Assembly: GCA_902610905.1 (NCBI GenBank)
Contig: CACLXS010000009.1
Location: forward strand, 1-43,022
DNA: 43,022 bases
Direction: 5' to 3'
DNA from: an uncultured SAR86 cluster bacterium
GTDB taxonomy: Bacteria; Pseudomonadota; Gammaproteobacteria; Magnimaribacterales; D2472
Positions 1 to 43,022 of this stretch are shown piece after piece. The notes beneath the pieces are model-generated. The model searched no databases. It worked only from the letters and a program-made list of their open reading frames with translations, and had not been told where the DNA came from. A program made the position numbers and the translations under genes. Numbering within the stretch: the first letter of the stretch is position 1; every line of letters starts with the position of its first letter.

Positions 1-198
1 ACTACTACCTTTAATATTATTTTTCTTTAAAGCATTTAGCGTTAAATTAATCATCTTATTACTATTTCCACAAATTATAATTAATGGAATTTGATCTTGG
101 TATCTATAAATAAAATCGATAACAATTTCAGACACAAATTCGTGTTTTTCGCCATGTAAATCTAAATGAGTAATACCTTTTTCTTCAAATACATTCAT
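1..198 (-). CDS. Smr-domain-like protein, N-terminal fragment
   Basis: A minus-strand reading frame starts at an ATG at 196-198 and stays open to the left edge, so only the first 66 residues are visible. The N-terminus contains LDLHG (about residues 12-16), followed by an alpha-helical stretch and a hydrophobic strand ending PLIIICGNSNKM. This order matches the Smr fold (LDxHG, then a strand with a glycine turn), found in MutS2 C-termini and in stand-alone nucleases. The usual second glycine motif (TGxG) reads CGNSNK here, so the match is imperfect and nuclease activity cannot be claimed. It diverges from the thymidine kinase gene across a 21-nt gap, and no clear ribosome binding site is visible. 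Confidence 0.6.
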   Translation of the reverse strand, partial: MNVFEEKGITHLDLHGEKHEFVSEIVIDFIYRYQDQIPLIIICGNSNKMINLTLNALKKNNIKGSS

Positions 199-219
199 AC
201 TTTGTTATTATAATTTCTT

Positions 220-798
220 ATGGCTAAACTTCATTTTTTTTATTCAACCATGAATGCAGGAAAGTCAACTTCTCTTTTGCAAACAAATTATAACTTTGAA
301 GAAAATAATCATAAAACCCTGCTGTTCTTGCCAAACCCCATAAATAAAAAAAATAATAAAATTAAATCTAGAATTGGTATAGAAAAAGATGCTATTTTAG
401 TTAATACAAAATTTAATTTTTATAAATACGTAAAAAAGATTCAAACTACTGATTTAAAGTGTATTTTAGTTGATGAGTCACAATTTTTAAAAAGTAATCA
501 AATTAATCAATTGTCAAGAATAGCTGATGATTTGGACATACTTGTAATGTGTTATGGATTAAGAACAAACTTTAAAGGTGAGTTATTTGAGGGCTCATCA
601 AGATTATTGGCAATTGCAGATGATCTTCATGAGCTTAAAACAATTTGTACTCTATGCGAAAACAAAGCAACAATGGTTCTTAGGTATGGTAATAAAGGTG
701 TTTTAGAAACCATGGGAAAAACAATTAAAATAGGTGGAAATGATATCTACAAATCTGTCTGCCGGTATCATTTCCGAAAGATAACTAAATTAATATAA
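220..798 (+). CDS. tdk: Thymidine kinase (type II)
   Basis: Phosphorylates thymidine with ATP in the cytoplasmic salvage route to dTMP. The 192-residue length is typical of type II bacterial enzymes. The P-loop is seen at residues 8-17 (MNAGKST), the Walker-B-like DESQF with the catalytic-base region at 85-89, CYGLRTNF at 111-118, and the zinc-binding lasso cysteines C143 and C146 plus C181 and H184. The IGGNDxY segment near 171-177 is the usual thymidine-binding loop. The start ATG is the first in frame and keeps the beta-strand before the P-loop. It is convergent with the S9 peptidase gene, with 11 nt between stops and no hairpin terminator visible. Confidence 0.95.
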   Translation: MAKLHFFYSTMNAGKSTSLLQTNYNFEENNHKTLLFLPNPINKKNNKIKSRIGIEKDAILVNTKFNFYKYVKKIQTTDLKCILVDESQFLKSNQINQLSRIADDLDILVMCYGLRTNFKGELFEGSSRLLAIADDLHELKTICTLCENKATMVLRYGNKGVLETMGKTIKIGGNDIYKSVCRYHFRKITKLI

Positions 799-809
799 GA
801 AAATCTACG

Positions 810-2759
810 TTACTTTTTGCAAGAGTCTAAAAATGACAATGATTCACTATAAAGCGTCATGTAATGATCATAAGTTAAGGTATTTGAAAAATGATCAGCA
901 TTTTCTAGGATTACAAGCTTGTGATCCTTTCCATATTTCTTAAGCTCATCTGCATATTTGTATGCATGCTTAACCGGTACCCTTTGATCATTATCACCAT
1001 GAACAATCAAAATTGGAATTGAAACGTCCTCAACAACATCGATTGGGGAAATACTCCCATCAAAATATGCTCTTTGTTGAATTTCTTGAGCACCTCTCAA
1101 TTGGCTTAAATAGTAACCTTTTTGTTGATCAAGATCTGTAACAGGTGCGCCTGCAATAACGCAACTATATATATTGTTCTTATTAGTTGCTGCAATTGAT
1201 GCATAATAACCACCATTTGACCAACCAAACATAAATATATTATCTTTATCCACTCTACCTTTTTTTATAAGATCAATTGCCCCCCAATCTGCATCATCTT
1301 GCATTAGAAGACCACCCTGGCCTCCGTTATTAAAAGCTTTTTTATGAAACTCTATTCCATAACCATAAGAACCTCTGTATTGAGGTTGTAAAACCATATA
1401 GCCATTATTAGCAAACATCTGTGGCCAAGTATCATAGGTAATAGACTCTCCAACAAAGGGCCCGCCATGAGGCATTACCACTAGAGGGAAAGGCCCTTCT
1501 CCTTTTGGTACATGAAGATATGCAGGAATCATAAGACCATCAGATGATTGATACTTGATATATTCTAATGATGCTAAATCTTCAGATTTTAAAAAGGGCT
1601 TCTTTTCTCCAATTTTTACAAATGAATTATTATTAAATAAATAATAGGTGCCAGGATCATTTGGTGCTGTATTCAAAACAACAAAGGTGTTTGTGTCATA
1701 ACTAGAAGAAATTATTGATACCTGGTAAGCATTAGGAATGATACTTTCAAGTTGATAATAAAGTGCTTCCACTTCAAGAGAAAGATCTCCACTAAAATAG
1801 ATTCTTCTATATTTATCAGTATATTTTGTAACACCTATTAATGAGTCAGGATATTTAGATCTATTGTAATGATATAAAGGTCCATTAAGATCAGCATCTT
1901 TAAAACCGAAAATCTTTTTTACAAATCTTTTTTGTTTTGGATTATATTTCCAAAGAGAAGATTTATCTTCACCATTCTGAGCTATAACATATATATCATC
2001 TTCAAAACTATTAGTTCTTAATACTCTAAAATCTTCAAAACTATCTTCATGCATCCTGTGATATTCAACCCATGATGAAGTACCTTTTGGTCTGTAATAC
2101 CATATATATTCATTAGTTTGTAAATCAAAGCCAGTAGAAGAAATTGGAACAGCATTGTCATCAAATCTTATTCCGCGATATTCACCACTACTTCTGAGAA
2201 TAAGACGTTTTTTATCTGTCTTGAAATTATAAATATAATATGCAGGATTTTTAAATGACTGTCCTCTTTGAGCCTCAGCATATGAAATAATAACCTCATC
2301 TTTTCGCTCAGGCAGAATGTCAACAAGTCTTGTGGCAAAACGCTTACCAGATCCAACACTTCTATCATTATCTAATTCTTTGAATTTTTGAGTTTTAACA
2401 TTTAACAGTGCAGTCTTATAGTTAAAGACTCCTTGGTTAAATCCTTCAATTCCTTTTCGAACCTGCTGACTAAACACTACAACCATATGCGTGTCACTAA
2501 CCCAATAATATTGTTCCACATCCATTTTTGTACCACCAATAACCATTGGAGTACTAGATAAGTTATCTGTTTCAAGAATATGGATCTCTTTTGGGGATGT
2601 TCTAGAAGGAATTTTTTCAAATGAGAGATAAGTTCCTTCTAAAGAGACCTGAACATCATTTAAACCATTACCTACCGCCCAGTATTCAATTGGATATGGG
2701 TCTGCAGATAAAGCATTGAGAGGAAATAAAATATAGATTAATGATAAAAATTTTTTCAT
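810..2759 (-). CDS. Secreted S9-family prolyl oligopeptidase / acylaminoacyl peptidase-like
   Basis: Predicted exported serine peptidase of 649 residues. A signal peptide covers about residues 1-19 (cleavage after ALSA). An N-terminal beta-propeller-like region (about 25-385) is followed by an alpha/beta-hydrolase domain (about 395-649). The catalytic triad can be read: Ser514 in GWSNGG, Asp591 in HGDNDQRVP and His623 in NADHF. The oxyanion-type HGGP lies at 431-434. The family removes short peptides or N-acylated residues, so a role in periplasmic peptide breakdown next to a large TonB receptor is plausible but inferred. Its start lies only about 15 nt downstream of the receptor's terminator hairpin, so expression may depend on read-through or on a promoter inside that hairpin. 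Confidence 0.88.
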   Translation of the reverse strand: MKKFLSLIYILFPLNALSADPYPIEYWAVGNGLNDVQVSLEGTYLSFEKIPSRTSPKEIHILETDNLSSTPMVIGGTKMDVEQYYWVSDTHMVVVFSQQVRKGIEGFNQGVFNYKTALLNVKTQKFKELDNDRSVGSGKRFATRLVDILPERKDEVIISYAEAQRGQSFKNPAYYIYNFKTDKKRLILRSSGEYRGIRFDDNAVPISSTGFDLQTNEYIWYYRPKGTSSWVEYHRMHEDSFEDFRVLRTNSFEDDIYVIAQNGEDKSSLWKYNPKQKRFVKKIFGFKDADLNGPLYHYNRSKYPDSLIGVTKYTDKYRRIYFSGDLSLEVEALYYQLESIIPNAYQVSIISSSYDTNTFVVLNTAPNDPGTYYLFNNNSFVKIGEKKPFLKSEDLASLEYIKYQSSDGLMIPAYLHVPKGEGPFPLVVMPHGGPFVGESITYDTWPQMFANNGYMVLQPQYRGSYGYGIEFHKKAFNNGGQGGLLMQDDADWGAIDLIKKGRVDKDNIFMFGWSNGGYYASIAATNKNNIYSCVIAGAPVTDLDQQKGYYLSQLRGAQEIQQRAYFDGSISPIDVVEDVSIPILIVHGDNDQRVPVKHAYKYADELKKYGKDHKLVILENADHFSNTLTYDHYMTLYSESLSFLDSCKK

Positions 2760-2774
2760 AGTTTTATTATAAAC

Positions 2775-2804
2775 AAAAAAAGCACGAATAAATCGTGCTT
2801 TTTT
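2775..2804 (-). terminator. Rho-independent terminator after the first TonB receptor
   Basis: A 12-bp perfect inverted repeat (2776-2787 with 2793-2804, loop ATAAA) has a GCACGA core and A/T arms, so it can work in both directions. It lies 16 nt past the receptor stop codon on the minus strand. Confidence 0.85.
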
Positions 2805-2819
2805 AAAAATATTATTCCG

Positions 2820-5800
2820 TTAGAATGTATATCTTACGTTAAAGAAATATGATCTACCGTTAAGGCTATAACCATATCCTAAAGGAGCATTACTTTTTGA
2901 TTGTATTTCTGAAGGGTCAACCATTGGTGGCTCCTTTTCAAATACATTTCTTACACCTAAACCAAGTGTTAAATTATCATTGTAATAGTATAAAGATGCA
3001 TTGTGAGTTACATAGGCTTTAATAAAGCCAATATCTCTACACAAAGTATCACCAACATCAACTTGGTCTAGATTTGTGGCTGAAGTATCTTTAGTATACC
3101 CGTAACAAGTATCAGCAAAGACTTCGTCTCCATCCTCATTTCTTGTACTTTCTCCACCATTAGCACTTCCCCAATCATCTAATTGATCTTCATCTTGATC
3201 AACTCTAGATAAGTAATTAGTTTGCCAAGATAATCTAAAGTCACCAAGCTCAAAGAACATTCTTGAGAAGATATTATATTTAGGGAATCCTGGTTCTCCA
3301 GCATAGTCTTCAAAGTCTTGATTACCCTCATCATCAACATATAATAGTGATCTTTCTCTAACAGTATTAGCATTAATATCTATACCAAAATCGTATGTGT
3401 TACCCATGATACTAAAAGAACTTAAGTGAAGGATATTTAAGTCGATACCTGAGGCAACCTCTGCGTCTCTATTTAGAAAACCAGTATCAACGTTAGAAAT
3501 TTTCTGAGTTGTAGGATCTCTTTCAAGCTGATTACAGAATGTACTTTGTTGATTAGGTACATTTACATAGCACTGGTAGTTAACATAACCAGGACTTAAT
3601 TCAATAATTGAGTTATTAACCTCAATATCATATCTTGTTAATCCAATAGTTGTTGATGTTGAACCATCAGAGTCCTTAAACAAAGATGTGTAAGGAATTT
3701 CATAAACAAGACCAAAAGTAGAACTTATGGAAGTTTCACTATTTAAACCACTGGCACCACCAGTTGTAAAATCAGTACTGTATACAGGACTTGAATAAGA
3801 ACTTGTGCCAGGATCACCATCTAATAAGGTATGGCCAAATTGAAGGGGATCTATTCCAGCTGCTGTACAATTTTCAAGAGTCTGTTGGTCTCTAAAATCT
3901 TTAGATCTGTCATATTCATAACCAGCCTCAGCTGATAAAACAATAGCAGCTCTTGGAGTCACACAATAATCATAAATAGACGCATTATCTTGTTCTTCTC
4001 TTAATGCAGATTCTCTCAAATTAGGCGCTCTAAAAGCCGTACCCTGAGTAGCTCTAAGCAATAAATCAGGAGTCGGTCTATAAGACATTTTCACACTGAA
4101 TGTTTTTCCGCTGTCTACTGATTCAGCTTTAGTAAAGAAATTACTATTAGTTGTTTTAGTATGTCTACCTGAGAATTCTAAATTTAATTCCTCTACAAAC
4201 TGAATACCTGCTAATAACGGCATTGCTACCTCAAAATATGCTTCATCGTTAACTTGTTTACCTTTAGCTCCACCGTTAGAGGTAAATCCAAAGAACAAAC
4301 CATTATCAGCAATGAAATCAGGAACTGAATCAATTTCTAATTCTTGTTTTTCAACACCAATTACAGCAGCTACATCACCACCTGGCATTGAACCAATAAC
4401 ACCAGTTGCGAAAGCTCCAAATACGTCTTGGGTAATAGTTGTGTCGAATACAGATGAATCAAAAAGATAATCTCTTTCTGCTTGAGTTGCAAAATCCCCT
4501 GTTATCCCTTCAAATATTGATGGAGCAAATAAATTTACCGGAACACATCCGTCAGAAACATCTGCAGTTATCTCACCCACAGATCCTGTAGAATCACATG
4601 CACCATTTGGTAAAGACGTTCCACCAAATGCTCTGCTACCATAACTAGGATCATCACCATAAGGGGCTGACGGATCATAACCTAAAGCAAAGGATAATCT
4701 ATCACCTCTGATACCTTCTCTAAATGATTTACCGACTGATTCAGTTGAAGTATATGCAACCTCATATGTCCAATCAGAAAATTCTCCAAAATTAATATCA
4801 AAATCACCACGAGCACCAACAACAAATCTCTCTTGTTCTACCTCAGTTGTAACTTTGGTTCTGTCACCAATAATTGAGACAAATGGCCTTGTAGGAATGG
4901 GACCTGAATCGCCTTCACAAGTTGTACCGTAGTAAATAGGTGCATAGTAGCAGAAATATGAAACTGAAGTATCAACTGCACCAGTTACTGGATCAATATC
5001 TACACCCCACCAGTCTCGGAATCCGTAATTAGTTGATGGTCCATATAATCCTTCATAAAGTGCATTTGAGTCATCAATAAAGTCTTGATTTGCATATATA
5101 TATCCACCCATAGCATTACAATCAAATCCTATTTCAGAGTTGGGATTACAAACATTATATTCATAATCAGCATCAACCCATGGACTCAACTGAGATGTAC
5201 CATAGTTACTATAAGTTTCTCTTTTACCCTTTTGTAATTCAAAAAACAGAGTAGTGTTTGAATCATTATCTAGGGTATATTCACCATAAGCCATGAATGA
5301 AACTCTATCGAATTTTGGATACATAGTAGAATACAAATCATTACCGTTTGTATTGAAGATACTTCTTGAATAGTCGGTAACACCATCTCTAGGGTTAACA
5401 TCAACCTCAACAGCGTTACCCATAGATTCAGGGAACCAGCCTGCAGCGTTAGGATCTATTGTTTCATAGCCGACACCGAAACCATCACGATATCCTAATG
5501 TCCATGGGCCAAATGGTAGATATGAAGCCACTTTACCAACTGTAAATTCAAACTGACAATCTAGAACATAATCACCGTATTGAACTTCGTAATATACGTT
5601 TTTAGTTCTTGTTTCACCTTGTTGGGTTATTTCGTAGTCTACAGTACAGTCATCTGTCCATGGTCTATCTACAAACTGAACTTCAGAGTTTGCAACCCCT
5701 TCAAGAGCCATACCATAAAACCCTCTATCAAAACTCTGTCCAAAGGCTAAACTTACAGTGACATCTTCAGCAAAATCTGAAGTATATGGTGAATCAGTTG

Positions 5801-6452
5801 CATAAACTTCAAACTCAAATCCATCAAAATCTGATCTGAGAATAGCATTAGATACACCGGCAACAGCATCAGAACCGTAAACTGATGAAGCGCCATCTAA
5901 TAAAAGCTCATATCTTTGAACAAGAGCACTTGGTAATAAGTTAAGATCAGGTGATGAAGGTGCTCCTTCCACACCAGCAGGACCAACTCTTCTTCCATTT
6001 ATGAGAACAAGTGTTCTACCGGAACCTAATCCCCTTAAAGAAATTGTGGAAGAACCTGGACCGTTATCAAGACTGAAACCTGAGAATGATAAGTCAATTT
6101 GCTGACCACTTGCAGTAGGACTTTCTTGTAAAATTGATGCAGCATCAATTAAACCAACTTCTCTTGATATTTCTGTATTTAATATTTGTAATGGCGCTAT
6201 TGATGTAAAGGTACTTTTTTTGATTCTAGAGCCTGTAACAACAATATCTTCAACATCTTCATCTACAACACTTGGAGCTTGAGATGATGTTTGAACTTCT
6301 TCATCAACAACAACCTCTTCTTCCTCTTCTATTACCTCGGCTACATCAGCTGAAACATCTTCAACTTCTTCAGTAGCATCCATAGGTGCATCAGCAACTA
6401 TAAATAATGGCAATGCTAACAAAAATGCAAACAATAAATTTTGGTTTTTCAT
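2820..6452 (-). CDS. TonB-dependent outer-membrane receptor (1210 aa)
   Basis: A large outer-membrane gated channel for energised uptake of a substrate that cannot be deduced from sequence. Signal peptide residues 1-20; then an unusually acidic linker (about 27-51, including runs of Glu and Val); then a TonB box DIVVTGSRI (69-77). A plug domain follows (about 80-205, with SISLRGLGS and LVLINGRRV motifs), then a long beta-barrel ending in aromatic VRYTF, the usual outer-membrane insertion signal. At 1210 residues it is longer than typical 700-1000 residue receptors, with long extracellular loops rich in Cys, Tyr and Asp. A good ribosome binding site (AGGGG) lies 7-8 nt before the ATG. It is transcribed alone and ends at a strong terminator. 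Confidence 0.93.
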   Translation of the reverse strand: MKNQNLLFAFLLALPLFIVADAPMDATEEVEDVSADVAEVIEEEEEVVVDEEVQTSSQAPSVVDEDVEDIVVTGSRIKKSTFTSIAPLQILNTEISREVGLIDAASILQESPTASGQQIDLSFSGFSLDNGPGSSTISLRGLGSGRTLVLINGRRVGPAGVEGAPSSPDLNLLPSALVQRYELLLDGASSVYGSDAVAGVSNAILRSDFDGFEFEVYATDSPYTSDFAEDVTVSLAFGQSFDRGFYGMALEGVANSEVQFVDRPWTDDCTVDYEITQQGETRTKNVYYEVQYGDYVLDCQFEFTVGKVASYLPFGPWTLGYRDGFGVGYETIDPNAAGWFPESMGNAVEVDVNPRDGVTDYSRSIFNTNGNDLYSTMYPKFDRVSFMAYGEYTLDNDSNTTLFFELQKGKRETYSNYGTSQLSPWVDADYEYNVCNPNSEIGFDCNAMGGYIYANQDFIDDSNALYEGLYGPSTNYGFRDWWGVDIDPVTGAVDTSVSYFCYYAPIYYGTTCEGDSGPIPTRPFVSIIGDRTKVTTEVEQERFVVGARGDFDINFGEFSDWTYEVAYTSTESVGKSFREGIRGDRLSFALGYDPSAPYGDDPSYGSRAFGGTSLPNGACDSTGSVGEITADVSDGCVPVNLFAPSIFEGITGDFATQAERDYLFDSSVFDTTITQDVFGAFATGVIGSMPGGDVAAVIGVEKQELEIDSVPDFIADNGLFFGFTSNGGAKGKQVNDEAYFEVAMPLLAGIQFVEELNLEFSGRHTKTTNSNFFTKAESVDSGKTFSVKMSYRPTPDLLLRATQGTAFRAPNLRESALREEQDNASIYDYCVTPRAAIVLSAEAGYEYDRSKDFRDQQTLENCTAAGIDPLQFGHTLLDGDPGTSSYSSPVYSTDFTTGGASGLNSETSISSTFGLVYEIPYTSLFKDSDGSTSTTIGLTRYDIEVNNSIIELSPGYVNYQCYVNVPNQQSTFCNQLERDPTTQKISNVDTGFLNRDAEVASGIDLNILHLSSFSIMGNTYDFGIDINANTVRERSLLYVDDEGNQDFEDYAGEPGFPKYNIFSRMFFELGDFRLSWQTNYLSRVDQDEDQLDDWGSANGGESTRNEDGDEVFADTCYGYTKDTSATNLDQVDVGDTLCRDIGFIKAYVTHNASLYYYNDNLTLGLGVRNVFEKEPPMVDPSEIQSKSNAPLGYGYSLNGRSYFFNVRYTF

Positions 6453-6617
6453 ATATATCCCCTGATATTGTAAAAAATGTACATTTCATGCTTCATAACG
6501 AGCATGAGTAATAAGATGTTATTAGAGAATTAATGATTTTACAAGTTTTTATGTGAAATTGATTTAACTAAAAAATTTAAAATTAATCTATAAAAATGTA
6601 TAAAAAAATAAGATTAA

Positions 6618-7400
6618 TTATATTGTTATGTCTCCACACATATATTCAACTGCATTACCGCCAATATAAACTCTATTTTCATGAATTTCACATATAAGCT
6701 CACCACCTCTAGAAGAGATTTGTTTTGCTATAAGGTTAGATTTATTAAGTTTCTCCGACCAATATGGGGTAAGAGTGGTATGCGCTGATCCAGTAACAGG
6801 GTCTTCATTAACTCCAGTAGCAGGAAAAAAGGAACGAGAGACAAAATCACAATTTTTTCCTTCTGCTGAAACTATTAAACCGCGAGTAGAAAGTTGTATT
6901 AACATCTCAAAATTAATATTTAAATTAGCAACATCCTCTTCTTTATTTAGTATTACTAAAATATCATCCCTACCCCTAAAAACCTCTAATATTTCTTGAT
7001 TTATAATTTTATCAAGATCTTTAATCTCATCTTTTACTATATTGTCTTTGGGAAAATCTAAGAATAGTAAATCATTTTTTTTAAATACGCCTAGTGTTCC
7101 ATTTTTTTTTGATTCAACTGTAAATGATGTTGCTGTTGGTTCAATATATTTAAAATATATGTATGCAGATGCTAGTGTTGCGTGCCCACATAGATCGATT
7201 TCACATGAAGGTGCAAACCATCTGATATGAAATCCATTCTTTTCTTTTCTAATAAATGCAGTTTCAGAAAGATTATTTTCAGCGGCAATATTTTGCATTA
7301 GATATTCATCATCAATATCATTAGAAAAAATTACAGCAGCAGGATTTCCAGAAAAAAGTTTTTTTGTAAATGCATCAACGTAATAGACTGGTATTTTCAT
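6618..7400 (-). CDS. PhzF family isomerase/epimerase
   Basis: Phenazine-biosynthesis-like (PhzF) fold of about 260 residues, the normal family length. Seen: VDAF and SGNPAAV at the N-terminus, NNLSETAFI with the catalytic acid Glu46, the FAPSCEIDLCGHATLA motif, and the second-lobe FFPATGVNEDPVTGSAH motif. Family members isomerise or epimerise small acids or amino acids by proton transfer; the substrate is not known. An upstream in-frame TTG would add two residues, but the ATG at 7398-7400 gives the conserved start MKIPVYYVDAF. It follows the amidohydrolase gene by about 24 nt on the same strand, so the two are probably co-transcribed. Confidence 0.9.
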   Translation of the reverse strand: MKIPVYYVDAFTKKLFSGNPAAVIFSNDIDDEYLMQNIAAENNLSETAFIRKEKNGFHIRWFAPSCEIDLCGHATLASAYIYFKYIEPTATSFTVESKKNGTLGVFKKNDLLFLDFPKDNIVKDEIKDLDKIINQEILEVFRGRDDILVILNKEEDVANLNINFEMLIQLSTRGLIVSAEGKNCDFVSRSFFPATGVNEDPVTGSAHTTLTPYWSEKLNKSNLIAKQISSRGGELICEIHENRVYIGGNAVEYMCGDITI

Positions 7401-7424
7401 AATCAATAGATTTTTTGAAAGTAT

Positions 7425-8705
7425 TTATTTTTTATATATCTTTCCTTCTTTCATTACAAAAATAACATTCTCAAGTGTTGCAATGTTTTTGATAGGATTG
7501 GTTTTAACTCCAATGATATCTGCATCATAGCCAACTTTAATTTCACCAATATTTTTTTGCCCAAATAGATCAGCTGTATTAATAGTTGCCGCTTGAATTG
7601 CTTGCAAAGGCGTCATACCCCAATTAACCATATATTTAAATTGTCTTGCATTATCACCATGGTCATATATACCAGCATCAGTACCAAAAACCATTTTAGC
7701 ACCCATGGAGTTTGCTAGTTTAAAATTTTCTCTTTGAATCTTTCCAACTTTTCTTTCTTTTTCTAGTGATTCCTCAAGAATCCCCTTTTTAGCACCCTCA
7801 CCTAAAATATAGTCAGATACATAGATGTCCATTGATAGGTATGTACCATTTTTAATTGCTTCACTGATGGCACCCTTATTTATAAAACTTGCATGCTCTA
7901 TTGAATCCACCCCAGCCTTTATTGCCGCTTGAATACCCTTTAACCCATGAGCATGAGCAGCAACTTTCATGCCATGACTATGGGCTTCATCAGCAATTGC
8001 TATCATTTCATCTAAAGTAAATTGCCTAGCATTTGGATCAGTATTCTTAGACATGACTCCACCTGTCGCAGTAAATTTTATGAGATTCGCTCCGTATTTA
8101 CGATTTACTCTTACTGCTTTTCTAGCATCCCAAGGGTTATCAACAATGCTATGCTTTTCTGAGGAACCGTGATTATGAAATGGCAGTAAATTATTATCGC
8201 CATGGCCGCCAGTTATACTTAAAGTAGGGCCAGAAACTAACATTGTTGGCCCATCTATGACACCTTTATTAATTGCATCTCTTAAGGCAACATCTGCAAA
8301 ATGGCCTGCACCTACATTTCTTACAGTTGTAAATCCTGCCTGTAAAGTATTTCGAGCATTCTTAACTCCATAGATAGTTGCCATTTGCGAAGACTCTCCA
8401 ATGGACTGATATCCATTAAGTTCATTATTGCCAATTAAATGCACATGTGCGTCCATTAATCCAGGAACAAGCACAAGGCCATCTAAGTAAATAATATTTT
8501 TTTTCTTATCTAAAAGTTTTTTTTCATTTGAAATTGCAATAATTTTTTTATCTTTTATATATATATTTCCTTTAACTAACTTACCAGTTTGAACATCAAG
8601 GTAACTATCTGGTACCAATACATATTCACTAGCTTTTATTGAAGGTATTAAAAGCACCAAGAAACATAAAATATATTTAATTAAATACAAATTTTTCATA
8701 GTCAT
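7425..8705 (-). CDS. Secreted metal-dependent amidohydrolase (imidazolonepropionase / Xaa-Pro dipeptidase-like)
   Basis: A 426-residue member of the amidohydrolase superfamily with a signal peptide (about 1-25, ending KAS), so probably periplasmic. The binuclear metal site is readable: H87 and H89 in DAHVH, carbamylated-Lys candidate K210 in LIKFTATGG, H251 in AAHAHG, H271 in IEHASF, and D343 in FGTDAG. The C-terminal strand returns to the small beta-sandwich (GEIKVGYDADIIGV). Close families include prolidase-like and aryldialkylphosphatase-like enzymes; the substrate is unknown. Two ATGs (8705 and 8699) are possible starts. It diverges from the small secreted protein at 8844 across a palindrome-rich region. 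Confidence 0.87.
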   Translation of the reverse strand: MTMKNLYLIKYILCFLVLLIPSIKASEYVLVPDSYLDVQTGKLVKGNIYIKDKKIIAISNEKKLLDKKKNIIYLDGLVLVPGLMDAHVHLIGNNELNGYQSIGESSQMATIYGVKNARNTLQAGFTTVRNVGAGHFADVALRDAINKGVIDGPTMLVSGPTLSITGGHGDNNLLPFHNHGSSEKHSIVDNPWDARKAVRVNRKYGANLIKFTATGGVMSKNTDPNARQFTLDEMIAIADEAHSHGMKVAAHAHGLKGIQAAIKAGVDSIEHASFINKGAISEAIKNGTYLSMDIYVSDYILGEGAKKGILEESLEKERKVGKIQRENFKLANSMGAKMVFGTDAGIYDHGDNARQFKYMVNWGMTPLQAIQAATINTADLFGQKNIGEIKVGYDADIIGVKTNPIKNIATLENVIFVMKEGKIYKK

Positions 8706-8722
8706 AGATTACAGCAACTTTG

Positions 8723-8734
8723 TTACATATGTAA
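8723..8734. promoter_or_regulatory. Perfect 12-bp palindrome TTACATATGTAA upstream of the amidohydrolase
   Basis: Seen directly. It starts 18 nt upstream of the amidohydrolase ATG, where an operator could block initiation. The binding protein is unknown. Confidence 0.4.
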
Positions 8735-8755
8735 TATTAATTCTTTTTGGCATAT

Positions 8756-8789
8756 AAATTGCAATATGTTCACATGAATATTGCAATTT
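8756..8789. promoter_or_regulatory. Inverted repeat, 12-bp arms, 10-nt spacer
   Basis: Arms 8756-8767 and 8778-8789 are exact reverse complements (core TTGCAATA/TATTGCAA). The repeat ends just before a promoter-like -35 box. It may be a dimeric-regulator operator shared by the divergent genes, or an AT-rich hairpin followed by T residues; sequence alone cannot decide. Confidence 0.5.
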
Positions 8790-8790
8790 T

Positions 8791-8820
8791 TTTACATAAG
8801 AATTGTAAGATTTTTACACT
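8791..8820 (+). promoter_or_regulatory. Possible sigma-70 promoter of the small secreted protein
   Basis: TTTACA (8791-8796) and TACACT (8815-8820) are separated by 18 nt and sit 24 nt before the gene start. They resemble -35 and -10 boxes. Confidence 0.4.
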
Positions 8821-8843
8821 AACATTAACAAAAGAGAATAAAC

Positions 8844-9122
8844 ATGAAAAAATTATTACTTGCATCAATTTTAATAATTCCTGGCATAGCTCTATCAGAG
8901 ATTGAAATTAAAAAAGGCTACGCTGTTAAAGGTAAGATATCTGTCATTAGAGATACGGCAAAATATAGATCTGTTGAGAAATGTAATGCCTATGCTACTA
9001 CTAAAAGCAAGACAGTTGCATTTACTTATAATGAGAAAACAAGAGAATGTACTTTATACAAATCTATAAGATCTATATTGGAAGAACCAAACGCAACATC
9101 TGGAATAATTAAAGAAGTTTAG
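8844..9122 (+). CDS. Small secreted protein with PAN/Apple-like repeat
   Basis: 92 residues with a clear signal peptide (about 1-18, cleaved near ALS). The mature part is little more than one short domain: KCNAYATTKSKTVAFTYN, then a second cysteine in ECTLYK and a closing ASGI-like turn (NATSGI). The spacing of the two cysteines (48 and 69) and the AFTYN...CTLY pattern resemble the core of PAN/Apple domains, which bind proteins or carbohydrates. That assignment is by pattern only and is moderately weak. The gene has a plausible promoter and a GAGA ribosome binding site, and its stop overlaps the stop of the convergent SGNH hydrolase by four bases. Confidence 0.7.
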   Translation: MKKLLLASILIIPGIALSEIEIKKGYAVKGKISVIRDTAKYRSVEKCNAYATTKSKTVAFTYNEKTRECTLYKSIRSILEEPNATSGIIKEV

Positions 9123-9910
9123 TTGCTGCCATACAATTTTATATTGTAGTATTCTTCTACGGTACTCTTTGCTACCTTCTGGAGAAATTCTCTATCTTTA
9201 TCATTAATAGCACCAAAGTAGTTATAGTCGATTAAAGTTGGGTCTTTTTTATATATGCTTGCATATAAAACACTCGCTGCAAGATAAGTGCCAAGTATGT
9301 CAGGATGAGACCCATCAAAAAATTTATGTAATTCTATAGTCTTATCTAGTTTATATGCCTTTTCAAAAGCTATACCCACAGGAAGCACTAATACGTTATT
9401 TTTCATTCCTGATGCTTCGTAAGTTTTAATAACTTTATTAATCATATTAGGGTCATATTTTTTATGAGATTTTCCATAAGCATGAATCATATATAAAGCT
9501 GGCTCAGAACCTACCTTTCTTATTTTTTTTATTAGTTTACGTGATTGTTTAGCAAATTCATTTCTAGATTTTTTTGACAGGACTTCTCCGCTTCCACCTT
9601 GAAGAATCACTAAATCAAAAGGTTTTGATACAGATAGATTTTTATAATTGAGTAAATGATCAATATTATGGTGAGACAATCTTGAGCCACCAATTGTTGC
9701 CGATTTGAATTCAAGGTTATCTATCTTGCTTGGAAATGCTTCCTCTACCATTCGTCTAAAATGATTGTGAAGACTGTCGTTATAATATAAATAACTATTT
9801 CCTACAAATAATATTCTCTCAGGAAAATTTGAGATAAGTTTATCTTTAGTTTCATTAGATGAAAAAACTTGAACACTAATAATCGCAAGTAAAAGGTATA
9901 GGAATTTCAT
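9119..9910 (-). CDS. SGNH/GDSL-like hydrolase (DUF4886-type), exported
   Basis: 263 residues with an N-terminal signal peptide (about 1-18). The SGNH blocks are visible: Ser39 in FVGNSY, a glycine block around TIGGSRLS (G74-G75), VILQGG at 101-106 in place of the usual Asn block, and the catalytic Asp199/His202 pair in DGSHPD. RILFVGNSY and the DGSHP block are typical of DUF4886 proteins. The family cleaves esters of carbohydrates, lipids or other small molecules; the substrate is not predictable. It lies downstream of alanine dehydrogenase on the same strand (25-nt gap) and may be co-transcribed. Confidence 0.82.
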   Translation of the reverse strand: MKFLYLLLAIISVQVFSSNETKDKLISNFPERILFVGNSYLYYNDSLHNHFRRMVEEAFPSKIDNLEFKSATIGGSRLSHHNIDHLLNYKNLSVSKPFDLVILQGGSGEVLSKKSRNEFAKQSRKLIKKIRKVGSEPALYMIHAYGKSHKKYDPNMINKVIKTYEASGMKNNVLVLPVGIAFEKAYKLDKTIELHKFFDGSHPDILGTYLAASVLYASIYKKDPTLIDYNYFGAINDKDREFLQKVAKSTVEEYYNIKLYGSN

Positions 9911-9935
9911 AAATTTAATTCTATACCAGATTGAT

Positions 9936-11030
9936 TTATTCTGTATTTATTAATGCTTCTCTCACGCTCTCGTGGATAATTTCACCATTTTGAATATTTA
10001 AACCGTTTGCTAGATGAGGGTTTTCTTTAAGGGCGGTCTCTATTCCTTTATTGGCTAACTCAAGAATATATGGGAGAGTGGCTTTATTTAGGGATTCTGT
10101 AGCTGTCAGTGGAACAGCACCCGGCATGTTAGTTACACAATAATGAATAATTCCATCTTCATTATATGTAGGGTTATCATGAGTTGTCGGCTTACTTGAT
10201 TCAAAGCATCCGCCTTGATCAATAGATATATCTACCATTACAGTTCCGGCTTTCATCAACTTGAGCATCGATCTTTTTATAACTTTTGGAGCTTGCTTAC
10301 CAATAACATAAACAGCTCCAATAACCATGTCGGATTCTTTTATTGCATCTTCAATAGAGCTTTCAGACGAAATTATGTAGTCAATATTTTTATTGCCAAA
10401 TCTATCTTTTAAAAGATTAAGTTTCTCAGATGACAGATCAATAATCTTTATCTTTGCTCTATTATCAATAGCTTTTTTTATTGCTTCTGTTCCAGCAACT
10501 CCAGCACCAATAATAGTTATTGTTCTTGGTTCAAGATCATTAATTGATCCAATTAATGTTCCCATGCCCCTATTCGGCTTGAGCAGAAAGTATGAACCAA
10601 CAATAAAGCTAAGCTGCCCTGCAATTTCACTCATTGGAGATAATAAAGGCATGCTACCGTCATCAGCAGTAACAGTTTCTAAAGCAATTCCTGTAACACC
10701 TGTTTTCGTTAAATTTAATCCGTTTACAGGATCACCAGCCAAGTGAAGATAAGCAAACACTGTCTGATCATTGCGTAAATATTTAAATTCTTCTGGAACA
10801 GGCTCTTTTACTTTTACAATTAATTCAGATTGGGCGTAAAGCTCTTCGGCTGAGCTAACAATATTTGCACCAACTTTCTTATAGTCAGAGTCAAGAAAAC
10901 CAATTTCAGCCCCTGCATTTACTTGAATAAAAACTTCATGATTAAAGTTAACTAACTTCGCAACAGATTCAGGAGTTAAACCAACTCTAAATTCATTATT
11001 TTTAACTTCTTTTGGTACGCCTATTTTCAT
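9936..11030 (-). CDS. ald: Alanine dehydrogenase
   Basis: NAD-dependent interconversion of L-alanine with pyruvate and ammonia in the cytoplasm. The 364-residue length is close to the 371 usual for the family. Signature residues are in register with characterised enzymes: Arg15 in EFRVGLTP, Lys75 in VKVKEP, His96 in FAYLHLAGD, the Rossmann glycine motif GAGVAGTEA near 176-184, and VDISIDQGG near 266-274, which carries the active-site Asp. The C-terminal NMPGAVPLTAT motif is also standard. The ATG at 11028-11030 gives the canonical MKIGVPKE start; the in-frame TTG just before it is unlikely. Confidence 0.96.
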   Translation of the reverse strand: MKIGVPKEVKNNEFRVGLTPESVAKLVNFNHEVFIQVNAGAEIGFLDSDYKKVGANIVSSAEELYAQSELIVKVKEPVPEEFKYLRNDQTVFAYLHLAGDPVNGLNLTKTGVTGIALETVTADDGSMPLLSPMSEIAGQLSFIVGSYFLLKPNRGMGTLIGSINDLEPRTITIIGAGVAGTEAIKKAIDNRAKIKIIDLSSEKLNLLKDRFGNKNIDYIISSESSIEDAIKESDMVIGAVYVIGKQAPKVIKRSMLKLMKAGTVMVDISIDQGGCFESSKPTTHDNPTYNEDGIIHYCVTNMPGAVPLTATESLNKATLPYILELANKGIETALKENPHLANGLNIQNGEIIHESVREALINTE

Positions 11031-11033
11031 CAA

Positions 11034-11318
11034 TTTACTATAGCAAATTCATTACGAAATATAATTAAAAATAAATTATATAGGTATAACAAAAAGTTAT
11101 TATTTTAATTTTTGGTTTAGAGGATTATTTAGAAATAAAAGCAATTATCTAATGAAAAATACAATGAAGATATCTTTATAGAATTTGGTGGAGCTATTGG
11201 TTCAAAACTGGAACCAACTACTACCCTACTTTAGGAAAATTAATTATGTCTTTGAAGAAAATTCTAAATTTGGATATTATCCAAAGTAGAATATATTTTT
11301 ACATAAAATCTTCAACTT
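11034..11318. other. 285-bp intergenic region, possible coding remnant
   Basis: No intact gene. On the plus strand, 11151-11234 reads as an open stretch (EDIFIEFGGAIGSKLEPTT) to a stop, and a +1 frame at 11242-11289 reads NYVFEENSKFGYYPK and then a stop. The composition looks protein-like, so this may be a decayed gene end. The stretch also holds a copy of the tRNA-Ala 3' end (11186-11196) and a TGGTTC/GAACCA hairpin. Confidence 0.35.
11186..11196 (-). repeat. 11-bp copy of the tRNA-Ala 3' end (possible attachment-site remnant)
   Basis: TGGTGGAGCTA is identical to 12327-12337, the CCA end plus acceptor strand of tRNA-Ala, in the same orientation and 1141 bp away. It brackets the esterase gene. 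The match is short and could be chance. Confidence 0.4.
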
Positions 11319-12314
11319 ATGAATGAGCAAACTATTAAGAAAAAACTTAACTTAGTTCTTTTATTTGCTTTAATATTTATTTCTGGTTGTGGGGGCGGAG
11401 GAGGAAGTGCAACTACTCCTGATGAACCTGATCCAATTCCTTCACCAAATTCATCAGTACCATCATGCTCAAATTATTCTTTTATAGAAAATACTCAATA
11501 CTGCTTATTTACTAAAGATGGTTTAACTAGAGAATTTTATATATATGTTCCAAGCAGTTATTCAGAATATATTACTCCTGTCCCTGTTTTATTTAGTCTT
11601 CATGGCGGCGGTGATTATGCAGAGAGTAATATGCAATATTCTGGTTTTAAGGAACATGCTGACACTGATACTTTTATTCTTATTTATCCTCAAGGCTCCT
11701 ATTACGAAGATAAAGGAACAACAGGATGGAATACAGAAGAAAGTGGCGTTGATGATGCAGCCTTTATAGAAAGCATTATTGATTGGACAGGCAATAACTA
11801 TAACGTTCAACTAAATGAGGTATATGCAGCAGGGTTTTCTAATGGTGGGTTTATGGCATATCATTTAGCTTGTTATTTGAGTGCCAAAATTGCAGCTATT
11901 GCACCAGTTGCCGGCCTTATGAGTAATTATACCTATAATACATGTAGCCCACTTCACCCAACTCCATTAGCTCATATTCATGGCCTACAAGATGATATTA
12001 TTTCTATTAATGGAAGTGATTATCACCGACCTCTTGAGGACAATGGAGACACAACTGGTGTTATTACATACTGGCAAGATTACAATCAATGCACAGAATT
12101 CTCTCAAGAGGTTCTCTATGATGGCGAGGACAATATAGGCACATTCAAAAAGTGGACAAATTGTTCTAATGGAGCAGATATCAACTACTGGATTATTACC
12201 AATCAAGGGCATGAATGGAATGAAAACGATAAGGGAGAGGCAGGCAGCTTTGATACCTCTCAAACTTTATGGAATTTTTTAAAGCAGTTTGATATGAATG
12301 GCTTTAAAAGTTAG
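11319..12314 (+). CDS. Lipoprotein esterase, PHB depolymerase / feruloyl esterase-like (LpqC family)
   Basis: 331 residues. A lipoprotein signal (LFALIFISGC, lipidated Cys24) is followed by a polyglycine tether and a Pro/Ser linker, so the enzyme is anchored to a membrane facing the periplasm or outside. The alpha/beta-hydrolase core shows FSLHGGG (92-98), IYPQG (122-126), Ser174 in GFSNGG, Asp225 in HGLQDD and His298 in NQGHEW. Relatives cleave polyhydroxyalkanoates, feruloyl or acetyl esters. It is a paralogue of the protein at 20405-21373 (shared YHLAC-LSAKIAAIA segment and C-terminal QFD-NG). There is no clear ribosome binding site. It ends 12 nt from the 3' end of tRNA-Ala. Confidence 0.88.
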   Translation: MNEQTIKKKLNLVLLFALIFISGCGGGGGSATTPDEPDPIPSPNSSVPSCSNYSFIENTQYCLFTKDGLTREFYIYVPSSYSEYITPVPVLFSLHGGGDYAESNMQYSGFKEHADTDTFILIYPQGSYYEDKGTTGWNTEESGVDDAAFIESIIDWTGNNYNVQLNEVYAAGFSNGGFMAYHLACYLSAKIAAIAPVAGLMSNYTYNTCSPLHPTPLAHIHGLQDDIISINGSDYHRPLEDNGDTTGVITYWQDYNQCTEFSQEVLYDGEDNIGTFKKWTNCSNGADINYWIITNQGHEWNENDKGEAGSFDTSQTLWNFLKQFDMNGFKS

Positions 12315-12326
12315 GTCATAACGAAA

Positions 12327-12402
<76 letters not shown>

Positions 12403-12449
12403 AAAGATTCAACATCTTACCTAACAACAATTTTGAAGTAAATTATTAT

Positions 12450-13418
12450 TTATTCAAGATTAACAACCTCTCCAGGTACCAGTGATATAAAGTCTATTCC
12501 ACTATTATTTTTAACCGCATTTTCAAGCCTGATTTTTGGTTCAATAGTATCTTCATCTGTTAATGTGAAAGTACCCCAATGCATTCCAAACCCTTTTTCT
12601 GCTTCTAGGTCTAACATTATCTGAACTGCATCTTCTGGATTAACATGGCTTTCTGCCATAAACCATTCAGGATCGTAGGCACCAATGGGAATAAATGCAT
12701 ATTTTGGAGAACCAATTATTAATTTAGTCTCAATAAAGTCATTTGAGTATCCGGTATCACCAGCATGATAAAAGGAATAGTCTTTATGTTCTATGAACCA
12801 GCCGCCCCATAAGCTTTTGTTTCTATCAAATAGAGATCTTTTAGACCAATGCTGCACAGGAGTAAATGTAAATTTAAAACCTAACGAATCAAATGATTCC
12901 CACCAACCAAAGTTATAAACATTATTAATTTTTTTTCTTTTTAATAATCTCTCATCACCTGCGGGCACTAAAAAAATTGCATTTGGATGTTTTTTTGAAA
13001 TCTTTTTTAAGGAATTTATATCTAAATGATCATAATGATTATGACTAATAGTAACTATATCAATGTGAGGTATATCATCAAGTGCAATAGCTGGTGGTAT
13101 TAATCTTTTTGGTCCAATATTTTTAAGTGGTGATGCTCTATCAGAAAAAATAGGATCTGTAAGAATAGTTACGCCATTTTTTTTGATTAAAAAAGTCGAG
13201 TGACCAATCCAAACAGCATAATTATCATCATCTAACAAATTTAATTTTTGCCATTCTGATGAGAGTTCAATTTTACTAATCTGTGGTTCAATATCTGATC
13301 TAATCCATTTCAACATATCTGCAAATGATTTTTCAGAAGCAACCCCGTTAGTATTTTTATACTCACTTAATAAAAAGCCAGATACAGTTAAAAGAAGAAT
13401 GAAATAAATTTTATGCAT
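12450..13418 (-). CDS. Metallo-beta-lactamase-fold hydrolase (NAPE-PLD / RomA / UlaG-like)
   Basis: 322 residues with an N-terminal hydrophobic signal (about 1-18), so likely exported or membrane-anchored. The MBL motif HNHYDH occurs at 126-131, with further ligands H190, D221 (HAGDTGYS) and H280 (MHWGTF). The opening AVWIGHSTFLI and LTDPIFSDRASP are characteristic of the NAPE-hydrolysing phospholipase D-like branch, whose members cleave phosphodiester or lipid head groups or small lactones. The substrate here is unknown. It is the third gene of a set with malate synthase G and a DUF1330 protein (8-nt gap), so it is probably co-transcribed from upstream of glcB. Confidence 0.88.
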   Translation of the reverse strand: MHKIYFILLLTVSGFLLSEYKNTNGVASEKSFADMLKWIRSDIEPQISKIELSSEWQKLNLLDDDNYAVWIGHSTFLIKKNGVTILTDPIFSDRASPLKNIGPKRLIPPAIALDDIPHIDIVTISHNHYDHLDINSLKKISKKHPNAIFLVPAGDERLLKRKKINNVYNFGWWESFDSLGFKFTFTPVQHWSKRSLFDRNKSLWGGWFIEHKDYSFYHAGDTGYSNDFIETKLIIGSPKYAFIPIGAYDPEWFMAESHVNPEDAVQIMLDLEAEKGFGMHWGTFTLTDEDTIEPKIRLENAVKNNSGIDFISLVPGEVVNLE

Positions 13419-13426
13419 AAGTTTAA

Positions 13427-13714
13427 TTAATGAGTACCCTCAACGATTGTTACCAATCTTTTTGCAGAGGATTTCACGAAAATTAATGCTTCTTGATATT
13501 CATCAGAGTTGTAACAAAGTTCAGCCTCTTCAAAAGAATTAAACTCAATAACAACGGTTCGTTGATAACCTTCACCTTCAACTTCTATTTGTTTGCCACC
13601 CCTAATAATAAATGTTCCTTGGAATTTATTTATTATCGGTCCTGCTAACTCAATATATTTAGCATACTCATCAGGTTTTAAGATATTGCCTCTTACTACC
13701 CAATACGCCTTCAT
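13427..13714 (-). CDS. DUF1330 family protein
   Basis: 95 residues, the usual size of this ferredoxin-like alpha/beta family. Seen: MKAYWVVRGNI, PIINKFQGTFIIRGG and VVIEFNSFEEAELCYNSDEY with the closing SSAKRLVTIVEG, which together match the DUF1330 pattern. The biochemical function is not established; dimeric alpha-beta barrel proteins often bind small hydrophobic molecules. It starts one base after the malate synthase stop codon, indicating translational coupling. Confidence 0.87.
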   Translation of the reverse strand: MKAYWVVRGNILKPDEYAKYIELAGPIINKFQGTFIIRGGKQIEVEGEGYQRTVVIEFNSFEEAELCYNSDEYQEALIFVKSSAKRLVTIVEGTH

Positions 13715-13715
13715 G

Positions 13716-15935
13716 CTATGACTTATATTTCAATCTAGTTTGGTGAAGAATTGGCTCTGTGTAACCGCTTGGCTGGATTCTGCCTTTAATAGCAAGATTA
13801 CATGCTGCTTTAAATGCTAATCCAGAGTATGAAGGCCCCATAGGTTGGTATAATGGGTCTATAGCATTTTGCTCATCTACAACAAGTGCCATTTTTTTCA
13901 TTGCAGATACAACCTCATCATTGGTGACTAAATTATGATGGAGCCAATTAGCTATATGCTGACTAGATATTCTACATGTAGCCCTATCTTCCATTAATCC
14001 AATATTATTAATATCGGGTACTTTTGAGCATCCAACCCCTTGATCAACCCATCTAACAACATAACCCAAAATACCCTGACAATTATTTTCTAGTTCTGCT
14101 TGAATCTCTTCAGATGATATATCTGAAGGATTTTTGTGAACAGGTATATCTAAAATAGCATCAAGGCTAGCTTTTTCTCTATTCATAACTAATTCTTGTT
14201 CATCACTTACTAAAATTTGATGATAATGAATTGCATGGATGGTTGCTGCAGTTGGAGAAGGTACCCATGCACAATTAGCTCCAGCTTTAGGGTGTATTGT
14301 TTTTGTATTGTACATTCCAAGCATTTCATCAGGCATTGGCCACATTCCTTTGCCAATTTGCGCTTTACCCTTAAAGCCTGTTTCTAAACCTATATCAACA
14401 TTCCAATTTTCATATTGAGCAATCCATTGATGCAACTTCATGTCTGCTTTGGTTATCATTGGACCAGCTTCCATGCTTGTATGAATTTCGTCTCCTGTTC
14501 TGTCAAGAAAACCAGTATTAATAAATATGACTCTGTCTTTTGCTACTTCAATACATTCTTTTAAATTAACCGTTGTTCTTCTTTCTTCATCCATAATGCC
14601 AACTTTTGCAGTTAAATGAGGCAAACCAAGCGCCTCCTCAACAGCTGCAAATAAATCACATGTGAATTGAACTTCTTCAGGACCATGCATTTTTGGTTTT
14701 ACAATATAAATACTTCCAGTTTTTGAATTTTGATATAAGCCATTTTTATTAAGGTCATGTATAGCAATGCAAATTGTAAACATTGCATCAATAATCCCCT
14801 CAGGCACTTCATTACCTTGTGAATCTAATACACCTGGGTTAGTCATTAGGTGTCCTACATTTCTAACTAACATAAGGCTTCTGCCTGGTAGGATTAAATC
14901 TTTACCATCTTTAGTTACATAAGTTCTATCGGGGCTTAGCTCTCTTGTGAGTAATGAACCATTTTTATCAAAAGATTCTTTTAAATCTCCTTTCATTAAT
15001 CCTAACCAATTTCTATAAACTAGTGTCTTGTCCTCACCATCAACAGCTGCTACAGAATCTTCACAATCTTGAATTGTTGTAATTGCAGATTCCATAAGAA
15101 TGTCTTTAATGCCTGCTTTATCAGTCTGACCTATAGGATGAGTGGCATCAATCTGAATCTCAAAATGTAAATTATTATTTTTAAACAAAAGAGCATATGC
15201 ATCATTACCATTATCACTATATCCAACATATTGAGATGGATTCTTTAACTGGGTCTTTTCAGCATCAGGTAGAACAGCTTGTAGTTCTCTATCAACAAAA
15301 TCAAAACCTAGTACATCTTTATAACTCCCATTTGCAAGAGGGATGGTCTCATCTAAAAAATTCTTTGCAAAGTCTATGACTTTATCGCCTCTTATAGGGT
15401 TATATCCGCCAACTTTTTCAGCACCATCGTCTTCACTAATTACATCAGTACCATAGAGTGCATCATAAAGACTGCCCCATCGTGCATTTGCTGCATTTAG
15501 TGCAAATCTTGCATTCATTACTGGAACAACAAGCTGAGGACCTGCAATAGTTTTTATTTCTGGATCTACATTGTCTGTAACTATTGAGAAATCTGAACTT
15601 CTTGGAGCTATATAGCCTATTTCAGTGAGAAATTTTTTGTATTCATCATGATCAAATTCTTGATCTTTTCGATCTTTATGCCAATTATCAATCTGAGCTT
15701 GTATGTCTTCTCTTTTTTGTAATAAAGATTTATTTCTTGGTGAAAATTCATCAATAATTTTTTCAAAAGATGACCAGAAGTGTTCTTTAGAAATATCTAA
15801 ACCATTTAAAACCTCATTTTCTAAAAAATTACTTAAGTGCTCAGAAACAGTAAGTGAATTTGTATGAGAGATATTTTCTTGATTCTGTGGTTTTTGTGGA
15901 TTAAAAAAAGATGCTAATTTAGTAAAAATATTCAT
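13716..15935 (-). CDS. glcB: Malate synthase G
   Basis: Condenses glyoxylate and acetyl-CoA to malate in the cytoplasm; monomeric isoform G (739 residues against about 720). Active-site segments can be read: Arg358 in VRNVGHLM, Glu450 in MDEERRT, Asp478 in [13 protein letters not shown] and the catalytic base Asp650 in [13 protein letters not shown]. The TIM-barrel core and C-terminal plug appear complete. No isocitrate lyase or glycolate oxidase is in the window, so the glyoxylate source is unknown. The N-terminus has about 20 extra residues with a Gln/Asn-rich stretch. It begins a probable operon with the DUF1330 and MBL-fold genes. Confidence 0.96.
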
Positions 15936-15988
15936 CGAAGAATTATAACAAGTTGCACAAAATAGCCAACAGCAATAACTCGCAACCT

Positions 15989-17143
15989 TTATTCATAATT
16001 ATCAATATAATGCTTAGGATCATAGTTCCATACATTTGATTTAATAGATCGCATGGCAAAATAAGGAAAAAATTTCATAATAAAGTTTCTTAAAAAAACC
16101 AATAGAGGGTTTGATAGATGATTTAAAAAACCTTGTCTTAATGATAGATTCGATATTTTTTTTATTCTTTCCAAACGCAAAGACTCATATAGATTTTGAG
16201 CTTTATGAATATCAGAGTGATATTTGATTAATAAATTGCCAAAAACATAAGCATCCTCAAGCGCTAAGCACCCACCTTGTCCAATAAATGGCACTATTGG
16301 ATGAGCTGCATCGCCTAAGAAAGTTAAATTCTTATAAACAAGATTTTTTACAGGAGGTCTTATATAAACTCCCCATTTAAATAAGGGAGTTTTTTCATTT
16401 ATAAAAGAAAAAAATTCATGATTACTGTGACACAGATCATTTCTTAGTTCCGCGTATGTACCTGCTGTCCGCCATGATTCCTGGTAGTTTCCACTTGTTT
16501 TGACTACAGCCACAAAACTTACTTTAGAATTAGTTATTGGATATGAAACAATGTGATGATTTGTTCCTAAATAAGTTTTAATATTCTCCTGTTTTTTATC
16601 TACAATTGCACGCCATACAGAATAACCACTGTAAAGTGGGTCTTTATTACTATCAATTTTTTTTCTGCACGAAGATTTAATTCCATCACAGGCAACAATG
16701 TGATTAACTTTATATGATTTATTACCAGTAAAATTTATTTCTAATCTATTAGTATCTATATCATTTAATTGATGATTAAATAAAATCTCACCATCAAGTT
16801 GTTTATAGTTGCTGTACAAAACTTTATACAAGGTCTGTCTAGATGTTGTAATAACATCAACAATAAAGTTATTGATTTTTTTATTGCCTGAGAAATAAAC
16901 CGCTTCTTTAGGATTCTTTGAAAAAGCAATAACCTCATCATATATATTTAGATATTTAAGAACTTTAATACCATTTGAAGAAATAGAAATACCCGCACCA
17001 TAGTCGCTAATATCATTTGATTTTTCAAATATAACAACAGGAATATTCGCTTTCTTTAGAATTAAACCAAGAGCTAGTCCTGAAATTCCTGCACCTATGA
17101 TTGCAATATGTTTTGAATAATTATTCACAATAATATTATGCAT
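15989..17143 (-). CDS. FAD-dependent aromatic-ring hydroxylase-type monooxygenase
   Basis: 384 residues, the size of single-component flavoprotein hydroxylases (salicylate hydroxylase, UbiH and related). The FAD-binding GAGISGL motif is at 17-23, the DG motif ([10 protein letters not shown]) at 151-160, and the ribityl-binding [15 protein letters not shown] at 277-291. NAD(P)H and O2 are the expected co-substrates; the organic substrate is unknown. The start ATG at 17141-17143 lies only 6 nt past the A-tract of the terminator of the upstream gene, so this gene either has a promoter overlapping that hairpin or relies on read-through. Codon use is AT-rich like its neighbours. Confidence 0.85.
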
Positions 17144-17148
17144 GAAAT

Positions 17149-17176
17149 AAAAAAAATGGGAGCCAGTGCTCCCATT
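17149..17176 (-). terminator. Rho-independent terminator of the 17195-17947 gene
   Basis: A 9-bp perfect stem (17155-17163 with 17168-17176, loop of 4) is followed on the minus strand by a run of T. Confidence 0.88.
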
Positions 17177-17194
17177 ATTTAATGGCTAATAAAA

Positions 17195-17947
17195 TTAGCT
17201 TGGTGTTCTCATTGCAGCACCAAAATATGAGCGCGCATTTGAACAAGAAAAACCTTTTAGATTTTGAGATGCTTCAGAGCCCATAATTTTAGAATAAAAT
17301 AAATCTGCATTAGAACCTCTTTCTGAGATTGATGATGAATACATAAGTCTTACAAAATCAACCCCTTCAGCTAATTGCACACCAGAATCAGGAACAATAA
17401 TTTTTCTTCCAACAGTATCGCCCAGAGATTGAGCATAAATAGCAAAATCTTTATATAGGTCATACACCTGTCGTAAATCATAACCTTCTTCTAAACTACA
17501 ATCTGCGTATGTTGCATACATCATATTGCCCGCTTCCATACTTGCAGGTTGAGATATAGTCCACTGCCATGTATCAATTTGTTGAGAGTTTGTTACAGGT
17601 AAAGATTTCAACAAATCTGCTCCGCCACCAGTAATCCAGGTTTCTAAGCCCTTAAATTGTTCAGAAGGCGTGGGCCATGTATTTACCCACATAACATCAA
17701 TACCAGCTAAATTTGAGTGAAAGTAAGGCTGCAGAATTGCAACTGTCATAGAATCATAAACTCCATCCTTTTGTTCTGCCCATTTAGCAAATTTACCGTA
17801 CCATGCAGATAAATCTTCAACATCTTTACCCTTGTTAAAGGTACCAAGATAGTATTCAGCCTTATTTACCTCAGGCTCATATTTATATTCCTCTTGCGAA
17901 TAAGCAAAAGCACTCATGGTTATTAATAATGAATATAATATTTTCAT
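17195..17947 (-). CDS. Secreted protein with two tandem alpha/beta repeats, unknown function
   Basis: 250 residues with a signal peptide (about 1-17). I do not recognise a named family. The mature chain looks like two copies of one unit: the first around 31-100 (YYLGTFNKGKDVEDL... to SEQFKGLETW) and the second around 145-215 (YATYADCSLEEGYDLRQV... to VRLMYSS). Each goes strand, helix (YxxFAxWA / YKDFAIYA), strand, strand, much like the dimeric alpha-beta barrel (ferredoxin-like) folds. The protein at 35801-36577 has the same architecture and is a distant paralogue. A GGGAG ribosome binding site precedes the ATG, and the gene forms its own transcription unit with a strong terminator. Confidence 0.75.
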   Translation of the reverse strand: MKILYSLLITMSAFAYSQEEYKYEPEVNKAEYYLGTFNKGKDVEDLSAWYGKFAKWAEQKDGVYDSMTVAILQPYFHSNLAGIDVMWVNTWPTPSEQFKGLETWITGGGADLLKSLPVTNSQQIDTWQWTISQPASMEAGNMMYATYADCSLEEGYDLRQVYDLYKDFAIYAQSLGDTVGRKIIVPDSGVQLAEGVDFVRLMYSSSISERGSNADLFYSKIMGSEASQNLKGFSCSNARSYFGAAMRTPS

Positions 17948-18041
17948 TTTTTACTCCCTATTAGATTAATATCTTCAATATACATTAGAAAAAAACAAAT
18001 ATATAAATAAAATTGTGTATAAATAATATATAAAGTATTTA

Positions 18042-18827
18042 TTAAAAATTAAAACTTTTAGAATCTGGTTTTACTTCTTTTCGTATAATGCTGGGCAGTA
18101 AAATCTTAAAATATCTTTTGGTCTGCTTAATTTGTGAAATAAATCTTCTTGATATATATAAAAACCAAAATTTAATATGATATTTTTTTTTGTTATAAAT
18201 TAAATTAGATACAGATTTATAGGGGGGTTCAATCATATATTTTTCACAACAGTCTAATTGAATTACTGCAGCACAATCTAGTTGCAGAGGATTGTTAAAT
18301 GTGGTTCTACAAATATGTGCATCAGCAAGCGCATAGCCATATTTTTCTTCATTTTTTAAAAGAGCATCAGCTCCTGACGGCCTCAATACATAGCCAGCTG
18401 CTCCTGTTCCGCCATAGTATAAATAACTTAATTTATATTTATTATTAATGCGATATTGTTTTTTTGAAATGACTTTTTTTCTTGCTCGTGTTTCAAGATT
18501 AATATAATCGGAATCTATATCTTTTATTGATTCTAGAATCATATTTATATCACTAGATATAAAAGCATCATCCTCAAGAACTAAGGCCTCTTTATTGGTT
18601 TCTAAAATTAATTGCCAAACCATCTTATGACTTAGATAACAACAAACTTCAGCTCTGCTTAATGGTCTTTCCCAATTAAATGCAACTGATTTATAAAATT
18701 CTTCAGTAATATCATTTACAGATTTTGCATTAACTATTTTAAACTCTAATCCTAGCCTAGAAAATTGTTGTTTTTGGAACGCAGCACGTTCATGATCTTT
18801 TGGAAGATTGATTACATATACATCCAC
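18042..18827 (-). CDS. Glycosyltransferase family 25 (LPS-type)
   Basis: 261 residues. GT25 features: YVINLPKDHERA at the N-terminus, LSRAEVCCYLSHKMVW (56-71) and the catalytic/metal-binding LEDDA at 84-88, with GGTGAAGYVLRPSGA later. These enzymes add galactose or similar sugars to lipooligosaccharide cores at the inner-membrane face. The start codon is GTG, needed to keep the first beta-strand, and it abuts the TAA of the upstream gene with no gap, suggesting translational coupling. The C-terminal tail is strongly basic. It is the last gene of a three-gene set. Confidence 0.86.
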   Translation of the reverse strand: MDVYVINLPKDHERAAFQKQQFSRLGLEFKIVNAKSVNDITEEFYKSVAFNWERPLSRAEVCCYLSHKMVWQLILETNKEALVLEDDAFISSDINMILESIKDIDSDYINLETRARKKVISKKQYRINNKYKLSYLYYGGTGAAGYVLRPSGADALLKNEEKYGYALADAHICRTTFNNPLQLDCAAVIQLDCCEKYMIEPPYKSVSNLIYNKKKYHIKFWFLYISRRFISQIKQTKRYFKILLPSIIRKEVKPDSKSFNF

Positions 18828-19577
18828 TTACCACCATCCAGTTCTATCTCTGCGATGAAGTTCTTTAAATCTTCTATAAATTGTTTCATTATCTTGTAGG
18901 CGCATAAATACTTTTTTTAATATTTTTGGTGTTAATAATCCATCACCATATTTTGATACAAATTCATCAATACGCCATCTCAAGTTACGCAACGTATCAT
19001 CTGTGCCAACTGCAAAGGCTGAAGTTCCATCCCATAAAGCAACGCGATTATCATGTAAGTTTAAAGATTCCAAATAATTTAAATCAATGCTACTACTTGG
19101 ACGAATGAGTTCTTCAGTTTCACATAATTTAACGGTATTTATAAGAGTTGAAATAGCTAAAGCACATGCACGCTCAGTTGCATTTGAGCTATGATCTAAA
19201 AAAGTGTCAGATGCTGAAACAAGCCATCTTGTATTGAGTTTGTCTAATAGAAAATTTTCATGGTTTTTCCAGAGATCTTCAAATAAATTTACATTAGTTT
19301 TTAAATCTACCTCTCTTCTTATTAAGACTATAAGCGATGCATGGTAATGACAAAGAGCCGATTGGCCAACAAACTCTTCCTTTAAATTTTCTATGTGTTT
19401 AGTGATACTTACATCTGAACCATGGGTGTAGTTAATATCTTTCCCTTCGATAATGGTTTCTTTTAGCTTGAAGATATTTTCATCAAATTGAGCTTTTATA
19501 GCTTTTGATGCACCAAATCTTCTTTTATGACGAGAAAAAGAAAAAAATTTTTCAAACTTAGATTTTTTTCGCTTCAA
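18828..19577 (-). CDS. Uncharacterised protein of a glycan cluster
   Basis: 249 residues, family not recognised. The N-terminus is very basic (KRKKSKFEKFFSFSRHKRR), with no signal peptide or membrane span. The middle is helical, with conserved-looking segments such as HYHASLIVLI, DTFLDHSSNATERA and HDNRVALWDGTSAFAVG; the C-terminus is basic and aromatic (ELHRRDRTGWW). The start is TTG; it is backed by a strong GGAGG ribosome binding site that lies inside the last codons of the upstream gene, 10 nt before the TTG, and no in-frame ATG exists nearby. Placed between two glycosyltransferases, it may modify or regulate the same glycan; this is inference. Confidence 0.75.
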   Translation of the reverse strand: MKRKKSKFEKFFSFSRHKRRFGASKAIKAQFDENIFKLKETIIEGKDINYTHGSDVSITKHIENLKEEFVGQSALCHYHASLIVLIRREVDLKTNVNLFEDLWKNHENFLLDKLNTRWLVSASDTFLDHSSNATERACALAISTLINTVKLCETEELIRPSSSIDLNYLESLNLHDNRVALWDGTSAFAVGTDDTLRNLRWRIDEFVSKYGDGLLTPKILKKVFMRLQDNETIYRRFKELHRRDRTGWW

Positions 19578-19581
19578 AATT

Positions 19582-20316
19582 TTATTCCCTCCAATAATCT
19601 TTAATCCATGGAGTTGGTTTTATATATCGATACCATTTACCGCTTTTACCTTTTATTGCATCAGGTGGATTTGGTAATCCATGAAATAGAATAATTTTTG
19701 CATTTAATGGAATGCTTGGCTCTTTAAAAAATCTCATAAACATAGAGGGAACACAATGGTATTTAAAGCTTGGAACCCATTCATCAGGCCAATAGCTTAA
19801 TATATTTTTGTCATAAATCTTTTTTGATAAGTATGCTTGTTCATGGCGAAATTGCTGTTTAACAGAATTTACATTATTTTTAAAAAACTGGAGGACGTCA
19901 TCATGTTGTCCAATATTAAAACGAAAAACAGATGAATTGCCCTCAATTTTTTTTGGTCTTTTTTTATCATGTGCAATTAAAAAATCTCCTGTATGATAAA
20001 AAAAACTGTCTATATTACTGACAATCAATACATCTAAATCCAAAAACAGTGTCTGTCCTGATAGACCGCCAAGATTATTTTCTAAAACTGTTAGTTTTTT
20101 CCAGCCTCGCTCAGGTATACCATCTGGGAGTTCAATTATTGGAATTGGTTCTATTTTCACCTCATTGCGAATACCCTCAGCATTATCTGTAAAACAAATT
20201 AATTGAAATGGCAAAGTAATATTTCGGGAGATCATTCCATAAAGTCGATTCACGTATAAGGGAGGAAATTTATCACCCCACTTCATACATATAATATTAA
20301 CTGTTTTATTACTCAA
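19582..20316 (-). CDS. GT-A-fold glycosyltransferase-like protein
   Basis: 244 residues. A DxD metal/nucleotide-sugar motif appears in TLFLDLDVLIVSN (89-101), preceded by WKKLTVLEN and followed by SSVFRFNIGQ and FHG...P segments, the order seen in GT8-like and related GT-A enzymes. The donor and acceptor sugars are unknown. The apparent start is TTG at 20314-20316; the next in-frame ATG (residue 11) would cut into the first beta-strand (VNIICMKWG), so the longer form is preferred. It is the first gene of the glycan set, and the following gene starts 4 nt after its stop. Confidence 0.78.
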   Translation of the reverse strand: MSNKTVNIICMKWGDKFPPLYVNRLYGMISRNITLPFQLICFTDNAEGIRNEVKIEPIPIIELPDGIPERGWKKLTVLENNLGGLSGQTLFLDLDVLIVSNIDSFFYHTGDFLIAHDKKRPKKIEGNSSVFRFNIGQHDDVLQFFKNNVNSVKQQFRHEQAYLSKKIYDKNILSYWPDEWVPSFKYHCVPSMFMRFFKEPSIPLNAKIILFHGLPNPPDAIKGKSGKWYRYIKPTPWIKDYWRE

Positions 20317-20404
20317 GACTCCACAATCCCTTAATCAAATAGCTATCTAAGAATATACACCAAAAAAAAATAAAAAATTACTTAAATAGTATTTAGATTC
20401 AATT

Positions 20405-21373
20405 TTAATTGCTAATTCTTCCATTCAAATCGAATTGAGATAAAAAATGCCATATTTCTTCTGATGCAGAAATATTAAAGTTATTTAAACTGGGCCAAGT
20501 ATGGCCCATAGAAGGTATTCTTATTAATTTTATCTCAACATCATTCGAGCAGGATTCATAATTAATAAAATCTATTGAGCCTTTTTCGTTAAAATAATCT
20601 ACTACAGCAAATAGTCTTTCAGGATTACATTGATTGATATTAGACCAATAATTCAGGACATCTTCTATAGGTTCCATGCCTAAGTCTCCCATGCCAACGT
20701 ATGGGACAACAAGATCTTGCAAACCATGAATTTGAAGAATGGCTGTTGGATGATTGGGAGCACAACCAGCTAATGTTTCTCTACTCATTGAACCAGTGAC
20801 AGATGCAATAGCAGCTATTTTTGCACTTAGATTACAGGCTAAATGATAACTCATAAAACCTCCATTAGACATTCCAGATGAATAAATTCTATTTTTATTA
20901 ATCTGCTCTTTAGTTGATAAAAAACCAATAATAGTATCTATGAAATCAACATCATTAATATTACTGGCGGCAGTCCATGCGCCAACATTCCAATGAGATG
21001 AACTATTTATTGAAAAAGATTCAAGCTTATAACCTTGAGGGTAAATTACTATAAATCTATTTTCTTCAGCAAGCTCTTCATAGTCAGTGTAGGATTTATG
21101 TATTTCAGCAGAAGAGCCATATCCATGTAATGCAAATAAAACAGGAGAATTATTTTCATTTAATGATTGAGGTTTATAAATTAAATAAAATCTATCTAGC
21201 CCATCATGAATAAATGAACATCTTTGGGTATTCGGACCAAAAGATATACAAGTTTCTCTTGTCTGCTCATCAATAACAACCAAGTCATTATTTTGTGAAA
21301 TTGCTTCCCCGCTTCCACTACAAGATATAAGTAAAATAGAAATAAGGATAAAACTTATAGTTTTAAGGTACAT
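20405..21373 (-). CDS. Lipoprotein esterase, PHB depolymerase / feruloyl esterase-like (paralogue)
   Basis: 322 residues. Lipobox ILLISC with lipidated Cys18, then a short linker and an alpha/beta-hydrolase: LFALHGYGS (79-87), IYPQG (110-114), Ser169 in GMSNGG, Asp220 in HGLQD and His291 in MGHTWP. It shares with the 11319-12314 protein the lipoprotein tether, the SNGGFM-YHLAC-LSAKIAAIA segment and the C-terminal FL-QFD-NG, so the two are clear paralogues. Likely a surface or periplasmic esterase for polymer or phenolic esters. Its ATG is 27 nt from the encoded CCA of tRNA-Gly on the same strand, so it may be transcribed together with that tRNA. Confidence 0.88.
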   Translation of the reverse strand: MYLKTISFILISILLISCSGSGEAISQNNDLVVIDEQTRETCISFGPNTQRCSFIHDGLDRFYLIYKPQSLNENNSPVLFALHGYGSSAEIHKSYTDYEELAEENRFIVIYPQGYKLESFSINSSSHWNVGAWTAASNINDVDFIDTIIGFLSTKEQINKNRIYSSGMSNGGFMSYHLACNLSAKIAAIASVTGSMSRETLAGCAPNHPTAILQIHGLQDLVVPYVGMGDLGMEPIEDVLNYWSNINQCNPERLFAVVDYFNEKGSIDFINYESCSNDVEIKLIRIPSMGHTWPSLNNFNISASEEIWHFLSQFDLNGRISN

Positions 21374-21400
21374 GATTATTTAAAAATTAAATGCTTGAAT

Positions 21401-21476
21401 TGGTGCGGTACGCCGGTCTCGAACCGGCGGCCTTCTGCTTGGCAAGCAGACGCTCTACCAACTGAGCTAGTACCGC
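21401..21476 (-). tRNA. tRNA-Gly(GCC)
   Basis: A 76-nt cloverleaf with encoded CCA. The acceptor stem GCGGTAC/GTACCGC is perfect, the anticodon loop TTGCCAA reads GCC, and the T-arm is CCGGTTCGAGACCGG. Confidence 0.97.
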
Positions 21477-21538
21477 ATTGTTCCATTAAAAGGTGCACAT
21501 TATATTATAAAAAACTCAGAAAATTATATTTAAAATAA

Positions 21539-24142
21539 CTATTTTAAATTAATTCTTTGAACCTCTATAAATCTATCAAAACTTTGTTTTTTAGATAGAG
21601 AAATATAATGAGGATCCAGCTGAGATGGGATCACAAGTTTAAAGTCTGAAACCTTATCATCACGAATTACATAATGTTCATGATCTATTTTTGCGTGGTG
21701 ATGTTTATCAGCATAACCTATATGCTGAATCTTAATTTCAAAAGGATTACCAATACCTAATTTATAAATTAATTCATTATCTTTATTAAAGAAATTCACA
21801 ACATAAATATCATCTTTTTTAATTATGGGTCGAATAATATCTTTTTTATTGGGTTTTTCTAAATCAATAGAATTAACTTGAATATAATCCTCTGAGAGAT
21901 CAAGAGTAAATACTTTCTCATCCTTATTTGCACTCGGAGTTATACGTTTAAAAGAATCAAATTTACCCCTTGAATTAGAAGTATCACCTGATGACTCATC
22001 ATACTTACTCCAATTAATTTTAATCGCAGCTCCCATGGAACAGCATATTTCAGCAAACATGTAATCTTGGTTAGCGCTTATTTCATTATCATATAAATAG
22101 CCCTCATCGCTTGAATACCATAACCAAGAGCCAACGTATGGCTGTTGTGCATCATAAGGTAAATTAGCATCGTTCCATTCATAATAATAATTAGATTCAA
22201 ACCAACCCTCATAAAAATCTACTGGATTAGTAATATCATTTGGCGCTATTAAGTTACCTGATAAATCCTCAACTATCCATGAATATGTAACCACAGCATT
22301 ATTTCCTGGTCTGTTAAAAGATACGCTAACATTATTTTCAAGTTGGGATTGTTCAACATCATCTACAAACCACTTTAGTTTTATCTTGGTAGGATCATAA
22401 ACAGCATCTATTACAAAATTAATTGACCCATTTGATAATGCTGAACTTGAAGTTAATCCTTCATAATTAGATATTCCGTTAATAGTATAGTTACCAAAGC
22501 CTTGATTCATAATTGAGCCATAAGCAAAACCTTCAATATTCACTTTTCCAAATCCCAGGTCAGCGCCACTCTCCATTACTGTCCAATATTTTGGCCTATA
22601 AGTTTCATCTTCAGAATAATAAGTTCCTGGAATTAGACCAATTTTATTTACGCAGTCAGAATAAACATTTTCACCAGTAAACTCTTCATTATCAGGGTAT
22701 TGATTCCAAAAACATTCACAATCTTGATAGGTTCCATTGCCAACTTGATCCCTGTAATAAATATCACCATCCGAATAGTTGTAACAAATATCATAATCAA
22801 CACCTGGAACGTTGTTAAGATCATCAATAAAATGTTTCCATTTGACATTATTTGGATTAGAGACTGAAGTTGTATTAATGTAAGTATCTGCTCTAGGTAG
22901 ATCTTCGCCATACTCAGAACCTGAGTCATATTCATCACCCATATATCCATGAGAATGACCAAGCTCATGCATAACCACCTCTTCAGTACCATTAGATAAT
23001 TGCTGAATATTAATATTACCTTGTGCTACTCCACGCCCACTAAGCGAGGAAATAAATGCAGCTACATCATAATCAAATGCATTACGAATTCTTTCTCTAC
23101 TAACATCACCAATACAATAAACTGTCGGCGTACTTGGATAACAACCAGCTTCTATTTCAAATGCTGATAGACCTGTTTTATTAACTTCTTCAATTATTGC
23201 GATTGAAAAAAAATCTTCAATAAAAGGAGATGCATCAGAATCAATAAGGGTGTTAACTGAATCTAAAACCTCACTTCTAAAAAATTCATAATTTTCAGAA
23301 GTAATTCTATCACCTATAAAAACATATTCTGTAGCAGCTGAATCATCTGGACTACCAACCAAATAATATACATAATGAGAATCAGAGGAACAGTTAGCTC
23401 CATCAGCATCACAATTATTTTCAATATCAATAGTATATTTATTTGAAATAAAATAAGCACTGAAACCATCAGCACATTGAGCAAGGCTTCCATCAGATAC
23501 ACAAAATGCTATTTCTTGATAACCCGCATTGTTTAAATCATTCATATTTAGAATTATTTCACCTGAACCACCTATTACTGGTTCAGTAAATGAACCAGAA
23601 ATTAGCTCATTTGAAATGTCACCAAAGACAACAAGCTCAGAAGTATCATTATCAACATCGCTGATACGCGCACTTACTGTAAGAGTATCATCAAAAATCA
23701 TGGTGTTATTGTCATAGCTCGAAAAATCACTAGTTATTGTTATTGTTGGACTATCATTTATAGGATTAACAGTTACATCAACAATTCTTGTATAAGTAAT
23801 AGGTCCACCAACTGGCTGTTGATTTTCATCTATTTGAGTTGCACTGAAAGTAATTGTGAAATCATCTTCTCCAAAATAATTAGGAGAGGGTGAATATGTA
23901 AAAACTCCAGAATCATTAATATTAGCAGTACCATTTTTTGCAGGCATCGAGATTGAGTAAGTGATATTAGACGTATAGTTGGTTGATGCAGAGAAACTAC
24001 CAGTAAGATCTACATCTTCATTTGTTGAAAGAATTTTATCGAGACCTACTGTAAACGAAAATGGAGCTGCTCCACCGCCGCCACCCCCACAGGAATAAAT
24101 AAAAAATAAAGATAAAGTTAAATATATATATTTATTTCGCAT
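21539..24142 (-). CDS. Lipoprotein with cadherin-like domain and M64-type metallopeptidase domain
   Basis: 867 residues from the ATG at 24140-24142 (an upstream TTG is unlikely). A lipoprotein-type signal ends YSCGGGGGG (Cys18), although the -2 Tyr is atypical. Residues about 30-130 look like a cadherin/VCBS-type Ig fold (NEDVDLTGSF, GVFTYSPSPNYFGEDDFTI). Around 255-470 lies a peptidase domain with zinc motif HELGHSHGYMGDEY (His392, Glu393, His396, then Asp403-Glu404), matching M64 (IgA-peptidase-like) zinc metalloproteases. The C-terminal third has Ig-like segments and many aromatic residues. It probably acts on extracellular protein or peptide next to the TonB receptor at 24215; the functional link is inference. 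A 69-bp gap separates it from the receptor's stop, with the receptor terminator in between. Confidence 0.82.
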   Translation of the reverse strand: MRNKYIYLTLSLFFIYSCGGGGGGAAPFSFTVGLDKILSTNEDVDLTGSFSASTNYTSNITYSISMPAKNGTANINDSGVFTYSPSPNYFGEDDFTITFSATQIDENQQPVGGPITYTRIVDVTVNPINDSPTITITSDFSSYDNNTMIFDDTLTVSARISDVDNDTSELVVFGDISNELISGSFTEPVIGGSGEIILNMNDLNNAGYQEIAFCVSDGSLAQCADGFSAYFISNKYTIDIENNCDADGANCSSDSHYVYYLVGSPDDSAATEYVFIGDRITSENYEFFRSEVLDSVNTLIDSDASPFIEDFFSIAIIEEVNKTGLSAFEIEAGCYPSTPTVYCIGDVSRERIRNAFDYDVAAFISSLSGRGVAQGNINIQQLSNGTEEVVMHELGHSHGYMGDEYDSGSEYGEDLPRADTYINTTSVSNPNNVKWKHFIDDLNNVPGVDYDICYNYSDGDIYYRDQVGNGTYQDCECFWNQYPDNEEFTGENVYSDCVNKIGLIPGTYYSEDETYRPKYWTVMESGADLGFGKVNIEGFAYGSIMNQGFGNYTINGISNYEGLTSSSALSNGSINFVIDAVYDPTKIKLKWFVDDVEQSQLENNVSVSFNRPGNNAVVTYSWIVEDLSGNLIAPNDITNPVDFYEGWFESNYYYEWNDANLPYDAQQPYVGSWLWYSSDEGYLYDNEISANQDYMFAEICCSMGAAIKINWSKYDESSGDTSNSRGKFDSFKRITPSANKDEKVFTLDLSEDYIQVNSIDLEKPNKKDIIRPIIKKDDIYVVNFFNKDNELIYKLGIGNPFEIKIQHIGYADKHHHAKIDHEHYVIRDDKVSDFKLVIPSQLDPHYISLSKKQSFDRFIEVQRINLK

Positions 24143-24171
24143 CAATTAAGTATATATATTTCCTAAGTAAA

Positions 24172-24200
24172 AAAAAACCGCTGACAAGCAGCGGTTTTTT
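24172..24200 (-). terminator. Rho-independent terminator of the second TonB receptor
   Basis: CCGCTG (24178-24183) pairs with CAGCGG (24189-24194) across the loop ACAAG, extended by six A:T pairs, giving a T-run on the minus strand. Confidence 0.9.
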
Positions 24201-24214
24201 ATCTTAAAGTTTTA

Positions 24215-27200
24215 TTAAAACTTGTATCTTAGACCAGCTTTAAAAATAGGACCATGATCTTGATATAAGAACATCATTTCTTCATATCTTGAGAATAGTC
24301 TTACACCTTCATCGCCTATATTAAGAGCTTCGACAAATACAACTGCGTTATCATTGATAACATATGATGCATTAAAGTCAATTTGTCCTCTAGCTTCAAT
24401 AAATAATGGATTAAACTGATCTTCACCTGCATAACTTTCAGCTCTGTAGTTATATGACAACCTTGCAGTATATTTCTCATCTTCATAGAAAACTGAAAGG
24501 TTTGCACCATCACCAAATCCAGGTAAAGCTCTTTGCTCACCAACTAGATAAGGATCAGCTTCTTCATCAGTTCGAAGCTTTGTTACGTTTGCTTGCATAC
24601 CGTATGGAGTTCCTTCAAAGAAGTGTTGAAGCGATAATTCAACACCTGAGAGTTTTCCATCATACTTATTAACTGGTTGAGTAATATTGAACTGTGCTAA
24701 AGCATCATTAGCATCACCAATACCAACCCAGTTAACACCTGAGACTCCATCAATAGCATAAGTGCCTGTTGGCCAACCATTAGTGCTGTCAGCTGTTGGA
24801 TGAGCATATCCTAAACCTACAAATATTGCTTCCCAACAAGCATTTGTTGGTCCAGGAACCCAGCCTTGACCAGGACATTGACCTGCAAGATATGAGGTTT
24901 GAGCTAATCTTGAGTTAAATACATCGGGAACATTATTGAATGATCCAGTGTAGCTGTCAGCTCCATGATAATCTTTAATTTCTTTAGAGAAAACATTTAC
25001 AGCAAAATAACTACCTTCTGCATAGTAGTTTTCATAAGCAAAGTCTAAATTCATAGAAGTATATGGATCCATTGCAGGGTTACCACTTACTAATGAAGTT
25101 GGAGCTCCGTATGAATAGTTTCCTAGATCAAAGCCAGCTCTTGTTTGCCATAATGATGGTTGCGCAATAGTATCACTGACACCAAATCTGATTACTTCAT
25201 TATCATTCAGACCAATACTAATATTAAAAGATGGTAGTAAATAATCGCTCGTTGAAGTTGCATTATATGTACCTTCTTCGGTAACCATTATCAGACCTTG
25301 GTTTTGTCCATATTCTGGAGTACTCCAATCACCAAAACCCCAAACTGTATTAACGGGTACAGTAGCCATACTTGAGGAGGTTCTTGTAATCTCTTCATAT
25401 CTAAGACCTAACTGAGCTTTAACAGGTAAACCATTATATTCAGTATCAAAGTTAAAGTTTACAAATACTGACTCTGTTTCTTCAAGAATATTGTTTAATG
25501 AATCTGGTGTACCAGCACATAAAACACCTCTATTTGATGTTCTCACAGAACCGTTATACAGGTTATTACCGTCGTAACCAACTGCAAGCCAGCCAGTGTT
25601 TTCGCCATTTTCTACAGCATCATCAGCTGTACAAGCTTCACTCCAGTTATTAAGATTAGTCCACCAAAGTGCACCGTTACCAGTTGGATTGATATTACCT
25701 CTTTCCATCCAGTAAATTGCATCTTCAATTGACATATCAGCCCATTGGAAAGTACCTACACTTAAACCAGCCATCCAATCATCAGTAGTTGTCATAGTAA
25801 ATGCATCATCCGGTGTTGCAACAACCGATGGCATTACAGGACTTCCTTCTGTATTACCAGCTACTATTTTTGATCTTGCATTGTAGTTGTCATATTCCAT
25901 TTTAGAAGTTGACAAACCAAATTCAATACTTGAAAGATGATTAATGTTGTCAGAAAGATCTTCCCAAGTTGCTATTATTTGAGTTTGATTAACTGCTCCA
26001 TCAGCAGTAGCTTCTGACATATATGCTTCTCTAGGACCCATATCACCACCAACAAGAGTATCAACAGCTACACCACCTCTTAAGTACTCCTCAGTAAATA
26101 CAGGAACATTTCCTGTCATATCAAGCGTTCTAGCTCCAAGTTTTGCATGACATGATGTCCAATTACCGTTGTATGTCTCCCATGGGTTTGCACCCCATTG
26201 ACCACCAGCACCAAGACATCCGTCCCAGCCACCGTTTGAATAAATTAATACATTATCGCCATTATTTTCAGATGCAGATGTTGATTCATGATGATCAATA
26301 GTTACGTTAAAGTTATCAGTGAATTGGATATCAAGATTTGCACCTTGAGATTTATTTCTTTTAACAGAATCACCATATAAAAATTTATTATCCATAGCAT
26401 TTCCATCACCATTACCAACACCTTGTGGAACAGTTGCTGATATCAATGCTCCATTATTGTTTACAACATATGAGTCAATATCCCAACCTGCCCAGTATGA
26501 TGATTTTTCTCTACCAGTTGTTTCAAATTCCAATGATGAAAACGTATTATCTAATGTTAATACTGCCTTATCAGTTAACTGAATCTGGAATGTTGCTTGA
26601 AAGTTCTGTCTTAATCTTTCATTATCTTTAGCTTTGAAACCAACACTCTCAGGAGTGAATACAACCCCATCAGGTCTTCCTGTTCCAGTTACATTTGTAG
26701 CTGTTAGTCCATAACCACCAGGAACCCATGTAATTTCATTTGTTCCAACTTCTCTATTATGTCTCTCCTGATGTGATCCTGAAACTGCAAAACCAACAGG
26801 TAAAGAATAATCACCAAATTGTAGTTCACTGTCTCTACTAAATAAGAAATCAAATTCAGGTGTGTAATCATCACCTATTTCAACTTTAGTATCATTAACT
26901 GTTCTTACAGAAAAAGATGTAGCATCACCAGTTACTAAAGGTTTTGTAGTAATCATGTTGATTGTTGCTCCAATACCACCAGAAGGTAAAATAGCATTTG
27001 ATGATTTGTATACTTCAACAGCAGAAACACCATGTGAAGATATATCACCAAAGTCAAATCCTCTACCATGCTCGTATTGTCCAGCAACTGTAGGCATAGA
27101 TCTTCCATTTAGAGTAACAAGGTTGAACTGGTAACCTAGACCCCTAACATTAACTCTTGAACCTTCAACGTTACTTCTATCGATAGTAATACCAGAAACT

Positions 27201-27424
27201 CTAGCTAATGATTCAGCAAGGTTTTGATCTGGAAATTTACCAATGTCTTCAGCTGTAATAGCTTCGGTAACACCAACTTTACTTCTTTTAAGTTCAATAG
27301 CGTCAATCAAACTTTGTTTAACACCAAGAACCACCACATCTTCAACTTCTTCTTCTGTTTCATCTTGTGCGATAACAAATGAAAAAGGAATCATTAATAA
27401 TAATGATAATAAATATTTATTCAC
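24215..27424 (-). CDS. TonB-dependent receptor, Caulobacter-type
   Basis: 1069 residues with a signal peptide (1-20). The short acidic stretch DETEEEVEDVVVLG contains the TonB box (about 28-34). The plug motifs AITAEDIGKFPDQNLAESL, GITIDR, VNVRGLG and TLNGR are the hallmark of the TIGR01782 subclass, often used for carbohydrate or other large-molecule uptake. The barrel ends in GLRYKF. The start codon is GTG, supported by a strong AGGGGG ribosome binding site 8 nt upstream. The barrel sequence has many Trp/Asn/Gly loops. The substrate is not deducible; the M64 lipoprotein gene downstream may supply it. Confidence 0.94.
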   Translation of the reverse strand: MNKYLLSLLLMIPFSFVIAQDETEEEVEDVVVLGVKQSLIDAIELKRSKVGVTEAITAEDIGKFPDQNLAESLARVSGITIDRSNVEGSRVNVRGLGYQFNLVTLNGRSMPTVAGQYEHGRGFDFGDISSHGVSAVEVYKSSNAILPSGGIGATINMITTKPLVTGDATSFSVRTVNDTKVEIGDDYTPEFDFLFSRDSELQFGDYSLPVGFAVSGSHQERHNREVGTNEITWVPGGYGLTATNVTGTGRPDGVVFTPESVGFKAKDNERLRQNFQATFQIQLTDKAVLTLDNTFSSLEFETTGREKSSYWAGWDIDSYVVNNNGALISATVPQGVGNGDGNAMDNKFLYGDSVKRNKSQGANLDIQFTDNFNVTIDHHESTSASENNGDNVLIYSNGGWDGCLGAGGQWGANPWETYNGNWTSCHAKLGARTLDMTGNVPVFTEEYLRGGVAVDTLVGGDMGPREAYMSEATADGAVNQTQIIATWEDLSDNINHLSSIEFGLSTSKMEYDNYNARSKIVAGNTEGSPVMPSVVATPDDAFTMTTTDDWMAGLSVGTFQWADMSIEDAIYWMERGNINPTGNGALWWTNLNNWSEACTADDAVENGENTGWLAVGYDGNNLYNGSVRTSNRGVLCAGTPDSLNNILEETESVFVNFNFDTEYNGLPVKAQLGLRYEEITRTSSSMATVPVNTVWGFGDWSTPEYGQNQGLIMVTEEGTYNATSTSDYLLPSFNISIGLNDNEVIRFGVSDTIAQPSLWQTRAGFDLGNYSYGAPTSLVSGNPAMDPYTSMNLDFAYENYYAEGSYFAVNVFSKEIKDYHGADSYTGSFNNVPDVFNSRLAQTSYLAGQCPGQGWVPGPTNACWEAIFVGLGYAHPTADSTNGWPTGTYAIDGVSGVNWVGIGDANDALAQFNITQPVNKYDGKLSGVELSLQHFFEGTPYGMQANVTKLRTDEEADPYLVGEQRALPGFGDGANLSVFYEDEKYTARLSYNYRAESYAGEDQFNPLFIEARGQIDFNASYVINDNAVVFVEALNIGDEGVRLFSRYEEMMFLYQDHGPIFKAGLRYKF

Positions 27425-27563
27425 GGAATTTTCCCCCTTTTATAAAAAACAAATCAATTAGACATCATCGTAAGAAAAACGTCAAGAATTAATTAAAAAT
27501 ATATATTTTGTAAATAATTTACAGAATACATAAAATTAATTAATAAAAAAATATATAAAATTC

Positions 27564-27580
27564 AGTCTTAAAAAAAGACT
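27564..27580 (-). terminator. Possible weak terminator of the RRM gene
   Basis: A 6-bp AT-rich stem AGTCTT/AAGACT with a 5-nt loop lies 20 nt past the RRM stop codon. No strong GC core. Confidence 0.35.
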
Positions 27581-27600
27581 TATTTATTAAAAAAAATTTC

Positions 27601-27846
27601 TTATCGCGATTCGCGAGGTTTTGATTCGTTTACAACAAGCTTTCTACCTTCAACCTCAGCATCATTCAATGCAGCTATTGCATCTTCTGCTCCATCACTC
27701 ATTTCAACAAAACCAAAGCCTCTTGAGCGGTTTGTCATTCTATCAGTGATGATTTTTGCAGATGTTACTGTACCGTGTTCGGCAAAAAGATTTTCTAAAT
27801 CTTGGTCATTCATACCCCAAGATAAGTTTCCAACATATATGTTCAT
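27601..27846 (-). CDS. Small RRM RNA-binding protein
   Basis: 81 residues, a single RNA-recognition motif: RNP2 IYVGNL at 3-8 and RNP1 RGFGFVEM at 42-49, with a short basic tail (ESKPRESR). Bacterial stand-alone RRMs of this type resemble cyanobacterial Rbp proteins and are often cold- or stress-responsive, acting as RNA chaperones; the role here is inferred from family. It lies 60 nt downstream of the patatin gene on the same strand and could be the last gene of that unit, but the low-complexity gap allows its own promoter. The long AT-rich 3' gap (27425-27600) holds nothing else recognisable. Confidence 0.93.
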   Translation of the reverse strand: MNIYVGNLSWGMNDQDLENLFAEHGTVTSAKIITDRMTNRSRGFGFVEMSDGAEDAIAALNDAEVEGRKLVVNESKPRESR

Positions 27847-27906
27847 ATTCTAATGATTAATAAAAAAAGCTATCTTACATGAAAAGTAATGATAAAAGTA
27901 AAAAAA

Positions 27907-28848
27907 TTAATCATTAATAAAATTAATTGTCTCTTCGCCAAATTCTTCCCACCAATTAAGGCCTAATTTATGAATTTTTTCTAAATTTTCATCAGAAGCG
28001 TCATCCAACATTTTATTAATGTTGCCTAATGGAGAATTAATACGAAGATAATTTTTGTCAATAATATCTGTTGCTATGTCGTTGTGAATTTCAGAATCAA
28101 GAACCATACCAATAATGTCATTTCTTAACCAACCAACACCACCCCACTTTGATGAATTCTCACCTTTAATTTTATTTTTGTTTTTGCCGGCACCAATACT
28201 AAGAACTTTTATAGTTTCAGCATTAAAATATTTTTTTGCCTTAATAAATCCTATTATTGAAGGGTTGTTTGTGACAACCCCTCCATCAATCATCCACGAG
28301 CCTGAGCTGATTTGATATGTTGGAAAATACATAGGTGCTGCACTTGATGCACAAACAGCATCTACAAAAGTAATATCAGGGGTTTCAAAGGAGGAGTGAA
28401 TAACATGTTCTCGCCTTTCTATGTCATAGCAAAGAGTTAATATAGGTTTGTGAGAATCACTTAAATTTTTATTTTTAAATAGTTCTTTTAATATCTCAAC
28501 TCTACCCTTAGTTTCATATCTAGGTCTTGCTTGTATCAATGATGCTTGATCCCAAAAAAAAGAAGTTTCCATGATTTTATCTAAGTATTCTTGCGACCAA
28601 TATTTTTTTACCTCTTTGGCACTTAAACCATCACAAGCAAAACATGCTGCATTTAGAGCGCCAGCACTAGTCCCAATAAACATATCAAATGTGTCAAAAA
28701 CTTTTTTTCCTGTCTCTTCTTCAAATTTTTTTAAAAAAACAATTCCAGCAATTGCTCTTACGCCTCCGCCATCAAATGAAATAATTTTTTTTTGAGGTTG
28801 TGTGACTTTTTTATGCTTAAGTGTGCTAAAAATACTGCTTATTTTCAT
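27907..28848 (-). CDS. Patatin-like phospholipase
   Basis: 313 residues. The oxyanion-hole motif FDGGGVRA is at 25-32, the nucleophile Ser61 in GTSAG (59-63), and the catalytic Asp188 in DGG (188-190), the Ser-Asp dyad of patatins. Members release fatty acids from membrane phospholipids or related lipids. There is no signal peptide, and the N-terminus is basic, so it is cytoplasmic or peripherally membrane-bound. It follows the rhodanese gene by 20 nt and belongs to the GMC oxidoreductase - rhodanese - patatin unit, which suggests lipid turnover; that link is inference. Confidence 0.92.
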   Translation of the reverse strand: MKISSIFSTLKHKKVTQPQKKIISFDGGGVRAIAGIVFLKKFEEETGKKVFDTFDMFIGTSAGALNAACFACDGLSAKEVKKYWSQEYLDKIMETSFFWDQASLIQARPRYETKGRVEILKELFKNKNLSDSHKPILTLCYDIERREHVIHSSFETPDITFVDAVCASSAAPMYFPTYQISSGSWMIDGGVVTNNPSIIGFIKAKKYFNAETIKVLSIGAGKNKNKIKGENSSKWGGVGWLRNDIIGMVLDSEIHNDIATDIIDKNYLRINSPLGNINKMLDDASDENLEKIHKLGLNWWEEFGEETINFIND

Positions 28849-28868
28849 AGATAACTTTTAGCTTATAT

Positions 28869-29180
28869 TTATTTAATAATTTTCAAGTTAAGTGTGTCAC
28901 TTGCCTGCTGAAGACTTCCCAAATTTTCTACGTTAACAAATCCCGCATTAACCAGTATTTCAGTTGCTCTTTGAGATCTATTCCCACTACGACAATAAAG
29001 ATATATTTTTTCAGTTTTATTAATATTGTTTTGAATACTTAAAATGTTTTGCCATTCAATATTAATAGCTTTATTTAAACGAGCAGATTGAAACTCTTCT
29101 GGAGTTCTAACATCAATGATTACCTCTGCAATTAAAAGACTTGAAGATATTAAAACGGAGAAAAGAAAATTTTTTATCAA
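28869..29180 (-). CDS. Exported rhodanese-like protein
   Basis: 103 residues with an N-terminal signal sequence (about 1-18) and a single rhodanese domain: VIIDVRTPEEF at 20-30 and the active-site Cys63 in YCRSGNRS. It resembles periplasmic PspE-type thiosulfate sulfurtransferases. The start codon is TTG at 29178-29180, which directly abuts the TAG stop of the GMC oxidoreductase, so translation is likely coupled; no in-frame ATG is available upstream of the domain. Confidence 0.88.
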   Translation of the reverse strand: MIKNFLFSVLISSSLLIAEVIIDVRTPEEFQSARLNKAINIEWQNILSIQNNINKTEKIYLYCRSGNRSQRATEILVNAGFVNVENLGSLQQASDTLNLKIIK

Positions 29181-30866
29181 CTATAGCCAATCCTGAATAA
29201 TCATATCTGATGCTTTTTCTCCAATCATAATTGTTGGAGCATTAGTATTTCCACCAATTAAAGTTGGCATAATAGATGCATCTACAACTCTTAACCCTTT
29301 AAGATTATGAACTTTTAATCTACTATCAACTACCGCCATCTCATCATTGCCCATCTTACATGTTCCGACAGGATGATAGACTGTATCTGCTGTTTCTCTA
29401 ATTGCCTTTTCTATATCTTCATCATCGTCTAAATCAATTGGTCTTAAAACATGCTTGCTTGTATATTTAGAAACAGGCTCTTTATTCATAATTTTCATCA
29501 TTTTTTTATATCCAGCAATCATGTCTTTTACATCATCTGGATGAGATAAAAATTTTGGATCTATCTTTGGATTATCTAGTGGGTCAGCTGAATTTAAAGT
29601 TACTTCACCTCTTGATTTTGGACGAAGTAAACAGGTGTGGCAACTAATGCCTGTTCCCCATATATGTTCCCTGCCATGATCAACGATCATTCCTGGTGAA
29701 AAATGCAACTGTGTATCTGGTATCTCAATATCATTTCTTGATCTAATAAATCCTCCTGCCTCAGCTACTGTTGATGTAAACATTCCTGTTTTTGTAAGGA
29801 TATATTTAAATAACTCATATGGGTATTTAAAAAACAAGGTTCCAATTGAGAAGCCAAAAAGTTTAATTGATTTATATTTATGTACAGTTACATAATCGAT
29901 ATGATCTTGAAGATTTTTTCCTACGCCCGGTAATTCTAATTTATGCTCAATGCCATGTTTTAATATTTCGTCTGCTGGGCCAATGCCTGATCTAAGCAAA
30001 ATTTGAGGAGAGCCAAAAGCTCCGGATGATAGTAAAACTTCTTTAGAAGCTTCAATAATAAACTCATTCCCTTCAGCATTAATGCAAAGAACACCAGTTG
30101 CTTTGCCATCAACAATATTTATTTTGTTAACATTTGTATCAGTTAAGACTGTTAGGTTGTCTCTTTCTAATGCTGGCACCAAATATGCTTTAGCAGTGCT
30201 ACATCTTTTACCGTTTTTTTGAGTGGTTTGATAATAACCAATTCCTTCCTGACTTTCGCCATTAAAGTCTTCGTTATGTCCAAAAATACTTGATCCAGTT
30301 TTAACAAAGTCATCTACAATTTTATTTTTGTGCCTGATTTTATCAACGTTTAATGGACCGCCTTGACCGTGAAAATCGTTATCAAAAATTTCATTGTTTT
30401 CACATTTTTTAAAATAAGGTAGAACTCTCTCAAAAGACCAACCCTCATTTCCTAACTCTGCCCAATGATCATAATCCCACTGATGACCTCTCACATATAA
30501 CATAGCATTGATAGAACTTGAGCCTCCTAATGTCTTACCTCTTGGTTGAAAGCCTCGCCTATGTTCCATAATCTCTGATTCGACTTCGTGTACACCACCA
30601 GCTGAATCAACTATAGAAGATGCTGGCTCAGTTATTGAAACTTGTTCAAATTCTTTTTGAGGCACTGTATTATAATTCCAGCTGTAGCTACTATTACCAC
30701 CTAAGAAAGCAAAACCAAGAGGAACTTTTAATCTCACGTCACTATCTTTTGAGCCTGCTTCAATCAAACAAACTCTAAAATTTGAATTAGAACTTAACCT
30801 ATTTGCTAAAACACACCCAGCTGAGCCTGCTCCTAAAATAATAAAATCGTAGCTTTTAGTTTCCAT
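29181..30866 (-). CDS. GMC-family oxidoreductase (choline/alcohol dehydrogenase-like)
   Basis: 561 residues, FAD-dependent. The Rossmann motif ILGAGSAGCVLANRL starts at residue 10. Signature 1 (RGKTLGGSSSINAM, 109-122), signature 2 (SSGAFGSPQILLRSGIG, 280-296) and the catalytic His498 (HPVGTCKMG) with Asn542 are all present. The family oxidises primary alcohols of many kinds. Compared with choline dehydrogenase there is an insertion of about 30 residues between the FAD lid region and signature 1 (roughly 73-103). The ribosome binding site GAGGAG lies 10 nt before the ATG. First gene of a probable operon with rhodanese and patatin; divergent from the membrane reductase. Confidence 0.92.
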   Translation of the reverse strand: METKSYDFIILGAGSAGCVLANRLSSNSNFRVCLIEAGSKDSDVRLKVPLGFAFLGGNSSYSWNYNTVPQKEFEQVSITEPASSIVDSAGGVHEVESEIMEHRRGFQPRGKTLGGSSSINAMLYVRGHQWDYDHWAELGNEGWSFERVLPYFKKCENNEIFDNDFHGQGGPLNVDKIRHKNKIVDDFVKTGSSIFGHNEDFNGESQEGIGYYQTTQKNGKRCSTAKAYLVPALERDNLTVLTDTNVNKINIVDGKATGVLCINAEGNEFIIEASKEVLLSSGAFGSPQILLRSGIGPADEILKHGIEHKLELPGVGKNLQDHIDYVTVHKYKSIKLFGFSIGTLFFKYPYELFKYILTKTGMFTSTVAEAGGFIRSRNDIEIPDTQLHFSPGMIVDHGREHIWGTGISCHTCLLRPKSRGEVTLNSADPLDNPKIDPKFLSHPDDVKDMIAGYKKMMKIMNKEPVSKYTSKHVLRPIDLDDDEDIEKAIRETADTVYHPVGTCKMGNDEMAVVDSRLKVHNLKGLRVVDASIMPTLIGGNTNAPTIMIGEKASDMIIQDWL

Positions 30867-30961
30867 GATTTAACAACTCCTCTATAAAGTTTATGATTTC
30901 ATCGTTAAGCTGTAAACTCAAATGTGTTGAAAAATTTACATACCATGTTCAAATAAATGTT

Positions 30962-31711
30962 ATGAATTATTTTTATATATTCATTCTATTTTGGGTTTTA
31001 GTTGCTTCTGTAACTTTTATCTATTTATTCTTTGTAAATGCCCCATATGGTCGTCATATGCAGCAAGGTTGGGGTAAAAGCATTTCAGCGAGGGCTGGAT
31101 GGGTAATTATGGAATCGCCTTGTGTGATTTTAATTATTATCTATGGGTTTTTGATGAAAGATAAATTATTGCTAGTACATGAAATTTTTCTATTGCTTTG
31201 GCTTTTACACTATGTACACAGGTCTTTTATTTATCCATTCTTAATAGATTTAACTAATCCAAAAATGCCAATAAGTATTGCTGCATCTGCATTTTTCTTT
31301 AATATAATTAATGTAAACGTTCAAGCTATTGGTATCTATTATTTTACTCAGTACCCCGCAAACTGGATTGTTAGTGAAGCATTTTTATTAGGAGTAATAA
31401 TATTTTTCATTGGTATGTTCATCAATATTAAATCTGACTATTTGATTATTTCTATGCGAAAAGAAAATGGACCTGGATATCATATGCCCAATAAATTTCT
31501 TCATAAATATATATCATCGCCTAATTATTTTGGTGAAATTATTGAATGGATAGGTTGGGCTATTCTTACTTGGAGTATCTCGGGGGTTGTTTTTGCTTTA
31601 TGGACAATTGCTAATCTAGTTCCAAGAGCGTTTGCACACCACAAATGGTATCAAAATAAATTTTCAGACTATCCTAAAAATAGAAAGGTTATTATTCCAG
31701 GAATTATTTAG
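30962..31711 (+). CDS. Steroid 5-alpha-reductase-like membrane protein
   Basis: About 249 residues from the ATG at 30962; an in-frame ATG at 30893 would add 23 residues of unlikely sequence. Several membrane spans are visible. The C-terminal region carries the family signatures: NAPYGRH near the start, ISSPNYFGEIIEWIGWA, and HHKWYQNKFSDYPKNRKVIIPGI at the end, which bind NADPH in 3-oxo-5-alpha-steroid 4-dehydrogenases and related isoprenoid reductases. In a bacterium the substrate may be an isoprenoid or steroid taken up from the sea; this is inference. It ends inside the stop region of the SDR gene (8-bp convergent overlap). Confidence 0.9.
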   Translation: MNYFYIFILFWVLVASVTFIYLFFVNAPYGRHMQQGWGKSISARAGWVIMESPCVILIIIYGFLMKDKLLLVHEIFLLLWLLHYVHRSFIYPFLIDLTNPKMPISIAASAFFFNIINVNVQAIGIYYFTQYPANWIVSEAFLLGVIIFFIGMFINIKSDYLIISMRKENGPGYHMPNKFLHKYISSPNYFGEIIEWIGWAILTWSISGVVFALWTIANLVPRAFAHHKWYQNKFSDYPKNRKVIIPGII

Positions 31712-32711
31712 CACCATCTAAGTCTAGTATTTGTTTAGCTACTTCTAATATGGAATCTTCGGCTGGTCGTGGACTCCAACCAAGGATATCTTTTGCATTG
31801 GTAGCATATTTAACACTTCTGACTCTTCCAATAAATGGTAAAGAAAATTTTAGCTCTTCATTAAATTTTGCTAAAACTGGTGTTATCCATGCAGGAATAT
31901 TTATTTTAGGAGCCTTCTTATATCCATTTGTTCTGAGAAGCTTGGCAACGTCTTTGTACCATAAATCTTTCTCAGATAACGCAAACCTTTTTCCATTGCT
32001 TTCAGGATTCTTCATTGCCAAAATGTGAGCTGCAGCTACATCTTTTACATCAACATAACCAAACTGCAAAGGAACAGAAACAGGCATTCTTCCAGTAACA
32101 ACCATTTCAATAGCTTTATTTGATTCACCTAAATCACCTGATAATGATGGGCCAATTACTAAAGCTGGGTTAATTACTGCTAGTTCAAAAGGGTTTTCTT
32201 CTTCTTTAATAAATTTCCATGCAGCCATTTCTGCCAAAGTTTTGCTTTTTGCATAGTGGTTAATTGTTTTTTTATCTGGATCTGACCAATCGCTTTCATC
32301 ATAATATTGTTTTAAAACAGTAGTTTCAAAAATTGCAGCTACAGATGAGGTTAAAACAACTTTTTTTACATTGTGCTTTTGAGCAAACTTCATAGCTCTA
32401 TTTACTCCAGCTACCGCTGGTCCAACAAAGAATTCCTCATCCTTGGTAGATATTGATATTGGTGAAGCAACATGTAATAAATAATCACAGCCAGCCATAC
32501 CCTCATCCCATCCCTCATCATCAGTTAAGTTAAAAGTAAAAAGATTTAAATGTTCAGTAGAAGTATTATTCTTTTGAAGAGCTTGAAAAACTTCTTCTTC
32601 TCTTTCGGGTGATCTAATAGATCCGTTAACTGCATATCCCTGTTTTAGCAACTGATCAATACAATGAAGTCCAATATACCCTGTTGCACCTGTGACTAAA
32701 ACTTTTTCCAT
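31704..32711 (-). CDS. Extended SDR, dihydroflavonol-4-reductase-like
   Basis: 335 residues. NAD(P)-binding GATGYIG (8-14), LTSSVAA (120-126) and catalytic Tyr153-xxx-Lys157 (NHYAKSK) mark an extended short-chain dehydrogenase of the dihydroflavonol reductase / 3-beta-HSD-like group. These reduce carbonyls or oxidise 3-beta-hydroxy groups on aldehydes, isoprenoids or sterols. An AAGGAG ribosome binding site is well placed. It is 28 nt downstream of the amidase gene on the same strand and probably in one transcript with it. Confidence 0.9.
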   Translation of the reverse strand: MEKVLVTGATGYIGLHCIDQLLKQGYAVNGSIRSPEREEEVFQALQKNNTSTEHLNLFTFNLTDDEGWDEGMAGCDYLLHVASPISISTKDEEFFVGPAVAGVNRAMKFAQKHNVKKVVLTSSVAAIFETTVLKQYYDESDWSDPDKKTINHYAKSKTLAEMAAWKFIKEEENPFELAVINPALVIGPSLSGDLGESNKAIEMVVTGRMPVSVPLQFGYVDVKDVAAAHILAMKNPESNGKRFALSEKDLWYKDVAKLLRTNGYKKAPKINIPAWITPVLAKFNEELKFSLPFIGRVRSVKYATNAKDILGWSPRPAEDSILEVAKQILDLDGAK

Positions 32712-32739
32712 TAGATACTCCTTATATTTATTAATAGGC

Positions 32740-34065
32740 CTATTTTTCTAAAGCTGCAGCAAAACTAATTATTTCTTTATCCGACCATGGTCTCCCAATT
32801 ATAGAAATACCTACTGGAAAATTATCTATTTTAAAATAAGGAATAGTTATGTGAGGTAACCCACCAAATGCAGCATATCCGCCATTTCCAAAAGACACTC
32901 CATTGTCAATAGCAGCTCCATCTCCACCTTCATAATCAATCTTCCATGCTGGACCTCTAGTAAGACCAATAAAAGCATCAACTTTATACTCATCCATTAA
33001 TGCAATAGTTTGATCTGTGACACTCTTTAAAATATTTTTCGCTGAAATATAATCATCATGCTTTTCGGCTGCTTCTAGAGAAGCATAAAATATCTCTTGA
33101 CCAAAAAAAGGCATTATTTTTTCAGAATTTTGATTATTAAAATCAATGATTTTTTTGAGAGTCTTTTTTGATTCTGCTGATTGAGCAAGATAGCTTTCTA
33201 AGCCGTATTTAAATTCGTATAATAAAATTAAGTATTCTTCCTCGGAAGGATATTCTCTATTGTCCTCAATAAAAACAATCTCTCCACCAAGTTTACTCAC
33301 ATCATCAATTAATTGATTTAAAAACCTTTTACCATATTTATTTTCAAAACCTGACCTTAAGAGACCAAAACGTATCCCATTTAAATTATTATGTTTTATG
33401 TTTTCCGCAAAATTAAAATCAAAATTATTTGGTATAAGTTGAGTTTTTGCATCCATTGGATCTGGTCCTGAGATAACTTGAAGAGTTTTGGCAACTATTT
33501 CCACCGATGTACCCATTGGTCCAGCAGTATCTTGAGAATTAGCGATAGGAATTATTCCTGATCTGCTAACGAGCCCTAAAGTAGGCTTCATACCAACTAT
33601 TCCAACTACTGAAGCTGGACATGAAATTGATCCATTGGTTTCAGTTCCTATTGCTATATCAACAATGCCAGTTGCAACAGCTACAGCAGAACCAGAGCTA
33701 GAACCGCAAGGATTATATTTAGAATTTAATGGATGTGTAGTCTGTCCATTTATACTCGACCAACCACTAACAGAATTTATTGACCTAAAATTTGCCCATT
33801 CAGAAAGATTAGCTTTTCCGTAAATGCGATAGTTTGCATTAATTAACTTTTCAATGATAAATGCATGTTTTTTTGCAATATTGCTTGATAAAGCTAAGGA
33901 TCCTGCTGATGTAACTTTACCTTTTATATCAATATTATCTTTTACAACAATCTTAATTAAATCTTCATTATCAGAAGTTTCGTATATTTCAATTAGTGCA
34001 TTATTAACATCTGATTGAATATAAGTTGTTATAAAAAATACAATTAGAAATAGAGGTTTATTCAT
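32740..34065 (-). CDS. Secreted amidase (amidase signature family)
   Basis: 441 residues with a signal peptide (about 1-18), so periplasmic or exported, which is less usual than the cytoplasmic GatA-type members. The Ser-cisSer-Lys triad is present: Lys42 in VVKDNID, the Ser cluster GSSSGS at 121-126, and nucleophile Ser146 in GTETNGSISCPA. The family hydrolyses amides of many sizes; the substrate is unknown. First gene of a likely two-gene unit with the SDR. The 5' region up to 34142 shows no clear promoter. Confidence 0.9.
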   Translation of the reverse strand: MNKPLFLIVFFITTYIQSDVNNALIEIYETSDNEDLIKIVVKDNIDIKGKVTSAGSLALSSNIAKKHAFIIEKLINANYRIYGKANLSEWANFRSINSVSGWSSINGQTTHPLNSKYNPCGSSSGSAVAVATGIVDIAIGTETNGSISCPASVVGIVGMKPTLGLVSRSGIIPIANSQDTAGPMGTSVEIVAKTLQVISGPDPMDAKTQLIPNNFDFNFAENIKHNNLNGIRFGLLRSGFENKYGKRFLNQLIDDVSKLGGEIVFIEDNREYPSEEEYLILLYEFKYGLESYLAQSAESKKTLKKIIDFNNQNSEKIMPFFGQEIFYASLEAAEKHDDYISAKNILKSVTDQTIALMDEYKVDAFIGLTRGPAWKIDYEGGDGAAIDNGVSFGNGGYAAFGGLPHITIPYFKIDNFPVGISIIGRPWSDKEIISFAAALEK

Positions 34066-34142
34066 TAAAAATTATCATGTAAAAAAACAATATATCTTTT
34101 TAGTTCTTATTAAGAGCTAAGTCAATTTATTACGCATTATAT

Positions 34143-34172
34143 AAAAAGAGAGCTAATTTTAGCTCTCTTTTT
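34143..34172 (-). terminator. Rho-independent terminator of the riboswitch/peptide unit
   Basis: A 12-bp perfect stem (34143-34154 with 34161-34172, loop AATTTT) with GAGAGCT core and flanking A/T, 12 nt after the peptide stop codon. Confidence 0.9.
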
Positions 34173-34184
34173 CAACCTTACTAT

Positions 34185-34349
34185 TTATAAATAATAAGGA
34201 AAAAATACATCCTTTTTAGGCTTAGACTTATGCTCAGTTTTATTTTGTGTGCGTAAGTTGTAATTTAGCTTGTTAATTGCAATTTGTAACATAACATTAC
34301 TGCCTATTTTAGGTGTGTTTTGTTTTTTGTGAATGTTTAAAGCATTCAT
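34185..34349 (-). CDS. 54-residue basic peptide downstream of tandem glutamine riboswitches
   Basis: An in-frame ATG at 34386-34388 would give 67 residues, but it lies inside the riboswitch. The ATG at 34347-34349 has an excellent GGAG ribosome binding site 5 nt upstream and is chosen. The peptide is strongly basic (many Lys, Arg, Asn, Gln), has no signal or membrane span, and ends aromatic (KKDVFFPYYL). No family is recognised. In cyanobacteria, the same RNA class controls short proteins, including the glutamine-synthetase inhibitor IF17, so a role in nitrogen control is an attractive but unproven idea; I see no obvious similarity to IF7/IF17. It is followed by a strong terminator, so it is a stand-alone output of the RNA. 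Confidence 0.75.
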   Translation of the reverse strand: MNALNIHKKQNTPKIGSNVMLQIAINKLNYNLRTQNKTEHKSKPKKDVFFPYYL

Positions 34350-34352
34350 AAC

Positions 34353-34370
34353 ATCTCCTTTTAAAAAGAT
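34353..34370 (-). promoter_or_regulatory. Hairpin that can mask the peptide's ribosome binding site
   Basis: On the minus strand ATCTTTT can pair with AGGAGAT (two G:U pairs), burying GGAG (34355-34358). It begins immediately after the last base of the proximal riboswitch, as expected of an expression platform. Confidence 0.5.
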
Positions 34371-34418
34371 GCGTTCCTTCGGCATCATTACCTACTTCCG
34401 TCTCTTTCGAGATGAACG
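34371..34418 (-). ncRNA. Glutamine riboswitch (glnA / Downstream-peptide motif), proximal copy
   Basis: Minus-strand RNA. P1 CGTTC pairs with GAACG; P2 TCTC/GAGA closes a GAAA tetraloop; the conserved CGGAAGTA follows; P3 GG/CC closes a variable loop; then the conserved GAAG leads into GAACGC. This matches the glnA-motif consensus known to bind L-glutamine. It ends 21 nt before the start codon. Confidence 0.88.
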
Positions 34419-34426
34419 ATGATAAT

Positions 34427-34472
34427 GCGTTCCTTCATCTTACGATTACTTCCGTCCCCTTAAGGATGAACG
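34427..34472 (-). ncRNA. Glutamine riboswitch (glnA / Downstream-peptide motif), distal copy
   Basis: Same conserved segments as the proximal copy (CGTTC, CGGAAGTA, GAAG, GAACGC), but P2 is TCCT/GGGA and P3 is ATC/GAT, so pairing is kept while the bases differ. The two copies are 8 nt apart. Tandem glnA RNAs are known from cyanobacteria and marine metagenomes. Confidence 0.87.
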
Positions 34473-34527
34473 ATTAAAAAATAGTAACAAAGAATATATA
34501 TATACAAACTATATATAAACCCGTGGT

Positions 34528-34537
34528 ACCCGGCTGG
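34528..34537 (-). repeat. Short piece of the dispersed leader repeat (copy D2)
   Basis: ACCCGGCTGG within GTGGTACCCGGCTGG, shared with copies A (35663-35672) and C (38695-38704). It lies upstream of the riboswitch, before an AT-rich stretch that probably holds its promoter. Confidence 0.5.
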
Positions 34538-34552
34538 AACTTTTGATTCTTT

Positions 34553-34654
34553 CTATGTGTTATCGCTATCTTTATATTCTAAATCAGATTTATCAAAAAT
34601 TTTTCTTTCAGATTTACCAAAGATTTTATAAATGAAATTTTTCAACCAACTCAT
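34553..34654 (-). CDS. Possible 33-residue small protein
   Basis: ATG at 34652-34654, stop TAG at 34553-34555. The sequence is MSWLKNFIYKIFGKSERKIF, then KSDLEYKDSDNT: an amphipathic basic first half and an acidic tail. A good GGAG ribosome binding site stands 5 nt upstream, within the shared GAGATGTTATGA start context also seen at 34349 and 37168. Its ATG overlaps, as ATGA, the stop of an upstream 22-codon frame. No family recognised. Confidence 0.5.
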   Translation of the reverse strand: MSWLKNFIYKIFGKSERKIFDKSDLEYKDSDNT

Positions 34655-34719
34655 AACATCTCCAAGTTAAAATAATATTTATCAATAATGCCATAAGAGT
34701 TTGTCAAAATAAAATGCAT
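34651..34719 (-). other. Possible leader peptide frame (22 codons)
   Basis: Begins MHFILTN, starts inside a copy of the dispersed leader repeat, and its TGA overlaps the ATG of the 33-residue frame. Copy C holds a related frame (MCFILTN). There is no protein-level support beyond that pair. Confidence 0.3.
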
Positions 34720-34725
34720 TGTTTA
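34690..34725 (-). repeat. Dispersed leader repeat, partial copy D1
   Basis: Shares the TTTGT-AAAATAAAA-GCATTGTTTA stretch with copy C (38599-38637). Lies between the 33-residue frame and the divergent gene at 34735. Confidence 0.6.
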
Positions 34726-34734
34726 GGATAGGTT

Positions 34735-35004
34735 ATGAAAAAAATATCACTATTACTATTTTCGCTACCATTAATAACTTTTGCAGAATCCATTTCAGAT
34801 AAAAGATTGGTATCTGAACTTTCTATAAATGAGTTAAAACAAATCGTTAGAAGCATTGTTGAAGAAAGTATTGAACAATGCGTTGTTACTGGAACTATGG
34901 AAGGAAGAGCTAAGGTTAATCTTAAAGTTGAAGGTGAAGTTATTGCAAAGATGGAATGTGAGTTCGAAAAACCAAAAAAATTAGAGGAAGTAAAAAAAGA
35001 TTAA
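34735..35004 (+). CDS. Small exported protein, unknown
   Basis: 89 residues with a clear signal peptide (about 1-17, cleaved after TFA). The mature 72-residue part starts helical (LVSELSINELKQIVRSIVEESIEQ) and continues as short strands (VVTGTMEGRAKVNLKVEGEVIAKMECEFE) with two cysteines (49 and 75), ending in a Lys/Glu-rich tail. It could form one disulfide in the periplasm. No family recognised. An AGGATAGG purine run just before the ATG is the likely ribosome binding site. It is divergent from the 33-residue frame and convergent with the cupin gene (46-bp gap, no clear hairpin). Confidence 0.65.
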   Translation: MKKISLLLFSLPLITFAESISDKRLVSELSINELKQIVRSIVEESIEQCVVTGTMEGRAKVNLKVEGEVIAKMECEFEKPKKLEEVKKD

Positions 35005-35050
35005 TTTAATCTCCATAAAAATTTATAAGAGGGAGAGTGCAACTAAAAAA

Positions 35051-35596
35051 CTATTTCCAGGCTCCGTACTCACTTCTTCCATTTTTTCTCAGCCCGTAAG
35101 GGCCAGCAATATAAAGTGTAATTGGCTTAATACCAGCTTCTAAGTCAACTCGATGTAAATTATCAGCACTTCTAATACCTATATAAAATTTTCCACGCCA
35201 TTTTTTTTCTTTTTTAATATTTGTCTCCCAGTACCCGCCACTTAAAATAATTGTTATATATGGAAAAGGATGATTATGAAGTCCAATCCCGTGGTCATTA
35301 TCTATAATATGATTAATAAAAATGTTGAAAAGAAACCACTTCGGCCTTTTCCTAAATAATAAATAATACCTATCAGTCCATGGTTTAGCTAAATGATATT
35401 CTGGGTGTGAGGGACCTCTATCCATCACAACTCTTTTTCGTCCTAATTTTTCGAGAATCTTAAGAAAAAACATAGAAATAATAATGCCATAACATACAAA
35501 CATACCCCATAAAAAAAGCCAACTATTGTGGATGTGATTATAAGTGAAAACAATAAAGCCATTATTAAAGATAATTTTGAGTAAAGCAAAACACAT
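35051..35596 (-). CDS. Cupin-like protein with N-terminal membrane span
   Basis: Up to 181 residues. Residues about 26-47 are a hydrophobic span; the rest is a small cupin barrel with a likely metal site: His107 and His109 in GLHNHPFPYITIILSGGYWE, and His148 in RSADNLHRVDL. This motif spacing occurs in phage- and island-encoded RmlC-like cupins of unknown function. The start is uncertain: the ATG at 35594-35596 lies in the dispersed leader repeat and has no ribosome binding site, and residues about 22-32 are encoded by an attachment-like sequence (35500-35531). Internal starts at Met32 or Met42 are possible. It looks like a gene whose 5' end was altered by recombination. Confidence 0.65.
   Translation of the reverse strand: MCFALLKIIFNNGFIVFTYNHIHNSWLFLWGMFVCYGIIISMFFLKILEKLGRKRVVMDRGPSHPEYHLAKPWTDRYYLLFRKRPKWFLFNIFINHIIDNDHGIGLHNHPFPYITIILSGGYWETNIKKEKKWRGKFYIGIRSADNLHRVDLEAGIKPITLYIAGPYGLRKNGRSEYGAWK
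35500..35531. repeat. Attachment-like sequence inside the cupin gene
   Basis: Matches 39758-39789 (sequence next to and including the tRNA-Glu terminator) in 30 of 32 positions, with the first 21 identical. In this copy the terminator stem is broken. Confidence 0.7.
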
Positions 35597-35684
35597 TATT
35601 TATAACTAGTTAACAGCTTAAAACCTCTCAAAATATTCAACCACTAGATATATACCTGGGGTACCCGGCTGGTACTCCTGCCCC
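35588..35684 (-). repeat. Dispersed leader repeat, copy A
   Basis: Shares CTAGTTAA, the 37-nt block at 35620-35656, and ACCCGGCTGGTA...TGCCCC with copy C (38599-38716); copy B shares the central block. Lies upstream of the cupin gene. Confidence 0.8.
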
Positions 35685-35800
35685 TATGTAACTCTTTTAG
35701 TTTTGTTAAGTTACTTTTAATTAACAAACTATTACAGGAATGTAACTTGAAAAACACATTTAACACATCTAATGTTTAGTTAGTAGGGAGAACAATAAAT

Positions 35801-36577
35801 ATGAAATTAATATACACACTAATATTTTGCTTTTTTTCATTTGGATTGATAGCAGAAACTTCAGAACAATACACCTATAGAGCCGAGTTTTTCTTTGGTA
35901 ATATCAATGAAGGTAAATCATATGAAGATGTTAAAAACCAGAATATGGAATACCTAAAATTTCTTAAAGATAATGACCTAAAGTATGGAAGAGCCCTATT
36001 TGTGCCCATATGGGCGGGTGAAACAAAATATGACATTATTCAATATGGTTATTGGCCAAATGGACAAGAACAATACAAAGAATGGGGAGCCTACATGAAT
36101 AAATATCCAGCATGGGCTTCTGAAAATAGTGAATTTGAAGATGAGGCAGTTGAAGTTGGTAGAAGTGTTTCTATGTTTGGTGTTAGAGCCAGAGGAATTA
36201 GAATACCAAATGAAGAATATGATAGATTTAAATTTGTAGACTTTAGACAGTGTTCATTTACAAGTAATGGAAACATGGAAAATCTCTTAGATTTGAATTC
36301 AAGAATAGAGTCTAGTGAGAGAGAAATGGGTAACAGGGCTGGTTATGGAGTCCATTATTTAAGGCCTTACAGAGGTTTTGATTCAGATATTGACTATGAC
36401 TTTGTAATAATGCGTCATTACTATAATGCTAAAAGCAGAGCCGATATCGTAACAAGCACTCCATCTTATAGAGAGATGATGGAAAAGGAAGGTTATTGGA
36501 AGGAATTTAGAGAAAATATAAATTGTGGTCCCCAGTCAACATATAGAGTTGAATGGCTATATAACTCAGACTCGTAA
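35801..36577 (+). CDS. Secreted protein with two tandem alpha/beta repeats (paralogue of 17195-17947)
   Basis: 258 residues with a signal peptide (about 1-18). Two related units follow: around 29-100 (FFFGNINEGKSYEDVKN... to QEQYKEWGAYM) and around 145-225 (FVDFRQCSFTSNGNMENL... to FVIMRHYYNAKS). The NxGKxxEDV signature, the helix after it, the paired strands and the Cys in the second unit line up with the protein at 17195-17947, so the two are distant paralogues. Function unknown; the fold resembles dimeric alpha-beta barrels. A GGGAG ribosome binding site lies upstream. It ends just before the duplicated tRNA-Glu fragment, whose hairpin probably terminates it. Confidence 0.75.
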   Translation: MKLIYTLIFCFFSFGLIAETSEQYTYRAEFFFGNINEGKSYEDVKNQNMEYLKFLKDNDLKYGRALFVPIWAGETKYDIIQYGYWPNGQEQYKEWGAYMNKYPAWASENSEFEDEAVEVGRSVSMFGVRARGIRIPNEEYDRFKFVDFRQCSFTSNGNMENLLDLNSRIESSEREMGNRAGYGVHYLRPYRGFDSDIDYDFVIMRHYYNAKSRADIVTSTPSYREMMEKEGYWKEFRENINCGPQSTYRVEWLYNSDS

Positions 36578-36618
36578 ACACTAAAATACGGAAAAGTTAC
36601 ATTATTTTCGTAAGACGC

Positions 36619-36670
36619 AAAAAAAGCCCACTAATGTGGGCTTCTTAGTAAATTGGCATCCCGTAGGGGA
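36619..36670. repeat. attL-like direct repeat (tRNA-Glu 3' end plus terminator)
   Basis: 52 nt identical to 39769-39820 except for one base (36634 A against 39784 C). It carries the last 17 nt of tRNA-Glu and the tRNA's terminator hairpin. Confidence 0.93.
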
Positions 36671-36685
36671 TGCCTTAATTTTTTT
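36655..36685 (+). terminator. Rho-independent terminator built on the tRNA-Glu remnant
   Basis: GGCATCCC (36655-36662) pairs with GGGATGCC (36667-36674), loop GTAG, then TTAATTTTTTT. Half the stem is the tRNA 3' end. It is positioned to end the 35801-36577 transcript. Confidence 0.8.
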
Positions 36686-36706
36686 AAAATTAATAATTAA
36701 AAAAAT

Positions 36707-37168
36707 TTATACACAAGGAACATCGGTACTTCTATCTTTCGATTCTAATGAATTAATCTTCCATCCATCAGAGCTATTAATATAAACATAATGTGCCCTG
36801 CCTTCGAAAAGCAATTTATCATTGTTATTGTATCTAGAGTAATCAGCGCATAATAAATAAGTATCATCTTTAACATTAGTTACGCTAATACTATCTATCA
36901 CGCTGTATGCGTAACCTTCTTGTATATTGGCTTTGAGGTCTTTAAAAAAACGAATTACATCTTCATTTGTTTCCGCAATGTCATTAAATGATTTTAAATC
37001 AACTGGGGTATCAAAATAACTAGCAATACTTTCAAAATCATTGGCAATAAAATCATCTACATAGAGTTGATATAATTTTTGTATTTCAAATCTATTTAAA
37101 TCATCTTCATTATTTACAGAACAGCTTACTGCAAAAAAGATACAACAAATCATTATCAGCTTTCTCAT
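36707..37168 (-). CDS. Small lipoprotein, NTF2/SnoaL-like fold
   Basis: 153 residues. The signal ends FFAVSC, so Cys16 would be lipidated. The mature part starts with a helix (EIQKLYQLYVDDFIANDFESIASYF), then DTPVDL, a second helix (DVIRFFKDLKANIQ), and four strands ending HYVYINSSDGWKINSLES: the layout of NTF2-like/SnoaL-like cone-shaped domains. No catalytic residues can be named. It is cargo of the tRNA-Glu islet. An AAGAGATGTTATGAG start context resembles those at 34349 and 34654, and leader repeat copy B lies just upstream. Confidence 0.75.
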   Translation of the reverse strand: MRKLIMICCIFFAVSCSVNNEDDLNRFEIQKLYQLYVDDFIANDFESIASYFDTPVDLKSFNDIAETNEDVIRFFKDLKANIQEGYAYSVIDSISVTNVKDDTYLLCADYSRYNNNDKLLFEGRAHYVYINSSDGWKINSLESKDRSTDVPCV

Positions 37169-37200
37169 AACATCTCTTGTTAATAAATAATCTAGATAAT

Positions 37201-37297
37201 GCCAGGCTAACTTGTAAAGATAAATTATATATTTTATGTATATTGTTTATAACTAGTTAAGACCCCAAAACCTCTCAAAATATTCAACCGCTAGATA
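37201..37297 (-). repeat. Dispersed leader repeat, copy B
   Basis: Shares ATTGTTTA-AACTAGTTAA-ACCCC and the AAAACCTCTCAAAATATTC block with copies A and C, but lacks the CCGGCTGG end. Upstream of the small lipoprotein gene. Confidence 0.75.
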
Positions 37298-37350
37298 AAG
37301 ACATGAGTTGAAAGTAATATAAAGCTACTTATCAATAAGAACCGATATTT

Positions 37351-38562
37351 TTAGTTAATGTTTTTATATACAACTGAACGAAATTGTTTTTGTATCTCAA
37401 TTTGAAATGGTGTTGTTCTACTCATAAAAAGACCATATATTCCATTCGTTTGATCAATCCAAAAATGTGTATTATGGTAACCTGACCACCCAAAAATACC
37501 CCTTGGTGATCCTGTTCCATCTAAAAGTGGTTCCTGAAGAGAAAACATTGAATATGAGTATCCAAATCCATCATCATATCCGCCTGCTATAAAATGATCT
37601 GTTACAACACTTGTCATAAGTTTGAATGAGTCCTCAGATATAATAATTTTATCATTATAGCTGCCTGCTGAAAGAAGCATTTCACAAAATTTTCTGTAAT
37701 CATTAAAAGTACTTACTAAACCTTCTCCACCAAGTTGTTTTTTTGATGTCTTGTCATAATTTAATTCATCAAAGTTTTTCGTAATGCTGCTCACTCCGCT
37801 GTCAGGCATTAATAAGTTAATACCCGCTTCCTTTTGAGCTTTTCTATATAGAGGTTGAAACTTTTCTCTGTCTTCCTCAGTCAAATAGAATTTTGTATCT
37901 TTCATTTCTAAAGGATCAAATATATTTTCTTTGAGGAATAGATAAAATTCTTGTCCTGACAAAACTTCAACAAGTCTGCCTAAAATTGCTTGATTAATTC
38001 CATAGAGATATTCAGTTCCAGGTTCAAAATTTACAGGACGATTTGCAACATGTCTTACAAATTCATCTAGATCTTTAAATGGGTCTCTGTGGTCAGGCAC
38101 GTTTGCACCAAAAGCAACATATCCATACCCACTTCTATGTGACAAAAGATGTTCAATTAAAAGATCATTTGCGCAATTATAAGTTCCGATGCTTTCTTCT
38201 TCTGATTTACATTGAAGATTATCAAAGTATGGTAAATATTTTTTTACTGGATCTTTAACATCAAATAATTGTCTGTCTCTGAGAATCATCATTGCAACAA
38301 TTGTTATTGGTTTAGACATCGACCAAATTGGAAATATTGTCTCATTAGAAATTGACTTATCTCCTTCAATGTTTGAGTTAACAATAGAAAATGCTAAAGT
38401 CTTGTCTTTTGAATATACTCCAGCGACATTAGAGCCAGTTACACCTGCATTTACGAGTACTTTTTGATAGGACTCAACAGAACTTTGTAATTCATTTCCT
38501 AATAATATATGTGATGAGAAAAGAACTACGTAAATAAAGAAATTAGTTTTTTTAAATAACAT
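37351..38562 (-). CDS. Serine hydrolase of the beta-lactamase / class C family
   Basis: 403 residues with an N-terminal signal (about 1-22). The nucleophile motif SxxK is S81-MS-K84 in IWSMSKPITIVAMM; Tyr187 in GTEYLYGINQAILG sits at the YxN/YS position; and HSGYG-like HRSGYGYVAFG (142-152) and GWSGYHNTHFWID near the C-terminus fit the family's active-site edges (the last in place of KTG). Members include esterases, D-amino-acid peptidases and carboxypeptidases as well as beta-lactamases; resistance cannot be inferred. It is cargo of the tRNA-Glu islet and has leader repeat copy C upstream. Confidence 0.88.
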   Translation of the reverse strand: MLFKKTNFFIYVVLFSSHILLGNELQSSVESYQKVLVNAGVTGSNVAGVYSKDKTLAFSIVNSNIEGDKSISNETIFPIWSMSKPITIVAMMILRDRQLFDVKDPVKKYLPYFDNLQCKSEEESIGTYNCANDLLIEHLLSHRSGYGYVAFGANVPDHRDPFKDLDEFVRHVANRPVNFEPGTEYLYGINQAILGRLVEVLSGQEFYLFLKENIFDPLEMKDTKFYLTEEDREKFQPLYRKAQKEAGINLLMPDSGVSSITKNFDELNYDKTSKKQLGGEGLVSTFNDYRKFCEMLLSAGSYNDKIIISEDSFKLMTSVVTDHFIAGGYDDGFGYSYSMFSLQEPLLDGTGSPRGIFGWSGYHNTHFWIDQTNGIYGLFMSRTTPFQIEIQKQFRSVVYKNIN

Positions 38563-38574
38563 TTTTATAAAGTA

Positions 38575-38628
38575 TTAATTAATATAACGTCTCATTTTGC
38601 CACAACAATTTGTTAAAATAAAACACAT
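38575..38628 (-). other. Possible leader peptide frame (17 codons)
   Basis: MCFILTNCCGKMRRYIN, begins inside leader repeat copy C and stops 12 nt before the hydrolase ATG. Related to the MHFILTN frame at 34651-34719. May be only a by-product of the DNA repeat. Confidence 0.3.
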
Positions 38629-38716
38629 TGTTTAAATCTAGTTAATACCCCAAAACCTCTCAAAATATTCAACCACTAGATATATACCCACCCCACCCGG
38701 CTGGTATTCCTGCCCC
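38599..38716 (-). repeat. Dispersed leader repeat, copy C
   Basis: The fullest copy: GCCA...TTTGTTAAAATAAAAC, CTAGTTAA, the central block at 38652-38688 and ACCCGGCTGGTA...TGCCCC. It fills the gap between the hydrolase start and the GIY-YIG stop codon. Confidence 0.85.
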
Positions 38717-38718
38717 AC

Positions 38719-39642
38719 CTAGTTTTCGTTTAGACCAAATGCTCGAGAGCCAAGTTTACTCTTAAGCAATGACTCATATCGCAAAACATCATTCCTACTC
38801 ACTGTTCTTGGAAAGACATGATGAAGTGAGTATGTAAAGTTATTTGCAAACTCAGAATTCATTTTAGCAAGAGCTTTTAGAGCCTTGTTACCATTATGCC
38901 CTGTTCTTGCATAGCCCTCCCATCTAGACCAAATACCATTACCTCCTGAGGCAGAGCCAACATATTGCAAACCTGAAGACGAATCAAAGATTACATAAAC
39001 ACCTGAATGTCTTGAGAGATATTCATACCAGTCTTTATTACCATAAGGATTATTAATTATTTCTTTTAACTCTTGATGCGACAAATGCACCTTATCCCAT
39101 CCCGGAAATATAGATACGAAACCTTTTGGATAGATTTCTATTACTTCCTTATCTAGCTTCTTTTGGACATAAGTTTGAGATTTACCCCAGTCAATAACCA
39201 GTCTATTCCTATAAGTCTCTAACAATTGAGACTGTTCAAGTTTGTAAAATAATTGCTTACTTAATGGCGGAGGTCTTTTATATTTTTTATTTCCATAATA
39301 AACGTCTGTAATTGATTTAAGATAGTTCTGGTAAGCAGAATATCCTGAATAGTATTTCTTAGCTTGATTGAAAGAAATTCTTCCATGATTAATGAAAGCA
39401 CCTCTAAATAGAGCTTTGGACTTTGGCATGGCAACAAAATTTAAAACTATATCAGTATCTTTATATTTGTCTGCAGTCATATTCCCAGAGAATACGCTTA
39501 GTAATTCGTCATCAAACCTAATCAAGTCATCAAAACCATCCCAGCCTCTACCTTTCATAACATGACGAGTAGCCTTAATGCAGAGACTATCAGCATTTGG
39601 TTCTTCTAATTTTATTAAGTCTTGTAATGTTAAATCTGACAT
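38719..39642 (-). CDS. GIY-YIG nuclease-domain protein next to tRNA-Glu
   Basis: 307 residues. The C-terminal domain (about 211-307) is a GIY-YIG nuclease: SGVYVI (213-218), YVGSA (227-231), Arg240 in IWSRWEGYA and the catalytic Glu290 in RYESLLKSKLGSRAFGLN. The N-terminal 200 residues are not recognised; they are basic and aromatic and may bind DNA. There is no signal peptide. Relatives include homing and restriction endonucleases. Here the gene is the first one inside the islet after the tRNA 3' end and after five GGACACA repeats, the place where an integrase usually lies. Whether it moves the islet, defends it, or is plain cargo is unknown. Confidence 0.85.
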   Translation of the reverse strand: MSDLTLQDLIKLEEPNADSLCIKATRHVMKGRGWDGFDDLIRFDDELLSVFSGNMTADKYKDTDIVLNFVAMPKSKALFRGAFINHGRISFNQAKKYYSGYSAYQNYLKSITDVYYGNKKYKRPPPLSKQLFYKLEQSQLLETYRNRLVIDWGKSQTYVQKKLDKEVIEIYPKGFVSIFPGWDKVHLSHQELKEIINNPYGNKDWYEYLSRHSGVYVIFDSSSGLQYVGSASGGNGIWSRWEGYARTGHNGNKALKALAKMNSEFANNFTYSLHHVFPRTVSRNDVLRYESLLKSKLGSRAFGLNEN

Positions 39643-39662
39643 ATTTTGATTTTAACTTATGT

Positions 39663-39760
39663 GGACACACTTTAACTAATGGTGGACACAAATATGGACA
39701 CATCTAAAACTATAGAATCCTATACCTTCAAATATATGCAATGGACACATCATGGACACA
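39663..39760. repeat. Five direct GGACACA repeats
   Basis: GGACACA at 39663, 39684, 39696, 39743 and 39754, all in one orientation, between the GIY-YIG start and the tRNA-Glu terminator. The arrangement resembles arm-type sites beside an attachment core. Confidence 0.7.
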
Positions 39761-39768
39761 TACCCCAT

Positions 39769-39792
39769 AAAAAAAGCCCACTACTGTGGGCT
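39769..39792 (-). terminator. Terminator of tRNA-Glu
   Basis: The stem AGCCCAC (39775-39781) / GTGGGCT (39786-39792) with a 4-nt loop is followed on the minus strand by seven T. Duplicated at 36619-36642. Confidence 0.88.
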
Positions 39793-39820
39793 TCTTAGTA
39801 AATTGGCATCCCGTAGGGGA
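39769..39820. repeat. attR-like direct repeat in tRNA-Glu
   Basis: Partner of 36619-36670, 51 of 52 identical, 3150 bp apart; overlaps the last 17 nt of the tRNA. Confidence 0.93.
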
Positions 39821-39879
39821 GTCGAACCCCTGTTGCCGAGATGAAAACCCGGTGTCCTAGGCCTCTAGACGAACGGGAC
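39804..39879 (-). tRNA. tRNA-Glu(TTC)
   Basis: A 76-nt cloverleaf with encoded CCA; anticodon loop TTTTCAT reads TTC; T-arm AGGGGTTCGACTCCCCT. The acceptor stem is GTCCCGT/ACGGGAT, so the first pair is G1:U72 instead of the common G1:C72. Its 3' end is the islet attachment site. Confidence 0.96.
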
Positions 39880-39933
39880 GTGATGCGAAACGTATTATAT
39901 GGAATCAGAAGCAATTAGCAAAGTAATTAATTA

Positions 39934-40659
39934 TTATTTTAGCTTCTTATTTATGGCAGCAAGAAACCCTCTCATAAAACTTGTTTCCATTTCATCAGGA
40001 TGAAGCCTTGAGAACATTCGTTTAATTCTTGAAATAATCTTTTTAGGATTATCTGGATGAATAACATCGATTTTAACTGCTGTTTCAATAAAATGATCTA
40101 TTAGCATTTGGAGATTTTCAGAGTCAACTTCTGGGTAATCATGCCAATCTCTTGGCTCTTGGTTGAAGTGAGATCTAAAAATTTCGTAACATACTATTTG
40201 TGTTGACATTGCTAAATTTAATACTGGGTATTCAGGGTTTGCAGGAATTTCAATATGAGTATTTGCAAGTTGAAGTTCTTCATTTGTAAGACCCCTATCC
40301 TCACGTCCAAATAAAATAGACACTTTTTTATTTGATGTAACCTGAGAGTTAATTATCGATGCGCCCTCTTCTGCATGGACTTTTGGCCATTGAATGGTTC
40401 TAGTTCTTGAAGAAGTAGCATAAACAAAAGTACTGTCTTTGATGGCATCTTCAATTGAATTAAAGACTTCTGCATTCTCTAAAACATCTACAGCATTGCC
40501 TGATAAGGCATTGGCTTCACCTGAAGGGAATTTTCTTGGATTAACTAGAGACAAACTCGAGAGTCCCATAGTTTTCATTGCTCGAGCAACAGAACCAATA
40601 TTGCCTGGGTGGGATGTTTCCACCAAAACAATATTAATTAAGTTACTTTTGAAACTCAT
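39934..40659 (-). CDS. trmJ: tRNA (cytidine/uridine-32-2'-O)-methyltransferase
   Basis: 241 residues, SpoU/TrmD (SPOUT) fold. Motif 1 NIVLVETSHPGNIGSVARAMKTMG (N9-G32 region), motif 2 SILFGREDRGLTNEEL and motif 3 IPANPEYPVLNLAMSTQ form the knotted SAM site. TrmJ methylates the ribose of position 32 in several tRNAs. The short C-terminal helical extension typical of TrmJ is present. It diverges from the suhB homologue with a 37-bp gap, the arrangement known in other gammaproteobacteria. Confidence 0.94.
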   Translation of the reverse strand: MSFKSNLINIVLVETSHPGNIGSVARAMKTMGLSSLSLVNPRKFPSGEANALSGNAVDVLENAEVFNSIEDAIKDSTFVYATSSRTRTIQWPKVHAEEGASIINSQVTSNKKVSILFGREDRGLTNEELQLANTHIEIPANPEYPVLNLAMSTQIVCYEIFRSHFNQEPRDWHDYPEVDSENLQMLIDHFIETAVKIDVIHPDNPKKIISRIKRMFSRLHPDEMETSFMRGFLAAINKKLK

Positions 40660-40696
40660 ATATGCCTATTATCTCCATTTCCATTACAATAGCGAC

Positions 40697-41494
40697 ATGT
40701 CAATACAAGCTTTATTAAATGTTAACCAAATTGCAGCTAGAAAAGGTGCTAGTGAACTTGAGTTTGCAGTAAAAAAAGTGCACAACTTGGATACATCTAA
40801 GGGCGGTCCAGATGGTTATTTAAAAGCAATTATTAGAAGGGTTGAGGGCATTGTTATTGATGAAATAAGAAAATTTTATCCAGAAGATAATTTTTTAGGT
40901 GCTGACTCTGGTTCAGAGATTAATAATTCAAATATTACTTGGGTTTTAAAAGCGATTGATGGAGAAACAAATTTTATCAATGGTTATCCTCATTTTGCTT
41001 TATCCTTATGTTCTCTTGTAGATGAAGTTCCAACTACAGCAGTTATTATTGATCCAATTAGAAGAGAAGAATTTTGTGCCTCCAAGGGCTCAGGAGCAAC
41101 TTTAAATAATGGAAAAATAAGAGTTAGTAAGCAAAAAGGTTTATCTGAGGCTATGATCTCATTTTTTAAAAATGATGGCACAAAAAAAGATTATAAATAT
41201 GATTTCGATAAAACCTATAAAGAAATTGCTAATCAAGACCTATCTTTTAGAACTTCGGGTTCTATTGCTTTAGATCTTGCATACTTATCATCAGGAAGAA
41301 TTGATGCGACATGGGCTTATGGAATAAAGCTTTGGGATGTAGCAGCTGGTCTTCTTATTGCTCAGGAGTCAGGAGCGCTGATAAGTAATTTTAATGGAGA
41401 TCCTAAATATTTAGATGGTGATCATTTTATTTGCTCATCACCTAAAGTTTATAAATCAATACTTAAATCAGTAAAGCCTTATTTTACCCCTTAA
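40697..41494 (+). CDS. suhB: SuhB/inositol-monophosphatase-family protein with altered metal site
   Basis: 265 residues from the ATG at 40697, which sits just past the divergent trmJ start; the open frame extends upstream only antisense to trmJ. The fold is clear: WVLKAIDGETNFINGYPHFALS, GSGATLNNGKIRVS, RTSGSIALDLAYLSSGRIDATW and KLWDVAAGLLIAQESG (Asp214). Against active inositol monophosphatases, the usual EESG reads ADSG (Ala69 where the metal-binding Glu is expected) and W-(I/V)-D-P-L-D-G reads WVLKAIDG (Lys85 replaces the first Asp; Asp88 remains). Two of the metal ligands thus appear lost. E. coli SuhB also acts in rRNA transcription antitermination independently of catalysis, a role that could remain. 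Confidence 0.9.
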   Translation: MSIQALLNVNQIAARKGASELEFAVKKVHNLDTSKGGPDGYLKAIIRRVEGIVIDEIRKFYPEDNFLGADSGSEINNSNITWVLKAIDGETNFINGYPHFALSLCSLVDEVPTTAVIIDPIRREEFCASKGSGATLNNGKIRVSKQKGLSEAMISFFKNDGTKKDYKYDFDKTYKEIANQDLSFRTSGSIALDLAYLSSGRIDATWAYGIKLWDVAAGLLIAQESGALISNFNGDPKYLDGDHFICSSPKVYKSILKSVKPYFTP

Positions 41495-42405
41495 GGTAAC
41501 TCATCAAAATCTGCACCTTCAGGTTCAGGTATAGCTAAATCATCTTGAATCAATGTAAGAGACATAAGCATATTAGCAACAACATATATTGATGAATATG
41601 TTCCAACCAACACTCCAAGTATTAATGCAAGACTAAAACCTTTTATCATTTCTCCACCAAAGATGAATAATGCGAATAGGACTAGCAAGGTTGTTAATGA
41701 TGTGACGATGGTTCTTCCTAGTGTTTGATTAAGAGATAAGTCAATCATAGCTTGAGGTTCCATTTCTCTTTGAGTTCTAAAATTTTCTCTAATTCTATCT
41801 GAAACTACGATAGTGTCATTCAAGGAGTAACCGATTACAGCTAATAGCGCTGCTAATACTGTTAAATCAAAATCCCAAGCAAAGATAGAAAATAAACCCA
41901 ATATAATGACAACATCATGGCCTAAAGCCGTTACTGCACCCAAAGCAAATTTATATTGAAATCTAAATGCCACATACATAAGTATCATAAATAAGGCTAC
42001 TAACATTCCTAGGCCGCCCTGATCTCTTAATTCGGCTCCAACTTGGGGTCCAACAAATTCAACTCTTTTTAGCTCCCCTACAAAACCATTACTATTGAGC
42101 AAGCTATAAACGGCATCGCCGATAGAACTATTGCCGTTTTGATCAGCTACTTTAATTAGTACATCCAAGTTGGTTCCAAAATTAACCACCTGAGAATCTT
42201 GAAAACCGTTTATTACCAAGGTTTCTCTTATTGCCTCTAGATTTACTGGATTTTCATAGGTTATCTCGACTAATGTTCCACCACTAAAATCTAGTCCAAG
42301 ACTAAGCCCACGAAAAGATAGTGAAAGAACTGAAACTAAAAAGATAATAAGTGATGCTATGCCTGCAACCTTTCTATATTTCATAAATTGAAATTTAAAA
42401 TTCAT
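41491..42405 (-). CDS. secF: Protein translocase subunit SecF
   Basis: 304 residues. First membrane span about 14-32, then LGLDFSGGTLVEITY, a periplasmic P1-type domain, and five more spans including AVIGYSLNDTIVVSDRIREN, a SecF signature. With SecD it uses the proton gradient to help pull proteins through SecYEG. Its ATG overlaps the secD stop by one base (TAATG), so translation is coupled, and its stop overlaps the stop of the convergent suhB homologue by four bases. Confidence 0.97.
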   Translation of the reverse strand: MNFKFQFMKYRKVAGIASLIIFLVSVLSLSFRGLSLGLDFSGGTLVEITYENPVNLEAIRETLVINGFQDSQVVNFGTNLDVLIKVADQNGNSSIGDAVYSLLNSNGFVGELKRVEFVGPQVGAELRDQGGLGMLVALFMILMYVAFRFQYKFALGAVTALGHDVVIILGLFSIFAWDFDLTVLAALLAVIGYSLNDTIVVSDRIRENFRTQREMEPQAMIDLSLNQTLGRTIVTSLTTLLVLFALFIFGGEMIKGFSLALILGVLVGTYSSIYVVANMLMSLTLIQDDLAIPEPEGADFDELP

Positions 42406-43022
42406 TATATTTTTAATTCCTTAATATTTTTATTGCCATATACAAGATTTACTATAGCCCTAGTACACATAATAGCTGTAAACATAGAAGTAATAATTCC
42501 AATTGAAAGAGTTATAGCAAAACCTTTTACTGGGCCTGTGCCAATAACATACAAAATAAGCGCAGCAATTAGAGTTGTAATATTTGCATCTAAAATTGTT
42601 ATAAAAGCTCTAGAAAAACCATCTCTTATTGCTGATTGAGGATCTTTCTCTTTAAGCTCTTCTCTAATTCTTGCAAAAATTAGGACATTAGCGTCAACTG
42701 CCATACCAACAGTTAAAACAATACCTGCAATACCAGGTAAAGTTAAAGTGGCGCCTAAGAGTGACATTATTCCGGTTATTAAAACTAGATTAATAAAAAG
42801 TGAAATGTTTGCTGCTAAGCCGAACACTCGATAATAAAAAGCCATAAAAAGAACAACTAGGGTTAATCCAATAACAATAGATTTCATTCCTAATTCTATG
42901 TTTTCTTTACCAAGACTTGGTCCTACTGTTCTCTCTTCAACAAACTTCATTGGGGCAGCAAGAGCGCCAGCTCTTAATAATAATGCTAGTTCACTTGCTT
43001 CTTGAGGTGAACCTACACCTGT
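42405..43022 (-). CDS. secD: Protein translocase subunit SecD, C-terminal part (runs off the right edge)
   Basis: Only about the last 205 residues are in the window; the frame is open to base 43022. [16 protein letters not shown] and [11 protein letters not shown] precede the first of the C-terminal membrane spans; [20 protein letters not shown] and the [14 protein letters not shown] segment are SecD signatures. The N-terminus and large periplasmic domain lie outside. Upstream of secF in the same operon, as in other gammaproteobacteria. Confidence 0.96.

Follow-up and report, generated by a model that had tools for sequence, protein, structure and literature searches.

A tandem glutamine riboswitch ahead of a conserved microprotein gene in a SAR86 bacterium, with relatives across the order and in marine viruses

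Described glutamine riboswitch systems

Type 1 glutamine riboswitches (the glnA motif) have been published as confined to cyanobacteria and marine metagenomes, and those ahead of glutamine synthetase (GS) and ammonium-transporter genes were previously seen only in unassigned environmental sequences (PMC6316151). The cyanobacterial type 1 and type 2 members that were tested are ON switches, and their targets are DUF4278 proteins, including the GS inactivating factor IF17 (PMC6316151). Tandem glutamine riboswitches were reported as 157 doublets and 4 triplets, for which a sharper response is the published expectation (PMC9481103). The class also occurs in the marine myophages Melnitz and Mosig, being linked to tmRNA in Melnitz (PMC9004378). 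The riboswitch class, the tandem arrangement, and the small-protein targets are already known (PMC2864571, PMC9481103, PMC6316151). What this analysis adds is the clade that owns the switch, a family of microproteins, the CAUCU platform, a regulon spanning the order, and microproteins encoded by viruses. A literature search of mostly open-access papers found nothing that links SAR86 to the glutamine riboswitch.

The locus described here lies in a stretch of 43,022 nucleotides (the window) from a SAR86 genome, i.e. from a small-genome ocean bacterium of the Gammaproteobacteria. With type 1 riboswitches it shares full-length matches and a leader position ahead of a gene that is nitrogen-related or encodes a small protein, whereas its host is SAR86 and its platform is a CAUCU anti-Shine-Dalgarno (SD) arm. 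With the Downstream-peptide or type 2 motif (RF01704) it shares a glutamine riboswitch before a short conserved open reading frame (ORF) without assigned function (PMC2864571), but the aptamer is of the glnA type and the peptide is not DUF4278. Like the gifB gene of cyanobacteria, which encodes IF17, it combines a glutamine riboswitch with a small basic protein; in contrast to IF17, this protein has no DUF4278 similarity, the GS is here GlnII, and inhibition of GS by the microprotein would hold by analogy. Compared with published pseudo-cooperative tandems, it likewise places two same-class aptamers in series, but a platform is visible on the second aptamer only, and a conserved linker could couple both. 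Melnitz and Mosig, viruses of streamlined marine bacteria, share the riboswitch class; unlike the tmRNA-linked riboswitch of Melnitz, the window holds a chromosomal microprotein locus, and the IMG/VR contigs carry microproteins.

Architecture of the tandem leader

The features of the locus are collected in Table 1. Both aptamers were found by cmscan run at gathering thresholds (35 for RF01739); they are full-length model matches (1-53 of 53) and lie 26-27 bits above the cut-off. A sequence-only reading had placed two tandem minus-strand glutamine riboswitches at 34371-34472, which agrees with the two matches to within 3 bases, and all of its motif letters and P2/P3 helices recur in the cmscan alignment. 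Herein, both copies keep the RF01739 core of CGUUC, CGGAAGUA, and GAAGGAACGC with P1, P2, and P3 pairing, P2 being UCCU/GGGA and UCUC/GAGA and P3 AUC/GAU and GG/CC in the two copies. Its assignment to a glnA/Downstream-peptide motif stands for the glnA half, with RF01739 above gathering for both copies, and falls for the other half, as RF01704 has no match in the window at its gathering score. The gammaproteobacterial genome that it had supposed proved to be SAR86. From the sequence, both aptamers are expected to bind L-glutamine.

Table 1. Positions of the leader, the microprotein gene, and the neighboring tRNA gene in the window
Feature	Position	Strand	Evidence
Glutamine riboswitch aptamer 1 (RF01739)	34424-34474	minus	cmscan 62.2 bits, E 1.6e-11
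Linker CAUUAUCAU between the P1 helices	34419-34427	minus	invariant in six relatives, three genera
Glutamine riboswitch aptamer 2 (RF01739)	34368-34420	minus	cmscan 61.0 bits, E 3.5e-11
SD-sequestering hairpin GCAUCUUUU-UAAA-AGGAGAUGU (CAUCU...AGGAGAUG)	34351-34372	minus	-6.7 kcal/mol, z -4.25
Shine-Dalgarno AGGAG	34355-34359	minus	sequence
Microprotein MNALNIHKKQ...KKDVFFPYYL, 54 aa, basic	34185-34349	minus	conserved ORF
Intrinsic terminator	34139-34176	minus	13-bp stem ending in a U-run, -17 kcal/mol, z -5.85
tRNA-Glu	39804-39879		repeats beside it bound 35493-39751

Among six relatives, pairing is kept in 99.4% of all pair cells of the structure, compared with 26-58% in slid controls. Covariation is thin because the relatives are close, amounting to one compensatory pair (P3 of copy 1) that does not rise above shuffles. 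The aptamer pair forms the 5' leader of a conserved ORF that has an SD and starts approximately 20 nt downstream of aptamer 2. Directly upstream of the leader lies a 33-codon ORF (34553-34654, minus strand) with the same ribosome-site context, GGAGATGTTATGA.

An expression platform is seen only for aptamer 2, and aptamer 1 leads into the 9-nt linker. This platform is the SD hairpin, whose first G and C are also the 3' end of aptamer 2 and whose arm CAUCU pairs with AGAUG. In SAR86, the CAUCU arm is present in 34 of the 35 short-leader aptamers (SD within 36 nt), the sole exception being CUUCU, and in 0 of the 55 long-leader ones. This count took only loci from RF01739 or other family searches without the leader pattern, and pattern searches that fix CATCT and AGGAGATG were left out as evidence for the pairing. 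The specific part of the hairpin is the CAUCU arm, because the strand AGGAGAUGUUAUGA recurs in the window as ribosome-site context (34651-34672 and 37165-37186). The inner hairpin varies by gene family: it is UUGCC...GGCAG in DUF4177 leaders and CUUUC/GAAGG in gltB leaders, in which the arm has another SD strand as its partner (CAUCUUUC/GAAGGAUG). Microprotein genes, DUF4177 genes, and gltB carry the CAUCU platform; GS, porin-amtB, and TonB genes have a different, long leader.

Direction of control

In the proposed mechanism, glutamine would lock P1 of aptamer 2, whereby the hairpin would lose its closing C and the ribosome site would be freed. The microprotein would then be produced when glutamine is plentiful (ON), with aptamer 1 steepening the response. 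It would damp nitrogen assimilation, the type II glutamine synthetase GlnII being the first candidate target. Such a tandem glutamine ON switch on a microprotein that damps nitrogen assimilation, analogous to IF17, is the reading that we favor at slightly better than even confidence. We infer its ON direction from the tested cyanobacterial cases (PMC6316151) and from the nature of the targets, and the products of the microprotein, DUF4177, and gltB targets make sense at high glutamine.

The thermodynamic test of ON versus OFF did not separate the sign: the hairpin forms in both states, and in nearest-neighbor folding SD accessibility is the same (approximately 0.1 in the window) whether or not P1 and the shared C are present. 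The opposite sign, in which glutamine melts a short helix below P1 and frees CAUCU to pair with the SD strand, turning the microprotein OFF, appears rather unlikely to us. It would agree with the hairpin being predicted whenever its arm is free, even with P1 formed. It would also fit the crystal-structure paper on the Synechococcus elongatus aptamer, in which ligand binding reportedly melts a short helix below P1. However, this platform also precedes gltB, whose product consumes glutamine, and the tested cyanobacterial glutamine riboswitches activate expression (PMC6316151).

The linker and a possible coupling of the aptamers

The ON switch, which remains the preferred reading, may be extended by a coupling of the two aptamers; this is an addition to it and not its opposite. 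The tail CAUUAUC of aptamer 1 would herein pair with GGUAAUG, the 5' side of P3 of aptamer 2, breaking both aptamers, and ligand on one would free the other, resulting in true cooperativity. The linker can indeed form 7 bp with this strand. In the predicted ligand-free ensemble (folding, with the ligand not modeled), both P1 helices are absent (near 0) and the linker-P3 helix dominates with 7.7 pairs; with aptamer 1 held folded it weakens to 4.2, but P1 of aptamer 2 then rises to just 0.05. The replacement of P1 by the linker-P3 helix is predicted in CAUUA-type tandems, and in several other tandems P1 is replaced by P1 strand exchange. The linker is unchanged across three genera, and one virus (L234, n=1) carries the compensatory change CAUUGUU/GGCAAUG. 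Furthermore, GG[TC]AATG occurs in P3 of all 17 tandems with CATT-linkers and of 1 of the 27 with other linkers, but this association is confounded by common ancestry, and the identical P3 loop also occurs in some single aptamers. With linkers shuffled, the window gives P = 0.06, which is suggestive only. On balance, the coupling is regarded as improbable.

The 54-residue microprotein

The microprotein belongs to a family, here named after its C terminus FFPYYL, that is found in 11 of the 203 genomes of the order (7 of genus g1, 1 of g3, and 3 of g7), with a tandem riboswitch directly upstream in all 11. Within the genus, differences per site amount to 0.40 for synonymous and 0.053 for nonsynonymous sites (ratio 0.13), and 30 of the 46 variable columns fall on third codon positions. 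Judging from these substitutions, the microprotein is under purifying selection. In the family alignment, the C terminus KK[DE][VL]FFPYYL is nearly invariant. The AlphaFold model (mean pLDDT of 73) shows a single main helix (residues 17-41) and a C terminus that is extended. That the small ORF yields no functional product, the RNA itself or the translation of the leader being what matters, could be argued from a product that is very short, basic, and by its pLDDT partly disordered, but the third-position substitutions and the C terminus reveal strong constraint at the protein level and leave this reading hardly credible.

No match to the microprotein was found in PHROGs, NCBIfam, or PDB sequences or, for its model, among PDB folds; Pfam gave none at E up to 1, and hence no DUF4278. 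No GlnII enzyme is known to be under the control of IF-like proteins. Proteins of this kind are small and testable, and their target could be sought by pull-down.

As the terminator lies directly 3' of the gene, the transcript is probably monocistronic. A simple terminator scan made no call at this position, where folding reveals the terminator, and similar hairpins are present downstream of microprotein orthologs. Neither riboswitch nor microprotein gene is present in 10 of the 17 sampled genomes of the window's genus, and the relative G053 (91-95% identical) is without exactly window positions 34076-35043, as well as without 35493-39751. The function of the microprotein is hence dispensable.

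Distribution and targets in SAR86

RF01739 is present in 49 of the 99 genomes of the host family and in 95 of the 203 genomes of the order, 81 of them over the cut-off. Families f3 (L116 and others; g12, g18) and f2 (g14) show weak matches, mostly below the cut-off, that may represent a divergent aptamer variant. Of 369 genomes drawn from the class, a single one outside the order, G486 (1.1 Mb), has RF01739, and among 14 control genomes only Synechococcus elongatus had a match.

The targets differ by clade. The riboswitch precedes glnII in genus g6 and family f4, glnA in f4, and in both clades the gene of a Gcw_chp outer-membrane protein, with amtB coming next wherever the adjoining gene is readable. 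In g6 it also precedes a TonB receptor gene, in genus g16 of f3 gltB, and in g2, g5, and the window's genome an operon of circularly permuted ATP-grasp and alpha-E genes. DUF4177 genes follow it in g9 and DUF4278 microproteins in g2, g7, and g9; the other targets in the order are microproteins without known domain. Hence, SAR86, a common group of surface-ocean heterotrophs, is now one owner of the glutamine riboswitches on GS and ammonium-transporter genes, and a type of control known from cyanobacteria is also present on nitrogen genes of an abundant marine lineage. In g6 and f4 (loci L004-L012, L086, L092, and L098-L113), some of the glnII/glnA and porin-amtB riboswitches occur as triplets (L044, L123, L124), and the long leaders there have the elements GUUAAAC...GUUUAAC and CUGCAG...UGCA in common.

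Adenylylation control of GS is absent, since GlnE is absent in 41 of 41 SAR86 genomes and GlnII is the only GS found in the window's genome. PII is missing from 9 of 10 g6 genomes and, by listing, from every f4 genome, and almost all remaining genomes have it; GS and porin-amtB riboswitches are seen only in g6 and f4. The absence of PII thus tracks these riboswitches, which is a correlation over two clades and not a test. The order can be considered a natural experiment, as the switch controls microproteins or gltB in PII-containing genera and GS and amtB in two PII-less lineages. We tentatively propose, at somewhat below even confidence, that SAR86 and uncultivated marine viruses share riboswitch-controlled dampers of nitrogen assimilation of 45-60 aa outside the cyanobacteria, and that, where PII was lost, the riboswitch directly controls GS and the ammonium transporter operon, with RNA sensing replacing protein sensors.

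In G486, the non-SAR86 gammaproteobacterium (L115, L118, L166), riboswitches precede gltB and a gltD-like gene, and a CACCAAACU/AGUUUGGUG hairpin adjoins the aptamer.

History of the locus and a third copy

In genus g1, that of the window, the neighbors of the locus are kept: epimerase, steroid dehydrogenase, and GMC oxidoreductase genes flank it on one side, and SpoU and SecDF genes flank the opposite side; g3 keeps the first three. Mobile DNA nearby, as presumed by the sequence-only reading, was recovered as a tRNA-Glu island (35488-39820) that is mostly absent in G053. It has repeats at 35488, 36596/36619, and 39746/39769, and a 52-nt direct repeat (36619-36670 and 39769-39820) includes the 3' end of the tRNA. 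Among its cargo genes, one encodes a protein of the beta-lactamase fold and another a product that weakly matches a group I intron endonuclease. From these comparisons, the riboswitch locus itself is inherited and the island lies next door.

The earlier hint of horizontal transfer finds no support as far as a recent event at the window locus is concerned, because the class is order-wide (49/99 in the family, 95/203 in the order) and the locus is syntenic in relatives, with conserved neighbors in its own genus and g3. Recent acquisition from cyanobacteria or cyanophages is accordingly judged very unlikely, even though the island lies 1-5 kb from the locus, the locus is patchy within the genus, viral contigs have a matching leader, and a third copy represents a genuine inter-genus transfer; searches of IMG/VR and INPHARED phages found no relative of the window's microprotein.

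This third aptamer of the same genome (G000:C5:27974-28027, 66.6 bits) lies in a 4.3-kb tract (G000:C5 approximately 25,500-29,800) that is 99-100% identical to the genus g5 genome G091. The tract (L272-L274; L013) carries CP-ATP-grasp, Alpha-E, and proteasome-like genes; on either side of it the sequence matches the own genus at 92-99% identity, and its right border falls inside a thiolase gene. By its identity profile, it is of the pattern of recent inter-genus homologous recombination. Contamination of the bin was considered and rejected, as the contig matches the own genus at 88-97% identity on both flanks and is collinear with it there; the contig is probably no chimeric assembly.

Viral relatives

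Virus-borne versions of the leader exist. In IMG/VR, the exact leader pattern occurs in 62 contigs and a relaxed pattern in 67. Their products include MTKYQ...LPxYITDNPFYP proteins, DUF4278-like YRG proteins, fusions of both, and proteins ending in ...FFVPDYLK. One of these loci adjoins the gene for a major head protein of the T4 type, and another adjoins ribonucleotide reductase. Bacterial members of the NPFYP family are present in SAR86 family f2; Pfam-style libraries and INPHARED yielded no match to the NPFYP type. Homology of the window's microprotein to the viral and f2 NPFYP families was rejected, as scores lie within the range of shuffled decoys; HHalign gives the window family a probability of 42% against viral NPFYP/FFVPDYLK, over 13 C-terminal columns only.

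The IMG/VR contigs L171-L238 carry microproteins with a riboswitch and an anti-SD leader of the SAR86 type. A 335-kb contig binned as Neomarinimicrobiota (L074) encodes a riboswitch-controlled DUF4278-like peptide that is identical to that of the 93-kb viral contig L198.
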